DNA from: Stentor roeselii
Taxonomy: Eukaryota; Ciliophora; Heterotrichea; Heterotrichida; Stentoridae
Assembly: GCA_006503475.1 (NCBI GenBank)
Contig: RSEH01000042.1
Location: 62,001-126,000, forward strand
Direction: 5' to 3'
DNA: 64,000 nucleotides
Both the position numbers and the translations under genes were made by a program. Shown here one piece after another: positions 1 to 64,000 of this stretch (its first letter is position 1; every line of letters starts with the position of its first letter). A model generated the notes under the pieces. It was given only the letters and a program-made list of their open reading frames with translations, did no database searches and had not been told where the DNA came from.

Positions 1-1
1 A

Positions 2-55
2 GCCATTCAGAACCCGGTCTATTACTTTCCAGGAATGCAAGTCAGTAATGTTTAG
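2..55 (+). CDS. Possible 3' end of a gene cut by the window edge
   Basis: A frame open from the window edge runs 17 codons (AIQNPVYYFPGMQVSNV) to TAG at 53-55. It would converge on the next gene, whose stop is at 61-63, which is the usual spacing here. It is too short to identify and may be chance. Confidence 0.25.
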   Translation, partial: AIQNPVYYFPGMQVSNV

Positions 56-60
56 ACTAG

Positions 61-2640
61 TTAATAATTATCTCTCGATTTTGTTGTGTTGAATAAAGTT
101 GCTTCCATCAGCAGCTTTTCGTATTCTTCTTTTTTTTTCATCGTTTTTTGACGCTCGAGGAACAGTTCTGTTGAGGTCGAGTTTAATTTTTCTTTAAGTT
201 CTCTGATTTCTTCGTCTTTTATTGATGACTGTGAATGGGAAAGGGGTCTCTGGCATATCGATTCTTCGGACTTTTCGATTTTTTCTGGCTTTAAAAGGTT
301 TTTTTCGAGATTTTTAAGTTTTTTTTGGAGTTTCTTGTTTTCGGCTTCAAGAGATTCGGTTTTGTTCGAGTTTAAGTAAATGAAAAGTTCGGATTTGTAG
401 GTTTCTGCGGTTTTTTTAACGTTTTCGTAGTTTTCTGAGAGGTTTTCGATTAGTTCGGATTGGTTTAGGATTCTTTTGTTTAGGGCTTGCTCTTGAGTTT
501 CGTATTTTTGGAGAATTTTTGATAGTTTTAAGACTTTTTCATCGTGTTCTTCGATTTTTTGGATTAATTTTTCGTCTTTTCTTTTTCTGAGTTCTTCGAT
601 TTCTTTGGATTTTTCGTGGAGATTTTGAAGGGTTTTTTCAAGAGCTTCTTTTAGCATGTTTTTTTCGTTTTCTTGTTGTGAGACTTGAGATTTATATGAA
701 AAAATTGCTCTTTCATTTAATTTTAATGAATTTTCAAGAGTTTCTATCATTTTTTCAGTTTCTGAAAGTCGGTTGATTAGTAGCTCGATTGAATTTTTTT
801 GTATTTTTTTGGAGTTTTTTAGGTTTTCTATGATTTTTAATAATTTTTGAAAGTATGCAATTTTAAGGTTTATTGATTCATTGATGCTTTCGAAGGTGTT
901 TTTGATTTCAGAATCGAAATCTAAGCAATTTTTTCTGAATTTACCTAGAAATTCCCCTATAAATTGCTTCAAATTAAAATTTCCACAATTAAAATCATCA
1001 TTTTTTTCATTAATCTTGGACCAGTTGTCCTTTTCAAAAAGTAATAAATTAATTTCCTGCTCCTTAGTATCAAGACAATTTTCATAATTTTTCAGTAGTT
1101 GTTTCAAGTTAACTTTTTCATTTTCACACAAAGCTAGTTTTTTATTAGTAATCCCAAGCATCTGATTAACTTCTCTAAAACTTTTAAACAAATTTTCAAG
1201 TTCCAGATCTCTTTTATAAGGTTTAGGTAAAAAAATGCATTGAAATTGAATTTCCTGAACAAGTTCTTTTTTTTTACTTGGAAAAACTCTGCTTGTTTCA
1301 GATTCAAACAAAGAAGTCTGAGTTTCTCTTGAATAAAACACTTTTTTTTCATTAAAAGATTTAAAAATAATTTCTTTTTCATGACATTCTTTTTCTTTTT
1401 CCTTTAATTGCTTTCTTAGAGCTCTTATCAAGTTTTCATTGTGATAAGTGACTTGAAGGTTAAAAGAGCTTTCCTTGCAGAGAGTCAATTTCTTGTTTCC
1501 TTTGAAAAAACCATCTGAAGTTGATATTTCAGAAGCAGTTCTCAAACTACTTCTGAGAGTTTTTATTTCATTTCTGAGATCTTCTTTTTCTTTTTCAAGG
1601 GAATTCACATTTCTTTTGAAATTTAAAACAATTCCATGCAACATCTTTATTTCGTTTGCTTGTGCATGAGGATTTAAAGTTTCAATTGACCCTGACACAC
1701 TTTTTAGATTTTGAACTGGGATTTCCTCGTTTTTGAAGCGAGGAGTAACGATTTCGTCGATGATTTTTTCTATTTCTTCAGTCTGGAACTGAAAGTTTTC
1801 CATAATCATTCCGAAGTCATCTTGTTTTACTTTTGTATTCTTCAAACCAGCTGCTTGCTCTGAAAGTTCTTTAACAAGTTTTTCAATAAAAGCAAGTTTC
1901 TCATAAATTGTCTTATGAAACAAATGATTCGAAGGTGAATTCACTTCAATTTGAATTGGTTTCGATAATTTTTGATCATCTTTCGAAAAAATTGAAAGAC
2001 TTTCAGTAGATTTAATTTTCTGCATAGATAAATTTTGCATCATTTGGATTTTTTCAAGCTGATTCAGTACTTTTTTTACCATTGTTTCTTTGTCTTGAAT
2101 AATTTTTTCTTGTTCTTTGATCTTTTTTTTTAGACTTTTTATTATTTTTTCTTTTTGTGATCCTTGAACAGTTTCTTTTTCATTTCTTTCTAGTTTAGAA
2201 TGTGATCTTTTCAATAATTTTTCAGATGTTTCCTGAGAATTGTCACAGAGATGACTGACGAACAAGTTTAATTCACAAAAGATTGTTTCCAGTTTTGAAA
2301 GTTTGTGATTTTCAGGATAGGGTGTTTTTATCAGTAGCTCAATCTCAGTTTTGAAAGAGTCCAAAGAAAAATTATGAACATTTTGGTTTAAGTCCTGCAA
2401 ATGACACGATGCAAGTTTCAAGCTTTTCCCTAAATTTTCCCCATGAATATTAACAAGATTCAAAACCTCTCTAGGTGTACTAGGGTCATTTTTGAGTTCA
2501 CTCTGCATAATCTCAGTGTGAAACCGAATCATCTCAAGACAATACCTAACAAACCCATTATACTGACTTTCAAGTGCCGAAACCCTAAGTTTCAAGTATC
2601 TGTTAGTCTCACTCTCTTGATTTACACGATTTTCCAGCAT
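61..2640 (-). CDS. Large coiled-coil protein
   Basis: An 859-residue protein rich in Lys, Glu, Leu, Asn and Ser. Long heptad-like coiled-coil stretches lie at about residues 150-200, 330-420 and 620-850. I see no catalytic motif, signal peptide or membrane segment. Length and composition fit a structural cytoskeletal, basal-body or cortical protein, but this is inference from composition only. The ATG at 2638-2640 is chosen because it begins the frame and lies only 26 nt from the divergent start of the TPR gene. It ends with TAA at 61-63. Confidence 0.85.
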   Translation of the reverse strand: MLENRVNQESETNRYLKLRVSALESQYNGFVRYCLEMIRFHTEIMQSELKNDPSTPREVLNLVNIHGENLGKSLKLASCHLQDLNQNVHNFSLDSFKTEIELLIKTPYPENHKLSKLETIFCELNLFVSHLCDNSQETSEKLLKRSHSKLERNEKETVQGSQKEKIIKSLKKKIKEQEKIIQDKETMVKKVLNQLEKIQMMQNLSMQKIKSTESLSIFSKDDQKLSKPIQIEVNSPSNHLFHKTIYEKLAFIEKLVKELSEQAAGLKNTKVKQDDFGMIMENFQFQTEEIEKIIDEIVTPRFKNEEIPVQNLKSVSGSIETLNPHAQANEIKMLHGIVLNFKRNVNSLEKEKEDLRNEIKTLRSSLRTASEISTSDGFFKGNKKLTLCKESSFNLQVTYHNENLIRALRKQLKEKEKECHEKEIIFKSFNEKKVFYSRETQTSLFESETSRVFPSKKKELVQEIQFQCIFLPKPYKRDLELENLFKSFREVNQMLGITNKKLALCENEKVNLKQLLKNYENCLDTKEQEINLLLFEKDNWSKINEKNDDFNCGNFNLKQFIGEFLGKFRKNCLDFDSEIKNTFESINESINLKIAYFQKLLKIIENLKNSKKIQKNSIELLINRLSETEKMIETLENSLKLNERAIFSYKSQVSQQENEKNMLKEALEKTLQNLHEKSKEIEELRKRKDEKLIQKIEEHDEKVLKLSKILQKYETQEQALNKRILNQSELIENLSENYENVKKTAETYKSELFIYLNSNKTESLEAENKKLQKKLKNLEKNLLKPEKIEKSEESICQRPLSHSQSSIKDEEIRELKEKLNSTSTELFLERQKTMKKKEEYEKLLMEATLFNTTKSRDNY

Positions 2641-2666
2641 TAATAACAGATCGAAAAGTATAAATA

Positions 2667-3416
2667 ATGGAAAGAATCATAACTTCTTTAAAATCACACA
2701 ATTTCGCTGAATACTGTCTTAACACCCTGAAGCCGAAAGCAGAAGAAGTGACAGTCCCAGAGCCCAAAGAGGTAAAAATCGTAGAAGGTCCCGAAAGGAC
2801 CATCGGCCTGACAGACTACAAAAAATGGGAAGACTTCAAAGAAACAGAAGAATCAGAAGAAAAGAAACAAGCCGAAGAATACATAAAAACAATGTGTTCT
2901 CAAGACCACCGCAAAGAAATCAAGCTTTATGAAAGACCTACAAAAGAAAAACTTCAAGCAAGTGGACAGTTCAAAGTTCAAGGAAACGACGCTTTTAAGC
3001 AAAAAAATTACTCTTTAGCTGCCTTGTTCTACAGAAAAGGACTTTTGCAACTGGACTATACCTTTCCAGATAATAAAGAAGAGGAAAAAACATTTCAAGA
3101 ACTGGAAATTTCTTTGCATCTTAATATGTCAATTGCAAAATTTTACTTAGATGAATGGGATGAATGCTTGAATCATGTCGGGCAAGTCTTGAAGCACCAG
3201 CCGAATAACATCAAAGCACTTTACAGAAAGGCTTCAGTCCTATTCAAAAGAGACCTTCTCCAAGAAAGTAAAGAAATTCTACTAAAAGTCCTGTCAGAGT
3301 CTCCTAAAAACCAAGAAGCTTGTGAGTTATTGCAAGAAATCGAGAAGAAATGGGACAACTACAAAGAAAAACAGAAGAAAATGTTTAAAGTGATGATCGA
3401 TAACGAATCCAAATAG
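2667..3416 (+). CDS. TPR co-chaperone-like protein
   Basis: A 249-residue protein with an acidic/charged N-terminal region (about 1-100) and three TPR motifs (about 103-225), ending in a basic helix. The five carboxylate-clamp positions that bind the C-terminal EEVD of Hsp90/Hsp70 are all recognisable: K and N in FKVQGN, N in LHLNMS, and K and R in KALYRKA. The layout resembles the TPR part of FKBP-type immunophilins or TTC4-like co-chaperones, but no isomerase domain is present. A cytosolic Hsp90/Hsp70 adaptor is likely; the client is unknown. TATAAATA lies directly before the ATG. Confidence 0.85.
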   Translation: MERIITSLKSHNFAEYCLNTLKPKAEEVTVPEPKEVKIVEGPERTIGLTDYKKWEDFKETEESEEKKQAEEYIKTMCSQDHRKEIKLYERPTKEKLQASGQFKVQGNDAFKQKNYSLAALFYRKGLLQLDYTFPDNKEEEKTFQELEISLHLNMSIAKFYLDEWDECLNHVGQVLKHQPNNIKALYRKASVLFKRDLLQESKEILLKVLSESPKNQEACELLQEIEKKWDNYKEKQKKMFKVMIDNESK

Positions 3417-3458
3417 TTAGGACTTAACGTATATGCAATGGAGTTTCATAATTAATCA

Positions 3459-4946
3459 ATGGGCTGCAATTCAAGTAATACGAAAAAGGTTTTCATCATC
3501 AAGTCAAAAAACTGCGAAACTCAGTCAGTTGATACTTTAGAGAAGTTGACAATTCGGAGAAGTACTTTTGTCTTTTATAAGACGACTAATATTTTACTTG
3601 ATTATGAACTTGGACCGGCTCTTGGCGCTGGAGCTTTTGGGTCTGTTCGCACTGCCGTTCATAAACAAAGTGGACAGGAAAGAGCTATCAAAACTGTTAG
3701 GAAGGATAAAATCTTGAAAGATATGCAGACTAAATCTAAATTTTTCTCGGAAATAGAAATTTTAAGACTTTTGACACATCCGAATATTGTGCAACTTTAT
3801 GAGTTTTATGAAGATAGGAAAAGCTTTCATTTGGTTACTGAGAAATTGAATGGGGGAGAATTGTTTGAGTTTATTGTCTCTTCTCAACATATTTCTGAGA
3901 GCATTGCGGCACATTTTATGAATCAGGTCCTCAGAGCTATTAACTACTGCCACTTACGGGGAATCATTCATCGGGATTTAAAACCTGAAAATCTATTACT
4001 CGATAAAAGAACTCCAAATAGTACTTTGAAAATCATTGATTTCGGTGCTTCTGGTCTATTTAACGGTTCTGAAAATTTAAAAGCAAGATTAGGGACTTCC
4101 TATTATATAGCACCTGAAGTACTTAGAAAGAATTATAACGAAAAATGTGATATTTGGAGTTGCGGAGTCATTTTGTATATATTGCTTTCAGGTCGGCCAC
4201 CATTTGGTGGACGCAATGATGAGGAAATTCTGGCCAGGGTTAAAAAAGGAGTTTTTTCATTTTCTGGACATGAATGGGAAAATGTTTCTAAAGAAGCGAA
4301 GGATTTGATCAGTAAGATGCTAACTTTCGACATGAACCACAGAATATCAGCCGAAGAGGCATTAAATCACGATTTTTTTTCCAGATCATTAGAAATCTCA
4401 TCCCCTAAATCTCTTTCAGACGTAGTAGAAAACATGAAAGGATTCCGAGCAACCGAAAAGCTTCAACACGCGGTGCTAACCTTCATCGCCTCTCATCTAA
4501 GCAACAAGGAAGAAACCAAGATTTTAGCAGAGAACTTCAAAGCAATCGACAAGAACGGTGACGGAAAACTGAGCAAAGAAGAACTATTAGAAGAGTTCAT
4601 GAAATCAATGAATCAAGAAGAAGCCATTCAAGAAGTTAACAGAATTCTTGAATTGGTTGATATGGATCAAAATGGCTTTATTGACTATTCTGAGTTTTTG
4701 ACGGCAAATTTGAAAAAAGAAAGCATTTTAAGTATTAAGAACTTGGAAAATGCTTTTAAAATGTTTGATATTGATGGAAGTGGAGCCATTACTGCGGAAG
4801 AGATTAAAAGGATTCTTGGAGATGATGTTGCTTCGAAGGACCAGGTGTGGAGGAGTATTATTGAAAAAGCTGATAGGGATGGTGATGGGCAAATTGATCT
4901 TCATGAGTTTAAGGAAATGATGTTGAAATTAATAAAGAGTGAGTAA
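3459..4946 (+). CDS. Calcium-dependent protein kinase (CDPK)
   Basis: A 495-residue Ser/Thr kinase fused to a calmodulin-like domain. The kinase domain (about 47-308) has the glycine loop GAGAFGSV, catalytic Lys in AIKTV, HRDLKPEN, DFGASG and the YYIAPE loop. After a junction helix come four EF-hands with canonical loops: DKNGDGKLSKEE, DMDQNGFIDYSE, DIDGSGAITAEE and DRDGDGQIDLHE. All four look able to bind calcium. The N-terminus MGCNSS fits N-myristoylation plus Cys3 palmitoylation, so membrane attachment is likely. This architecture is typical of plants, apicomplexans and ciliates. Confidence 0.97.
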   Translation: MGCNSSNTKKVFIIKSKNCETQSVDTLEKLTIRRSTFVFYKTTNILLDYELGPALGAGAFGSVRTAVHKQSGQERAIKTVRKDKILKDMQTKSKFFSEIEILRLLTHPNIVQLYEFYEDRKSFHLVTEKLNGGELFEFIVSSQHISESIAAHFMNQVLRAINYCHLRGIIHRDLKPENLLLDKRTPNSTLKIIDFGASGLFNGSENLKARLGTSYYIAPEVLRKNYNEKCDIWSCGVILYILLSGRPPFGGRNDEEILARVKKGVFSFSGHEWENVSKEAKDLISKMLTFDMNHRISAEEALNHDFFSRSLEISSPKSLSDVVENMKGFRATEKLQHAVLTFIASHLSNKEETKILAENFKAIDKNGDGKLSKEELLEEFMKSMNQEEAIQEVNRILELVDMDQNGFIDYSEFLTANLKKESILSIKNLENAFKMFDIDGSGAITAEEIKRILGDDVASKDQVWRSIIEKADRDGDGQIDLHEFKEMMLKLIKSE

Positions 4947-5070
4947 TTAATTTATTTTGAGGAATGGTTTTGATTTTTTATTTAAGATTATTAGAAGTAT
5001 GTTTTCAAGTGTTCTGACAGTATCAATAAATTTGTAAAACATAAATCTAACAATTTAAGTTAATTATATC

Positions 5071-6471
5071 TTAGTACTTCCAATTTTCAATATTAATTTC
5101 CTGATTGAGCAATTCAACAATCGATGCACTTTTCCTATTTTCCACAACACCCAGGTTATTTTTGACCTGAAACTTTTTCCATCCTTTCAAGCCTTTATTT
5201 TCATTTTTAAACTCTTCAAAATGACTTTTCCTAAATACATCAGAAGGAGAATAAGAGTATCCAGAGAACAAACTAGGTGTAAAAGTCATATCTCTCTGTT
5301 GTCTTCTTCTCTTTTGATTGAGTACAAACCAATGTCTGCACTCATAAAAACTGATGAATTCTCGATGAATAGCTTTTGTTTTAGAGTCAGCAGTCGAGTG
5401 TTCATAGTTCAAAACCGCCAACAAAAACTCTAAAATCCTTTCTTTCGTCGATTCACAGTCAACCTGAACCTGATTCCAAGCTTTTAAAACCATTTCCTTC
5501 TCAAATTCATAAAACTTATCATCAATATCATTATGAATAAACCTCAATTCACATAAAATCGTGAGAAATTCAGTGAAATTCCAAGAAACTTTATCCTGTG
5601 GATATAAAAATTCAAGAGTTTTCCGAAAATCCTTTCGAAATTTTTCAGTTAAAACTTGTTCAGAACTGGGATTTATGAATTTTTCTTTAATAAAAGAAGG
5701 AGACTGGTTGCTTTTATTATTTCTTCTAATTGCATCATTGTATAAAATCTGATCAACAGTCATTTGTCGTTTAAGATCATGAGACTTCTGGTTAACAGTA
5801 GGACTAAAAGACAAGACCTCATTTTTCGAGGGTTTTTTCTTAAGAATTCGGCCTTGTTCGTAAAGTTTTTGATGTACTTGTTGAGGGTGGATTGTTTTTT
5901 TCATGATTTTTTCAGAGTTCTTGCAAATTGCTGGAGGACGATTCGCTGGACTTTCAATGATTTTTTTATTTCTAAGAAAAACAAGTTTTTTGTCTTTTCC
6001 TCTGTCGAACTTTTTCATTTCATTTAAAAATTCTTGAAAGTTTCTCGAATTTTTTGTATTCGATAACAGCTGAGGGCGAAAAGGACAGTGTTTTTTTTCA
6101 TCATCTTCCTGGTCTTTCGTCATTTTTTCGATTTTCGCTCTGACTTTTTCTTTAAATTTAAAACAACGTTCATTGATGTCGTTTTTCTTTGTGGGAGATG
6201 ATTTATCGTCGAAAATATCAACGATTTTTGTGTCGACTTTGAAAATGACCAGGCTTTTCTCGTCTTTTTCAGAAGGTAAAGGACTTTGGGAGGTGGATAA
6301 GCGAAGCTCTTGATCACTGTTGTTAATATTTAGGTTTTTGTATGGTTTTTCTTGAGAAGAAATCGCTGAAAGTACTTGAAGAGCGTTTGAACTTTTAACA
6401 ATGCGAACAGAAGCATCTTCTTCTATTAGGTCCACGTTCAAATCCATGTCACTCCAGTCGCTGCTTGACAT
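5071..6471 (-). CDS. Charged protein of unknown function
   Basis: A 466-residue protein. Its N-terminus is acidic (SSDWSDMDLNVDLIEED), the middle is Lys/Arg-rich with repeated FxP-type phrases (CPFRPQLL, LSFSPTVN, MTFTPSLF), and a helical, possibly EF-hand-like but ion-ligand-poor segment lies at about 280-390. There is no signal peptide or membrane span. Similar FxPxL-rich proteins are common in ciliates and are mostly uncharacterised; a cytoskeletal role is only a guess. Its start lies just outside a small tandem duplication derived from the upstream gene's 3' end. Confidence 0.8.
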   Translation of the reverse strand: MSSSDWSDMDLNVDLIEEDASVRIVKSSNALQVLSAISSQEKPYKNLNINNSDQELRLSTSQSPLPSEKDEKSLVIFKVDTKIVDIFDDKSSPTKKNDINERCFKFKEKVRAKIEKMTKDQEDDEKKHCPFRPQLLSNTKNSRNFQEFLNEMKKFDRGKDKKLVFLRNKKIIESPANRPPAICKNSEKIMKKTIHPQQVHQKLYEQGRILKKKPSKNEVLSFSPTVNQKSHDLKRQMTVDQILYNDAIRRNNKSNQSPSFIKEKFINPSSEQVLTEKFRKDFRKTLEFLYPQDKVSWNFTEFLTILCELRFIHNDIDDKFYEFEKEMVLKAWNQVQVDCESTKERILEFLLAVLNYEHSTADSKTKAIHREFISFYECRHWFVLNQKRRRQQRDMTFTPSLFSGYSYSPSDVFRKSHFEEFKNENKGLKGWKKFQVKNNLGVVENRKSASIVELLNQEINIENWKY

Positions 6472-6500
6472 TAAATCTTTATTAAAGAGATTTAAGAGAA

Positions 6501-6641
6501 AATTGAAACTTTTGCATTAATTTGGAAGAAATTTTTAATGTTAGGTTATAATAACACTTGTTTTTAGGTAAATTGAAAATTTCGCATTAATTTGGAAGAA
6601 ATTTTTAATGTTAGGTTATAATATCACTAGTGTTTTAGGTA
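6501..6641. repeat. Tandem ~70-bp duplication of an LRR gene's 3' end
   Basis: Two head-to-tail copies, 6501-6570 and 6571-6641, both containing the core TTTGGAAGAAATTTTTAATG followed by TTAGGTTATAAT. The second copy contains the last eight codons and stop of the minus-strand LRR gene. The first is a spare copy between that gene and the start of the next one. The few differences suggest a fairly recent duplication. Confidence 0.85.
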
Positions 6642-7386
6642 AAATGTTTAAAATTCGACTGTGAGACTCCTCACTTATGTTGTTTCCGCAAAGGGTTAGC
6701 TTTGATAAGGGGTGCGAGGCTAGGTCGACTACTAGATTTAATATTGCGTCTTCGCTTATGCAGTTGTACCCGAGACCTAGTTCTTTGAAGTTTTTTAGAG
6801 TTTTGAGTGAGGAGATTATTTTTAGGGCTGCTTTGTTTTCGATCGAGTTTTCGTCTAATGTTAACTTTTCGAGGTTTTTTAGATGTTTTAGAGAGTTACT
6901 CAGACATATTCCACCAGAAGGTCCAATATCATTGATATGAAGCCAAAGTTCTTTGAGACTAGTTAACTTTTTAAACGCCCCTGCCAAGTAACAAACTCCA
7001 TCACATCCAAGATTATTATCTTCCAATGAAAGTATTTCCAATTTTTTCAACTCACTCAATTCCAGCGAAATGGCCTTCATCCCTGCACTTCCAAGACAAC
7101 ACTTCCAAAGTTTTAAAATTTTTACATTAAAAAAATAAGGAAGAATAACCTGAAGACAGATTGGACTAGATTTTTGAAGATTCACGAAGTTTAAGTTCAC
7201 GAGTTCTTGTGAAACGTTTTGTGTTTTTAGAATTTCTTCATAGAGGGTTAGGATTTTTTTAGGAAGAGTGGATTTGTTTAAGTCGTAAAAAGTTTTAACG
7301 TCCTGAAAGTTTTGAGCTTTTTCTTCTTTTGTCTTTTCTACATTGATTTTTGGATATTTAGTTTTCATACAAATTCCAGTTCCCAT
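6616..7386 (-). CDS. Leucine-rich-repeat protein, ribonuclease-inhibitor type
   Basis: A 256-residue protein. After a short N-terminal region (about 1-60) come roughly six LRRs of the 28-residue RI class, with phrases such as LEILSLEDNNLGCDGV, LKELWLHINDIGPSGG, LEKLTLDENSIENKAA and FKELGLGYNCISEDA. These form protein-binding solenoids; the partner is not predictable. The N-terminus MGTGIC could be an N-myristoylation site, although position 6 is Cys rather than the preferred Ser or Thr. The stop lies inside the second copy of a 70-bp tandem duplication. Confidence 0.88.
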   Translation of the reverse strand: MGTGICMKTKYPKINVEKTKEEKAQNFQDVKTFYDLNKSTLPKKILTLYEEILKTQNVSQELVNLNFVNLQKSSPICLQVILPYFFNVKILKLWKCCLGSAGMKAISLELSELKKLEILSLEDNNLGCDGVCYLAGAFKKLTSLKELWLHINDIGPSGGICLSNSLKHLKNLEKLTLDENSIENKAALKIISSLKTLKNFKELGLGYNCISEDAILNLVVDLASHPLSKLTLCGNNISEESHSRILNILPKTLVIL

Positions 7387-7496
7387 AATTTATGATCAGC
7401 TCATAGTCATATTCACCTAAATTCACCATTTAACCTCCTTCCAGAAAAAATGTCCTCCTTAAACCAAAATCATACCAATATCTTAAATTCTTATAA

Positions 7497-9434
7497 TTAA
7501 AAAAACGTTCCATACTTCTTGACCTTTGCCTTATTATACAAAACACTTAAAGTAGAAAGTGCTTCATCTTTTATTTTGGTTTCAGGTGACTCATAAGGTG
7601 GTCTAGCGCTTTCAACAGACTTTTCAACCCTAACCCGAGTATTGGGCCTGACACTTTGATACCTCTGATAAGGATCTTTATCAATAAACTGCCCAGGTGA
7701 CTCTACATATCCTATACCAGCCCTGACAATAGTCCTCTTAGACTTCCAAGCCCATTCATTTTTCTTCTCCTTCACAGTGAACATGACACTACTTCTACTT
7801 TCCTGTTCCATGGCGGCAATTCTCCTCATCAACTCCTCCTTATCCCTCTGCAGTCGAGCAACAGTTGAAGTTTCAGGTTCGCAGTCCATTTTTTCCAACA
7901 AAAGCTGATTTTCAGTCTGAAGTTGAGAAATTTCTGCATCTTGATTTTTTTTCGCAAGAGTTAATTCATTTATACTTTCCTTTAACTTGCGATTAGAAGC
8001 CATTAAATCTTTGATCATTTTTACACTATCATGAAGTTTTTCACTTAAAAGTTCTGGACTTAGTCCAAAGTCATCAGCTGGAGGTCTTTGAACGACCATC
8101 GCTGAATGTATCCGGGCAGGGGCAGTTTCAAGGTTGGACCTTAAAGCTTGAATTCTTTGAATATGCGCCGAGGCAAAATTCGTATTTTCCATTTCTTTAA
8201 GTCTTGCCTCTTGTTGGCTTCTATCAAGAGCTGCTAGTTCAGTTAAGATCTCGATTTGTTCATGTGCCTCTGAAAGTTCACTTTTCAAACTTTTTATTTC
8301 ACGCTATGTGAAAAATACGCGAAGGTCTTTTACTAGTTTTGTTTTAGGATCAAGGTTTTTTATTGGGTCGTTTGAAATACTGCTGGCTTTTGTAGCGTAG
8401 GCTAAAGTTGACAGGTTTTCTTCGAGGAAATGGTCGCAGGGACTCAGGCAGGCAATCATCAGGCAGAAACTGTTTCCACCGATGGACTGCTTTAGAAGAG
8501 AGGTTAGTTTAGAGTCACGGTATGGGATGTAGTGAGACTCGCCTTCACGGTTTGAGGATAAAGTTGTTATCACTTGGCGAAGAGTGAAGAGGGACTTGTT
8601 TATCTCGATTGATTCTTTTAGGGCTGCTCCTTCGTTGCCTGTTAGAGAAACTCGCTCGGAACCAGCTAGGTCTACTAGTTGAAGCTTGCTGCTTATTAAA
8701 CCTCCACCTTCGGAATCTACACCTTCGATTGTTAGGGAAAGGATACAGTGGGATCTGGATGATGCTGAGTTTAAGTTGTGAGCGGCCATTATCTTGTTCT
8801 TCAACCCAGCATGAAAATGAGTTAAAACCTCATTAGCATTCGAGCAAGGATGGACATAAAGATTTTCCACATAAAAATCCTCCTGTTTACTCCACCTCAT
8901 TTTCAATCCCTGAGAGTTCTGCTTAAGTTGCGCCGGGTTAAGCAAATCAAAAATCTTTTCCTGATAAACCTGTAAATAAGTACAATAAACTGTATACTCC
9001 AAATTCTGAGGAGCGCTGTTAATTTCATCAAAAAGTGCCTTGACGGCTCTTGGAACAATTCCTTGTCTTGCACTTTCCTTGATATTAGGCTTCAAAGAGT
9101 TATACTCATATCCTTCCATCGTGAAAGTCTTTCCAGAGCCTGTCTGCCCATAAGCAAAAATTGTGGCGTTAAAGCCTTGGACTACTTTTTTCAGCAAGTC
9201 TGAGACTCGCATGCGTCGGAAAAGGTCTTCTTGCGTTGTTTCTGAACTGAAAACGTTGTCAAATGCGAACGTTTTGTGAGTTTTTTCACCTGTCGCGACG
9301 CTGAATGGTTTTTACATGATTGATGAGGAATCTTGCTCGAATAGCAAACGACTGCAGGAGTAACCTGAGTCGACTTCTTCCTTTAACATGGGTCGAAGTC
9401 TGATTGAAACTGAGATTCGAGTGTCTGAATCCAT
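7497..9434 (-). CDS. Kinesin motor protein, N-terminal motor, two 15-nt introns
   Basis: Joining 9434-9316, 9300-8319 and 8303-7497 gives a continuous 635-residue kinesin. Exon 1 starts MDSDTRISVSIRLRP, the first motor strand. Exon 2 carries the P-loop GQTGSGKT, switch I NSASSRSHC and switch II DLAGSE. Exon 3 carries the neck and coiled coil (IKSLKSELSEAHEQIE) and a short basic tail ending KKYGTFF. Both introns are exactly 15 nt (GTAAAAACCATTCAG and GTATTTTTCACATAG), and each restores the motor-domain frame. It should be a plus-end microtubule motor, with cargo unknown. It is shorter than the kinesin-1-like protein at 43868-46543 and belongs to a different, unassigned subfamily. Confidence 0.93.
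8304..8318 (-). other. 15-nt spliceosomal intron 2 of the kinesin gene
   Basis: GTATTTTTCACATAG on the minus strand. Removal joins KLVKDLR to REIKSLKSEL in phase 0. Retention would give a stop a few codons later. A is again present at position 10. Confidence 0.9.
9301..9315 (-). other. 15-nt spliceosomal intron 1 of the kinesin gene
   Basis: GTAAAAACCATTCAG on the minus strand. Removal joins ...DSSSI to IVATGEKTHKTFAF of the motor in phase 2. The A at position 10 is the likely branch point, five bases before the last G. Confidence 0.9.
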
Positions 9435-9649
9435 TTCGCAGTTATATTTGAATATGTTTAGAAGATGGTTGAGGATTGAAAGGTGAATGTTGGAGAATGA
9501 TAAGAGGTTTATAGGGAAGGGTTAAGATTATTAGGAAATTTTTGGTGATTTTAGAAATTATAGGTAAAAGAATTATCGTTGAAAGACTTCTCAGAAACTT
9601 TGAATTTCTGATCAATTAAAAAATCTCCAAATAATTCTAATCTAACTAC

Positions 9650-10513
9650 TTAAAGCTCGTCAGTATACTGAATCAGCAAATTAACGATTTCAGCGACTTT
9701 TTCTCCACAAGTTAAAAAGTCCTTATTGCAGTTCTGCATCAAAAAGTTAACTCTCGCATTAATCTGTCCTGACTGAGCTTCATAAACATTTTGCCAGTTC
9801 TGACTATTCATAACAACATTAGGAATCACATAAAGTGCCATACCAGAATAATGCATCGCACAATCCTGCAAGTCATCATTTTCATTCCACTCTTCCAATA
9901 TCTCTGAGAACTTTTTCTCTAAAAGCCCTTCAAACTGTTTACAATAAGGAGGTGCAATCCATTCAATATTCTTAGCAAGTCCTTTAACCATGTTCATCAT
10001 TTCCTTCTGAGCTTCCAGGGTGTTATCAGTTGAAAGATTTTCCATTTTAATAGTCCATCCAGTTAAAAGTCTCAAAGCTTCTCCAGCGCTTTGACCACAA
10101 CTGAAGAAGTTGTCAGTGCAAGTCTTCATCGCTTCGAGGTCCTTTGTGATCTGTCGTGAGTGCATCACGTAGTTCTTCATGATGATCGTCTTTCCCCAGG
10201 GACCAACCATTTTGTGGAGGGTTGAGACCAGGCCTGACATGTCGCAAGAAACTGACAAGACGTCGACTTCTCGTCGAATTTTTTCCATGGTTGACATGAT
10301 CGACATGTAGTCTGATGAGAATTTTTGCAGTTCTGTCATCAATGATGATAATGATGAGGAAAACTGCTCCGCTGAGGACTTGCAGTCAACGTTGTCGTTT
10401 GTTAGACCGCTGAAAAAACCTGATAGGAATTTGCTGTAGGACTCTCCGTCAAAGGACTCGAAGGTTAGCGAGGATGATAGAGCTAGAGGGATCAGGAGAA
10501 GAATATATTTCAT
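9650..10513 (-). CDS. Secreted cysteine-patterned helical protein with internal duplication
   Basis: A 287-residue protein with a clear signal peptide (MKYILLLIPLALSSS, cleavage near residue 15). The rest is predicted helical with about nine cysteines. The chain seems to hold two related halves: CTDNFFSCGQSAGEALRLL (about 134-152) resembles CNKDFLTCGEKVAEIVNLL (about 262-280), and each is preceded by another Cys at a similar distance. It is probably exported or lumenal, for example in a granule or on the surface; I recognise no family. CTCTATAATG overlaps the start codon. Confidence 0.85.
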   Translation of the reverse strand: MKYILLLIPLALSSSLTFESFDGESYSKFLSGFFSGLTNDNVDCKSSAEQFSSSLSSLMTELQKFSSDYMSIMSTMEKIRREVDVLSVSCDMSGLVSTLHKMVGPWGKTIIMKNYVMHSRQITKDLEAMKTCTDNFFSCGQSAGEALRLLTGWTIKMENLSTDNTLEAQKEMMNMVKGLAKNIEWIAPPYCKQFEGLLEKKFSEILEEWNENDDLQDCAMHYSGMALYVIPNVVMNSQNWQNVYEAQSGQINARVNFLMQNCNKDFLTCGEKVAEIVNLLIQYTDEL

Positions 10514-10592
10514 TATAGAGAGTTTTTTTTTTTTTAGGGATTTGATGGAGATTTTTAGGGATTGAGAATGTGGAGGTTTGGGTAACTAATTA

Positions 10593-11918
10593 TTAGAGGA
10601 TTCTTGAGATTTCTTCTAAATATGCTTTTCTTTCAATTCTTCTTGAAGGATCTGGTTCAAGCATTTTGGATAGTAGCTTTTTGAAATTATCCGAAATGTT
10701 TTGATTGTGGATTTTATTCATAAGAAGAGGGAACATATTTGGAGTATTCAATCCCACTATCGATTCTCCAAGCATTTCTAATACAATTAATCCTGTAGTG
10801 TAAATAAATGATAGAGATGCTCTGATACTATCTTTGTTCGAACATAATTCTGGAGGTAAGTAGTTCTTGTTGCAGGTTGAATTCAAATACTTAAAATCTA
10901 AAATTAAAAACACCCCGTTGTTGTACCCGATAATACTTGGCTCGATAGAAACACAAGAGAGGCTTCCTGAAACAGCATTCATAAAACTTCCAATACTCAC
11001 CAAGAAATTCTTGATTTCTTGAACATCAAAAGTTCTTGTTCTTAGAATTTGATCTAAAGTTGTAAAATCGTAGGAATAATAACCATAACTCATATCTTCA
11101 TTGTAGGGTGTAATCTGGCTGAAAAGTCCTGAATCTTTATATTTTGTTATTATTGAAATTTCTTGTTGAATTTGGCTTATGCTATCTTTATCAGAGCTTT
11201 TCAATATTTTCAAGACATAGTTTTGATTGTTTTGAGAACTAAATCTCCACTTTTCTAAAGTTCTTGATTCATTTTTTTCAACATAGATTAATTCGATAGG
11301 AAAAACATTACCTGTAACACTTTTTTGATCATTAATTTTTTCCTGTATCGATTTCGTTAAATCTTTATCTTTGAATATTTGATGAGACTGTTGCTGTATA
11401 AATTTAGGTTTTAGATGTTCGACCTTTTGGATGCTATTAAAAATCTCTTCTTGGTTTTTTATATTCTCAATTTCAAGATGATTATCGATGAAAGATAACT
11501 GAAAAAGTGATTCTTCAACATTCCTTCTTTGATCAGAAGGTTTTGAAAACATCAAGGATATAAGAGTCTCTAAAGATTTTTCCAGTTGATTTGCATTTTC
11601 TAGTATAATATTTACTTGAGAATTAAAATGATCAAGTTTTGTTTGAATTTCAAGAAGCTGCCTCTGTAAATTATCCCTTTCATTTATGAGTTCTTGATTT
11701 ATTCTATTTTTCATTTCTGCTATTTTATATGAAATGATGCTTTTTCTAGAATCCAAAACGTAAGTAAGCATATGTAAATCAACTGAATCTATATGATAAT
11801 ATTGGAGTTGATCAATAGGAACTGTATGATCTTTGCATACTAATTTATAACTTTGACACCAAAGGATAAATTCAGCTTTTTTTTGACAGCCATTCTCACA
11901 ACAGTTGAAATTTTCCAT
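10593..11918 (-). CDS. B-box-like zinc / coiled-coil / pseudokinase protein, copy 1
   Basis: A 441-residue protein. Residues about 5-35 form a Cys/His zinc site resembling a B-box (CCENGCQKKAEFILWC...CKDH), followed by a coiled coil (about 70-125). A kinase-like domain occupies about 210-441: VLKILK gives a beta-3 Lys, and LLSKMLEPDPSRR matches the kinase C-lobe end. HRD is missing and DFG is replaced by DFKY, so catalysis is unlikely. YLPPEL stands for APE. A scaffold or regulatory pseudokinase is inferred. The last ~775 coding bases are almost identical to the next gene, while the N-terminal parts differ. TCTATAAT precedes the ATG. Confidence 0.85.
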   Translation of the reverse strand: MENFNCCENGCQKKAEFILWCQSYKLVCKDHTVPIDQLQYYHIDSVDLHMLTYVLDSRKSIISYKIAEMKNRINQELINERDNLQRQLLEIQTKLDHFNSQVNIILENANQLEKSLETLISLMFSKPSDQRRNVEESLFQLSFIDNHLEIENIKNQEEIFNSIQKVEHLKPKFIQQQSHQIFKDKDLTKSIQEKINDQKSVTGNVFPIELIYVEKNESRTLEKWRFSSQNNQNYVLKILKSSDKDSISQIQQEISIITKYKDSGLFSQITPYNEDMSYGYYSYDFTTLDQILRTRTFDVQEIKNFLVSIGSFMNAVSGSLSCVSIEPSIIGYNNGVFLILDFKYLNSTCNKNYLPPELCSNKDSIRASLSFIYTTGLIVLEMLGESIVGLNTPNMFPLLMNKIHNQNISDNFKKLLSKMLEPDPSRRIERKAYLEEISRIL

Positions 11919-12301
11919 TTATTATAGACTCAAATTGAAGACTATTATGCCGAATAAGCTTTGAAATACAATTTTTCAATCAATCTGTGAGTTTCAGAGA
12001 CATTAGTTTGAATAATTTGACCTCTAAATTGATTATTATGATTGAAGTTAAAGAATAATAGTAAAAAATAGTTTATGGAAATCTTAAGTTTAACAAGAAA
12101 ATTATTCTTTTGCAAAATATTAGTTATCTATTTGCTTATTTCTTCTAGGAGTAGATATGTTTATATATCAAAAAAGTAAGTTATTAAGTAAATATCTATA
12201 TAAATAGCATTTGTATCTAATAAAAATCTAAATTGATTATTTTAACTCTTCTAAAGAGAATCAATCCATAGAGTTCAAGATTGATAAATTAATATAACTA
12301 A
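11919..12301. other. Intergenic, AT-rich spacer between pseudokinase copies
   Basis: About 380 bases of very AT-rich DNA with no convincing ORF, RNA gene or repeat. It holds the promoter of copy 1 and the 3' flank of copy 2. Confidence 0.6.
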
Positions 12302-13750
12302 TTAAATAACTCTCGAAATTTCTTTTAAATATGTTTTTCTTTCAATTCTTCTTGAAGGATCTGGTTCAAGCATTTTGGATAGTAGCTTTTTGAAATTATC
12401 CGAAATGTTTTGATTCTGGATTTTAATCATAAGAAGAGGGAACATATTTGGAGTATTCAATCCCACTATCGATTCTCCAAGCATTTCTAATACAATTAAT
12501 CCTGTAGTGTAAATAAATGATAGAGATGCTCTGATACTATCTTTGTTCGAATATAATTCTGGAGGTAAGTAGTTCTTGTTGCAGGTTGAATTCGAATACT
12601 TAAAATCTAAAATTAAAAACAACCCGTTGTTGTACCCGATAATACTTGGCTCGATAGAAACACAAGAGAGGCTTCCTGAAACAGCATTCATAAAACTTCC
12701 AATACTCACCAAGAAATTCTTGATTTCTTGAACATCAAAAGTTCTTGTTCTTAGAATTTGATCTAAAGTTGTAAAATCGTAGGAATAATAACCATAACTC
12801 ATATCTTCATTGTAGGGTGTAATCTGGCTGAAAAGTCCTGAATCTTTATATTTTGTTATTATTGAAATTTCTTGTTGAATTTGGCTTATGCTATCTTTAT
12901 CAGAGCTTTTCAATATTTTCAAGACATAGTTTTGATTGTTTTGAGAACTAAATCTCCACTTTTCTAAAGTTCTTGATTCATTTTTTTCAACATAGATTAA
13001 TTCGATAGGAAAAACATTACCAGTAACACTTTTTTGATCATTAATTTTTTCCTGTATCGATTTCGTTAAATCTTTATCTTTGAATATTTGATAAGACTCT
13101 CGTTCTTTTAATATAGGTTTTAGCTCTTCGACCTTTTGGATACTCTTAATATTTTGATCTCTAGTTTTGAAATTATCAATCTCAATATGATTTTCTATTT
13201 TTCTTTTAGTCCTTGAGGCAGATTTTCGATCATTAATCAGCTCGGTATCTTTCGCAAGAATAGAGTTTTTGGCCTGTGGATTTAATTCTGGGCGCTGTAT
13301 AATTATCAAAAAATCATCAGAAAATTCAGTTTTTATATATTTTTGGAAATCTGTGAGATTAAAACGTTTTATTGAAAGCCATGAATCCAATATTTTTGTT
13401 ATTTCTAGTTTAGTTTTTTCATCATAAGACTTAAGCTTAAGGATTTTTTCATACTCTGAGATTTTTGAGTTGATTTTAATAAGTACCTTATTAGCATTTT
13501 CTTCTAAGGTTTTAATTGTTTCACTGATTTCCAAGACAAATTTTACTTTGAAATCTCTGAGTTTTAAGATATTTGATTCAAGTTTTTGAATCAGTGAAGA
13601 CTTTATAATCGGATCAAGTCTTGTTCTTAAATCTTCATATTTATGGAATGGGTTTTCCTTTCTGTGTTTTTCTAGATCGTCTTTACATAAATTTATCTGA
13701 AAGCAACTACAACAAAAAAGCGCTTCTTTCTTACAAACAAAGCAGCTCAT
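12302..13750 (-). CDS. B-box-like zinc / coiled-coil / pseudokinase protein, copy 2
   Basis: A 482-residue paralogue of the gene at 10593-11918. The N-terminal zinc site is CFVCKKEALFCCSCFQINLCKDD...H (about 3-35), followed by a longer coiled coil (about 50-110) and a linker. From about residue 220 the pseudokinase domain is nearly identical to copy 1: same beta-3 Lys (VLKILK), no HRD, DFKY for DFG, same C-lobe LLSKMLEPDPSRR. I counted about seven base differences over ~765 bases, whereas the N-terminal halves align only weakly. Recent gene conversion or a partial duplication is the simplest explanation. Confidence 0.85.
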   Translation of the reverse strand: MSCFVCKKEALFCCSCFQINLCKDDLEKHRKENPFHKYEDLRTRLDPIIKSSLIQKLESNILKLRDFKVKFVLEISETIKTLEENANKVLIKINSKISEYEKILKLKSYDEKTKLEITKILDSWLSIKRFNLTDFQKYIKTEFSDDFLIIIQRPELNPQAKNSILAKDTELINDRKSASRTKRKIENHIEIDNFKTRDQNIKSIQKVEELKPILKERESYQIFKDKDLTKSIQEKINDQKSVTGNVFPIELIYVEKNESRTLEKWRFSSQNNQNYVLKILKSSDKDSISQIQQEISIITKYKDSGLFSQITPYNEDMSYGYYSYDFTTLDQILRTRTFDVQEIKNFLVSIGSFMNAVSGSLSCVSIEPSIIGYNNGLFLILDFKYSNSTCNKNYLPPELYSNKDSIRASLSFIYTTGLIVLEMLGESIVGLNTPNMFPLLMIKIQNQNISDNFKKLLSKMLEPDPSRRIERKTYLKEISRVI

Positions 13751-14362
13751 TTATAAATGTCTATATTTTATAACAAAATGCAGCCTATAAGTATAAGGTT
13801 TTATTATATCTATATATTTATGATTATTGTTTCTCGTTTGATATAGCAGAATATCTTTTTTATCATTTAGATTATGAATAAAAGTATTGAAAATTTAAAA
13901 ACTAAAAATAATCTTATATTTGAGGATTATACACAATATTAAATTAACTGTTTTCATGAAGTTTTTTATTTGGTATTCATAATGAAAAGTTTTCATTTAA
14001 ATAAATTACTACTACTCATAAAATCAGTCTAGTCTCGTCCGATCGATAATTTAATCATTTCTTCAATCCTACTTGCTTTAAATTTTTATCGTGTCTGATT
14101 CATGTATCTGGAATCATTTAATAATGAAGAAACTACATAAAGAAGTAACTTAATCAAAATAAAGAAATAACCTAATCAAATATAGAAATTTACTATGTAG
14201 GATTGAAATATAATAATCATTAATTTATATAGTATTATTTATTAACACTCTTATGAGATTTGTAGTAAAGACTCAACAGTTTTTTATTCGAACCCCAAAT
14301 CCAAACAAAAACCACCATTCAACCCATCTAATTCCAAATCCCTAAATAATCCCATAATTTAA
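13751..14362. other. Intergenic, no gene seen
   Basis: About 610 bases of AT-rich spacer between divergent genes. A GGTTCGAA on the minus strand near 14290 resembles part of a tRNA B-box, but the rest of a tRNA is missing. Confidence 0.6.
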
Positions 14363-15706
14363 ATGAAAAAATCCTCAAAGTCAAAACTATTAAAGAAATT
14401 CGAGTCTTACATCTCAACCCCTCCTCTACTGACGCATCTTCCCCCAACCTCACTGAAGCTCAAGCCTTTCATCAAAGAAATCTCCGACATTTTAATCCCA
14501 GAGTCAAAAACCGAGAAATTATCTCAGCTAGAAAGATTTTCCTTAAATGCCCAGAAAACCGAAGAAGAAAAAAAGCGATGGTCAAGACAAGGTGGTGGAA
14601 AAAGTGACTCAACATTATCATCTCTTCACAACGAAAGCGAAGCCATCAAGTCTCCTTCAAGATCAACTCAAGAAAAATTAAAAGAAGGTCGAGTCTTCCA
14701 CGTGAAGCCCTTAAAAAAGTCCAGTCTTTCCATATTCCGACAGTCGATATCAACTTGCATAGACGATTACTTCGCAGGTACAAGCCTTGGAAGTATCTTT
14801 GCAACGGTTCATCAAGGCCTGGATTTGAGTTTTTCCTTAGAAAAACACAGAAATTCAATAAACGGTATCGCCTTAGTCGGGTCTAAAGTCTGGACAGTCT
14901 CAGCGGACTATGAAGTAAGGACCTGGGAAATTCCTTACATTGGCAAAGATACTTACAAGCCTAGTAAACCTTATAAGTCTTGCAAGTCAACTAAAGGAAA
15001 AAATATCCTCGAGTTTAAAAGAGTCGGAAAGCATAAAAGAACAGTCACTTCCATCGACTCTACAAAGTCCTTCATCATGACCGGCAGTCAAGAAGGCATC
15101 GGAAAGCTTTGGTCTGAATCAGGGCTTTTAATACGATCAGCTTCTTTCTCACCTGGATTATCTTCACTTTTCTTCTTGAATTCTGATAAAGTTATTACTG
15201 CAGGGTCTCGAATTGAATTTTGGGATATTGAAAAATTTGACTTTTTTCGAAGTGGAGTGGAAGAAACAGGGAAGGTTTTAAAGAAACATAAAAATCATAC
15301 TTTTTTCTCAGGGGATGAGGAAGGAATGGTCAAGTTTTGGGATGTTAGGACTCCTAGACCGATTTCTGCTGTTTCAATGCATTTTGATTGTGTTAGTGGA
15401 ATCGCTTTGAATAATGAGTTTCAGGTGTTGACTTGTGGACTTGATGCACAGATCAAAGAATTTGATTTGAGGAAAAATGATTGTTTTAGAACTGTTAAGT
15501 TTTCTTGTGGGTTTAAGGGAATTGAAAAATATGGAAATCTTGTTTTTACTGCTGGAGAACAGGTTAATTTATGGGATTATCGAGAGCTTGATAGGGTTAG
15601 TGGGACTGCTAGGGTTTCTGCAAAAGTGATTAGGGTTTTAGGAGATTTTTTGTTTACTGGAGGATATGATGGAGTTGTTAATTCATGGGAAATTAATTTG
15701 AAATGA
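14363..15706 (+). CDS. WD40-repeat protein
   Basis: A 447-residue protein with a basic, Ser-rich N-terminal region (about 1-150) followed by a WD40 propeller (about 160-447). Recognisable blades end in RTWEI, GKLWS, EFWDIE, KFWDVR, KEFDLR, NLWDYR and NSWEI, so seven blades are likely. It is a scaffold with no visible catalytic domain and no membrane span. I cannot assign a subfamily. It ends with TGA, supporting UGA as a stop codon here. Confidence 0.9.
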   Translation: MKKSSKSKLLKKFESYISTPPLLTHLPPTSLKLKPFIKEISDILIPESKTEKLSQLERFSLNAQKTEEEKKRWSRQGGGKSDSTLSSLHNESEAIKSPSRSTQEKLKEGRVFHVKPLKKSSLSIFRQSISTCIDDYFAGTSLGSIFATVHQGLDLSFSLEKHRNSINGIALVGSKVWTVSADYEVRTWEIPYIGKDTYKPSKPYKSCKSTKGKNILEFKRVGKHKRTVTSIDSTKSFIMTGSQEGIGKLWSESGLLIRSASFSPGLSSLFFLNSDKVITAGSRIEFWDIEKFDFFRSGVEETGKVLKKHKNHTFFSGDEEGMVKFWDVRTPRPISAVSMHFDCVSGIALNNEFQVLTCGLDAQIKEFDLRKNDCFRTVKFSCGFKGIEKYGNLVFTAGEQVNLWDYRELDRVSGTARVSAKVIRVLGDFLFTGGYDGVVNSWEINLK

Positions 15707-17021
15707 TTGTATTTAGATTTTTTTTAGAGATTTTTTGATTGAAGAGAAAAGATTATTTTTAGGTGGTTTATGGATGGTTTGTGGTTATGGGATAAATTAT
15801 TAATAAAATTTAGATTCATTAAGTTTTGGTATTTTATTATGTCTATTGTTTATAACTATTGCTGATTAGTATTTTATTTTCTATTTCTTTATCCACATTA
15901 GATTTTACCCCTTTATTTATTCCACTTTCAATACAGATTTTTCAGACTTACAATTTTTACCTATACCATACTATTCAATAATTCTTGTTGTTGAGGATGA
16001 TTTATCAAAATCCATACAAATAATAAAGATATTCCAGATATTTGAACCATATATATAAAAAAACCACTTCAAGACCTTAACCCTCCATTACAAATGACGA
16101 GAATATGCTAAACCAAGAACTTCACCTTAATAAATCCAGTGATTTAAATACTCCTGCTAATCATAAGCGGAATATATCAAATAAAAAATAAATGAAAATG
16201 AAACTGGCTTGTTTATATCTTATCAGTTTCTTTTCGTGCATTACAATCCAGATTCTTCCAAAAGAAAAATAATAATATTAGTTATAATGTTCAAAGAAAG
16301 CATAAAATATCCCAATAAAAACTTTTCAATTAAAAATATAATCCTCCAAGAATTACTTAAAAAAAACGACCCAGTAGAACCTTTCAAGTGATCAAATATC
16401 TGAATCTTTATATTTAATCAGGACCATAAGTTAATTCCTGGAGCCAAGGGTAGCTGATGTGATCATCTAAAGACAAGCAATACCCAAGAGAACTTATTGA
16501 CTTGATTTGTCTTTTTTATTATGATACCTTCATCATTTGCTTATTTGTAAACCATTCAAAAGAATGGAATACTGGAAATAATCAGGGCTTGATTTTAATA
16601 TAGATGAATTTCGGGTGTTTTAAATGGTTGAGATTACGAGACTGAAAATAGTGAACTGAAACAAAACCATCTGAAATTCCAAAAAAAAATAAAGATTTTT
16701 ACTTGTATTGATCGAATAGCCTTGTTTTGTATAGGAAACTGAAACTTATCAATTATTGAAGGTATATCAATAATTAGTCAAACGGTGTTGAATAAGGTAA
16801 CTGAAAATATTTTTATCATTTATAGAACTGGTCTGCCTATCAATAATATGGAAAAATTTTATGTTGAAATTATTTATTTATTAATGAATGTCTAATATAA
16901 AACCAAGACTCTCAAAGCAACTCTCAAAACAGCAATCATGATTTTAATTGACCAATCCTTAATAAATATTTAAATGATTAAAACTTTCAAAATATCTAAT
17001 AAAGTTAAGTTATTCATAAAG
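15707..17021. other. Intergenic, no supported gene
   Basis: About 1.3 kb of AT-rich DNA between convergent genes. Short frames such as 16209-16391 have noncoding-like composition and no recognisable domain. Confidence 0.55.
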
Positions 17022-17993
17022 TTAAATTCTTCCTCTCGAACTCTGATAAAAATCCATTTCTAAATTGGATGAATGTTCAACAATTCCTAATTTCTTATCA
17101 ATTTCATTACTTTGTGCACTATCAGGCTCAATTCTATAAACTTCATAGAATATAAGCCTAATCTCCGAATGATATCCATAAACAAGACTATTGAAAAATC
17201 CTAGTAACCTCATCAAACAACTAGAAAAAATAGAAAATCCAAAAAATCCACAATTTTTCATTTGACCCAAACTAAAACACCGACTAATGGTGAGTGGAAT
17301 AAAACATAATACAAGAATAATCGGAATATAAATCATTGTTTTATATTTTTCAATATCTGCATTATTTCTTTTATTTGCAATCCAAATTTTACCAGAGACA
17401 TATAAAATGAAGCATATTATGATCCATGCAATAATATAAAAAAAACCTAACCAATAAAACCTTTTCAAATGATTTAAGTCACTATCTTCATTTTCAATGA
17501 TATTGAACCAACACCAACAAGTCGACTCTTTATAACCAACATTAGCAAGAGGAACAGTTGAAGTAATAACTCCTAATATGCAAGTAATAAATAAAGGCAA
17601 TTTTTCATCCATTTTACCTTTTTTCAATATAATTTCTCGATAACTTACATAATTTATAAACCCTGTCCAGATAATTCCTGATAAACTAAAGAATTGAATT
17701 AAGATGCCTTGGATTGTACAAAATGGATCATATTTAGCTTCGCTGTCTAAGTTAAATGTACAGTTTGAATCAATATAATTATCTTTTAGTTCTTCTGAGG
17801 TTGGTAAAACTGGAAGCAGGGAACTTAGACTGAGACCGCCGTAGAAAATCAACAGGATTATCACAAGTCTTGTTTCGTAGTTGTTAAAGAGTCGTTTTTT
17901 ATAGAGAAGGCTGAGAATTATCAAAAAACTGCATGAAATTGAACTTAGCAAAGAAAAAGGGATTTGGGTGTAGTAGCCTATTGATGATGACAT
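17022..17993 (-). CDS. Seven-TM receptor, cAMP-receptor (Dicty_CAR) type
   Basis: A 323-residue protein with seven hydrophobic spans. The extracellular Cys pair typical of class E receptors is visible (CTIQGILIQFF before TM3 and STCWCWF in loop 2), and IPLTISRC lies in TM6. The final span is followed by a short cytosolic tail (from YGYHSEIR). It probably signals through a G protein; the ligand is unknown. The start at 17991-17993 (MSSSIGYY) is preferred because TCTATA abuts it and the frame further upstream begins at a non-ATG codon. It lies head-to-tail with a close paralogue 45 nt upstream. Confidence 0.9.
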   Translation of the reverse strand: MSSSIGYYTQIPFSLLSSISCSFLIILSLLYKKRLFNNYETRLVIILLIFYGGLSLSSLLPVLPTSEELKDNYIDSNCTFNLDSEAKYDPFCTIQGILIQFFSLSGIIWTGFINYVSYREIILKKGKMDEKLPLFITCILGVITSTVPLANVGYKESTCWCWFNIIENEDSDLNHLKRFYWLGFFYIIAWIIICFILYVSGKIWIANKRNNADIEKYKTMIYIPIILVLCFIPLTISRCFSLGQMKNCGFFGFSIFSSCLMRLLGFFNSLVYGYHSEIRLIFYEVYRIEPDSAQSNEIDKKLGIVEHSSNLEMDFYQSSRGRI

Positions 17994-18038
17994 TATAGAC
18001 AAATTATATTTTTTATATCTAATCCTAGGTAATTAACT

Positions 18039-18983
18039 CTAATCATGAGATGGCTGGCATTCAAGAATCTCTAAGTCGTTATTAGACTCAACATGAATAT
18101 AACGTATTTTATAAGTTTCTGCGAAGATTGTCCTGATTTCTGAATGATACCCATAAACTAAACTATTCAGAAACCCTAGACTTCTCATAAGGCAGGATGA
18201 AAATATGCTAAATCCCAATAATTCACAATTAGATGTTCCAGTGAGAGCAATACATCTACTAATTGTTAATGGAATAAAGCAAAAGCACAAAATTATCGGA
18301 ATAAAAATAGTTTTTTCGAACTTTTTAATATCAACGCCATTATTTTTATAAACAATAAAGATTCTGATTAGAGCATATACTATGAAAATGATTATCGCCC
18401 AAGCAATCGCATAAAAGAATCCAACCCAGTAAAACCTTTTCAAATGATCCATATCATTGGAAGACTTGCTGATATTAAACCAGCACCAACAAGTCGACTC
18501 TTGATACCCGACATGAGCAAGAGGCACAGCAGAAGTGATTAATCCAAAGACAACAACAATGATCAAAGGAATATTTTCGTTCAATTTATTATTTCTTTTT
18601 AATATAATTTCACGATAATTCACATAGTTAATGAAACCAGTCCAGATAATCCCTGATAAGCTGAAGAATTGAATAAGAAATCCTTGAAAATTGCATAAAA
18701 AGTCATTGTTGTCTTCCATCTCATTTTGTGCAACGACTGTGCAATTGGAACTAATGAATTTATTCCTGTTTGTTGAGTATTCGAACACTGGAAGAAGAGA
18801 ACTGAGACAAAGACCGTCGTAGAAAATTAAAAGAATTATCACGAGTCTTGTTTCGTAATTATCCCAGAGTTTTTGTTTGAAAAGTAAGGATAGACAGATG
18901 AGGAAGGTGCAGGATATAGCGCTGAGACTTGAAAACGGAGCTTGATAAGGATATCCGATTATTGGGTTATCTCCATAAACCAT
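18039..18983 (-). CDS. Seven-TM receptor, cAMP-receptor (Dicty_CAR) type, paralogue 2
   Basis: A 314-residue close relative of the neighbouring receptor. It has the same seven spans, ETRLVIILLIFYDGL in TM2, the Cys pair CNFQGFLIQFF / STCWCWF, IPLTISRC in TM6, and LVYGYHSEIR at the start of the tail. The N-terminal loops and the tail diverge most, which fits paralogues specialising in ligand or partner. Only 45 nt separate its stop from the ATG of the downstream receptor, indicating tandem duplication. Confidence 0.9.
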   Translation of the reverse strand: MVYGDNPIIGYPYQAPFSSLSAISCTFLICLSLLFKQKLWDNYETRLVIILLIFYDGLCLSSLLPVFEYSTNRNKFISSNCTVVAQNEMEDNNDFLCNFQGFLIQFFSLSGIIWTGFINYVNYREIILKRNNKLNENIPLIIVVVFGLITSAVPLAHVGYQESTCWCWFNISKSSNDMDHLKRFYWVGFFYAIAWAIIIFIVYALIRIFIVYKNNGVDIKKFEKTIFIPIILCFCFIPLTISRCIALTGTSNCELLGFSIFSSCLMRSLGFLNSLVYGYHSEIRTIFAETYKIRYIHVESNNDLEILECQPSHD

Positions 18984-19080
18984 ATTATTATTGAAATTAG
19001 ATTATTTGATTATTTGATTACTTGATTAGTTGAGATTTAGATGATTATTCTATATATGAAATGGTAATAGATTTAAATAA

Positions 19081-20286
19081 CTAAATAAAATTAGGTAAGT
19101 TTAGAAATTCACTAAGTTTAGACCTCCCTAATCTGTCATTAATGTTAGGCTCTAACATTTTCTTCAACAAATATTTAAATTCATCAGAAATCTGCAAACT
19201 ATCTATTTTGAAATTAAGCAAAGCAAAAAAACTCTCATTGTTAAATCCAGTTATATCCTCTCCAAGCATTTCTAAAACAATTAATCCACTTGTATACATA
19301 AAAGAAGAAACTTGTTTTATCTTTGAATCTTTTAAAAACTCAGGAGGTAAATATTTTTGGGAAACATTCGAGAGTCCATACTTGAAATCAATCATTTTGA
19401 ATTCTTGATTTTCATAACCGATGATGCTAGGTTCGATCGAGGTGTTTAAAAGTTTTCCAGGTACAAAAGACATGAACTTTAAGATAAAATTCAAAAATTT
19501 AGCAATTTCTTCAATAGAAAAAGATTTATTTCCTAGTAAAGTGTCTAAAGTCGTGATACTTTCATGATAATATCCGAAAGTATTATCATCTACATGCTCA
19601 ATAATCCTACAAAAAATCCCCGTTTCCTCTAATTTTTTTATTAAAACAACTTCATCTTGGATCCGTTTTAAGCTATCTTCATCTGGTTTTTTCAAAATTT
19701 TCAATACCTGAGCTTTTCTATCATATTTTATAAGTTTCCACTTTTCTAATATGCTGTTTTTGAGGTTTTCAGTGTAAATTAATTCAATTTTTTCTATTTC
19801 GATTGTTCTATATTTTTCAATTTTCGACTGACTAAGATCTGAAAATTGTGGAATCACGGAGCAAGAAGTCGCTGAATAAAAATATTTAATGTTAGTCATT
19901 ATATTGATCGAGTCAAGAAAGTTTATCTTTAATTCCGATGAAAGAATCATATTTTCATCTGGATTTTTTGTCTTAAGCTCAAGCAAATAACTGATTTGTT
20001 TATTTAACAAGCTGATCAATGAAGAAGATTCGGTTTTAATCACTTTGAGAATATTTCTCGTTTCTGTTTTGATTTGTTTTTTTAAGTTTCGGATTTTTTT
20101 TACCCAATCGGTAATTTTTTGGTTAGAACCTGAAGAATTTGAGAAGTTGCTTGATTGAAGGACTTGCTCTGGCAAGTGATCTTGGTTTGTTATTAAGTGG
20201 CCATCTAGATGAAGCTGGCAAAAATACAAAGTTTCGCAGGGACAGAACATTTCAGCTTCGAGATTGCAAATAGAGCAGGAAATCAT
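19081..20286 (-). CDS. Zinc-site / coiled-coil / pseudokinase protein, copy 3
   Basis: A 401-residue diverged member of the 10593/12302 family. The N-terminal Cys/His cluster CSICNLEAEMFCPC...CQLHLDGH (about 4-29) is followed by a coiled coil (about 60-110). The kinase-like domain (about 165-401) keeps the beta-3 Lys (AQVLKILK) and C-lobe LLKKMLEPN. HRD is replaced by the SIEPSIIGY phrase shared with the other copies, and DFG by DFKY. It sits directly upstream of a GPCR on the same strand. Function unknown; an inactive kinase scaffold is inferred. Confidence 0.85.
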   Translation of the reverse strand: MISCSICNLEAEMFCPCETLYFCQLHLDGHLITNQDHLPEQVLQSSNFSNSSGSNQKITDWVKKIRNLKKQIKTETRNILKVIKTESSSLISLLNKQISYLLELKTKNPDENMILSSELKINFLDSINIMTNIKYFYSATSCSVIPQFSDLSQSKIEKYRTIEIEKIELIYTENLKNSILEKWKLIKYDRKAQVLKILKKPDEDSLKRIQDEVVLIKKLEETGIFCRIIEHVDDNTFGYYHESITTLDTLLGNKSFSIEEIAKFLNFILKFMSFVPGKLLNTSIEPSIIGYENQEFKMIDFKYGLSNVSQKYLPPEFLKDSKIKQVSSFMYTSGLIVLEMLGEDITGFNNESFFALLNFKIDSLQISDEFKYLLKKMLEPNINDRLGRSKLSEFLNLPNFI

Positions 20287-20689
20287 TTTATATAAAATTT
20301 TGGTTTTTAGATAGTTTCGATATGATTAGGCTGTTTTAGTTCAAGTTTAGTGATTTATGAGTTCTGTTGAAGTAGGTTTAAAGAGATAAGAATTTTTAAG
20401 AGACTGAAGATATGCTTTTGGATTAAATTTAAAATCTTTTTATGCTTACACATTATTTGATAAAAGTGATAGATTAGATAAGGGTATGTTTTTAACATTA
20501 AAACCTAACTAGAAAAGAGAAAGATAAAAGATAAGGAATTCAGAAATGAACTTGGATTTCTTTCCGGAAACTAAGTATTATCAAAGATGATTTTTCATTA
20601 TCTTAAATATTAAGAGAATCAGAAAACCTGATGTGATAATTTGAAGATGCTATAAAAAAATACTTAGATTAATGGATAAATATAGGTAA
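20287..20689. other. Intergenic, nothing recognised
   Basis: About 400 AT-rich bases between a pseudokinase gene start and a decayed AlkB copy. No ORF or RNA gene could be supported. Confidence 0.5.
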
Positions 20690-21795
20690 GATAGTTCTTA
20701 CTAACAAATATTTTAATTATTTGTATTTGATTGGTGTTTTGAAGTATATTTTTCAGTTCACATTTGAATGCTTTCTCGATTTTTTGATCCAATACAATAA
20801 TTAGAAAAGTGTTAAAAAACCAAAAGTTTCTTAGTTCCAGCCTTTTTTATCTTTGGTGAGTTTTTCTGGTGACTAGGTCATGAGTCTAGAACCGAAATTT
20901 CAACCTCGATTTAATAATCTTATTTTAATCATAGATAAAATCGAAGTCCTTACTCTATCAATCACCATAAATTGTTTCACAAGAAAGATATTATAAGAAA
21001 AAATGTTTATAGTAAAAATTTAATTTGTTAAATATTATATTCAAATTTACAATGAACATTTAAAGGCATCATCGATAGGTCATCACATCGTTGAATTAAA
21101 GAGACTGCTAAAGCGTTTATGATATTTTTCCGATTTCTTTACGATTTCCTTCCAGTTATTATCGAATAGCTGAAAAATAATAGTGGCCAATTGTGACTAG
21201 AAAAAGCGCAAAGTGTATACAGTAGCTATCATATAGATTTATGCATCACAGATCAATCTAAATGCAGTCCTTACAATCAAATGATAATCGATAGTTTCAA
21301 TCAAGGAGCTGTTTTGTTATTCTATTTTTTCTAAAGGTACTGTTCCTGCATTCTTTTTCTTGCGAACTTTTGATATCATAATGATGATTGAAGAAATTAA
21401 ATATATTGGGTATTATGGACTTGATTCAAGAAGCTAGAAATAGAAAATACAAGCTACCCTAGCACACTTGAAAGCGAATGAGACATTAAGATGTTTAAAG
21501 CACCATATAAATTGTTATTGACCTTACCAAATACTTGATGTTTTAAATAATTTACCAAATACTCGATGCTCTAAATAACTTACCAAATACTCAAAGTTTA
21601 TCATGATGGACTTAGCCTCTCTTGTGGCTTTATTTCTTGCCTATTTAGAGCACTTTCCTCCTATTCAAAAATTAGATTTCCTATAATAGTAGAATTTAAT
21701 AGGAGATATGCAGATGAGCAACAATTCTTGAAGCAATAATGTATTTTTCATGTGGATCACAGCACAGGCAACTTTCTCTTGTATTTATCCTTTTA
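20690..21795 (+). pseudogene. Decayed AlkB-type hydroxylase gene
   Basis: Nucleotide-level relic of the AlkB genes at 22821 and 26780. Recognisable in order: the stretch around CCAAAAGTTTCTTAGTTCC (about 20819); TTTTTCTGGTGACTAGGTC (about 20862), like the WVTFFWSLDF coding stretch; GGCATCATCGATAGG (about 21065), the GHHRW box; TATTATGGACTTGATTCAAG (about 21412), the HYGL region; ACCTTACCAAATACT (about 21521), the RPYQIL region; and a 3' end matching ...VFLMWMVVQATF...F with the terminal TAG. Many stops and indels occur. Three 28-bp tandem copies of the TTACCAAATACT unit (21524, 21552, 21580) interrupt it. The 5' boundary is uncertain. Confidence 0.75.
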
Positions 21796-22820
21796 TTTAG
21801 AAATTTATAGAAATTGATTAATTGGTTGAAGAAATTTAAAACTAAAATGATTGATTAGAGATTAGTAAAAGTAATTTATTAATTAGTTGGAGAAATTTCA
21901 AACTAATATGATTAATCAAGTGAAAAAACTATTTGTTTTCAAAGACTTTAGTATCGAATACCTTCAAATATATAATAAATTACTTTTAATTGTACACACT
22001 TATTGAATTCCATTCTTTTTCATAGATTTTTTGGATAAATCAATAATAGAATTTTTAAAGTGTCTATAATCAAGTATTATTTAAAGATTTGATTTATTTA
22101 TATCATACATGAATTTATTTCTTAAATCATCCATTTACCCAGTTTTTCTTATTCATTTTCTTTTACATAAATAAAAAAGCTATTTACCAAAAATCAAAAT
22201 TTATACTTATAGCCTTCATTTCTGCTTCATTCTTCAGGGACTGTGGAAAATTTATAACTTTTTATCTTAAAAATAAAATTATTTATTTTTACAGAATTGT
22301 ACATTTTCGAGAAATTTTCAGGTCTAGTCAGTCTGTCTTTGAATGATTCATGCGAATAATTCTAGCATGCAAAATTTTCAAGTATTTGAATATATAGATG
22401 TTTATTCGAAGTATATTATATCCATTCTATTGGAAAATACTCTTGCCAGGCATTTTTTAAGTATTTAGTCAAGCTAAGGCGCTTCAAGAATGACTTACCA
22501 CAAGGCTCTTCACTACTATAAGTTCTTAAATTTATACAAATATAAGTCGAACCATTCCAAAATTTTAAATTAAATCGATTTTTCTTTTCAAAAGCATAAA
22601 TTCAAACATCGACTTGAGTGAAGTCTAAACAATTTTAGAATGGAAACTTATAAGATTTAAAGGCCTAATAATTATTGTCTGTGAAAAATATTAGAATGTA
22701 TCCAATTCTGAGAAAAAATCAAAAAATTATAAACTTCAAAGTTATTAGTTTAAATTATAATAAATAATTTTACGTAGTAAGAAAGTAGATTTATCCTTAT
22801 ATGCAAAAATCCTAAGAAAA
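21796..22820. other. Intergenic upstream of AlkB gene 1
   Basis: About 1 kb of AT-rich DNA. Two imperfect ~45-bp direct repeats (TTAATTGGTTGAAGAAATTT near 21818 and TTAATTAGTTGGAGAAATTT near 21880) lie just past the pseudogene. No gene was seen. Confidence 0.55.
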
Positions 22821-23972
22821 ATGGATGGACTGATTTTAAGGTCAAGTGGTTCGTACTACGGAAACACCTTTCTTTTAGGAATTTTTATCTATGTCAGTGA
22901 AACATACCATACATTTTACTGGATGCTATGGTTCATGTTTGTTGCTATTCCAGTGATTGACTATCTTCTTCCTCCTAGTCTTTCAAACCCTACCCCAGAA
23001 GAAGAAACCCTTCTCAAGGTCCAAAATCGTTTCTTAGTTCCTATCTACCTCTTCATCTTCATGGCCTGGGCGACCTTAATCTGGGGATTCGGTTATTTGT
23101 ATAGAACAGAGATGACAAATTTCGAATTCCTTACTTTCACTTTGATATTTGGGAATATCGGCATCATCAGCATGGAACATAGCCATGAGTTAATCCATAA
23201 GAAATCGAAAATCGGAAGGTTTATTGGACAAGTCGACTTCGTAAAAAATCTCTACATGCACATTTATTCTGAGCATGTCAAGGGTCATCATCGATGGGTT
23301 TGCACACCTCTTGATAAAGGGACTTCAACTTATGGGCAAAGCTTTTATGATTTTTTCCCGAAATCTTTTTTTAATTCTTACACTTGTACATGGGATCGAG
23401 AGGTACTAAGACTTCAAAAAGAAGGCCGGTCTAAATTCAGTCTATACAATAAAATGATCACTTGGACTTTATGCGAAATCCTATTCACTTACTCAGTTTA
23501 CCACTTCTATGATTCACGAGTCCTTCTATTTTTTGTGTCGCAAGCATTTGTGTCAATAACAATTCTCGAGATATTCAACTATTTCACTCATTATGGACTT
23601 ACCCGGAAAAAGCTACCAAATGGAGAATACGAGCCAGTCCAGCCTAAACATTCCTGGAGTGCACATCAACTTATTCAAAATGTGATTCAGCTAGGTGTGC
23701 AAAGGCATCCTGATCATCATGCAAATGCACATCGGCCTTACCAAATACTCAGAGCCTCTACTGATGGACCTGCTTATCCTTGTGGGTACTTGACTTGCAC
23801 ACTTATTGCACTTTTACCTCCAGTTTGGTTTAAAATGACTCACCCGATAATTGAAGGCTTCAATAAGGATGGAAAGGCGAATGATCAGCAGAAAAATACA
23901 AGCAAGAATGTGTTCTTAATGTGGATGGTAGTTCAAGCTACTTTTACAAGCATCGCACCATTCTTATTTTAG
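22821..23972 (+). CDS. Membrane di-iron alkane 1-monooxygenase-like hydroxylase (AlkB type)
   Basis: A 383-residue integral membrane protein of the fatty acid desaturase/hydroxylase superfamily. All AlkB histidine boxes are intact: HELIHK (122-127), EHVKGHH (151-157), NYFTHYGL (253-260) and QRHPDHH (294-300). It has several hydrophobic spans and no rubredoxin or cytochrome b5 domain, so a separate electron donor is needed. Known family members hydroxylate the terminal carbon of alkanes or related lipids at a di-iron site; the substrate here is unknown. It is one of three intact paralogues in the window. Confidence 0.93.
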   Translation: MDGLILRSSGSYYGNTFLLGIFIYVSETYHTFYWMLWFMFVAIPVIDYLLPPSLSNPTPEEETLLKVQNRFLVPIYLFIFMAWATLIWGFGYLYRTEMTNFEFLTFTLIFGNIGIISMEHSHELIHKKSKIGRFIGQVDFVKNLYMHIYSEHVKGHHRWVCTPLDKGTSTYGQSFYDFFPKSFFNSYTCTWDREVLRLQKEGRSKFSLYNKMITWTLCEILFTYSVYHFYDSRVLLFFVSQAFVSITILEIFNYFTHYGLTRKKLPNGEYEPVQPKHSWSAHQLIQNVIQLGVQRHPDHHANAHRPYQILRASTDGPAYPCGYLTCTLIALLPPVWFKMTHPIIEGFNKDGKANDQQKNTSKNVFLMWMVVQATFTSIAPFLF

Positions 23973-24845
23973 AATCTAACTTATTAGATAGAATTGAAAT
24001 CATTTAGTATTCTTTAATATGGATTATCTCAGACTTTGATGAGTATAATAAATATCGAAAGTTGTTAAGTACATTAATCCTTCAACAAACTACGAAGCCT
24101 TATTTTAAAATATACTTTATAATATAAAATTATATATCAGTCTTAATCCATTATTATAAATTTAATCTTAATCAAAAACTCTAATATAAGCTTTTTTTAA
24201 CTTCTTACCATGAAATTGATTAGATACTATTGATCTCATATGTCTTAATCCATTTAATTGATCATCTGCTTTGTCGTCTTTCAATCCGATATCATAATCA
24301 TTTACTAATAGCATCAGTGTTACAAATTCATCATTAAATACTAATTTAGTTGATTATTAGTTGTAATACCTAAGGATTATAAAGAAAAGAATTACGCCAG
24401 TGGTTTGATAATTATTTTATGATATTAAGTTAATTATTATTTTTAGAACACATGCATACAGTTTTCCAAGTTGAATAATTGTTTATTTACATTTTTATCC
24501 GTATTGTAATTTCTTTGCTTAGATACCTTCGAAGTTGACTAAACTTCAGTTATAGATTCTAAGATATTTAAACATCGAACAGCTGAAAAATCCTCTCTCG
24601 ATGTATATATTTAAAACATTTTTAGTAAACATTATTTTATCCACACATCTTAAAAAGCATAAATCACCAATAAGTCTTTGTAATTATTGACACTTAAACT
24701 TAATAATCAAAGATGATCTAAAGAAATTCATAATTAAAGTACTTTTAAATTTGACTAACTAAAAATTTATAACTATTCTTCATCATCCTTAAAGCTAAAC
24801 CAAAATAACTAAAATCTAAATCTCTATAAAATTATCTAATAATCT
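23973..24845. other. Intergenic, nothing recognised
   Basis: About 870 AT-rich bases between convergent AlkB and GPCR genes. No ORF or structural RNA could be supported. Confidence 0.55.
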
Positions 24846-25691
24846 TCATCTAGAATTCACTGTAGAACTAATTCCAATCATCTCATATTCAACAGTTCCA
24901 ATATGATAAGCCTCAAATAAAGTTTCTTTAATATTTGAATTATAACTGTAAACAACACAGTTCAAAAACCCAAGACTTCTCATAAGGCAAGCTGAAAATA
25001 TTTGATAATTTTTCAATTCAATACTAGTACAAAATTGTAAAACTCGACAAATTGTCAGAGGCAAGAAGCAAACCAACAAAATAATAGGAATAAAAATTAT
25101 TTGTTTGTATTTACTGAAGTCCGCATTAGATCTTTGATAAACCCAAAAAATCCTGATAAAAGCATAAGCGATGAAAAAAATGATGATCCAAGATATAGCA
25201 TAAAAAAATCCAAATATATGAATTGATTTCCAGATAGTTTCTTCAGTTGAATGAGTTTCATGTAAATCGAACCAACACCAGCAGGTCGATTCTTTATATT
25301 TTATTGTTACTAAAGCAACTGTTGAGGTTAGTATTGAAATGCAAAGAATAATTAAGATTGGACATGTTAAAGGTAATGATCGTTCTTTCTTTTGAATAAC
25401 TCCTCGATAGTTTACTAGATTTATAAATCCTGTCCACAAGATTCCTGATAAACTAAAAAACTGAATCAAAAATCCTTGTGCGGTGCATGATTCGTCAATC
25501 CATACAGGAAATAAGGATGCTAAACAAAGTCCATCATAGAAAGAGAGCAGGATTATCACAAGTTTCGTTTCAAACTGAGCCAGCATTTTTTTTTTGAACA
25601 AGATACTCAGTGAAATGACAAAAGTACAAGTGAGTGCACTTATACCTGAAAATATTGCTTGGTATTGGTAAGCTTCTATCAAAATTTCCAT
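24846..25691 (-). CDS. Seven-TM receptor, cAMP-receptor (Dicty_CAR) type, paralogue 3
   Basis: A 281-residue receptor related to the pair at 17-19 kb but more diverged and shorter in its extracellular loop 1. It keeps the Cys pair (CTAQGFLIQFF and STCWCWF), FETKLVIILLSFYDGL in TM2, IPLTICR in TM6 and SYNSNIKE opening the tail. It lies between two AlkB genes and is divergent from the one at 26780. G-protein coupling is inferred from the family. Confidence 0.88.
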   Translation of the reverse strand: MEILIEAYQYQAIFSGISALTCTFVISLSILFKKKMLAQFETKLVIILLSFYDGLCLASLFPVWIDESCTAQGFLIQFFSLSGILWTGFINLVNYRGVIQKKERSLPLTCPILIILCISILTSTVALVTIKYKESTCWCWFDLHETHSTEETIWKSIHIFGFFYAISWIIIFFIAYAFIRIFWVYQRSNADFSKYKQIIFIPIILLVCFLPLTICRVLQFCTSIELKNYQIFSACLMRSLGFLNCVVYSYNSNIKETLFEAYHIGTVEYEMIGISSTVNSR

Positions 25692-26779
25692 ATTTATTTC
25701 CTTTTCCCTACATTTTTTTAGTTAAAAGTTAAACATTAAGAGCTGCTCTAAAATTGAATGAGAGATTCAGTAATAGCATAATTAATCAATAAATCTAAAA
25801 TCCTTATGTGCTTAAAAGAAATTTATTAGATTCGAGTGAGATTGAAAATAAAGTTATTAAAATTGATCATTTATCTGAAAATTATATAGATTGAGAGTAA
25901 GTTTGTATTTATTTGAATTGAAATTAGATTTTCTTTATTCCAGCATACTTTTTAACAGGGATATAGATTAATTAAATCTATGATTTAATAGTGAATATAG
26001 GTTTATTAAATTTCATCTAAATTTTATACTTGCAAATATACTTAAGATATGTTATCCATTTCAATAAATAAACTTTTAGATTCTTAAATAATCGTCAAAT
26101 CTCTAATTTAAATGTTTAATATGAATAATTTTTAGAACCAATGTCTAAAAATTAGATTAAGACTATAAAATATGCAAAGATTTCTAAACTCAAACAATAG
26201 TTTATAGAAACTATATATCACCCAATTAAATAAAGACAATAAATCATGCGAAGTAACCTTAAACACAAAGAAAATTATACAAAGTAAAAAAGTATTGAAG
26301 ATAAATTCCGAAATTCCAAAATTAATCGATATTCAATAATTATCTTAAAAATTTACACTTGAGTATGAAAAAAATTTATTTGATAGTCTAAACAAAATGA
26401 TTCAACCTTGAAATCTAAAAATTTTTACAATATTTTTACCATTTTCCAATTTCTAAAGTAGCATGAAATATATAGCTCGGGAAAACCTATTTTATTATAT
26501 CAGGTTGAGTTACATAGCCAGAAATCGTAAAAAACTTCAAATCCCCTCTTGAATTCAACCAATTATATGCCAAACCAACTCCAATAACTGTATGTTCAAT
26601 ATTTGACTTCGCTTAGTTTAAAAATTAAACATTTAAGTGTAATATTCTTCATTCTACTTAAAATCGAGAATAATCGTAGAAAAACTTACAAAAACTATGA
26701 AAATTCTGTAATAGAAAGTGGGTGATTACCTTATATAATTATATGATTAAATCTGTCAAGGCTTGATGGTTATTAGAAA
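25692..26779. other. Intergenic, divergent GPCR/AlkB promoter region
   Basis: About 1.1 kb of very AT-rich DNA between divergent genes. No ORF, RNA gene or clear repeat was seen. Confidence 0.55.
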
Positions 26780-27931
26780 ATGGATGGAAAAATCTTGAGA
26801 TCGAGCAGCTCCTATTATGGGAACGTCTTATTGTTAGCAGCTTTCATATATATAGCTGAAACAAGTCATACATTCTATTGGGTGTTATGGGTTATGTATG
26901 TGGTTGTTCCAATAGTAGACCACCTCCTTCCTCCAAGTCTATCAAACCCAACCCCAGAAGAAGAAAAACTCCTAATAAACCAAACCCGTTTTCTCGTTCC
27001 AATCTACCTTTTTCTATTCACATCCTGGGTGACATTTTTCTGGTCACTAGACTTTCTATACCGAACCGAGATGTCAACATTCGAGTTCCTAACATTTAGT
27101 TTAATTCTGGGTAACATCGGAATCATCTGTTTCGAATACGATCACGAGTTATACCACAAGAAAAGTAAAATAGGAAGATTCATAGGAACCTTAGACATGT
27201 TAAAGTCTCTTTACATGCACCTTTACTCGGAGCACGTGAAAGGTCACCACAAATGGGTAGGAACCCCATTAGACAAAGGGACCGGTCGATTAGGTCAAAG
27301 TTTTTACGATTTCTTCCCAAAATCCTTCATATCTTCCTACACCTGCACATGGGAACGAGAAGTATCAAGACTAAAAAAAGAAAACAGGTCAAAATTCAGT
27401 CCCTATAACCGAATGTTCCTTTGGGTGTCAATGGAAGTTCTATTCACTTACTGGGTTTTTCATAACTATGGACCTCGAGTCCTGTTGTTTTTTTTCATTC
27501 AAGCTTTTGTGACTATCACGATTTTAGAAGAGTTCAACTATTTCACTCATTATGGACTTGTGAGGAATAAACTTTCAAATGGAGAATACGAGCCTGTCAA
27601 GCCGAAGCACTCTTGGAGTGCTCATCAGTTGCTTGAGAATATCATTCAACTTGGACTTCAGAGACACCCTGATCATCATGCGAACGGGTATAGACCTTAT
27701 CAGATTTTAAGAGCGGTCACTGACGGGCCCACTTTGCCTTGTGGGTACTTTCCTTGTGTTGTTATTAGTTTAGTTCCTCCGGTTTGGTTTCGAATGACGC
27801 ATCCTATCTTGGAAGGGATTGGAAAAGATGGAAAAGCTAGTGATCAGCAAATTGCTCTGAGTCGGAATGTCTTTTTGGCTTGGATGGCTTTTCAGGCTGC
27901 TTTTGCTAGTGCTGCTCCGTATTTGTTTTAG
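26780..27931 (+). CDS. AlkB-type membrane di-iron hydroxylase, paralogue 2
   Basis: A 383-residue protein, exactly the length of the copy at 22821. Histidine boxes are HELYHK (122-127), EHVKGHH (151-157), NYFTHYGL (253-260) and QRHPDHH (294-300), all present. Tyr replaces Ile inside the first box, outside the His ligands. Its coding sequence is more C-rich at third positions than the 22821 copy. The nearby pseudogene resembles this copy in its middle part. The same caveats apply about electron donor and substrate. Confidence 0.93.
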   Translation: MDGKILRSSSSYYGNVLLLAAFIYIAETSHTFYWVLWVMYVVVPIVDHLLPPSLSNPTPEEEKLLINQTRFLVPIYLFLFTSWVTFFWSLDFLYRTEMSTFEFLTFSLILGNIGIICFEYDHELYHKKSKIGRFIGTLDMLKSLYMHLYSEHVKGHHKWVGTPLDKGTGRLGQSFYDFFPKSFISSYTCTWEREVSRLKKENRSKFSPYNRMFLWVSMEVLFTYWVFHNYGPRVLLFFFIQAFVTITILEEFNYFTHYGLVRNKLSNGEYEPVKPKHSWSAHQLLENIIQLGLQRHPDHHANGYRPYQILRAVTDGPTLPCGYFPCVVISLVPPVWFRMTHPILEGIGKDGKASDQQIALSRNVFLAWMAFQAAFASAAPYLF

Positions 27932-28066
27932 GAGATTATTAGGTATAGAGTTATTAGAAAGTTTAGGATTTGGGGATTTTGATTTATAGGATGAAGTTGG
28001 TTTTTAGCGTGATTTTAGTTTTAGGGTTTTTTGGGTTTTGGTTATTTTGGTATAATTTAAGATAGA

Positions 28067-28459
28067 TTATTTTTTGAGCCTTTGGAAAATAGTAGCGATT
28101 ATCGGATGGACTGCTCTTATGTGGATTTCTGTTAGGGCTGATTCCCTGAAGCCCCATCCACAGACATAACAATTCGACCCTCCAAATTTCGACAAAAGGT
28201 TCAAATTTCTAGGAACAGTTTCTTGGTGCTTTGCAAAAACATGCAAGACGTACTTTTCATGAGTAATAAATCGAGTGCCACAAACAGTACAAGTAGGATG
28301 AGATTTAACATGAACAGGTCTTGATATGCAAGGAGGAATTCTTTTAAGGCAAACTTCACAGAATTCAACCTCGTCATGTTTATTGGGCTCGAGATGGATT
28401 TGTAAGAGTTGGTTCGTGCTGAAGATTTCCTTGCATTCGAAACAAGCATAGCGATTCAT
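28067..28459 (-). CDS. Small C2H2 zinc-finger protein
   Basis: A 130-residue protein built of C2H2-like fingers: CFECKEIFSTNQLLQIHLEPNKH, CEVCLKRIPP...HVKSH, CTVCGTRFITHEKYVLHVFAKH and CYVCGWGFRESALTEIHIRAVH. Some spacings are irregular, so binding to protein or RNA is as possible as binding to DNA. GTATATAA directly precedes the ATG. Confidence 0.85.
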   Translation of the reverse strand: MNRYACFECKEIFSTNQLLQIHLEPNKHDEVEFCEVCLKRIPPCISRPVHVKSHPTCTVCGTRFITHEKYVLHVFAKHQETVPRNLNLLSKFGGSNCYVCGWGFRESALTEIHIRAVHPIIATIFQRLKK

Positions 28460-28769
28460 TTATATACAAGGGGACTTTGGTTAATTATACAGGATTAGGG
28501 GGAATTATTTATTGTGGCTGGATTATTTGATAATGAAGGATATAGTTTTTCTTGTGATTTTTGGTTTAGGGTTTATGTTTGAACTTTTTTTATTATTTTT
28601 GAAAGTATCAGAGTTTTTGAGATTTAAGTATCAAGAATAACAATTAAAACACCTTGAAATTGATATTCTGTATTGATTCAACTATAAAAAATTCCTTCTG
28701 ATCCCTCATACTTAATTTCTTTATGTAAATATTAGATAAATCAATTACATTATATATACTTATGAATAT
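28460..28769. other. Intergenic between divergent small genes
   Basis: About 310 AT-rich bases with no feature beyond presumed promoters. Confidence 0.5.
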
Positions 28770-29000
28770 ATGAATTCCCTAATTCAAAGTCATGCTAAAA
28801 TGTTTCTGTCTTCTCTGAACTATCACAAGAAATCTTCCAGAGCCCAGCCCTTACTCGTACACCAAGTTATCATCCTTCAAAAGAACTTAAAAAAGAAGCC
28901 ATTTGAAACGGTTGTAGTCAATGTCCTGAAATTTTCTGAAAAACTCAGAATTTATGACCGCGCAGACTTAGTATTACATTTCAACAGTGCAGCCACTTAA
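28770..29000 (+). CDS. Small basic hypothetical protein
   Basis: A 76-residue frame starting at ATG 28770. It is Lys/Leu/Val-rich with no zinc site or membrane span (for example KNLKKKPFETVVVNVLKFSEK). Third positions and composition look more coding than the flanks, and it fits the gap between two genes. Not recognised; a chance ORF cannot be excluded. Confidence 0.5.
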   Translation: MNSLIQSHAKMFLSSLNYHKKSSRAQPLLVHQVIILQKNLKKKPFETVVVNVLKFSEKLRIYDRADLVLHFNSAAT

Positions 29001-29127
29001 AAGTCATTTAATTTTCCTTAATTTATCTTAAAAGTTGAACCTAAGACTTTTGAATTTTTTCCTAATATCACTGCTGATTGCATTTCTCACAGTAATGTAA
29101 TGGCCAAAAATAACTTTAGTCTATAAT

Positions 29128-29577
29128 ATGAGACCCGTGCATGCATGCCAATACCCAAACTGCACCAAGACCTACGTGAACAGCAGCATCCTGAAGAGGC
29201 ACATCCAAGCCTTCCATAATTCCGAAAAGCGATTCCAGTGCCCATCATGCAGTAAATGTCTGGCATCAAGACAGAACCTAAAAGAGCATCTTTACATCCA
29301 CACCGGGGAAAAGCCTTACAAATGTCCTGAGCCAGGCTGTGGGGCTTCTTTTCGACAAGGAACTCATTTGTCGGCTCACAAGAAAATTGAACATTCGAGT
29401 TACTCTGAAGCCTCAGCGAGACCTGTCTTGAAGGTTCAGCTCACGAGTCAAGCTTTAACTGCTTCTGACTTGCTTCAGATTCCTGAAGTGATGACTGAAG
29501 AAATTATGGAAAATTTGACACTTCGACCTATTTCTGCACCGTATATTTGCATCCTACCTAATATTTTTCAAGATTAA
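29128..29577 (+). CDS. TFIIIA-like C2H2 zinc-finger protein
   Basis: A 149-residue protein with three classic C2H2 fingers in residues 6-90: CQYPNCTKTYVNSSILKRHIQAFH, CPSCSKCLASRQNLKEHLYIH and CPEPGCGASFRQGTHLSAHKKIEH. A canonical TGEKPYKC linker joins fingers 2 and 3, which favours sequence-specific DNA binding. The C-terminal third is Ser/Thr/Leu-rich. AGTCTATAAT lies directly before the ATG. Confidence 0.9.
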   Translation: MRPVHACQYPNCTKTYVNSSILKRHIQAFHNSEKRFQCPSCSKCLASRQNLKEHLYIHTGEKPYKCPEPGCGASFRQGTHLSAHKKIEHSSYSEASARPVLKVQLTSQALTASDLLQIPEVMTEEIMENLTLRPISAPYICILPNIFQD

Positions 29578-29657
29578 TTATGATTAGATTAGAATGAGGG
29601 TTAGGAGTTTAGGTTACGGTTTTACTGATTTGGTTATTATATTTTATTAGATTGTTT

Positions 29658-30233
29658 ATGAGCTTTTTTAGGAAATGTTGTAGATGTTTTAGTAAGGAAA
29701 AAGAGGTTGTCTCACCTCAACAAGGAATACCCAACGAAATCCACATTCAAGAACCAGAACAGCAACAACCAGAGCCCTTAGTCGAGATAGAAACAAAATT
29801 CCATCTCCCAGACCTAAAAATAAGCGAATTCACTCCATCAAGCACTCAAAAGTTAAACTTTTCCTACAACTGTCCAATATGCCTTCGATACTTCAACACA
29901 ATTCTAGTCCTTAAATGCTGCAAGCAATACATCTGTCACTTTTGCATTGAAGACCTTTCAAAAAGTGTAAAATTCGAAGTCGCCTGCCCACATTGTAAGA
30001 AAATTCCAGTCCAAGCCTCTGATGTTGACTTTAACTCGACAGTCAAAAAATATTCAGACTCGCCTTTTGGAACTTTTAAGCAAAGTAAAGACCCAGAAAA
30101 TAAATGGGTTCAATTAAAGGTCGTGAATGAAAGTGTTGAATCTGATGAAAGTGTTGGAGCTTTAGAAAATCTTAACTTTTCTTTTAATCATGAAATGCCT
30201 GTCGTCAATTCGAATATGAGGATGACGGCTTAG
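29658..30233 (+). CDS. RING-type zinc-finger protein
   Basis: A 191-residue protein. A RING-like domain (about 71-115) has CPIC, then CC...CHFC and CPHC, giving eight plausible ligands with unusual Cys at some usual His positions. The N-terminus MSFFRKCCRCF is Cys-rich and could be palmitoylated. A Gln/Pro/Glu-rich linker lies at about 20-50 and the C-terminus is acidic. An E3 ubiquitin-ligase role is likely from the family. The ATG at 29658-29660 is taken as start because upstream codons in frame are not ATG. Confidence 0.82.
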   Translation: MSFFRKCCRCFSKEKEVVSPQQGIPNEIHIQEPEQQQPEPLVEIETKFHLPDLKISEFTPSSTQKLNFSYNCPICLRYFNTILVLKCCKQYICHFCIEDLSKSVKFEVACPHCKKIPVQASDVDFNSTVKKYSDSPFGTFKQSKDPENKWVQLKVVNESVESDESVGALENLNFSFNHEMPVVNSNMRMTA

Positions 30234-30365
30234 TTTTTTATTAAGATTAATGAAAATATGATTTGGATTGGTTTTTAAGATTTTGTTGAAAATACTGATT
30301 TGAGTTTGTGATGTGATTGGTTTTTAAATTTGTTGATATTCTTGTTAGTTATATTCCAATTAATA

Positions 30366-31112
30366 ATGTCCTTATCTTCAACAAAACTAGGAAGTTCAAC
30401 TAAATTTGAAGGGACTACTGGAAAAGTCTACTCATCTGAATCTTCTCCAGGATGTGAAAGCAAGGATGTCTTCTTCAATTCACAGGTTCCGATTTCTCAT
30501 TTACGTAAGAAAACAGAAGAAGTTGACATTGAGGAGTTATTTGAAGCATGGGACAAGACTCATAAACAATTTACTGCCTGGGCGTCACACGCGAGTTCGC
30601 CTTTACTTTCAGCCCAGTCCGGGAAAAGAGTCACGAAATTCCCTGACCTACTAACCCCTCCTCCAGGCTTCGAGCGAGTTCGGCCGATGTTCCGTTCGAG
30701 CGAAATCTCAACGGAGTCCGAGATAAGTCCATCAATGGACATGCGACTCAAATGTAAAGTGACAACAAATGATGTGACTTTAAGTCCTGCGCCTTGCAAA
30801 AGTGGTCTGGTTAAAAGAGAGAAGAGAGGACAGTTCAATGAAGAAAACGTCAGTGATGAAAGGTTTTCAGGTGAAATCAAATTTTATCAACTTAAAAAAA
30901 GATTCGGTTTCATTTCTTTGGATTTGGATAAAACTGACGTTTTTTTGTGTGAAGATGATTTGGTTCTTTCTGGAGTTAGTATTAAGAAGTTCAAGGAAGC
31001 GATTTTTAAGAGAGTTACTGTTAAACTCAGCTTTTTTATCAAGGTTTATGATGAGAATTCGGTGAAAAAGAGAAAAGCTGTGGATGTTAAGGTGGAAACT
31101 GAATTAATTTAG
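30366..31112 (+). CDS. Protein with C-terminal cold-shock-like domain
   Basis: A 248-residue protein. The first ~165 residues are Ser/Pro-rich and disordered. The C-terminal ~80 residues resemble a cold-shock OB fold, with FYQLKKRFGFISLDLDKTDVFL matching the RNP1-like strand (K-G-FGFI and DVFLH). This suggests single-stranded nucleic-acid binding, probably RNA. The second RNP motif is weak, so the assignment is moderate. The first in-frame ATG, MSLSSTKLGSS, is chosen as start. Confidence 0.75.
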   Translation: MSLSSTKLGSSTKFEGTTGKVYSSESSPGCESKDVFFNSQVPISHLRKKTEEVDIEELFEAWDKTHKQFTAWASHASSPLLSAQSGKRVTKFPDLLTPPPGFERVRPMFRSSEISTESEISPSMDMRLKCKVTTNDVTLSPAPCKSGLVKREKRGQFNEENVSDERFSGEIKFYQLKKRFGFISLDLDKTDVFLCEDDLVLSGVSIKKFKEAIFKRVTVKLSFFIKVYDENSVKKRKAVDVKVETELI

Positions 31113-31475
31113 ATAGTTTTTATTCTGTGTTTTGATAGAAAAGGATGAATTGGGCTTCATCGATGCAAGAAAATTGAATTCATAGAAAGTGATTTTTTTG
31201 AATAAGAATTTAATTCCTTGATGAAAAGAAAATTTTAAAAATGTATGATTCAAATATTGATTCTATCAAAATTTTCAGAATTTGATAACTTCTTTGTGAA
31301 TGGTAATTATTTAGCTAACGCTTATTTTTTATCGAGTTTTATCTCTTGAATAAAATTTTCTAAAGTTTGGAATAACTTTGATAGTATAAAATGGAAATAA
31401 CCTGAATAAACCCGGTAAGATTGTTCAATTATTTTCATGATAATTAATCTTGTAGATTAAGGCAGTTTATAATAT
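31113..31475. other. Intergenic between convergent genes
   Basis: About 360 AT-rich bases with no ORF or RNA gene seen. Confidence 0.55.
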
Positions 31476-32744
31476 TTAATATCCATACTTCTTATTCAAA
31501 CTAGTCTTTCCATCCCCAGTTTGTCCTTCTGGTGGCGTCCAATCATTTTGACTATCAATAAAATCTACTTTTGCAGGAACATGATCTACTTTTTCTCGAT
31601 CATTGAATTCTTCACTCTTTTCTTTAACCTTCCTTTTTTTCATTCCCAGTCTGATCTCTGAATCATCAGGAGGACAAGCATAAATACTCACTCCTGGATT
31701 TTCTTGACAGATTTTTTCAATCTCAGCATTAATCTTTCTTAGTCTTTCTCCAAGATTTATAAGGTTTTGTTCTTTTAAAGCCCAGTTATTGCTTTGCATA
31801 AAATTTTCCAGAGGATCATCATCTTCGGAATCGTCTTTTATACTAAGATGAGTGATCTGGTAAGTGAGTTCATTTCTTTCTGTCACAAGTTTATCCAGCT
31901 CGCCCTGTTTATTTTCTGAACTTTTCCTCATATTCCCTTCACTAACTCTATTATAAAACTCATCTTCCGAACTACTATAATCATACAAACCTTTCTGTTT
32001 CACTTTAAAACTTTGACATTCAGGAAAGAAAGAAGCCCTCAAGTTATCATCCCCAATTTCTTTTTCCCCTTTAAAATTTTCAAGTTTATCCTGAAGACTA
32101 GCAATTTTTTCATAATTTTCCTGATTTTTCTTACTTTTTTCAATAATCCTTTCCAAACCTTGTATCTTTTCATTTAATTTTTCCTGATTCTGAATGATTT
32201 TCATTTGTTTTTCACTTAAATCTTCTCTTCTCATAATAGCATGATAGTCAAGTTGATCTTCATACAAAAGTAAATCATCAGGTTTTAGTTGTTCATTGAC
32301 AGCATCTTCAGCAAATCCCCAAGAGACCCTTTGAAGTGACTCCCTGATGCTTTTCGCAACTTTTCCTTGAGCATTGAAGAACTTTTCCGTTCTTTTAATG
32401 AAAGCAGGACCTGAAACTGCGAGAATTCCAGAAAAATCACCAAACTCTAAAATATCATTTGGAAAGACTTTAGCATAATTGCAGAATTTCAATGTTTTCT
32501 TATTAAGTCTAACTCTGCAGTCCTTGAACGGGTAGATAAACAAGAACCCTTCATCAGAATGTTGAAGAACAGCGTGAAAGGACTGGACCGACTCATGTTC
32601 AACTTTTAAATCCGCGTCTCTTCCGATTGTGTAAAAAGGTTTCAAATCAACAGAAAAGTCAAAAATCACGACACCGTCTTCAATTAGCTGAACCGAGTAA
32701 AAGTTCAGAGGACTTGAAGACCATTGAGGAGGGAAGTAGTCCAT
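31476..32744 (-). CDS. FHA-domain protein, kanadaptin-like
   Basis: A 422-residue protein. An N-terminal FHA domain (about 15-105) has the phosphothreonine-binding pattern YTIGRDADL...ESVQSFHAVLQ. It is followed by WGFAEDAV, a coiled coil (about 170-220), an acidic patch DDSEDDDPLENFM and a basic tail. The order FHA, W(G)-rich segment, coiled coil, acidic DDxLxxFM resembles kanadaptin (SLC4A1AP), which is mostly nuclear; this assignment is tentative. The ATG at 32744 lies 11 nt after the stop of the upstream DHHC gene. Confidence 0.82.
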   Translation of the reverse strand: MDYFPPQWSSSPLNFYSVQLIEDGVVIFDFSVDLKPFYTIGRDADLKVEHESVQSFHAVLQHSDEGFLFIYPFKDCRVRLNKKTLKFCNYAKVFPNDILEFGDFSGILAVSGPAFIKRTEKFFNAQGKVAKSIRESLQRVSWGFAEDAVNEQLKPDDLLLYEDQLDYHAIMRREDLSEKQMKIIQNQEKLNEKIQGLERIIEKSKKNQENYEKIASLQDKLENFKGEKEIGDDNLRASFFPECQSFKVKQKGLYDYSSSEDEFYNRVSEGNMRKSSENKQGELDKLVTERNELTYQITHLSIKDDSEDDDPLENFMQSNNWALKEQNLINLGERLRKINAEIEKICQENPGVSIYACPPDDSEIRLGMKKRKVKEKSEEFNDREKVDHVPAKVDFIDSQNDWTPPEGQTGDGKTSLNKKYGY

Positions 32745-32755
32745 ATTATTATTAA

Positions 32756-33463
32756 TCAATTTTTCGTCTTAGTCACATCATTTGTATTATCAGTTTTCAC
32801 ATAAGTTTCAGGAGAAATATTTTCTTGACTCTTGTAAATCGACCCTTGTTTCTTTTTTTTACTTAAAATATACTCGAAAGTAGACATTTTCTTGATTTTC
32901 AGAAAAATATGCAGTCCTATCAAATGAGCTAAAAAAATACTACCTGCCAAAGACAGGCTTTGAAAAAAGAATAAAAAGACCAAAGAAGCAACTTCTGGCT
33001 TTTCTACTCGCCAGATGAGGTAAAATATTGAGATTCCATTGGTGGTTAGAAAAAATAAACAGAAAAATTCAGCGGAAATGATAAGACCGATGAAGTATCT
33101 GTAGTTTTTTACACCTACGCAGTTGTTCACCCATTTGCAGTGATGGTCGAATTCTAATGTGCATCGGTCACATCTTGCACAGTGCTTGCTTTTCACTGAT
33201 TTTATTGAACAACATAAGGTGCAGTAACTTTGATCGACTTCTTTCGTTTTTCCATCGTCGCTTGGGTTTATCTTTGTTGTTGTAATGTAAAAAACTGTTA
33301 ATGATAGGGTTAAAAATGAGAAAATAGTCGAAAGTGCTTGATTTTTTGAGGAGGTGAAAACTTGGATTGACTTTAAGTAGAATATCAATATTGTGCCCAG
33401 GAATAAGGAAAATGTTACGATTTGGAATGGGTTCAGTGGTAATTGAAATCCATGTTTTCTCAT
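32756..33463 (-). CDS. DHHC palmitoyltransferase
   Basis: A 235-residue protein with four membrane spans and a cytosolic Cys-rich DHHC domain between spans 2 and 3: CTLC...HCARCDRCTLEFDHHCKWVNNCVG, with the catalytic DHHC tetrad intact. It transfers palmitate to cysteines of target proteins, fitting the several Cys-rich N-termini encoded nearby. The start MRKHGFQLPLNPFQ matches the usual N-terminus of this subfamily, so the ATG at 33461-33463 is preferred over a longer frame. Confidence 0.93.
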   Translation of the reverse strand: MRKHGFQLPLNPFQIVTFSLFLGTILIFYLKSIQVFTSSKNQALSTIFSFLTLSLTVFYITTTKINPSDDGKTKEVDQSYCTLCCSIKSVKSKHCARCDRCTLEFDHHCKWVNNCVGVKNYRYFIGLIISAEFFCLFFLTTNGISIFYLIWRVEKPEVASLVFLFFFQSLSLAGSIFLAHLIGLHIFLKIKKMSTFEYILSKKKKQGSIYKSQENISPETYVKTDNTNDVTKTKN

Positions 33464-33572
33464 AATATGTGAATGGTAATAAATATGTTGTGATGATCTG
33501 GCAGACCTGATCTGAAAAGTGACGAAATGCGTAGACTGAGTATATATCCCTTCCTTACAAACCAAATCTTAA

Positions 33573-35252
33573 ATGGAAAGACCGATCACAGGTCAATTTT
33601 CTTTAAAGCCTTTAAATTCAAAAGCTTTCAAATCAGAAGCGAGACTTGTCCTTAAGCGACCAGTCAGCGCAGCGATGAGTTCCTTGTCCATTCAAGAGAA
33701 CATGAGACAGCAAGACAAGAAACTCTTGGCAAGCCAGGACCCTCTGCTCAAGTCCTTCGAAGCTTTGAAGAAGTCGAAAATGAACCAGTTTTCAATGCCT
33801 GAAAGCGAAATCAGCAAAATGCTTGTAAGACTTGACCGGATCACTCGAAATACGATGTATGGACAGAAAAAAATTGAACTTATTGAAAATGAAAAGGTTT
33901 TTGTTGAACTTTTCGCTGGTGAGTCGCAGTTTGCTTTTGTTAATACTCGAGGAGAGACTTGTCCTTTGAATGTTATGATTAAGAGGAATTCAGGCGTTCT
34001 GGAAACTTACTTGTCGAGGAAAATCAAAGAACCTTCTAGGATTTTGAATGATGAGGTGCACCATAAGGATTATATCAAAGTGAATGATAAGTCGTTTTTC
34101 TTTATCACGCCTTTTGTTGCTTTTAACTTCACTGCAGTCAAAGACTCAAATTTTTCGATTTCCATCAAATTCGGTCAAAACAACGTGACAAGATCCATCC
34201 GAAGTGAAAGTGCGATACCCCAAAATGTGCAAGTCCTGCCAACAACAACAACAGAAGACGACTCCTCTAAAAAGAAACTTCCAGACAAGAACTTCATAAA
34301 AATGAACCTAACGCTAACAAACTTCAAAAGCAAAGATTTCCGAAGTGCCGAAAAACGTCGACATGAAGTAATCGAGCGTCACCGACACATAATGATAGAG
34401 ACTCACGAAAAAAAGCTATATTCAATGAAAAAACAAGAAATCCGCTTAGACGCTGAGTTAAAAGGCAAAGAAATCATCGAAGTAATCCGAAGAAAACAAA
34501 CCTTCGAGAAATTTTGGTTAAAACTAACAAAAATCGGCACATCAATCCTTCACATTCGAAAACTTGTCAGAGAAAACCGAGTAAAACGTTTAAAAAGTAT
34601 CAAACAAAAAACCGCTGTAAGAGTAATTCAAAGAAAATTCCGAAAACACCTGAAAAAACACCCAATTCAAAAAAATCTCCTCATCATGTCACTTTTTTCC
34701 CTTAAAAACTTCTACAGAATCTCAGGACTTTTTAAAAGATTTTCTCATAAAAGTCTCATCAGTTGCATAAGAAAAGCGAAAAAAAATTATATAATGCCTG
34801 AGATTTTTGGAGGGTTCGTAAAAAAAGTCATCTTGATTCAAAAGACTTTTCGAGAATATTTAGTTTTAAAAGAAATTCGAAATGAAGAACTTCATGATTG
34901 TTGGGTCCATACTTTAACGAAAAGACTTGAAAAAATTCACTCTTATAAGAAAAAATCAAAAAAATGGAAAAAGAAACAAATCGAAAAATACTCTTCAATC
35001 ACTGAAGAAATTCAGAAAAGGATTCTAAGTGATCATCTCGTCAACGCCATGAAAAAGTACCTGGAAACTCTTCAAGAGTATCGTTCAAGGTTCACTGAAA
35101 AAATCACCGTGATGCAGAGAAAGAAGTTCTTAGAGTCAGAAATCGATGCGGTTAATTATTTATGTCCTCCAATCTTCAAGTTCATTCCGAATTATAAAGA
35201 AATGCTTAGTCTCATCGATTTGGTCGTCGGCTCTGCCGACGACGGTGATTAG
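33573..35252 (+). CDS. IQ-motif protein, probably cytoskeletal
   Basis: A 559-residue basic protein. Two IQ-like motifs are visible, AVRVIQRKFRKHLKK (about 349-363) and VILIQKTFREYLVLKE (about 418-433), which bind calmodulin or centrin in other proteins. A mostly beta segment lies at about 105-210 and helical basic regions follow. No motor, kinase or membrane domain is visible. A centrin- or calmodulin-binding cortical or axonemal role is inferred. Confidence 0.82.
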   Translation: MERPITGQFSLKPLNSKAFKSEARLVLKRPVSAAMSSLSIQENMRQQDKKLLASQDPLLKSFEALKKSKMNQFSMPESEISKMLVRLDRITRNTMYGQKKIELIENEKVFVELFAGESQFAFVNTRGETCPLNVMIKRNSGVLETYLSRKIKEPSRILNDEVHHKDYIKVNDKSFFFITPFVAFNFTAVKDSNFSISIKFGQNNVTRSIRSESAIPQNVQVLPTTTTEDDSSKKKLPDKNFIKMNLTLTNFKSKDFRSAEKRRHEVIERHRHIMIETHEKKLYSMKKQEIRLDAELKGKEIIEVIRRKQTFEKFWLKLTKIGTSILHIRKLVRENRVKRLKSIKQKTAVRVIQRKFRKHLKKHPIQKNLLIMSLFSLKNFYRISGLFKRFSHKSLISCIRKAKKNYIMPEIFGGFVKKVILIQKTFREYLVLKEIRNEELHDCWVHTLTKRLEKIHSYKKKSKKWKKKQIEKYSSITEEIQKRILSDHLVNAMKKYLETLQEYRSRFTEKITVMQRKKFLESEIDAVNYLCPPIFKFIPNYKEMLSLIDLVVGSADDGD

Positions 35253-35282
35253 TCTCTTTTAATGTAAATTGGTAAACTTATA

Positions 35283-36044
35283 ATGCTTCGGAACAAGTAT
35301 GGAAAGGACCAGTTTTACCTTAGGCAGATGGAAAGGGATAAAAACGAATACCGCGCGAAAGAGTCGAATAAAATAATCAAGAGATTTTCGAATGACTCTA
35401 AAGAAACGATTCAGTAACTTCTAAGTAGATACTCACGTAAAAGGCCTGATCGAAATTTTATCGCTTCTAACTCGGTCTCACCGAAAGTAAGTAAAAATTC
35501 ACTTAAGGAACAGAGTTACTCTCCTTCAAGAGAATCTCATTTTAAATTACTTCAGCCTATTACGTCGAGGGCTTATGTGTATGAAAAAGCGATTAAGAAT
35601 TTTTTAGGAGAGGAAAACTTGGATGATTTTAGATTGAAAAAAATTGTTAGGAAAAAGGATCAGGATTTTAGTGAAGTTAGAGCGAAAAGTTCGATAGGTT
35701 TGAAGCAAAAAGTGCTTTTCAGTAACTTAGACGAAGAGTTAAAACTGTTAGAAGCAAAAGAGATCTCTCTTAAAAAAAATATCCGAAACCTGAGCATAAA
35801 ACAAAGGCACTTAAAAGACACTAAAAAGTTAAGCCGAACTCCAGTAACAACCCGATTAAACCCATCAAAAGAAAACTCAAAAGTGAACCTAACAGAGCGA
35901 AAACGAGTTGAAAGTTCATTTAAAGTTTACGAATCCCTTGAAAAAATGAACAAATTACTGACTCATTTCCTTCAAAGTCCATCAGTAAAGTCTCAGTTCC
36001 AAAGTCAAAACATTCCTAAAGCTGTAAATAAATCTTTTAAATAA
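35283..36044 (+). CDS. Basic hypothetical protein with a 15-nt intron
   Basis: Exons 35283-35413 and 35429-36044 join to a 248-residue Lys/Ser-rich protein beginning MLRNKYGKDQFYLRQMERDK. Removing the 15 nt restores the frame into the long downstream reading frame (...ETIQ|YSRKRPDRNF...). The C-terminal half contains a short coiled coil (about 143-175). No known domain. Only 29 nt separate it from the preceding gene's stop and 32 nt from the next gene's ATG. CTTATAATG overlaps the start. Confidence 0.8.
35414..35428 (+). other. 15-nt spliceosomal intron
   Basis: GTAACTTCTAAGTAG interrupts the codon for Gln in phase 2. Retention introduces an immediate stop. The candidate branch A is at position 10 and the intron ends TAG. 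Confidence 0.88.
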
Positions 36045-36076
36045 CATCTTCACCACTGATCTAATTAAAAAATAAC

Positions 36077-37252
36077 ATGAACTTAAAAAAAAACTTGAAA
36101 AACGTGCTGCCTTCGCCGAAATCTATCAAAAAAAAATTGATAGTTAAGTCAAAGAGACTCACTATTGACATTCCTGAAGGGTCTTCTATTGATGATTTGA
36201 ATAAGAACTCACCAAAGCACAGACATCATCCAACAGCTCACAAGTCTGTCAGTCGTCCACTAGTCTCATTCGAAAAGACTTCGAAAAATACTTCAGTGAA
36301 ACCTAAGTCGAAAGTCTTTCTTTTTCCACCAGAGCCCAAGCCGAATAGAAACTCAAGCAAATTAGGCAGTCCTAAGCCTTTAAAGAAATCTATTACCAAG
36401 CCCAAGACTCCTATGCAGAAAAAAAAGCAGCTAAAACTCATCAAAAGACCGAAAACTTCAGCAAGTCCCAAAAAAATTGAAGAGGCTGAGCCCAGTATCA
36501 AGAGTTTGGTCACACAAGTTTCAGTTAACATGAAGCAGACTCATGAAGAAATCTATAATGAGCATCTTTTTCAAACTTATCAAGGACTTAAAATTTCTAA
36601 AAGTCTTCCGCCTGTTGACCTTGATCAGCTGAGTGAAAAAAGGCTCCAGGTGCCTAGACGTCCTGGCTTCGAATTAAAAAAAACCGTAGTCTTCGACCTA
36701 GACGAGACCTTAGTTCACTGTTGCGAAAACATCGAAGAAAGCGAGCCAGACGTGATTCTGCCAGTGACATTCCCTTCAGGTGAAGTAATAAACGCAGGCA
36801 TTAACATCCGTCCCTACGCATTCGAATGTTTAAAAGAGCTCAACAAGCACTTCGAAGTTTTCGTATTCACCGCTTCTCATCAATGTTACGCAAACGTTGT
36901 TCTCGATTATCTTGACCCAGAAGGAGACTTGATCCATCAACGCTTTTTCCGTGAAAACTGCATCAATATGAACGGAATTTACATAAAAGACCTGAGAATT
37001 TTCGCTAATCGAAAACTTTCTGAAATGATTATTGTTGATAATGCGGCTTATTCTTATGCTTATCAAGTTGATAATGGAATTCCTATCATTTCTTGGCATG
37101 ATGATCGGGATGATAAGGAGTTGATGAATTTAGTTGATTATCTTTTGTCTTTGGTTGATGCTGAAGATGTTAGGGAAGTCAATTTTGAAACTTTTCATTT
37201 GAGGACGTTTTATGAGGATTATATGAATGAGTTTTTGATTCAGCAGCAGTAG
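36077..37252 (+). CDS. FCP1/SCP-like phosphatase (NIF domain)
   Basis: A 391-residue protein. The first ~200 residues are Lys/Pro/Ser-rich and disordered. The C-terminal HAD-type domain (about 205-365) carries the catalytic DLDETLV motif, FTASHQCYANVVLDYLDP (motif II region) and IVDNAAYSYAYQVDNGIPI. Family members dephosphorylate Ser of the RNA polymerase II tail or other proteins; this is nearest to the small CTD phosphatase type. Catalytic Asp residues are intact. Confidence 0.93.
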   Translation: MNLKKNLKNVLPSPKSIKKKLIVKSKRLTIDIPEGSSIDDLNKNSPKHRHHPTAHKSVSRPLVSFEKTSKNTSVKPKSKVFLFPPEPKPNRNSSKLGSPKPLKKSITKPKTPMQKKKQLKLIKRPKTSASPKKIEEAEPSIKSLVTQVSVNMKQTHEEIYNEHLFQTYQGLKISKSLPPVDLDQLSEKRLQVPRRPGFELKKTVVFDLDETLVHCCENIEESEPDVILPVTFPSGEVINAGINIRPYAFECLKELNKHFEVFVFTASHQCYANVVLDYLDPEGDLIHQRFFRENCINMNGIYIKDLRIFANRKLSEMIIVDNAAYSYAYQVDNGIPIISWHDDRDDKELMNLVDYLLSLVDAEDVREVNFETFHLRTFYEDYMNEFLIQQQ

Positions 37253-37420
37253 GATTCGGTATTTTTCAATTAATTAATATTGAAGGGTGAGGTTTAGAGG
37301 GTTTTGGGAAAGGTTTGAGAGAAGGAGGTTTGTGGGTTTTAGATGTGTTTTTTGGATGTTTCTTGGAAGGTTTTAAGTGTTTTTTGTTTTAATAAAAGGG
37401 ATATTTTTTTTCAGTGATTT

Positions 37421-38161
37421 ATGTTTATAATAATGCATACTCGATCTCCAACCCTAAACTCCAAACTTCAAAAACACACGCACACAAAGACAAGCTTCTA
37501 TTTGCCTCCATCCAAAAAGAACAAACTTCCTCCAATCGACACAAACCTCCACACACCAAACCTCTTATCCCCAGACTGGCACTACACGAAATCGCCTCAA
37601 TCAAAACCAATCCCCGAAGAATCCAAAAAGCGTCAAAAAGATTTTCTCGAAATGATGGGTTTTTCAGAAAGGTCTCCAGTATCTTCACTTCATTCACCTC
37701 TAAGCGTAGGAAAAAATTCTCCTAAAATTTCAATTACTGACCTGATGGGTACAAAAAAATTCGTTTTTCTGAAAAAAACAGGATTTTTGCCGATGTACTA
37801 CGAGTGTAAAAGAACTCAAGAACATAAAAAACTTGTTGAGGAAAAAAACGCATTGTCTTATGCTAACATGATTCACACTGACTTGATAAGAGAAAATAAC
37901 TTTAAAGTCACGAATCGTCCTCCTGATTCTGGAGTCGAGTTTAAAAGGTATAAGAAGAGGAAGAAGACTACGAAAAAAGTACTTCAAATTGAAGAGATTT
38001 TTAAACAGTGTGATGCTTTGACTGTTAGTACAAAGCAGACTAAGAAAGATATTGAAATAGGATTTCCTGTTGTTGGTAATGAACAGAGGAAAGCGAAGAG
38101 AAAACTTACATCTAAAGATATCAAGTCTATTGAAATTAATATTCATCATCTTGAGCAATGA
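37421..38161 (+). CDS. Hypothetical basic protein
   Basis: A 246-residue Lys/Thr/Ser/Pro-rich protein without recognised domains. The ATG at 37433 (MHTRSPTLNSKLQK) is an alternative start. The first ~100 residues look disordered, with helix later (RYKKRKKTTKKVLQIEEIF). It ends with two consecutive TGA codons, consistent with UGA as a stop. Cytoskeletal or nuclear location cannot be decided. Confidence 0.75.
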   Translation: MFIIMHTRSPTLNSKLQKHTHTKTSFYLPPSKKNKLPPIDTNLHTPNLLSPDWHYTKSPQSKPIPEESKKRQKDFLEMMGFSERSPVSSLHSPLSVGKNSPKISITDLMGTKKFVFLKKTGFLPMYYECKRTQEHKKLVEEKNALSYANMIHTDLIRENNFKVTNRPPDSGVEFKRYKKRKKTTKKVLQIEEIFKQCDALTVSTKQTKKDIEIGFPVVGNEQRKAKRKLTSKDIKSIEINIHHLEQ

Positions 38162-38446
38162 TGATTTTATGTTTTAGTAAATTTAAAGTGATTATATTTT
38201 TAAAGAGGTTTCTTTGATGGTCTTGTTTCACAATTTTATCAGAACATAAATTTTCAGTAGAGAATTAATTAGACAATGAGTTGAAATGCTAGCTCGATTT
38301 AAAAAGAGGAGCTTCTAGTTTGGATATAAAATAATTGGCATAAGCAAAAACTCCTTTTTTTGCAATTTATGAATTATGATTATTTCTATTAAAAAGTTTT
38401 TTAACTCAACTGATTTAATCAAATCCTAATTGATAATCCTAATTAA

Positions 38447-39598
38447 CTAAAATAAGAATGGTGCAATACTTGTGAAACCAGCCTGAATTACCATCCAGAT
38501 TAAAAATACGCTCTTGCTTTGATTTTTCTGCTGATCATTAGGTTTTCCATCCTTATTTATGCCTTCAATTATTGGGTGTGTGATTCTGAACCAAACTGGA
38601 GGGAAGAGACTAACAATAATGCATGTCAAGTACCCACAAGGGAGGGTAGGGCCATCGTCAAATGCTCTGAGTATTTGGTAAGGTCGATGTCCAAATGAAT
38701 GATGATCGGGATGTCTTTGCACACCCAACTCAATCACGTTTTGAATCAACTGATGTGCACTCCAAGAATGATTAGGCTTGACTGGCTCGTATTCTCCATT
38801 TTCTAGCTTTTTTCGGGTAAGTCCGTAATGAGTGAAATAGTTAAACTCTTCAAGGGATACGATTGTCACTGCTGCTTGAAGGACAAAGAATAAAAGAACC
38901 CGTGCTCCATAGAAGTGGTAAATTGTGTAAGTGAAAAGAATTTCACATAAAGCCCAGATGAACATTTTATTGTAGGGACTGTATTTAGACCGTCCTAATT
39001 TTTGAAGTCTTTGAACTTCTCTTTTCCAAGTGCAAGTGTAAGACCCAAGGAAAGATTGTGGGAAAAATTCGTAGAAAGTTTGCCCATATTTTCCAGTCCC
39101 TTTGTCAAGAGGTGTACTAACCCATCGATGATGGCCCTTTACGTGCTCTGAATAAATATGCATGTACAGAGTCTTGACAAGGTCGATTCCGACAATGAAC
39201 CTTGCGATTTTCTCTTTCTTATGAGTTAATTCATGGCCATGCAACACGCTGAGGACACCGATCATGCCAAATGTATAAGTGAAACTAATGAATTCGAAAT
39301 AGGTCATCTCTGTTCTGTACAAGTAGCCCAGTCCCCAGAAAAAGGTCACCCAGGATAAAAAGAGGAAGAGGTAGATGGGAATGTGGAAACGCTTTTGGTT
39401 TTTTATGGTTTTTTCTTCTTCTGGGGTTGGATTTGAAAGACTAGGAGGCAGAAAGTAGTCAATCACTGGGATAGCAGCAAACAAAACCCATAGCATCCAG
39501 TAGAATGTATGGTATGTTTCACAAACATAGACGAATAAACACAAGAGAAATGAAGTTCCGTAGTAAGAGCAGCTCGACCTTAAAATTAAACCATCCAT
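38447..39598 (-). CDS. AlkB-type membrane di-iron hydroxylase, paralogue 3
   Basis: A 383-residue protein, the same length as the copies at 22821 and 26780, on the other strand about 11 kb away. Histidine boxes are intact: HELTHK (122-127), EHVKGHH (151-157), NYFTHYGL (253-260) and QRHPDHH (294-300). It is closer to the 22821 copy in sequence (for example WMLW and ITHPIIEGINKDGK). Immediately upstream lies a tandem array of decayed copies of its own 5' end. Substrate and electron donor are unknown. Confidence 0.93.
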   Translation of the reverse strand: MDGLILRSSCSYYGTSFLLCLFVYVCETYHTFYWMLWVLFAAIPVIDYFLPPSLSNPTPEEEKTIKNQKRFHIPIYLFLFLSWVTFFWGLGYLYRTEMTYFEFISFTYTFGMIGVLSVLHGHELTHKKEKIARFIVGIDLVKTLYMHIYSEHVKGHHRWVSTPLDKGTGKYGQTFYEFFPQSFLGSYTCTWKREVQRLQKLGRSKYSPYNKMFIWALCEILFTYTIYHFYGARVLLFFVLQAAVTIVSLEEFNYFTHYGLTRKKLENGEYEPVKPNHSWSAHQLIQNVIELGVQRHPDHHSFGHRPYQILRAFDDGPTLPCGYLTCIIVSLFPPVWFRITHPIIEGINKDGKPNDQQKNQSKSVFLIWMVIQAGFTSIAPFLF

Positions 39599-41610
39599 TT
39601 TTCTTATATTATAAACTTTTTATACTTAACATATTTAATATTATACTAAATTTGATTTGAATAACTTTGAGGTAATAAATTTTCGAATCATCTAACTATT
39701 TGATATCTTGAATATCACTAATCAGACAACCGTCAAAATAACATAAATATTTCATTCTAGAATATGTTATTTCTTCATATAAGTCGAGGCATAAATTTTG
39801 AATTTGGAAAGAACCGATGAAGATTTACCTTTTACCAATAGCACCCCTTTAGATTCATTTAAACTAAACCCTTTATTTTGTGTAAATTCTTTCTTTGACG
39901 ATTTCAGAAGCGAGGTAGGAAAAACTAAAGAACATGCATGGGAAAGATTTTCATTACGTCGAAACTTAAGACACCGGCGCCAGTAAATCTTTATAAAAGT
40001 CTTCAGAAAGTCAATGAATCCTTAATGAATAAACTGATATAGAGAATCACTCACGAAGAATGAAGTTCCATTGTAATTACAAATCGACCTCACCATTAGA
40101 CCATCCATTTTGTTATAATTTACATTTACCTTTTACATATTTACCATAGTTAATATTTAGCTAACTTTGATTTGAATAACTTTAACACAAATAATTATTC
40201 GCGTCTCCTAACTCTTCGATATTTCAACATCACAAATTAAAAACCTCAACATTTTACATATATTCCTTCAAAAACTTCATTATGTTCTATACAAGTTTAG
40301 ACCTGAAATTTTGCGTTTGAGATAGAAATCGACTATGATTTATCTTTCTTCAATAACTTCCTTTAGAGTCATATCAAACTATGAACCTTTTTTTCAAACT
40401 AATTTGTGTAAATTTTTCATCTCCCAATTTCACAAGCGAGATCGTATAAGCCGGCATAAGCTGTTGAACATGTAAAGGAAATCTAAATAATGGTCAAATT
40501 TTTATATACAGACAACAGCAAATCCTTACGGAAGTCTTTAGCGAGTCAAAGAATCCTGAATGAATTATCTGGTATGCTTCACAGCACAGATAAAATACTT
40601 AAGAAAATTTAAGTTCCATAGTAATAAACCTTTCCCCAACCATTAGACCATTCATTTTACTTAGAATTTTACCTTTATCATATTCAACATATTTAATATT
40701 AACTAGTTGATTTGATTAACTTCGATATAAAATTTGTTTGAGTTATCTAACCCTTCGATATTTCAACATCACTAATCGATCAGTTCCTTAATTATATCTA
40801 TTTGGTTCAAGAATTTGTTATTCTCTATACAAATCAAGCCCTTAATTTTTGAATTTGATATTTCTTCAATGGCTTTCTTTACATTAACATCAGACTAAGC
40901 ACTGTATTTCGAAGTGATTTGTGTAAATTTTTCATCTACCCACTTCAGAAGCAAGGTCATACAAGCTCGCATAAGCTGTTGAACATTTCTAAGGAAAATC
41001 TGAATTGATGTGAAAACTTTCTATACTGATACCAACAAATCCTTATGGAAGTCTAAAGTAGTCCTCAATGAATTATCTGGTATTTTTCCCAGCATAGATA
41101 AAAATACTTAAGAAAATTTAAGTTCCATAGTAATAAAACTCGGTCTAATAATTAGACCATTCATTTTACTAATAATTTTACCTTTATTATAGTAAACATA
41201 TTTAATATTTAGCTAACTTTGATTTGAATAACTTCGATATAAAATTTATATGAGTCATCTAACCCTTGATATTTGAATTTCACTAATCAAACAACCCTTT
41301 AAAGATCATTTTTATCTGATTGTTGATTTATTATTCTCCATACAAGCTGAGTCCTTAATTTTAACATTCGAGAAGGAATTCGATGAAGATTGATATTTCT
41401 TCAATAGGATTCTTATAGATTCATATCAAACTAAGCACCTTAATTTGAAGTGATTTGTGTAAATTCTTTATCTGCTGATTAAAGAGTGAGTCATATAAGC
41501 TGGTACAAGCTGTTGACACGTATGAAAAATTTACACTTATGTAAAAACTCTAGAAACCATTCAACAAATCGTTATGCAAGTCTTTAGCGAGTCAAAGAAT
41601 CATCTGGTAA
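39503..41610 (-). repeat. Tandem ~0.5 kb array of AlkB 5' ends and upstream DNA
   Basis: The first ~95 coding bases of the 38447-39598 gene plus its ~420-base upstream region recur three more times in the same orientation. Relic start codons (read as CAT on the plus strand) lie at 39596 (real), 40106, 40653 and 41162, giving steps of 510, 547 and 509. Shared landmarks include AAGTTCC(A/G)TAGTAA, TTAGACCATTCATTTT, AACATATTTAATATT, TTTGATTTGAATAACTT, TTGTGTAAATTCTTT and ACAAGCTGTTGA. The copies are decayed and hold no full gene. A 62-residue frame at 39798-39986 in the first unit is probably not coding. Confidence 0.8.
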
Positions 41611-43346
41611 AAGAAACTTTTGATTATCTGCAGGAGAAACTAAAAACAAGCAAGTAGATCTTGCTAAAGTTTCGAGGATACTCGAAGGGTTTGAAGAAGT
41701 AATTTTTAGCTTAGTAAGGTTTAGGGTTTGAATGAAAACATTCTTAGATTAGAGAAGGTTCAGGGATATTCCTGGCCTTTAAAGCATCGGCTTAAGTAAA
41801 AGAAAGAGAAGTGTTGATATAAGATATCAGCCACTTGAACGAAAATGTTGGTATGCGAGGATATTCAAGCTACTTGAACCCAAGACTTCTAAAGAGAAAA
41901 TCATGGTGGAAATGCTATGCCTCGGAATTTTCAGGTCTTTACAATTTAGGTAATAATTGAAAGGGTTAATGATGATATTTAAGAGGAAGAAAAAGCAAAA
42001 CTTAAAGTTCTCACAGATGTTTCAATCATCGTAAACTAATAGTTTCTTTTAACCATGGAAAATTTACTCCTAAAGAATTTATGAAGTATTAAATAATTCT
42101 TATCTCAACAATAAATAATGCCCAAATCCTTATAAATAACTGGATTATCTTCTGATAAAAGCAAATGATTAAAGCATGCTCCTTTTCGCGAGGATAATCT
42201 AATTGATTAGCCAACTATATCATAATCTAAGATATAAAATTAGCTGCTGAAGATCCACTTAAAGGATAAGTTCCTATCCAAGAAAAGCCATAAGGAATTA
42301 TTTCAACAAGGAAAACTTTAAGGAAAAATATGGAAAGCAGAGTGAAAAGTAAAACCTCTTTACACACAGTACTAACTAAATCGCCAACTAGTTTCCGAGC
42401 GTAGCCAGTCATGAGGTTAAAGTCAAAAAGAAAATCAATTTAAAACTTCTTTACTTTTATAATCCTTTTTTTCCAGGTATCTGAACACAATGACCTTTTA
42501 AAGCCTTTTGGGTAATTCTGGATTATTGGCATGGAAAACATTGACTTTGACTACAATCAAATTTTAAAAACTTTTTGGTCATACTTGATATTCCAGGAGG
42601 AAACGAATGAATCATGAAAATAATTGATGCACTGATTATGGAATATTTCTTTTTGAAATTTCTAAAGTTTTCGTATCAATTTGAGTATTTTAGGAACTTT
42701 TTATATTTGCTTACAAATTGTCTGCATAAATATTAAGAAAATAGACTAGTTGAAGGTATTTTCGGTTAAGGTAATAAGTTGATTTAGATTTTTTTAAATG
42801 AAATAAGTACTGATCATTGTTTGTTTACTTATCACATCCTAATATGAGTTAAATCTTTCCTTGAATTGATTCAAATCGTTAATTTCTTCATATTTTTCTT
42901 GAAGATTAGTAATTTTCCTTTCTTTAGAATCAACATCAGCTTTTCTCTTCATGAATACTATCCTTATAAGGGAATCTCTGATGATATTTAGAACACTGCT
43001 AATTGTTCATAAATTTCTTTTTTACTCTTTAATCTTCTATTCTTGCATATAGTAAAAGTTTATTGTATTTGCAGGAAACACTCAAAACTCTGGGTATAGT
43101 GACTATCCATCTATTAGGTGATGTTATCCAGGTCTGGATACATACGGCTCATTTTAAATTCGATTTAAGGCAGACTTTACTGGCAATATATTATTTCATC
43201 AGACTTCTTATCGAACTTGCGCAGATCGACCTTTGGGTCCCTCATCTAATAATCAACCCAATCCCCAAATCTCCAAAACCTCCTTCCAAAATCCAAAATT
43301 CCTTCCCAAAAAAAACCTTCATTTCTTATATTTAAATAAATCTAAA
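41611..43346. other. Long gap with no supported gene
   Basis: About 1.7 kb. A minus-strand frame at about 42845-42955 (MKRKADVDSKERKITNLQEK...) looks like a scrap of coiled-coil protein. A minus-strand hydrophobic 61-residue frame at 42227-42412 and a plus-strand frame at 43063-43335 lack family signals. Gene debris is likelier than genes. Confidence 0.4.
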
Positions 43347-43847
43347 ATGAGGCCAACCCACCTCCAATTCCGTAGCCCAAAAGAAAAAACGGCCGAATAC
43401 AACGTCCCAGTAGTGACAAACGGTGGGTCTCTTCTCCTAGCTGAAGTTAGCCAGCAGACCCACCCGACCTTTGCGAAAAGCAAACGTTTTTCACAATACG
43501 AAGACAATTCTAAAATAACAGGTTACCGAGTGGGTCCAGGTTCATACACTCCTAACAACTCATCAATTGGCAGAGCTCGAATCAAAGGAGGGACAGTTTA
43601 CCGAAAGTACCACGGAAACAAAGACGTGTCAAATAACGGGTACTTCTTCGTCGGGCACCAGATGACTTTCGACAATGCTTTCGTGTTGCAGTCAAGAAAA
43701 AGTCCAATAAAATCCATCCAGTCACCGATGATTCCCCCTCAGGCACTTTTAACTGGAACGATTCAAAGAATCTCCACTGCTTCTACACCTGCACGTCATC
43801 GTCGGAGCGATTCTTCAAAGCCAAGGATGATGTCTCCGAACCTTTAA
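43347..43847 (+). CDS. Small protein with SHIPPO-like GPGSY motif
   Basis: A 166-residue protein starting MRPTHLQFRSPKEK. It contains VGPGSYTPN (about 65), resembling the Pro-Gly-Pro-x-Tyr repeats of SHIPPO/ODF3 microtubule-associated proteins, but only one clear copy is present. The rest is Ser/Pro/Arg-rich. Association with ciliary or cortical microtubules is a weak inference. It converges with the kinesin gene, with about 20 nt between stops. Confidence 0.72.
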   Translation: MRPTHLQFRSPKEKTAEYNVPVVTNGGSLLLAEVSQQTHPTFAKSKRFSQYEDNSKITGYRVGPGSYTPNNSSIGRARIKGGTVYRKYHGNKDVSNNGYFFVGHQMTFDNAFVLQSRKSPIKSIQSPMIPPQALLTGTIQRISTASTPARHRRSDSSKPRMMSPNL

Positions 43848-43867
43848 GTTATTTAAGTTAAGAGAAT

Positions 43868-46543
43868 TTAAAGACTTCTTCTTTCGGAAAAGATTGGACT
43901 TAGGTCTCCTTTTTTTTGAACTATTGGACTTGCTTGAGCTTTGATGAATTTTTTACTGAGTTGAGATTTCATGGAGGATAAAGAGTCGAAAGAAGAAAGA
44001 GTTAAATTTTTATCTTTTTTTCGTAATTTTTCGATTTTGATTTGAGAGTCTTCGTCTGGAGATGAAAGACTTACTGTGTGAAGAAAAGTTTTTTCAGTTA
44101 TTGGGGACTCGGGGATTTGAATGGGTTGAATGCTTTTAGTGTGAAGGCGCTCGATTTTACCGGGAATAGAAAAAGAACTGGTCAGGTGAAGGTTTACTCG
44201 GGTTTTTGAGGAGCAGGACTGGATGAAGGATTCAAGGTCTTTCATGATTTTTTCTACTTTTAAATGAAGGTCTTGCTCGAAAGGCCCGTGATTTAATGAC
44301 AGGGAGTCAAGTGCGGAGTGAATTTGGAGATTTTCTTGTTTTAATGACTTTGCTGCGATTTTTAACTGGTTGTTGAGAAGGGTCTGGACTTCTAACTTGT
44401 TTTCAATGTTTTTTACTAAAAGACTTTCTTGTTTCGGGTTTAACATGATTGATGGTTCGAAGTTGTTGGATACCATGTGGAATAAACTTGCTCTTCTTAA
44501 AAAGTCTTTTTTTACAGGGTTTGCACTTTCAAACACTTCAGGAACCACGTTGTTAACAGGACGTTTTATTTTAAATGTTGTGTTAGAAGCAGCGGTGACT
44601 GCATATTTATAAACTTTTCCAAACATATCTGAATACATCGACTGCATTTTTTTCACAAGTTTCTTAAATGAAGAAAGAATTTTTTTCTGTAAGTCAAAAG
44701 TCGAGAATAAACTTGAGTACTTTTCTTTAAGAACTATATATTTGCTTAAAAGATTCCAATGGATGTTCGACATCTCGCAAGTTAAAATTTCTGCTGAGAG
44801 AAGTCGTGACCTTAAGTTCAAATCTTCAGGAATTGCGAATTTTTCTTGACTTTTCAAGAAATCAGAGAGTTTTACTGACTCTGGAAAGTATTTCTTGACA
44901 GTCATTGGACCTTGGAATAGAGAGTCAAGATTTTTTATGCTGGAAGAAAAGTAATCATCGAGGTTTAGCTTCTCGCCAATGCTGAGACGTGTAAGTTGAT
45001 CAGTAAATTTGATAGAAAACTCTTTCAATAACTGAGTCAAGAATGAGATTTGGCTTTCAAGTCTTTTATTCTCAGAGAGAAGACGATTTTCATTGAAAGA
45101 CTTTTCATTTGTTTCTATTTCTTTTATTTCTAGCTTTTGGATTAAGTCTTGAGTTCTTTCTTCTGCTTGGATTCTTTTGAATTTTTCGATGTTTAGTTTG
45201 GATTCTAGATCTTTTAATTGGTGTGAAAGTTCTTGGACCTCAAGATATGAAGCCTCGAGTCGCTCTTTTAGAGGGGGGGATTGAAAATTGTCGATCAGCC
45301 CGTGAGTTGCGGTTATGTTTATTGAGCAGCTTGATTCTACTAGGGTTGTCTGTCCTGGTGAAAGGGGAGATATTGGCTCTAGTGGGGATGAAGGGTCTTT
45401 GAAAAGGGTTGAACTTCTTATTAAACCTCCGTGGTCTTGGATCACCTTCTGCAACTTGACAATTTCCTTCTGAGCAGCAGCAAGTTGAGCTTTCAACCCA
45501 TCAATAGTTTTAATATAAGCCTCAACTGACAACGTGACATTAGCTTTAGCATTATTCTTGATAGTCTTAGCCCTTTGAGCGAATTTCAAAGTATTAAGCG
45601 AGTCCTCAACATTCCTAGGATGTGGTGAGCAGTTAACAATAAGTGAAGTTTTATAATTCCCTCCAAGGCTTTCCTGCAGCAGCCTGGTTAACTTCGAATC
45701 CCTATAAGGAATATGTTCAGCTCCCCCAGTAATCGCTTTAATAACATTCCCAAGCGCACTAAGCGACAAATTAATTTTTTTCGCTTCTTCAAGTTTTTCC
45801 CCAGTAGCTCCAGTCTGATTGATTTTTTCCGATCCTGCCAAATCCACTAAATTAAGAAGTCCTCTTTTAACAGACCCATCCTGCAACTTCTGACTGACTT
45901 CCAAGAAAAAAATTTGATGACTTCTCGAACTTTGCTGATTCATCTTCGTCGATGCAATACTTCTATTTTTTTCTCCAATTGCAATGGCATTTAAAACTTC
46001 TTCTTCACAAACGACATAAATCTCAGAAAGTCCATCAACATAAATACCTTTCGAAGGACTTTCCTTTATTTTTAACTTAGGTCCACGAACTAGGAGGTCC
46101 TGCAGATTTTCTTTGTAGATCTCAAGCATGGAGCACTTTATTGTGCATTCAATTTCACTGGACTGTGAAGCGAAAGTCTCGAAAATGAGAGAAACGGCTC
46201 TGGGGATCAGGCCTCTTAAGTCAGTGTCGAAGATGTCGCTGCCCATCATTGTGAAAGTTTTTCCTGAACCGGTCTGGCCGTAAGCGAAGACTGTTCCGTT
46301 GAAGCCTCCGAGGACGTCTTCGACGATTGGACGACCGATGCAGTCAAAGATCTCTTCTTGTTTCGTACTTGTCGGAAAGACTCTGTCGAAAGTGAAAGAC
46401 TCAGAGTTCAGATCTTTTTGAATTGAAACTGATGAAGAGTTTGGAAGGGAAAACCAGTTTAATTCAGCTTCTCCTAATTCCAGCTCGAGTTTTATCAAAG
46501 GACGGAAACGGACGATTACTTTTATTGTTTGGGACTTGCTCAT
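43868..46543 (-). CDS. Kinesin motor protein, kinesin-1-like
   Basis: An 891-residue kinesin. The motor (about 5-335) has KVIVRFRP, P-loop GQTGSGKT, switch I NQQSSRSH, switch II LVDLAGSE, KKINLSLSALGNVI and HIPYRDSKLTRLLQESLGGN. The last two are typical of the kinesin-1 (conventional heavy chain) class. Neck and coiled-coil stalk segments follow (about 345-385, 425-520), then a Ser-rich tail. It is a plus-end microtubule motor with unknown cargo. No intron is needed, unlike the other kinesin in the window. Confidence 0.95.
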   Translation of the reverse strand: MSKSQTIKVIVRFRPLIKLELELGEAELNWFSLPNSSSVSIQKDLNSESFTFDRVFPTSTKQEEIFDCIGRPIVEDVLGGFNGTVFAYGQTGSGKTFTMMGSDIFDTDLRGLIPRAVSLIFETFASQSSEIECTIKCSMLEIYKENLQDLLVRGPKLKIKESPSKGIYVDGLSEIYVVCEEEVLNAIAIGEKNRSIASTKMNQQSSRSHQIFFLEVSQKLQDGSVKRGLLNLVDLAGSEKINQTGATGEKLEEAKKINLSLSALGNVIKAITGGAEHIPYRDSKLTRLLQESLGGNYKTSLIVNCSPHPRNVEDSLNTLKFAQRAKTIKNNAKANVTLSVEAYIKTIDGLKAQLAAAQKEIVKLQKVIQDHGGLIRSSTLFKDPSSPLEPISPLSPGQTTLVESSCSINITATHGLIDNFQSPPLKERLEASYLEVQELSHQLKDLESKLNIEKFKRIQAEERTQDLIQKLEIKEIETNEKSFNENRLLSENKRLESQISFLTQLLKEFSIKFTDQLTRLSIGEKLNLDDYFSSSIKNLDSLFQGPMTVKKYFPESVKLSDFLKSQEKFAIPEDLNLRSRLLSAEILTCEMSNIHWNLLSKYIVLKEKYSSLFSTFDLQKKILSSFKKLVKKMQSMYSDMFGKVYKYAVTAASNTTFKIKRPVNNVVPEVFESANPVKKDFLRRASLFHMVSNNFEPSIMLNPKQESLLVKNIENKLEVQTLLNNQLKIAAKSLKQENLQIHSALDSLSLNHGPFEQDLHLKVEKIMKDLESFIQSCSSKTRVNLHLTSSFSIPGKIERLHTKSIQPIQIPESPITEKTFLHTVSLSSPDEDSQIKIEKLRKKDKNLTLSSFDSLSSMKSQLSKKFIKAQASPIVQKKGDLSPIFSERRSL

Positions 46544-46563
46544 GGTTTATTATGATTTTAAAA

Positions 46564-47184
46564 CTATTTAAATAACTTCAACTGGCACTTCGGGTCGGGA
46601 CTTAGACTGTTTAAGAATAAAAAATCGAGCTTTTTCTTTGATTTGCTTTTGGAATAGGAACGGTAGAGCTCTGTTCTTGACTTTAGTTGAGGAACTATCA
46701 AGGCTTTTACTGGGTTTTTCGTTTCTGGACGGAGAAGGTGAAGAAGGTTTGATATCTCTGGCACGGAATTTCTTTTTATGTCGGACTTGTAATGGGCTCT
46801 TCGTTTTTGGGGAAAGTAGACTGAGGAGAATTTTTTCTTGGTTTTTAGAAGTTTGTAATGATCTACTAGATTTGATCGATTATTCGGAGATTGACGGGAA
46901 TCTTCGAGAGATATTGTTGATATCTTGTAGAGTAAGGGACTGTTTTTCACATGGATGGCCTTTTTCACCATGACTCTCATCTCGAAACTAGGTGACTGGC
47001 TTTCTTTACGAGAAGGATTTTTAACCTTCGCTGATTCAAAAAACTGAAAAAAATCGACGTCATTGTCCCAGCCAGTGACTTCCAGGCTTCTTCCCAGATT
47101 CCTCACAACAGGGAATTTTTTTTTCCCGTCAATTTTTTCACTTTCATATGCAAGAGCGTTGACGAAGTGATTTTCTCTACTCAT
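46564..47184 (-). CDS. Basic hypothetical protein
   Basis: A 206-residue Lys/Arg/Ser-rich protein, largely disordered, with no recognised domain. Its stop is 20 nt before the kinesin start and its own start is 43 nt after the K+ channel stop, so three same-strand genes are packed head-to-tail. Composition is coding-like throughout. Confidence 0.75.
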   Translation of the reverse strand: MSRENHFVNALAYESEKIDGKKKFPVVRNLGRSLEVTGWDNDVDFFQFFESAKVKNPSRKESQSPSFEMRVMVKKAIHVKNSPLLYKISTISLEDSRQSPNNRSNLVDHYKLLKTKKKFSSVYFPQKRRAHYKSDIKRNSVPEISNLLHLLRPETKNPVKALIVPQLKSRTELYRSYSKSKSKKKLDFLFLNSLSPDPKCQLKLFK

Positions 47185-47227
47185 CTTTCAATTAGCTAGA
47201 TTTATTTAAAACTCTTGAGCATTTGCA

Positions 47228-49318
47228 TTAATCAAGATCTTCTTCTCCAAGACTAATTTTTTTCTTTACAATTTCAGGTTTTTCCCCATTTCTCAAGATC
47301 TTTGTCAAAACTTCAATCCGATTTGCGAGGTCTTTTAAAGTATAAACCTGATGTTTTGCCTGTAATTTTTTACATCTTTTTTCATAAAGTTCTTCTACTT
47401 TTCTTTTGAATTCTTTCACGTTTATAGTTTCCAGTTCTCCAGTATTCCGAAGATTAATAATTTCTTGTATTTCCACAATAGCTTTTTCATTAACTTTTTC
47501 ACGTTCTAAGGCTACTTCTTTGATTTCTTCCCAGACACTTGGGTGTTCATCAATAATCTCTTGAACGACTTGACGATGCATGATAAGAAGTTCTGAACTT
47601 CTCACTCCTTTCGCTGAGTATTTCCTTCCGATTCCCTTTACAACTTCAATATCTCCAAAGTAGCTTCCTTTTTGAACATACTTTAAAACCGTATCTTCCT
47701 TTCCAAAGACATAACTAATACGTCCTCTAACAATGAAGTAAATTTCATCAGCGAATTCTCCTTTAGTATAAACATAATCATTTCTTTCCAAGAACATAGG
47801 CTGTAACAAGGGGACAATAGCAGCGATGATACTTTGGTCCTTTCCTTCAAAGAACCCAAGATCCTTCACAGCTCCATGATGCATGTTCAAAGCGACTTCA
47901 TGCCTGAGAGGTTTCGGCAGTTCATTAAAAATACTAAGTTTATCAAGCCATGAAAATCCTCTTTTTTCAGCAGAGTACTTCAAAGCATGTTTAAGTTTAT
48001 TCCTCAAGTCCTTGCTCAAGTTCGCCTCTGCTGAGAACTCATCAATGACTGCAAGTTTTGACAGTAAAACATTTTCTTTAGTATCAATTGAAGACATCAT
48101 TGAGGAAAGACTGCCGATGGTGAAAGAAAAGAAGTAAAGTCCACAGATCATCCAAGATATGCAAATAATTTTTTCAAGATTCGTGTAACCTGAAATGTCT
48201 CCATAGCCCACAGTGCAAAGAGTAGTAAAAGCCCAGTAAAGAGAAATCAAGTACTTCGTTTGGATCGGCTCGTCAAGGTAAGAATACCGCGTCACCCAAG
48301 TGTCAGGCCCGAAGCCATCAAGTCGAGCAGAGAAGTACCAAAAACAAGCAGCGAGATGAAGACAAATTAAAATCGTGAAAAAACTATTCACAAGTCTCAT
48401 CGCCGAGTTTTTTATAGAAAAGTATTCTTGAATCATTTCAACTATTTCGATTTTATTGTAATGCTTTAAGAGTTTCAGTAGTCGACTCACTCTAAACAAT
48501 CGGTACATCTTTGGAAGACGTAAAAGACGTACCAGGTTGTTGTACTTGTCAGAAGAGGACTCGTTTCCGTCGTTTCGGGTGGAGTCTAGAGCTGAAAAAG
48601 GAAAAAAAGAGATGAAGTCGATGATCATCCAGGTCTTCAGGTAGTTTAAAAGGATTCTTTTAGGACTTGATATTAAAACATCTGACTTGTCGTAATAAGC
48701 ACTTAGGCAATTTATGCAAAAGTCTATAAAAAACAAAACGTCAGTCACCAAGTCAATCATGTCCCAAGCGTCCCACTGGGTGCTCTGGATGAAAGCCATT
48801 GAAAAAGGCATTAAAGTCACTGTGTAAATCAGCAAAACCGCCAAAATCAGGTTCCAGATGTTTTTTGCTTTGTTCTTTGGATGAAGGATGTACCATGGAG
48901 TTGGCTCTATTGTTCCCACGTCTGTCATTGAAGTGAATATTCGAGAAGCCTTCCGAATCATCAGCGCGTTTGAGTCCTCGTCAACTGTTTTTGAAGTGAC
49001 TTTTGATGACTCGTTTTGAAGGAGACGCTTTATTACTAACTGGGCACGGATCTTGATTTTTACACGCTTCCAGACGTCGATGTACTTCGAACCGACCACT
49101 GGAATGTAACGTGATAGACGGATTGTGTCTAGGTCTGTTGAGTTGAAACAGTCTGCACCGATTTCAGTTGATGGAACTATTTTCATCATTGAGGGTGGAA
49201 GGGTTGTTGAACGGTTCTTCTTGTGTCTTAGGGATGTTGACCTACTTGGATTTGAATTTTTATTCCCATAGGAAGCTATTTTGCTATATGATATCAAATG
49301 CTGAGTAAGTTTTACCAT
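47228..49318 (-). CDS. Voltage-gated K+ channel with cyclic-nucleotide-binding domain
   Basis: A 696-residue channel. Six transmembrane segments lie at about 155-405. The S4 voltage sensor is RLLRLPKMYRLFRVSRLLKLLK, and the pore carries the K+ selectivity filter CTVGYGD. A C-linker (about 410-495) leads to a CNBD (about 500-610) with GSYFGDIEVVKGIGRKYSAKG in the phosphate-binding cassette. This cassette has Asp for the usual Glu, so ligand binding may be altered. The layout matches the EAG/HCN/KAT superfamily, which is expanded in ciliates. It may set membrane potential for ciliary or contractile behaviour. Confidence 0.95.
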   Translation of the reverse strand: MVKLTQHLISYSKIASYGNKNSNPSRSTSLRHKKNRSTTLPPSMMKIVPSTEIGADCFNSTDLDTIRLSRYIPVVGSKYIDVWKRVKIKIRAQLVIKRLLQNESSKVTSKTVDEDSNALMIRKASRIFTSMTDVGTIEPTPWYILHPKNKAKNIWNLILAVLLIYTVTLMPFSMAFIQSTQWDAWDMIDLVTDVLFFIDFCINCLSAYYDKSDVLISSPKRILLNYLKTWMIIDFISFFPFSALDSTRNDGNESSSDKYNNLVRLLRLPKMYRLFRVSRLLKLLKHYNKIEIVEMIQEYFSIKNSAMRLVNSFFTILICLHLAACFWYFSARLDGFGPDTWVTRYSYLDEPIQTKYLISLYWAFTTLCTVGYGDISGYTNLEKIICISWMICGLYFFSFTIGSLSSMMSSIDTKENVLLSKLAVIDEFSAEANLSKDLRNKLKHALKYSAEKRGFSWLDKLSIFNELPKPLRHEVALNMHHGAVKDLGFFEGKDQSIIAAIVPLLQPMFLERNDYVYTKGEFADEIYFIVRGRISYVFGKEDTVLKYVQKGSYFGDIEVVKGIGRKYSAKGVRSSELLIMHRQVVQEIIDEHPSVWEEIKEVALEREKVNEKAIVEIQEIINLRNTGELETINVKEFKRKVEELYEKRCKKLQAKHQVYTLKDLANRIEVLTKILRNGEKPEIVKKKISLGEEDLD

Positions 49319-49470
49319 AGTTGTTTACTTATATCAAAGTCAACCAGCCTTATTAAAAATTAATCAAAATAATTTGAAGCTTTAAATCCTTAGAATAAAA
49401 AATCCTCAGAAATTAAATCTCTTCAATAATCAAAATTCAACTAATAATCAAATTCCTACTCTAACTCTTT

Positions 49471-50709
49471 TCAATCAGCAATTCCATTCAACACACTCTT
49501 CAAAGAACTCACAACAGATTCATTTTTTTCCTTGTATTTTTCGACAAACTTCTCTCGATAAGCAAAGAGCAATGCAAAATACGATGCAAATGTAAGAACA
49601 GTCGCAAGCCACATTCCTGAAATTCCAGTGATCATGTCAAAAAACACCATCGGGTATGTGAAAATGACTGACAAGCCTTGAGCGATCAAATAAATCATGG
49701 TCGTTGTGATTGATTCAGGAACATGTGGATTCTGGTCAATAATTGCTTGTATTCCAAGAGGAACCAAGCCGTATAACCCGAACCCTGCGATTCCACTCAT
49801 AATCACGTCAGCGACGAAGAAAGGTGCAAGAGCCGCCCAAAGAGTGATGCCAAGAATCGAGCACCCTGCAAAGACTCTGATGGGCAGGACAAAGTCTTTC
49901 GATTTTGAGATCATGTAAGAACCTGTCAGTCCTCCTGCAGTTCCTCCTAAGTACATGCTGAAGCCGATCCAACCAGCTTGTATTTCTGTTATACCTGCTG
50001 GACTCAGCAACTGGAAGATTATACCAGTTATTGCGTAAGCCACTCCGATACCTGCACTTATCAGAATTATTAGAAAAATCGTGTACTTGTCTTTTCCTAG
50101 TATTTTTACTTCAAGTTTGAAATTTGACTCTTCTTGTGCTGTTGAATTTTTTGTATCAGATAAAATCACATTCAAAAATCCTCCAACTGAAGAATAAATA
50201 GCTTGTGTTAAAATGAGTAACTCAATACTAGGGTAGTAAGGACTAATGACCAGTCCATAAGCTGCTCCTATTAAAAAAGCTGAACTCGAAATAGCGACAG
50301 CCAAGGGCTGTAATGACTCTTCAAACCAAATGCCAGTCAACACAGCGCATCCAGGAAGCGTCATCGAGTTCATCGCTCCGACAAGTGTCTGTCCAAAGAG
50401 ACAGACTCCAATGTTGTTCCCAGCTAAGAACCTTACCCAGACGCCGATCACTGTCACAAGATAAGCGATCATCGTCGTCCAGTGATATGAACGTCGATAT
50501 AAAAACGATGACAACGGCGACATAGGAAACTGCATGATCAAAAAGGAGAGAGAAAATAAGTTGATCAAGGCAGATGATGCTGAATAGTAAGATTCAGCTC
50601 TTTGTATTATTGAAGCGAATGTCACCCAGATACTACCACCTACGAATTGAAGGTAGGAGTACAAGAACAGCATTATCCACTTTTGGTACTTGGGACATTT
50701 TAACTTCAT
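49471..50709 (-). CDS. Major facilitator transporter, FLVCR/SLC49-like
   Basis: A 412-residue protein with 12 predicted membrane spans. The opening YSYLQFVGGSIWVTFASI, the segment GVWVRFLAGNN, and the gating-helix-like phrases GQTLVGAMNSMTLPGCAVLTGIWF and IGAAYGLVISPY resemble the FLVCR/SLC49 family (heme or choline transporters). Substrate is not predictable. The start at ATG 50707-50709 (MKLKCPKYQKW) is preferred; upstream in-frame codons lack ATG. Confidence 0.88.
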   Translation of the reverse strand: MKLKCPKYQKWIMLFLYSYLQFVGGSIWVTFASIIQRAESYYSASSALINLFSLSFLIMQFPMSPLSSFLYRRSYHWTTMIAYLVTVIGVWVRFLAGNNIGVCLFGQTLVGAMNSMTLPGCAVLTGIWFEESLQPLAVAISSSAFLIGAAYGLVISPYYPSIELLILTQAIYSSVGGFLNVILSDTKNSTAQEESNFKLEVKILGKDKYTIFLIILISAGIGVAYAITGIIFQLLSPAGITEIQAGWIGFSMYLGGTAGGLTGSYMISKSKDFVLPIRVFAGCSILGITLWAALAPFFVADVIMSGIAGFGLYGLVPLGIQAIIDQNPHVPESITTTMIYLIAQGLSVIFTYPMVFFDMITGISGMWLATVLTFASYFALLFAYREKFVEKYKEKNESVVSSLKSVLNGIAD

Positions 50710-51137
50710 ATTATGTGGAAAGTTGATTTGTTGCAATTTTCATCGTAGCCATCTGCTGATATTTTTAGCTGGTTTTGGGATTTTAGTGTTTTGGAAGAAT
50801 TTTTAGGGTGTTGAGATATAGAATGTGGGGTAATTCTTGGGGTTTGGTGTGGTTAGAGGTCTGCTTTTGTATAAATTAAACTAGCTCTTAACATTTTAAG
50901 TGGAATGTTCACTTTAGTATCATGAAATCAAAGATTTCTTTCGATGATGTTTTATTGAAGAATCATTCTATATTTAATTATATAAGTTTTTTATTATATT
51001 GGAAAGATCAATTATACATAGTCTCCTTATATTGAGTTGCTAATTAAAACATCCGAAAAAGAACCAGGATGATAAAGAATTATTAGTAAATCAAATGTGT
51101 TAAACTTCATGAATACCTCAAGTTTTCTCTAACTTTT
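50710..51137. other. Intergenic, nothing recognised
   Basis: About 430 AT-rich bases between two minus-strand genes. Confidence 0.55.
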
Positions 51138-51308
51138 TCAATTAGACTGTTGAGAATCTTCCAAGTTTTCCTCCTTGACAGTCTCTAATTTATACTTCAA
51201 GGAATCTCTCTGATTAAAAGCGGGGATAAACATAGGATCAGGTTCAGATAAACTTTCCTCAAACTTAGTAGTCAATTTCAGATCATCTGAACAGCAAAAG
51301 TTTCCCAT
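51138..51308 (-). CDS. Small protein with myristoylation-type N-terminus
   Basis: A 56-residue frame: ATG at 51306-51308, TGA at 51138-51140. It begins MGNFCCSDDLKL: Gly2 plus Cys5/Cys6 and Ser7 suit N-myristoylation and palmitoylation, giving a membrane-anchored short acidic peptide (pI low: many E/D). The body reads like coding sequence (SEPDPMFIPAFNQRDSL) and is more GC-rich than the flanks. No family is recognised, and I cannot rule out chance. Confidence 0.55.
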   Translation of the reverse strand: MGNFCCSDDLKLTTKFEESLSEPDPMFIPAFNQRDSLKYKLETVKEENLEDSQQSN

Positions 51309-51436
51309 AAATCTTTATATCATGTTTTAATCAGTACATAACCCAACTCAAATCAAACTTAAACCAAAGTCCTTCCTTATTTTTTCATTTCTAATCAACA
51401 TCAAAATTTTCAATATTTCCTCCAGTCACCAAATAA

Positions 51437-51598
51437 ATGAATCCTTCAAAACTCTTTACAGATCCAAAACCAAATCCAGAGAATCATCATCTCCTTCCTT
51501 TAAAATCAAAAAGGGACTCATCCAGTGCCTCCCCATCTCTCCAAAAGCGATTAAAATACACTCGAGTTTCAATCAAATCACTTCTATCAAGGCAGTGA
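51437..51598 (+). CDS. Small basic hypothetical protein
   Basis: A 53-residue frame beginning MNPSKLFTDPKPNPENHH and ending KSLLSRQ with TGA. It is basic, Ser/Pro/Lys-rich and has coding-like composition in an otherwise AT-rich gap. It converges with the gene whose stop is at 51622. Not recognised. Confidence 0.45.
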   Translation: MNPSKLFTDPKPNPENHHLLPLKSKRDSSSASPSLQKRLKYTRVSIKSLLSRQ

Positions 51599-51621
51599 AT
51601 TAAATACACTTATAATTAAGT

Positions 51622-52041
51622 CTATCCAAAAGACACATCCTCAACATTGAGTCCATTTATCTTGTTACGAGTGGTTTGAGGTTCCTTTCCTTGAGTGGTC
51701 TCCCTCCTTCTAATGCGAAAATAAGGAGTCTTCGGCTTTGACATGTCTTTTGGAGCGACTTTCAAGCGATTCGGTTTAAAAACCAGTTCAAAATGAGGCA
51801 ACTGGTTCATCTTTACCTTGACTCTTCCGTCTATCGCTTCGGGTACTGCTGGCTTGCTTTGAAGACTAGGAAGTCTTGACCCTGAAGGACTCACAGGCTG
51901 CAGTTTGTTTGAACCGCTTCGATGAAGGGTCTGGAATGGATCGTTTTTTAGTTTTTTGCTTACTGGGCCCGGAGAATCGATGTTGAAGATGGTTTCTGAC
52001 TTGCTTCTTGGGTATATGATAAGCAGTCTTGACTTTTTCAT
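51622..52041 (-). CDS. Hypothetical basic protein
   Basis: A 139-residue basic, Ser/Pro-rich, mostly disordered protein (for example SGSNKLQPVSPSGSRLPS). No known domain. Its ATG is 11 nt after the stop of the MULE-like ORF, and it is the last of three tightly packed minus-strand ORFs. Confidence 0.68.
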   Translation of the reverse strand: MKKSRLLIIYPRSKSETIFNIDSPGPVSKKLKNDPFQTLHRSGSNKLQPVSPSGSRLPSLQSKPAVPEAIDGRVKVKMNQLPHFELVFKPNRLKVAPKDMSKPKTPYFRIRRRETTQGKEPQTTRNKINGLNVEDVSFG

Positions 52042-52052
52042 TTATTTAACTA

Positions 52053-53198
52053 TTAACTAGGAACACTATTTTCAAGTTTATCCTTTCTCATCCGTTTCCT
52101 TCTCTCCACATAATTCTTGATAATTTCATCATTCATCACATCCTTAGAAATAAGCGAAGCCTTATACTCCTCAAAGCATGCTAAACAAGTAAGTATTTTT
52201 CTTTGCGGCAAAGAGTTAAGTTCACCAGCATTGATTAACTTTTCAGTTAATTCATAGAAATCATAAGTGTCAATAAGTCCAAAAGCATCAGCCACAGCAG
52301 TTGAAATAGGTAAAGTCCCCATGCTTCTATCAAAAAAGTACTTCTCGGGCAGGTCTGGCTTCGGAATTCTTCCTAAATTAACCTCAACGACCTTCGAGCT
52401 GAAATGTTTTTCCTCTGTCACAATCACCTTTTCAACCATTGTTTCCACGGTTGAAACGTTGTAAGTCTTCATCAGTTGTTTGAACCTGTAATGATATCCT
52501 TCGATTGCTGGAGTTGCAAGACGGAATACTGGATCATTTTTTAAACCTTCGAAAGTCGCTTCCGAATGAAATCTACCTGATTTGTTGAAAAAGTCACTTT
52601 CGATTAGAGAAATCACTTTTTTGAAGGCTTCTTCATCGATTTTCTTTTTTAGCTCTTCCCATTTTGCAAGCATTGTGTCCAGGTCAAGTAAAGAGATAAT
52701 CAAAAAGAACCCCATAAAAAAGTTGATCTGTTTAGTAAGTCCAGCAGTTTTATACCCAAGCACAGCACATTTAATAAGTTTCGATTCATTATGCATAAGC
52801 CTAACCTTGAATCCAAAGCACCCAAACATCCTCGAACAAGAAGGAAAAGCTTTTTTCAAGGCACTTCTCAAAACCGAGTCATAATCAGCAACAATGACAC
52901 TAGGATTCAACTGAAAAGGTGACTTATTGATGAGAACACAAAAGAACCTTCTATAAATCTCAGGAAAAGGCGCCGAGGGCAAAGCAGGAAAAATTCCAAA
53001 GAAGCAAGGAATAAGTACCTGAGTGCTTTGGTCCTGGCAAAGAATGATCAAAAGATTCGTAGTCGACGGCACCTTTTGCCTGTTAAAAGTTATCGGCCAG
53101 ATGTCGACGAACCACGACGTTGCCAGACTCAACATTCGAAGCTGCCATTCAGTCGTGAAGTACTTGCATTGCTCGAAGATCTCACGTAAGTCGGCCAT
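52053..53198 (-). CDS. MULE-type transposase-like protein
   Basis: A 381-residue protein matching the core of Mutator-like (MULE) DDE transposases: SWFVDIWPITF (first Asp about 32), PEIYRRFFCVL, ADYDSVLRSALKKAFPSC (second Asp about 105), FGCFGFK for the usual GCxFH box, and PAIEGYHYRF (candidate Glu about 233). The box lacks its His. No terminal inverted repeats were found nearby, so it is either a solitary or domesticated copy. The ATG directly follows the TAA of an in-frame C2H2 ORF. MULE transposases often carry an N-terminal zinc finger, so the pair may represent one ancestral protein. Confidence 0.75.
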   Translation of the reverse strand: MADLREIFEQCKYFTTEWQLRMLSLATSWFVDIWPITFNRQKVPSTTNLLIILCQDQSTQVLIPCFFGIFPALPSAPFPEIYRRFFCVLINKSPFQLNPSVIVADYDSVLRSALKKAFPSCSRMFGCFGFKVRLMHNESKLIKCAVLGYKTAGLTKQINFFMGFFLIISLLDLDTMLAKWEELKKKIDEEAFKKVISLIESDFFNKSGRFHSEATFEGLKNDPVFRLATPAIEGYHYRFKQLMKTYNVSTVETMVEKVIVTEEKHFSSKVVEVNLGRIPKPDLPEKYFFDRSMGTLPISTAVADAFGLIDTYDFYELTEKLINAGELNSLPQRKILTCLACFEEYKASLISKDVMNDEIIKNYVERRKRMRKDKLENSVPS

Positions 53199-53609
53199 TT
53201 AAATAAAAGATTTTAAAAATGATTCAAGGATCTCTGGAATCAAGGGAAGTTTTAATGGTTGGATTACTTTTCTACTTGTTTCGATTGATGGAAGAACTGG
53301 AATTTTTAATAGGTTTGTTGGGGGATGTGAAGGCTTTGGGTCTTTGTAGTGATTGGATAGCTTGAAAAGGAGATGACTTTCAGATTTGATGGTCTTTGTA
53401 TGAGTAGTTTGATGAGTGAAGTATTCTAGTGTAGATGAATAATATGAATGACACATAGGACATTTGAAAATTGTCTGGTTGATATGAAACGTATTGATAT
53501 GTCTAAGAAGATTCGCCTGGCATTGATAGCTCTTACTGCACCTTTTATAGAAACACCTAAAACTTTCAGTCCTGTTCTGTAAAGAATTTTCTGAAGAACT
53601 TTGAGTCAT
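53199..53609 (-). CDS. C2H2 zinc-finger ORF abutting the transposase-like ORF
   Basis: A 136-residue protein with two C2H2 fingers at about 19-69: CFYKRCSKSYQCQANLLRHINTFH and CPMCHSYYSSTLEYFTHQTTH. A Pro/Leu-rich tail ends in ...FLKSFI then TAA. The next codon in the same frame is the ATG of the transposase-like ORF. No 15-nt intron that would remove the TAA can be found. The unit is either two abutting ORFs or a split one. Confidence 0.78.
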   Translation of the reverse strand: MTQSSSENSLQNRTESFRCFYKRCSKSYQCQANLLRHINTFHINQTIFKCPMCHSYYSSTLEYFTHQTTHTKTIKSESHLLFKLSNHYKDPKPSHPPTNLLKIPVLPSIETSRKVIQPLKLPLIPEILESFLKSFI

Positions 53610-53757
53610 TTCGAGATTTTGATTAATAAGTAAAATTTAATTCAATTAGAATCACTATTTTTTTCTATTTAAACCCAAACCGATTATTTTATTAAACCAA
53701 CCAAATCTTGAGAAAAATTGAATTTTCTAAACTCTTCTAGCAAGCCCTGCCTTAAAA

Positions 53758-56700
53758 ATGGGTGAATTAAATGCTTCTCTCATCCCCAAGCTGAACTTTT
53801 CTTTATCTTCAGAGTTTCCCGCAAGTCAACAATGCTTGAATTCAATCCCAGGGTACTTAAAACTGACTTCTTTTGATCTTGAAGGCCAAACAACAAGAAT
53901 TTCAAAAATTCCTCAGTCATCAGCAGTCAGTTCTCTTTCCTTTTCACCTAACTCTAGCCAAATAGCGGTCGCATCGGGGAATTCAGTGAAAATTTACGAT
54001 CTTTCAACGTTTTCAGAGGTTTTTTGCTATTCGCATATTTCGGCTGTCAATTCAGTGATCTTTGATAACTTCAGTCAATTGATAGCCAGTGGGTCAAATG
54101 ACAAGTTGATTAAAGTTATAAGAATTAATAACCAGGAGCTTCAAAATGAACTGATAGGACATTCAGCGTCGATAAACTCAGTTATGTTCAATAGGTCAAG
54201 CAATTTACTAGTAAGTGGCTCATCAGATAACCAAATCCTTCTCTGGGACCTGTACAACAACACCCTAGAATCAAAACTATTAGGTCACACTTCAGGTATA
54301 AACCAAGTAATCTTCAACCAAGACTCATCCCTTCTCGCAAGTGCCTCAAACTGCATAAAACTCTGGGAAACCGATTCAAGAAAAGAGCTCTTCACCCTAA
54401 CCGACTTCACCTTCTACTACTCCCTCGCATTCACATCAAACAGCGACTTTCTCGCAGGGGGGAACAGTGAAAGTGAAGTAAAAATTTGGAGTCTTCAAAG
54501 TCGTAGCGAAATTTGGAAAATCAAAGAATTTGGCAGTTTTGTTTTCAGTCTTTGCTTTACATCTGACTCAAAATTTCTGATAACTGGCTCAGCTGACAGG
54601 AAAGTGAAAATTTGGAACTTGAAAGAAAAAAGAGAAGAACTTGAACTGATGAGACTTGAAGGAAAGGTTTATACGGTCGGGGTCAGTGTTGGTGGAAGGT
54701 TTGTTGCTTGTGGAGGAGAAGATGAATTTTTTAAGGTTTGCGACTTGTTTCAGGATTTTTGTGAAAAAAGGATGAAAATGACGACTTGTGTAAAACATGT
54801 CGAGTTTAGCTGTTCTGGTAATTTTTTAGTTGTGAATACGAATGATAAAAGTGTCGTTGTTTATGATGTGCGTAGTGATCTGGTTGTGAAGAAGATACGC
54901 CCTGAGTCTGCTTATATTCATTGTCTTTCCATCTCGAAGGATGAGAAGTGGCTTGCTCTTGGCTCGATGATTTCTAAAGTCCCTGTTTATTCACTTTTAA
55001 CTGAAGATCAAGGAATTGAGCTCAATGGACATGAAGCTGAAGTGAATTCAGTTGTTTTTTCTAATAACTCGAAATATTTAATCTCCGCAGCTAGTGACTC
55101 AAAAGTCATTGTCTGGGACTTAAAAGAAAAAAAATTCGAACTAACTGGCCATGCAAGTAAAATAAATTCTGTTTTAATCACTGAAGACGATGAGAAAATC
55201 ATTTCAGCTTCAGATGATAAAACAATTAAAATCTGGAGCTTTAGTCAACAAGTCCTGCTATTTTCTATACAAACAAATCAAGCACCTGTCTTAAAACTTT
55301 CACTTCTTCCTACCTTGGGACTTTTCGCTAGTTTTGATAAAAATTATTCAGTCTTTATTTGGAACTTAAATGACTTAAGACTTGAAGATAAAGTGGAAGA
55401 AGGAATAGGAAAAGTTCAAGATTTGATCTTTGATAAAAAAACTGGATTTTTGGGTTTTACAAGAGAAAATTCAATTAATTTCTGGAATTATCAGGAAAAA
55501 AGAATGGAGTTTTTTATTGAAAATTTTAAGTTTCCTGTCACTTCTGCTACTTTTGATCAGAATGGAAAAGTTGCCTTTGCTGATTCTGAAGGGTTTATCA
55601 GAATAATTGAAATGAGCAGGAAAAAGTTTAAAGTAAAACAAAAAGATGTTCTCAGTTTTGACTGCAATAAAATCATCAGACCTGGTGAAACTGGTTTTGA
55701 GATTTTTGATATGAATTCTTTGAAACTCCTGAAAAAAGTAGAGAAAAGTTGTAGAGTTGAAAGAGTTGATGTAAGTCCTGACAACAACTTCATAGTTACT
55801 TGGCTTTGTAATAAAACCCTTCAAGTTTTCGCCCAGCCAGAGGATTCCATGAAGTTAGAATTAAAAGAATGCAGTTCAAACGACTGGACATCTCTTTTCT
55901 CAGAAGATTCCAAGTTTTTAGTTCTTTTTAACTCAACCAACTTGAAAATAATCAACCTCTTAACATTCACCGAATCAACTGAAACCTTTTTAAACTTGAT
56001 AGACTTAACCTTCTCTTTAAACCTTTCCAGTCTTTTCACAAGTGAATCTTCCAAACCATTGCCCTACTACAACTTTTTATCATGTCTCAGTAAGTCCTCC
56101 TTTTCAAGTCTTTCAGGAGAATCACTTGACATTCGATTTTCAAACCTTCAATTCACAGGTCTTCACATCTTATCCTCGAATGGTTTAACAGAAATAATCG
56201 ATTCTGCCCGTCATTTCTTTGAGTTTACATTTCAAACTGACCGATTCGGGCACAGTGCGATTTTTTACTCAATAAAAAACCAGCACCAAAGAACGACTGA
56301 TTATCTTTTGGACTACCTGGTGACTCTCGTAGAGCAGAACAAGGAAAAACTATATAAACCGAGTTATTTTGCGTTGAGGTCTGACTTAAACTCGATAATT
56401 TTGAACTCATCTCAGAGACTTGCTTCTTTTTTTAACACTTGTCTTGCACCTAATCCGGACTTTGTTGTATTTGGACGGCCTTTGGATGACCTTCCTTCTG
56501 TTAAATCTTTTAAGAGCAGTGGGTCAGTCCTTGAAGACTTTGCAGTGAAAAGTGACCCGGAGTCGCTTTTACCTCTTGAGTTAAAAGTTTCACTGTTTCC
56601 GGTTCATTCGGAGGGAGGGTCTTCTGGAAGTCTGTCGCTGTTGAAGGCTTTAGTGAAGACAAGCAATTTAGAGATATTTTACAGTGAATTTATTCAGTTT

Positions 56701-57708
56701 TTAATATTGAGTCGGTGGAAGTCGTCGTTATGGTTGACTTACTTGTATACCTTCATTATCTGGGTTAACCTCCTGAGTCTCTTTATTTTAACTGACTCAA
56801 GTCTTCAGACTTTTTGGGTTTCTTTGATTTTTTTAATGATGAACCTCATTCTTTTGATTTGGGAAGTCATTCAAGTAGTTGAATCGAAATTCGAGTACTT
56901 TTGTGATGTTTGGAATTTGTTAGATGTGGCAAGACTTGTTTTTTCTTTCTTTTTTGGATTTTTGAAGGTATTCGATGAACCTTTTCAGCTCCTACTTTGG
57001 CCTACTCTTGCTTTAAACATTGTTCGAGGTCTTACTGGCTTTCGAGCTTTTGACATGACTCGTTTTTATATCAGTCTTATTTTCCAATCACTGAAAAATA
57101 TCAGCTCATTTTTACTTATTTTTATTTATTCCAGTGTTTCCTTCGGAGTACTGCTCGTCGCTTGTAAAGAAAGCCCTCAGCTTAACTTTAAGTCAGTTTG
57201 GGTCGACCTTTTTAATCTCGCCCTTGGTGACCAGGCAGATCTCAGCAAATCTGACCCGAGTTTGGCTTATTTCACATTTTTAACGGCTTGCGTTGTGAAT
57301 GTCATTTTGATGCTTAATATGCTCATATCGATCCTTGGAGACTCTTTTGATGAGTTTCAAACGAAAACTTTGGTTTATGATTTTACTGAAATGGCTCAGG
57401 TCGTGATTGAAGCTGAGCAGGTCAGATCATGCTTCAAACCTTCTAATCAACTCTTGTTTTTACATGTCGCTCAGCATGCTTATAGACGCGGTGATGAACA
57501 GTGGAAAGGAAAAGTTGTTGATTTTAGGAATCATCTTGATACTGTTGTTAAAATAATGGATAAAAAATATCAAGATATCTCTTTGAAAGTAGAGAATGCT
57601 TTAGAAAGAAAAGATCCTCGAATTGAACGGATTGATAGTCGAGTAGGGAATATTGAACATTCTTTGAAGATGATTAATGAAAAACTAGACAAGATTTCTT
57701 CCAAATAG
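53758..57708 (+). CDS. WD40-repeat / TRP-like ion channel fusion
   Basis: A 1316-residue protein. The N-terminal ~720 residues hold a WD40 array, probably two propellers, with blades such as NSVKIYDL, KLIKVIRI, NQILLWDL, CIKLWET, SEVKIWSL, RKVKIWNL, SKVIVWDL and KTIKIWSF. An ankyrin-like stretch follows (DRFGHSAIFYSIKNQHQRTTDYLL, about 825-850). The C-terminus (about 985-1210) has six spans of TRP/polycystin type: FCDVWNLLDVARLVF, NIVRGLTGFRAFDMTRFYISLI, the pore region and VVNVILMLNMLISILGDSFDEF. A short coiled coil ends the protein. This should be a cation channel with a large intracellular scaffold; gating is unknown. Confidence 0.92.
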   Translation: MGELNASLIPKLNFSLSSEFPASQQCLNSIPGYLKLTSFDLEGQTTRISKIPQSSAVSSLSFSPNSSQIAVASGNSVKIYDLSTFSEVFCYSHISAVNSVIFDNFSQLIASGSNDKLIKVIRINNQELQNELIGHSASINSVMFNRSSNLLVSGSSDNQILLWDLYNNTLESKLLGHTSGINQVIFNQDSSLLASASNCIKLWETDSRKELFTLTDFTFYYSLAFTSNSDFLAGGNSESEVKIWSLQSRSEIWKIKEFGSFVFSLCFTSDSKFLITGSADRKVKIWNLKEKREELELMRLEGKVYTVGVSVGGRFVACGGEDEFFKVCDLFQDFCEKRMKMTTCVKHVEFSCSGNFLVVNTNDKSVVVYDVRSDLVVKKIRPESAYIHCLSISKDEKWLALGSMISKVPVYSLLTEDQGIELNGHEAEVNSVVFSNNSKYLISAASDSKVIVWDLKEKKFELTGHASKINSVLITEDDEKIISASDDKTIKIWSFSQQVLLFSIQTNQAPVLKLSLLPTLGLFASFDKNYSVFIWNLNDLRLEDKVEEGIGKVQDLIFDKKTGFLGFTRENSINFWNYQEKRMEFFIENFKFPVTSATFDQNGKVAFADSEGFIRIIEMSRKKFKVKQKDVLSFDCNKIIRPGETGFEIFDMNSLKLLKKVEKSCRVERVDVSPDNNFIVTWLCNKTLQVFAQPEDSMKLELKECSSNDWTSLFSEDSKFLVLFNSTNLKIINLLTFTESTETFLNLIDLTFSLNLSSLFTSESSKPLPYYNFLSCLSKSSFSSLSGESLDIRFSNLQFTGLHILSSNGLTEIIDSARHFFEFTFQTDRFGHSAIFYSIKNQHQRTTDYLLDYLVTLVEQNKEKLYKPSYFALRSDLNSIILNSSQRLASFFNTCLAPNPDFVVFGRPLDDLPSVKSFKSSGSVLEDFAVKSDPESLLPLELKVSLFPVHSEGGSSGSLSLLKALVKTSNLEIFYSEFIQFLILSRWKSSLWLTYLYTFIIWVNLLSLFILTDSSLQTFWVSLIFLMMNLILLIWEVIQVVESKFEYFCDVWNLLDVARLVFSFFFGFLKVFDEPFQLLLWPTLALNIVRGLTGFRAFDMTRFYISLIFQSLKNISSFLLIFIYSSVSFGVLLVACKESPQLNFKSVWVDLFNLALGDQADLSKSDPSLAYFTFLTACVVNVILMLNMLISILGDSFDEFQTKTLVYDFTEMAQVVIEAEQVRSCFKPSNQLLFLHVAQHAYRRGDEQWKGKVVDFRNHLDTVVKIMDKKYQDISLKVENALERKDPRIERIDSRVGNIEHSLKMINEKLDKISSK

Positions 57709-58571
57709 TTATTAATAGTTAATCAAGTTATATTAATGAAGTATTTAGATAGTTGATATTTATAAATATTGATTCTTTGATGTTATGGATTTATATAAGA
57801 TTCTCGAGCTCAACAATAAGATTCAATGATTTCTTGCATGAAATTTTGAAGGAATATCTATATAAATAAGAAATATATTCTTCACTGTCAAGCTCATTCA
57901 AATACTAATCTAACCATTAATCTTTATTGAAATTTAGTTATTTTATAGCATGAATATAATCTAAAGGTTCTATTAAATGCATATTAAATTAAAATACCAA
58001 AAGAAAACACATACTTATTAATATTCATTAAATTTATTCATTTCCTTTTTTGGCTATCATAAGGAGTTTTAAATCACCTCGAGTGAATCACAGAGGCATA
58101 TTATATAAACTCCAAAAAAATTGAATTAAGCTTATGTATTCAAAATAAAATTCTCAAAGAAAGACTAATGAAGCTTAATAAATAATACTCCAAAACAGTT
58201 CCGTATAATTTAATAAATCTTCAAATAAAACAGTAAAATCTATAATCTGATCACTTCAGTCGAAACGCATAAAAAACCTTAAATAAGCAAGAATTTCACA
58301 TCCCTAAAAATTTTCACAAAAACTTAAAAATCAATTGAAACCAGGCAACTAAAACAAAAATATAAATTAATCTCATCAACACTCTTCAAAAAATCTGCAT
58401 CTCATCATCCTTAAAAAAAATTATCTTCCAAGAATCCCAATCTTTGTTTCAACACCAATCAAAAAAACCCTAAAATCTATAACTTCACCTATTTCACTAA
58501 ACCTTTCTGAACCTATCACTGCTCTTTAAATCCACTTCAAATTAAACCAAATCCTCACCTGATCTATAATA
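57709..58571. other. Intergenic, nothing recognised
   Basis: About 860 AT-rich bases between two plus-strand genes. No ORF or RNA gene was seen; the last ~250 bases are rich in AAA/ACC runs as before many genes here. Confidence 0.55.
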
Positions 58572-59387
58572 ATGGACTGGGACTTCTATTCAAGTCTAAT
58601 CGAAGAAGACGTATTTTCCTCTTTTCTAAACGCAAACGAGCCTCTGTAACCTCTAATCAGAATCTTAGAGCCTTTAAAGCAAGAGTCAAATACCGACCAA
58701 GGCCAAGTCCAGAACCAGAACCGTTTAGCAAAAAACCGAGAATCCGCCAGAAATACACGAAAAAAGAAAAAAGAGCAGCTTGAGCTGCTTGAGAAGCGTG
58801 TTGCCGAGTTAACAGAAGAAGTCGAAACTTTAAGACAAGAAGCTTCAGCTCAGTTCCCTCAAGGTGAAGTGTCCTTGAAATACAAAAGTGACAAACAGAT
58901 ACTTTTTGATAAACTAGAGACTTTGCTTCAAGGGGAAGGGTCTGAAAAAGAGTTTTTGGATATCATCGAAACTTTAAGAACGAAGTTAGGAGCGAATGGA
59001 GTTGAAAGGCAAGGGTACATCGAGTATCTTATTCATCAGATCTCTGATGTTTCTCTACCTAATCAAGTTAAAGGACTGCTAAATACAGAACAAATCAAAA
59101 AGACTTACTTTTGGGATGAACTTCTGGACTTCAATCATGGACATGCAGATCAACAACCTAAAATGGAAGAGTTTCTTACCATCGTTGTTAAAAAAGCTGA
59201 AGAATTTAAAAATACCATGAAAAAACTCAAGAGAATTAAAAAGTGCTTGTTGAGAAGAACTGGACATTTACAGAATTTAATTGATTATATTTCGTCAAGA
59301 CTTACTTTTAGGCAGATTGCAGCTTTATTGGTTAGATTGAGTAAAGAAAGAGATGAACTTGATCCTTGGAGAGATAATTCAATTTAA
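58572..59387 (+). CDS. bZIP transcription factor with a 15-nt intron
   Basis: Exons 58572-58645 and 58661-59387 join into a 266-residue protein. An acidic N-terminus (MDWDFYSSLIEEDVFSSF) precedes the bZIP domain at about 45-85. The basic region NRLAKNRESARNTRKKKK has the invariant Asn and Arg spaced as in bZIP factors (N-x7-R), followed by leucine heptads EQLELLEKRVAELTEEVETL. The remaining ~170 residues are helical and unassigned. Without removing the intron the bZIP domain would be lost from the predicted protein. CTATAATAATG marks the start. Confidence 0.92.
58646..58660 (+). other. 15-nt spliceosomal intron of the bZIP gene
   Basis: GTAACCTCTAATCAG. It splits a Leu codon in phase 2, and removal opens the frame through the basic region. 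Candidate branch A at position 10. Confidence 0.92.
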
Positions 59388-59398
59388 GTAATAAACTA

Positions 59399-60286
59399 TT
59401 AAGAATCTGAAAACTGTTGAGCACCGTATTTTTCTTGTAGTTTTTTCTGACTTTTACTAGTTTTTTTCGACTTTTCTTCCTTGTGCAAGTTAAACAAAAT
59501 AGCAGCATGAGAAGGTGTAGCAAAAGAATGAACATCATTTCCTTTTTCCCCTAATTTCTCAACAAATTTCTCCTGTTCAATTAACTTAGCCATATCTTTA
59601 TCAACCTTGATCCAACTATCCCTATAAAGTTGATCAGCAGAGCCAAGTTCAACAGGAACATCTTTAAAAGACCTGGACTTTCCATCATAATTATTGACTT
59701 CAGGGTCAATATTTGCAATGTAACAAACAGGGTCATCCCTAGAGCGATTATTAAAAGTGACAGTCTTAGTTCTCGGGTCAACATTATTAACAAGTACATT
59801 AAACCTATACTCTTCATTTTCTTCTCCGTCACTTAAGTCAACATCTTTTCCATCATAAAACTTTTGATGAAGTAATTCAATTTTTTGCTTTTTCTTTGCA
59901 GCTTCTAACTTCTGATACTCATCCATTACTTCAGAATAAGCCTGGGGTTCATATCCACTCCATCTGTCGTGTTTTTCATCATAATTTTGAACCTTCTTCG
60001 TGATTTGCTCGTCGTAAGGAATTATCTGGCCTGAGTACTTTGCACCTATTTTACGAGGACGCTCGCAGCAGTCTTTTGACTTGTGAGATAAAGAACCGCA
60101 GTTGGTGCAGGCACCTTCTCGGAATTTTTGGGTGTTGTGGTAAACTCGAGATGATTTTTTTAGGTCGCTTGGTAGAGAGGCCTTGGATGATGACTTACGT
60201 GGTAAGGAATCACCTGATGCGGTTTTTGAGTACCATGGAGTTTGGGATAAGAAGGATGGAACGTGCTTTGATTCTTCTTCTTCCAT
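59399..60286 (-). CDS. SLU7: Pre-mRNA splicing factor SLU7
   Basis: A 295-residue protein with SLU7 hallmarks: the N-terminal phrase PSFLSQTPWY, a zinc knuckle CTNCGSLSHKSKDC (about 59-72), DRWSGYEP and the C-terminal KKLQEKYGA. SLU7 acts in the second step of splicing and influences 3' splice-site choice, especially where branch point and 3' site are far apart. It is shorter than animal SLU7 (about 580 residues). Its stop is only 11 nt from the convergent bZIP gene's stop. Confidence 0.93.
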   Translation of the reverse strand: MEEEESKHVPSFLSQTPWYSKTASGDSLPRKSSSKASLPSDLKKSSRVYHNTQKFREGACTNCGSLSHKSKDCCERPRKIGAKYSGQIIPYDEQITKKVQNYDEKHDRWSGYEPQAYSEVMDEYQKLEAAKKKQKIELLHQKFYDGKDVDLSDGEENEEYRFNVLVNNVDPRTKTVTFNNRSRDDPVCYIANIDPEVNNYDGKSRSFKDVPVELGSADQLYRDSWIKVDKDMAKLIEQEKFVEKLGEKGNDVHSFATPSHAAILFNLHKEEKSKKTSKSQKKLQEKYGAQQFSDS

Positions 60287-60459
60287 TTTTTGTTTAGATT
60301 GGTATGGATTTAGTTTTTATTTGAAGGAGATTTTTTTTTGTGATGGATTTAGGAGATGTAGGAATATTGATCATTTTAAATTCTCTAATAATCATTAGCA
60401 TTCATAAACCTTAAATTGATTAAAAACTCTAAAACTAAATCAAACATTTTTAAAGCATT

Positions 60460-60497
60460 CTCCAGTTTTCCATAAATTTAAAGAAAACCTTCACTTG
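60460..60497 (-). promoter_or_regulatory. SECIS-like element of GPx 1
   Basis: Starts ten bases after the stop codon. Core read on the minus strand: CAAGTGA, a helix GGTTTTC paired with GAAAACT, a 12-base apical loop with AA 11 bases after the GTGA, then GGAG giving the second GA of the sheared tandem. The flanks match those of the second copy at 61208-61260. Confidence 0.72.
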
Positions 60498-60506
60498 TCT
60501 GTAAAC

Positions 60507-61010
60507 TTAAAAGTACTTAATATATTTTTCACAAATATCAAGCGGCAAGTAATTCGGAGGGTAATACTCAACAATACTCGCATCTCGATTAACAACAAAC
60601 TTGCCAAAGTTCCATCCAACTTTCCCTCCACTCAAGTTACTTTTCGCTCTTAAAAACTTGTAAAGTTCACAAGCTTCATCTCCATTCACATCAACTTTAT
60701 CGAAGACTGGGAATTCAACTCCAAGACTTTTGACGTATTTCAAGATTTCTTGATTAGTGCCTGGCTCTCGCTTGTTGAACTGGTTGCATGGAAAGGCCAA
60801 GATCTGCAGGCCTTTAGAAGCGAAATGAGTGTTTATTTGGACTAGTTGCTTGTAATTTGAGGTTGAAATGGCTCACTCTGAAGCCACGTTGACGATCAGA
60901 AGGACTTTACCTCGGTATTCTTCTAAATTTTTGGTTCCTTCAATTGACTCGACAGTAATTTCGTATAATGAAGAGTAAGGGGAGACGCACTTGGACCCAA
61001 AACAGCCCAT
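60507..61010 (-). CDS. Selenocysteine glutathione peroxidase 1 (in-frame UGA)
   Basis: A 167-residue phospholipid-hydroperoxide-type GPx if UGA at codon 46 (60873-60875) is read as selenocysteine. The context NVASE-U-AISTSNYKQL aligns with the catalytic NVAS(x)U motif, and the frame stays open on both sides. Further features: ILAFPCNQF, WNF (Trp133, Asn134) and no dimerisation loop, as in GPx4. The catalytic Gln expected at position 81 is Arg (NKREPG), which is odd. N-terminus MGCFGSK suits N-myristoylation. It would reduce lipid hydroperoxides with glutathione or thioredoxin. A SECIS-like hairpin lies downstream. UGA ends other genes here, so reassignment to Trp is unlikely. Confidence 0.88.
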
Positions 61011-61207
61011 TAATATTTTTTATTTGATGAAGAAATGATTAGCAGATGTTATCTAAACACTAATGATAATAAAAATATTGATGTTATCAAAGATTTAATA
61101 ATCTTTTGAATAAATTAGATAATAAACCAAATGTTACTCAAATGGATTAGCAGATGTTATCTAAAACCTAAACAAACTCTCGTAATACCAATTAAAACTA
61201 TCCTAAT

Positions 61208-61260
61208 AATTAAACTCCAGTTTCCTTCTAACTTTTCCAGAAACTATCACTTGTTTAACT
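61208..61260 (-). promoter_or_regulatory. SECIS-like element of GPx 2
   Basis: On the minus strand: AGTTAAAC pairs with GTTTAATT (8 bp, one G-U) as the lower helix; then AA, GTGA, upper helix AGTTTC/GAAACT (6 bp perfect), an apical loop with AAAA 10-11 bases after GTGA, and GGA opposite GTGA. This is the standard type I SECIS layout. The sequence CAAGTGA...GAAACTGGAG is shared with GPx 1 although the loops differ. Confidence 0.82.
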
Positions 61261-61262
61261 TT

Positions 61263-61766
61263 TTACAAAAACTTCTCAATTTCATTTACCAGCTTCTTCG
61301 GAGGCTTATTCGGTACAAAATATTCAATTTTCTCTCCATCCCGACTAACAATAAACTTTCCAAAGTTCCATCCGATTTGATTCCCTTTCAAGTTGCTACG
61401 AAGTCTTAAAAACTTGTACAAGTCACAAGCATTTTTTCCATTCACATCAATTTTCTTGAAAACTCTGAAATTTGCTTGTTTTGACCTGACAAACTGAAGA
61501 ATTTCTTCATCAGTTCCTGGCTCTTGATTCAAAAACTGGTTGCAAGGAAAAGCCAGGATTTCGACTCCTTCAAGTTTGTAGTCTTTTTCGATTTTGACAA
61601 GTTCTGAGTAGTATTGTTCGGTCAGGTCTCATTTGGAGGCAACGTTGACTATCATCAGGACTTTTCCGCGGTATTCTTGAAGAGTTGTTGGCCCTGAAAG
61701 GGTTTGCACTGGGATCTCGTAGAGACTTTTAAATGGATTGGCGCAGCTGGATTTACCACCGCCCAT
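61263..61766 (-). CDS. Selenocysteine glutathione peroxidase 2 (in-frame UGA)
   Basis: A 167-residue paralogue of the gene 250 bases downstream, with UGA at codon 46 (61629-61631) inside NVASK-U-DLTEQYYSEL. Identical length and UGA position mark them as tandem duplicates. Here the catalytic Gln81 is kept (LNQEPG), with Trp133/Asn134 in GWNFGKF. N-terminus MGGGKSSC suits N-myristoylation at Gly2. Expected to be a membrane-associated lipid-hydroperoxide peroxidase. A hairpin with SECIS features begins two bases after the stop. Without recoding, only a C-terminal piece would be called as a gene. Confidence 0.88.
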
Positions 61767-61941
61767 GGATTTTTATCTTATTTAGGATTTTAGATTTGTT
61801 TAATGTTCCTAAAGCCCCAAAGGTTAATGTGTTATTGAATAATGGCTGATTTAAGTATTTTTTATTTTAAGAGGTTTATTTTAAATTTATATTTTATTTA
61901 GATGAATGATTGGGTAATCTTTGAATATATTATCCTCCTCA

Positions 61942-62730
61942 ATGTCATCATTAAGCGAAAAAAAGCAAAAACAAATCGCAATCCACACCTTACTTAACGG
62001 TGCCAAAAGTGCCTCAGAGTCTTTCGCAATACCAGAATCCGAAGCATCTTCACAGCTAAAAGTCCTTCTCAAAGATGAATCAACCCTATTCCGAGTGATC
62101 CGAGAAGAAATCCTTTCCTCAATCCAGCACAAAGGGTTACCCGCCAGTTCCGAGATCTGGGGAATAGACGAGAATCTCCTAATCCTTCTATCCTCCTCCT
62201 ATTCTCTTCCAGATTCCTTCCGCGAGGTAAAAGAAGCAGGTGTGAACATAACCCCAAACGAGTTAAAATCGACCTCGACAGTCTCAGTCCAACCACAAGG
62301 TCCAAACGACTCATCAACTCCAAAAAGAAAGAAAAAGTCTTCAGAAGACAAGCGAAAAGTCACAAGTTATTCAATCGAGCAAAAAATCGATGCCGTGAAA
62401 GAATTCGTGAAAAGGACAAACCAAAGCGAAACAGCTCGAGAACTGAACATTCCAGCAGTGAACCTAATGAGATGGCGAGATAAAATCAGAAAAGAAGCCT
62501 TTCAAGACGCGCATGTGGAAAACTTGTATGAATCTGCGAGAAGAGGACAGCGAAACAAAATGTTTAAAGAACTCGACATGAGGGTTTTTCAGTTGTATAA
62601 AGAAAACACAGATAAAAGTGATGCGAAAATCGTGGGAATCGCTAAGGAACTTGTAAGGATTGATGAAAATGAACCGGCTGTTAAAGAACTATGGCTTACT
62701 AGCTTTAAGAGACACTTTAAGCTTATTTAG
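61942..62730 (+). CDS. HTH DNA-binding protein, probably transposase-derived
   Basis: A 262-residue protein. The N-terminal half is Ser-rich and unassigned. A basic stretch (PKRKKKSSEDKRK, about 127-140) precedes a helix-turn-helix of Psq/CENP-B/Brinker type: TSYSIEQKIDAVKEFVKRTN and SETARELNIPAVNLMRWRDK (about 142-185). A helical C-terminal part follows with no DDE catalytic core. It looks like the DNA-binding half of a pogo-like transposase used as a host protein. The start at 61942 (MSSLSEKK) is the first good ATG. Confidence 0.8.
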   Translation: MSSLSEKKQKQIAIHTLLNGAKSASESFAIPESEASSQLKVLLKDESTLFRVIREEILSSIQHKGLPASSEIWGIDENLLILLSSSYSLPDSFREVKEAGVNITPNELKSTSTVSVQPQGPNDSSTPKRKKKSSEDKRKVTSYSIEQKIDAVKEFVKRTNQSETARELNIPAVNLMRWRDKIRKEAFQDAHVENLYESARRGQRNKMFKELDMRVFQLYKENTDKSDAKIVGIAKELVRIDENEPAVKELWLTSFKRHFKLI

Positions 62731-62733
62731 GTA

Positions 62734-63219
62734 TTAATGGTTGATTGAAACTTGTTTTAACGGCTTTGGTTTTGATGAACGGTGAGTTGTTGCTTGTGAT
62801 TCGAAAAATTTTAAGTCTTTTACACTTTTTGACTTGAGTTTTATGACCGGTCTTTTCATTTTTTTCGACTTTTTCTTAGGATCGTCGAGACTTGACTTCT
62901 TTGCCCGGACTCGACTTGTGCTTGGCTGGTGGAAGAAGAGGCTTAGAAGAGAGGATTTTAAAGACCTGGTCTTTTCGGCGTTACACATTTTTTGGAGTTT
63001 TAGACGGTTTGAGATGCTTTCCATTGTTTCTAGCAACTTGAATTCAAGGCTTGGATCACGACGGTCTGTTGGTGACTGAGGAATGGGACTTAATTGGGTG
63101 CTTTCTGTGTCTAATGTTGTTCCATGAAGGAGGATTTCGTCTGTTTTGTGGATTTTGAAGTCTTGGTAAGACGCTAATGCTGTTCTACGAGAGTGCTTCT
63201 TGAATTGGTCTTCGTTCAT
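62734..63219 (-). CDS. Basic hypothetical protein
   Basis: A 161-residue Lys/Ser/Arg-rich protein beginning MNEDQFKKHSRRTAL. No domain is recognised; a highly basic patch KKKSKKMKRPVIKLKSKS lies at about 115-132. It ends three bases from the stop of the converging HTH gene. Composition is coding-like. Confidence 0.7.
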   Translation of the reverse strand: MNEDQFKKHSRRTALASYQDFKIHKTDEILLHGTTLDTESTQLSPIPQSPTDRRDPSLEFKLLETMESISNRLKLQKMCNAEKTRSLKSSLLSLFFHQPSTSRVRAKKSSLDDPKKKSKKMKRPVIKLKSKSVKDLKFFESQATTHRSSKPKPLKQVSINH

Positions 63220-63572
63220 TTTATATGAACTGATGGAATTAATCATTGAATTAATGATTAGATGAAGTTTGTCAAAGAATTTATAAATGAAGAATTATTT
63301 GTTTATTAATCGTTTTGATTTAGATTGAATTGGAATCAGTGAAATTTCGATTTATTTTAAATTTTTTGGAAGAATGAATCAGTGAAATTCGATTTTTTTT
63401 AGATTTTTTGGAATAAAAGTTCAGTGAAATTATTTTTTTTCAAGGAAGAGACTCTTTGATAACTTTTCAATTTTATAAACTGTTTGATAATAGAGAATAT
63501 AAATAAAACTTTCTATTGAATCAGCAAATGAATATTTAAAAAACTCCAAATTTTCACCGAATTTACAATTAT
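63220..63572. other. Intergenic, nothing recognised
   Basis: About 350 AT-rich bases; imperfect direct repeats of CAGTGAAATTTCGATTT near 63339 and 63381. Confidence 0.5.
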
Positions 63573-64000
63573 TTAATTCAACAACAAGGCAGTTTCCCTC
63601 AACAATCCATCCAAGATCAAGTCAGCCAAGTCCATCTTGCTTTGAGTTTCTTCATCTTCATAGTCAACCCAGAACATTTCCTCATGATTGACATCAAAAC
63701 AAAGTAACTTACTCATCCTTTCCTCTCTAGCAGCCTGCAACTCTTCATCATCTCCAAAGTTATCAAAGTTAAAAAAGACTCCCCCACGGATATCGTCCCA
63801 TCCTTGCATAACAATTTTGATTTTCTTATAAACCCTTTTGAGTTCCCCTTCTCCGAACAACAGCCTGGGCTCACAAATCCAAGGGTCAGGAACACCTTTA
63901 AGTCCGAAGGGCCTGACATGATTAAGAGCTTCATTAACACAGTCAAACATCATAGTGACATAAATTTCTCTTGCCTTTATCTTATTCCCCACCTTATTTT
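63573..64000 (-). CDS. C-terminal part of a DUF4378-like protein (cut by window edge)
   Basis: The frame stays open to the window end, so the 5' part lies beyond it. Visible are about 142 residues with MFDCVNEALNHVRPFG, LKRVYKKIKIVMQGW, a loop rich in Asp/Glu, and DLADLILDGLLRETALLL at the C-terminus. This order matches the DUF4378 domain of plant TRM (TON1-recruiting motif) proteins, which link centrosomal proteins to microtubules. Similarity is judged by eye, so moderate confidence. Confidence 0.7.
   Translation of the reverse strand, partial: NKVGNKIKAREIYVTMMFDCVNEALNHVRPFGLKGVPDPWICEPRLLFGEGELKRVYKKIKIVMQGWDDIRGGVFFNFDNFGDDEELQAAREERMSKLLCFDVNHEEMFWVDYEDEETQSKMDLADLILDGLLRETALLLN

Follow-up and report, generated by a model that had tools for sequence, protein, structure and literature searches.

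Two tandem genes for glutathione peroxidase (GPx) were found on the reverse strand of the window, that is, the whole stretch of 64,000 nucleotides of the Stentor roeselii genome analysed here (contig RSEH01000042.1, positions 62,001 to 126,000), and each is followed by a hairpin of the SECIS type (Table 1). The frame of copy 1 holds a single in-frame TGA, at codon 46, and copy 2 adjoins copy 1 upstream in the same orientation. An earlier note on this DNA had proposed that reading the UGA at codon 46 as selenocysteine (Sec) gives a full-length GPx, and our results bear this out: the product has 167 residues, one TGA and a TAA end, and with Cys in place of U46 it matched the Pfam family GSHPx (PF00255, E 1.8e-34), solved GPX4 chains (E about 1e-36), and also solved structures of GPx from plants and schistosomes. 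The catalytic motif had been placed at this same codon, and there it lies, for U46 of copy 1 aligns with the Cys of the solved homologues and the TGA shares one alignment column in all eight intact GPx copies of the genome. The gene had moreover been called unmarked; if this meant that it lacks a recoding signal, the word was wrong, since the SECIS-type hairpin begins a few bases past the stop codon. Neither the second copy nor the hairpins behind both genes appeared in that note.

Table 1. Features of the window and of other contigs discussed in the text (window positions count from the first nucleotide of the window; C-numbers name contigs and L-numbers loci).
Feature	Location	Strand	Details
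GPx copy 1, putative Sec-GPx (GPX4 type), coding sequence	60507..61010	-	167 aa with Sec, ATG to TAA
Copy 1, UGA codon 46	60873..60875	-	predicted catalytic Sec (NVASE-U)
Copy 1, SECIS-type hairpin	60453..60504	-	core GUGA to GAG within 60460-60497
GPx copy 2, putative tandem Sec-GPx, coding sequence	61263..61766	-	167 aa with Sec, TAA stop
Copy 2, UGA codon 46	61629..61631	-	predicted catalytic Sec (NVASK-U)
Copy 2, SECIS-type hairpin	61208..61260	-	core within 61215-61253
383-aa paralogues with His-rich motifs	22821-23972; 26780-27931; 38447-39598	+; +; -	
Three related membrane proteins	17022-18983 and 24846-25691	-	
Ninth GPx copy (C60b)	C60:59325-59594		frameshifted
tRNA-Sec	C186:125248-125332		64 bits (cut-off 47), anticodon tca (UCA)
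SepSecS	C76		E 3.9e-115
SPS2	C377		E 7.3e-64, one TGA, in KYKGUG
eEFSec	C441		eukaryotic third and fourth domains present
SBP2-like protein	C49		L7Ae domain 26.4 bits; best PDB match SECISBP2 7zjw, E 3e-22
Candidate PUB-domain selenoprotein	C11:35500-38600 (L074)	+	ORF from about 1868; hairpin 2457-2508 (+); pattern match at C11:37966-38000
C3 hairpin, probably a chance match	L073 671-725	-	

Elsewhere in the window lie three 383-residue paralogues, which we take to resemble membrane di-iron hydroxylases (AlkB/desaturase type), and three related membrane proteins, which we presume to be seven-helix-like. Judged by eye, the intergenic gaps are short.

The genome searched comprised 44,391,514 bases in 522 contigs. 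PF00255 matched above its cut-off at nine places genome-wide, and every one of these domains contains one TGA, each time at the catalytic codon. Tandem pairs hold eight of the nine copies (on C310, C9, C15 and C60). The ninth copy, C60b, carries a frameshift that its partner in the tandem pair lacks, and retains both the UGA and the hairpin; the frameshift may reflect a young pseudogene or an assembly error. Catalytic residues are well kept in the family: the tetrad of the window copies lies in CNQF and WNFGKF motifs, all eight intact copies have Gln77 and Asn134, and Trp133 is found in six of the eight, with Leu in both C15 copies.

Conservation past the UGA bears directly on the possibility that UGA46 is a stop, so that the genes would be decayed pseudogenes or would encode a 45-residue peptide. 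UGA does serve as a stop, if rarely (13 of 96 ORFs, see below), and one of the nine copies is frameshifted, both of which would fit such decay. Against this, about 120 residues behind the UGA are kept in the eight intact copies at a mean identity of 50%, and pN/pS over this part averages 0.46 (range 0.20-0.62; 28 pairs, C60b being left out for its frameshift), compared with 0.55 before the TGA. By this measure, the part of GPx behind the UGA is under purifying selection. The UGA falls at the catalytic codon in nine of nine copies and a covarying hairpin follows each GPx gene, which also count against termination at this codon; we regard it as very unlikely.

Ciliates often reassign UGA, and the available text of PMC4967479 gives UGA in Blepharisma as predicted to encode Trp. 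UGA might thus be a sense codon for Trp or Cys here, as in some ciliates, and residue 46 an ordinary amino acid. The earlier note had argued against UGA as a general sense codon on the ground that other genes in the window end with it, and this view stood up in a broader survey. Among 24 window ORFs, stops were TAA in 11, TAG in 10 and TGA in 3; these were drawn from 33 window ORFs of at least 200 aa, from which eight with a TTG start and one with an ATG start were left out. In a wider set of 96 ATG-start ORFs of at least 200 aa (the window plus loci L002-L073, minus a few overlapping loci), TAA ended 46, TAG 37 and TGA 13. These ORFs are mechanical and cut at stops, so they reveal TGA stops but say nothing on whether TGA is missing from the inside of genes, and searches with protein families are therefore the telling control. 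No in-frame TGA occurred in the 26 domain matches of five other families, the best candidates being scored (PF10262 nine, PF01248 nine, PF02852 four, PF01625 three and PF21131 one; the PF02852 match of TrxR stops short of the Sec of TrxR itself). The SepSecS match contained TAG only, and a weak PSTK match was free of TGA as well. In-frame TGA was seen only at Sec positions, namely in GPx, in SPS2 (KYKGUG) and in TrxR (TGCUG end). In addition, the sole above-cut-off match in the search with the tRNA-Sec family, the one tRNA family that this comparison covers, carries the anticodon tca. All these findings run counter to a general sense codon, which appears exceedingly improbable. The Rdx, MsrA and Pyr_redox_dim matches were also considered as further selenoproteins and were rejected, for there is no TGA inside their domains.

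The genome encodes most of the machinery for Sec decoding. A genome search for tRNA-Sec, EFsec and SBP2 had been suggested in the earlier note, with the absence of a Sec tRNA and of EFsec as grounds for giving up the Sec reading; tRNA-Sec (tca), eEFSec and an SBP2-like protein were all found, so the genome content leaves that reading standing. Four weaker matches of the tRNA-Sec search were tRNA-Ser and tRNA-Leu. SepSecS and SPS2 are present as well. For PSTK, a single weak match reached 25.9 bits, far below the curated cut-off of 382, and is a doubtful candidate for this kinase. The in-frame TAG of SepSecS falls inside a GT..AG stretch of 15 nt, a possible mini-intron. Such a tiny intron, the short intergenic gaps and a GPx family of the Sec type throughout, as in Stentor coeruleus, would fit a heterotrich ciliate.

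A hairpin of about 52 nt follows each of the nine GPx genes, with GTGA, AA and GAG invariant. Across 11 of 11 hairpins, TGA, GAG and the AA of the apical loop are invariant and the core is one of tandem G.A pairs; the 5' core reads GUGA in all 11 and the 3' core NGAG. The usual 5' core of SECIS elements is AUGA. The letters found here thus depart from the canonical AUGA on the 5' side and KGAW on the 3' side (the latter as given in the available text of PMC7409322), so we file the hairpin as a SECIS variant. The same source describes eukaryotic SECIS elements, in its available part, as having a UGAN/KGAW core and an A-triplet in the loop, with a length of 59-82 nt in ciliates. The S. roeselii hairpins share with them the position past the stop codon, the tandem G.A core, the A-rich apical loop and the two helices, but differ in the GUGA/NGAG letters, in their length of about 52 nt, and in the place of the core, which in SPS2 and the intact GPx genes comes 13-14 nt past the stop codon.

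Covariation supported the named structure. In the nine GPx hairpins, 81.2% of cells pair, and both partners change in 12 of the 13 pairs named, a count reached by 3 of 500 shuffles; the covariation score was 0.756 against 0.298 for shuffled alignments (0 of 500), and slid controls scored at most 0.205. With the hairpins of SPS2 and TrxR added, no pair is left in which both partners do not change (13 of 13; 1 of 500), and the score rises to 0.845. The hairpins are paralogous and hence not independent, which inflates the shuffle control, so finds made out of sample weigh more. Folded alone, the nine hairpins gave z values from +0.19 to -3.43, the two in the window -0.63 and -1.87; the best solo fold of the C15b hairpin differs from the SECIS-type fold, and three of the five pairs in helix I of copy 1 are non-standard. 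Rfam searches, run without a positive control, reported no SECIS at window positions 58500-63500 (E up to 5) or in the seven loci with the nine GPx hairpins and SPS2 (E up to 2).

Covariance models were then judged on hairpins outside their training sets, with E-values that are rough owing to a short calibration (models R1-R3). Model R3 was built without both window hairpins, from nine rows (six GPx, SPS2, TrxR and the PUB gene described below; the C9b hairpin was dropped from its alignment, A5/R3, because MAFFT had placed the row one column off). It found the hairpin of copy 2 at 39.2 bits and that of copy 1 at 34.8 bits; the next match in the window scored 13.7 bits, and the best elsewhere, over 63 other loci with 202,405 bases, 18.3 bits. 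Model R1, for which the nine GPx hairpins were the sole training set, found a hairpin behind the unrelated TrxR (C365), which ends in GCUG, with 35.4 bits and an E-value of 2.6e-7 in 46.6 kb (about 2.5e-4 when scaled to the genome). It found the SPS2 hairpin weakly, with 20.8 bits and an E-value of 0.0099 in 119 kb; this match alone is not significant genome-wide (E about 4) and is outscored by a false positive on C3 (23.0 bits under R1). The C3 hairpin has no selenoprotein-like ORF upstream, fell to 14.2 bits under R3, and is probably a chance match.

TrxR and SPS2 belong to families whose UGA encodes Sec elsewhere. The like hairpins behind TrxR (GCUG) and SPS2, together with the Sec pathway encoded in the genome, argue against a further possibility, in which the hairpin would aid near-cognate read-through of UGA46 and Trp, Cys or Arg would be placed there in lieu of Sec. 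Near-cognate tRNAs are known to read through stop codons in a programmed manner (PMC13170385, in its available part), and the identity of the residue as Sec rests on inference from sequence, but we judge such read-through to be just as improbable as a general sense codon. Least probable of all is that the TGA lies in a tiny spliced-out intron of 15-16 nt, as the TAG of SepSecS within its GT..AG stretch may do and as a 16-nt GT..AG stretch seen by eye over the TGA of copy 1 might suggest, because in eight copies the NVAS-U flanks align without gaps, and they also align with the catalytic position of solved GPx, the loss of 16 nt shifts the frame, and any such intron removes the catalytic residue.

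We thus favour, with a probability of about 0.93, the reading that both window genes encode true GPX4-type selenoproteins with a minimal SECIS hairpin directly behind the UAA. The hairpins would lie within the 3' ends of the mRNAs, so that each mRNA would end in this minimal element. The SBP2-like L7Ae protein would bind its kink-turn core, in which 5' GUGAN faces 3' NGAG with tandem sheared G.A pairs, and would bring eEFSec with Sec-tRNA(UCA); UGA46 would then be decoded as Sec and translation would continue to the UAA. Binding of the hairpin by the SBP2-like protein and hairpin-driven Sec insertion at UGA46 are predictions from gene content and sequence, and so is the peroxidase activity of the enzyme, whose site would comprise Sec46, Gln77, Trp133 and Asn134.

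The protein itself is close to GPX4. An AlphaFold2 model on the eight-copy alignment reached a pLDDT of 81.1 and a pTM of 0.81, and Foldseek placed a designed GPX4 at the top, followed by human GPX4 (7u4n, TM 0.88, 39% identity); GPX1 ranked lower, with inserts, and needed 181-182 alignment columns. GPX4-type chains align over the full length, whereas GPX1, 2, 3, 5 and 6 align only to residue 122-123. By these comparisons, the window GPx is of the monomeric GPX4 type, without the oligomerisation insert. Oligomerisation of GPX1-type enzymes is due to this insert. With human GPX4 it shares the fold, the predicted Sec46, Gln-Trp-Asn and the lack of a GPX1-type insert, but it differs in overall identity, in the mostly Met-Gly start with Cys, and in the mRNA signal at the stop codon. 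Seven of the nine GPx copies, which are paralogues, start with Met-Gly, have a Cys close by and carry Ser, Thr or Cys as residue 6, whereas Gly follows the first residue in 10 of 117 ORFs with at least 150 aa; the start codons are our choice, and C15b has in-frame ATGs farther upstream. We assume that Met-Gly with Ser/Thr/Cys at position 6 is an N-myristoylation motif. More speculatively, many GPx copies may be N-myristoylated and palmitoylated and act at membranes.

The spacing of the elements is tight. The core UGA lies 13 nt past the TAA in both window copies, and this distance from the stop codon holds in seven of the eight intact GPx genes and in SPS2; it is 14 nt in C15a, 36 nt in TrxR, and 40 nt from the shifted stop in the frameshifted C60b. 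Since the letters of the spacer differ, either its length is apparently under constraint or the 3' UTR can shrink no further. From the Sec codon to the core, the distance is 379 nt in GPx (380 nt in C15a), 1000 nt in SPS2 and 42 nt in TrxR. The value for TrxR falls below the reported minimum of 51 nt between UGA and SECIS core that is quoted in the available text of PMC3737529, where counting may differ. Like the TrxR of Euplotes crassus described in that same text, TrxR of S. roeselii has a predicted C-terminal Sec and a 3' hairpin of the SECIS type, but the stop-to-core distance in Euplotes is 124-138 nt, against 36 nt here, again with a count that may differ. Heterotrich 3' UTRs have a median length of 21-23 nt (PMC4967479, available part), so a SECIS would make up most of such a selenoprotein 3' UTR. 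The SECIS element would accordingly be squeezed into the short 3' UTRs of heterotrichs.

Pattern screens of the genome gave one candidate for a further selenoprotein. A loose pattern of the core was of no use by itself, since it matched at 706 places and its reversed control at 788. A tighter pattern matched at 129 places, and its reversed form, which differs in composition, at 59. The tighter-pattern places listed reach C347, and TrxR on C365 is not among them. When hairpins were scored among the matches listed (one duplicate taken out), one unknown, on C11, ranked with the known elements; a further three had weaker folds than every known element that folded, and one of these three, on C112, lies in a reading frame and was rejected. 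The scoring has low sensitivity: the true C15a hairpin escaped it, and C15b is not among the best of the loose-pattern places listed. A place on C17, from the loose-pattern scoring, was discarded, for it has no convincing selenoprotein ORF.

The C11 hairpin scored 30.6 bits under R1 (E 4.4e-6 in 33.3 kb, about 0.006 when scaled to the genome), the pattern having preselected its core and loop and neither helix. The protein in front of it carries a PUB domain (PF09409, E 6.9e-20), with UBX domain-containing protein 6 and PNGase as the nearest solved chains. Its gene ends in KKG-UGA-CGA-UAA, and the core lies 33 nt past the UGA, as counted by eye. We put forward this PUB protein, which would end in KKG-U-R, as a candidate selenoprotein, the plain alternative being that the UGA is an ordinary stop codon. 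In the 3' stretches of both genes with a putative C-terminal Sec, TrxR and C11 (n=2), a 5-bp hairpin stands directly behind the UAA, starting 6 nt after the UGA, and the SECIS-shaped hairpin follows. The position of this extra hairpin recalls, as we presume, Sec redefinition elements. If true, C11 would represent a selenoprotein of a new kind, one that carries a domain of the p97-adaptor type. Taken as a whole, the idea that Sec decoding has shrunk to suit almost absent 3' UTRs, with a SECIS of about 52 nt at the stop codon, UGA-to-core distances of 42 and 33 nt, both short of the reported minimum of 51 nt, an extra hairpin in the two genes with C-terminal Sec, and a new PUB selenoprotein, has in our estimate an even chance of being right.

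Multicopy GPx of the Sec type has been reported from Stentor coeruleus, in which, in the available text of PMC7409322, seven GPx (SteGPx1-7) are all of the Sec type; the S. roeselii family is alike, as compared by description. In the same text, SteGPx3 and SteGPx6 have CXU and have lost Trp, and so have both C15 copies here, but SteGPx3 and SteGPx6 are listed without Gln, which the C15 copies keep. SECISearch3 found no SECIS for the S. coeruleus GPx, nor was a tRNA-Sec found, according to that part of PMC7409322, whereas both a SECIS-type hairpin and a tRNA-Sec were found here. Sec-GPx is therefore already known, and what is new is a compact SECIS placed at the stop codon. In the open-licence PMC literature, mostly titles and the starts of abstracts, this form of SECIS was not found described, and within the same scope no acylated Sec-GPx and no PUB selenoprotein came up; no paper on apicomplexan SECIS was found in open-licence PMC. 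The anatomy of the hairpin may answer the puzzle of the missing SECIS in S. coeruleus, if it is shared there. The hairpin departs in a definable way from the consensus that has been searched for and so provides a testable model for overlooked selenoproteins of heterotrichs. It also raises the question of how little 3' UTR Sec insertion in eukaryotes needs.
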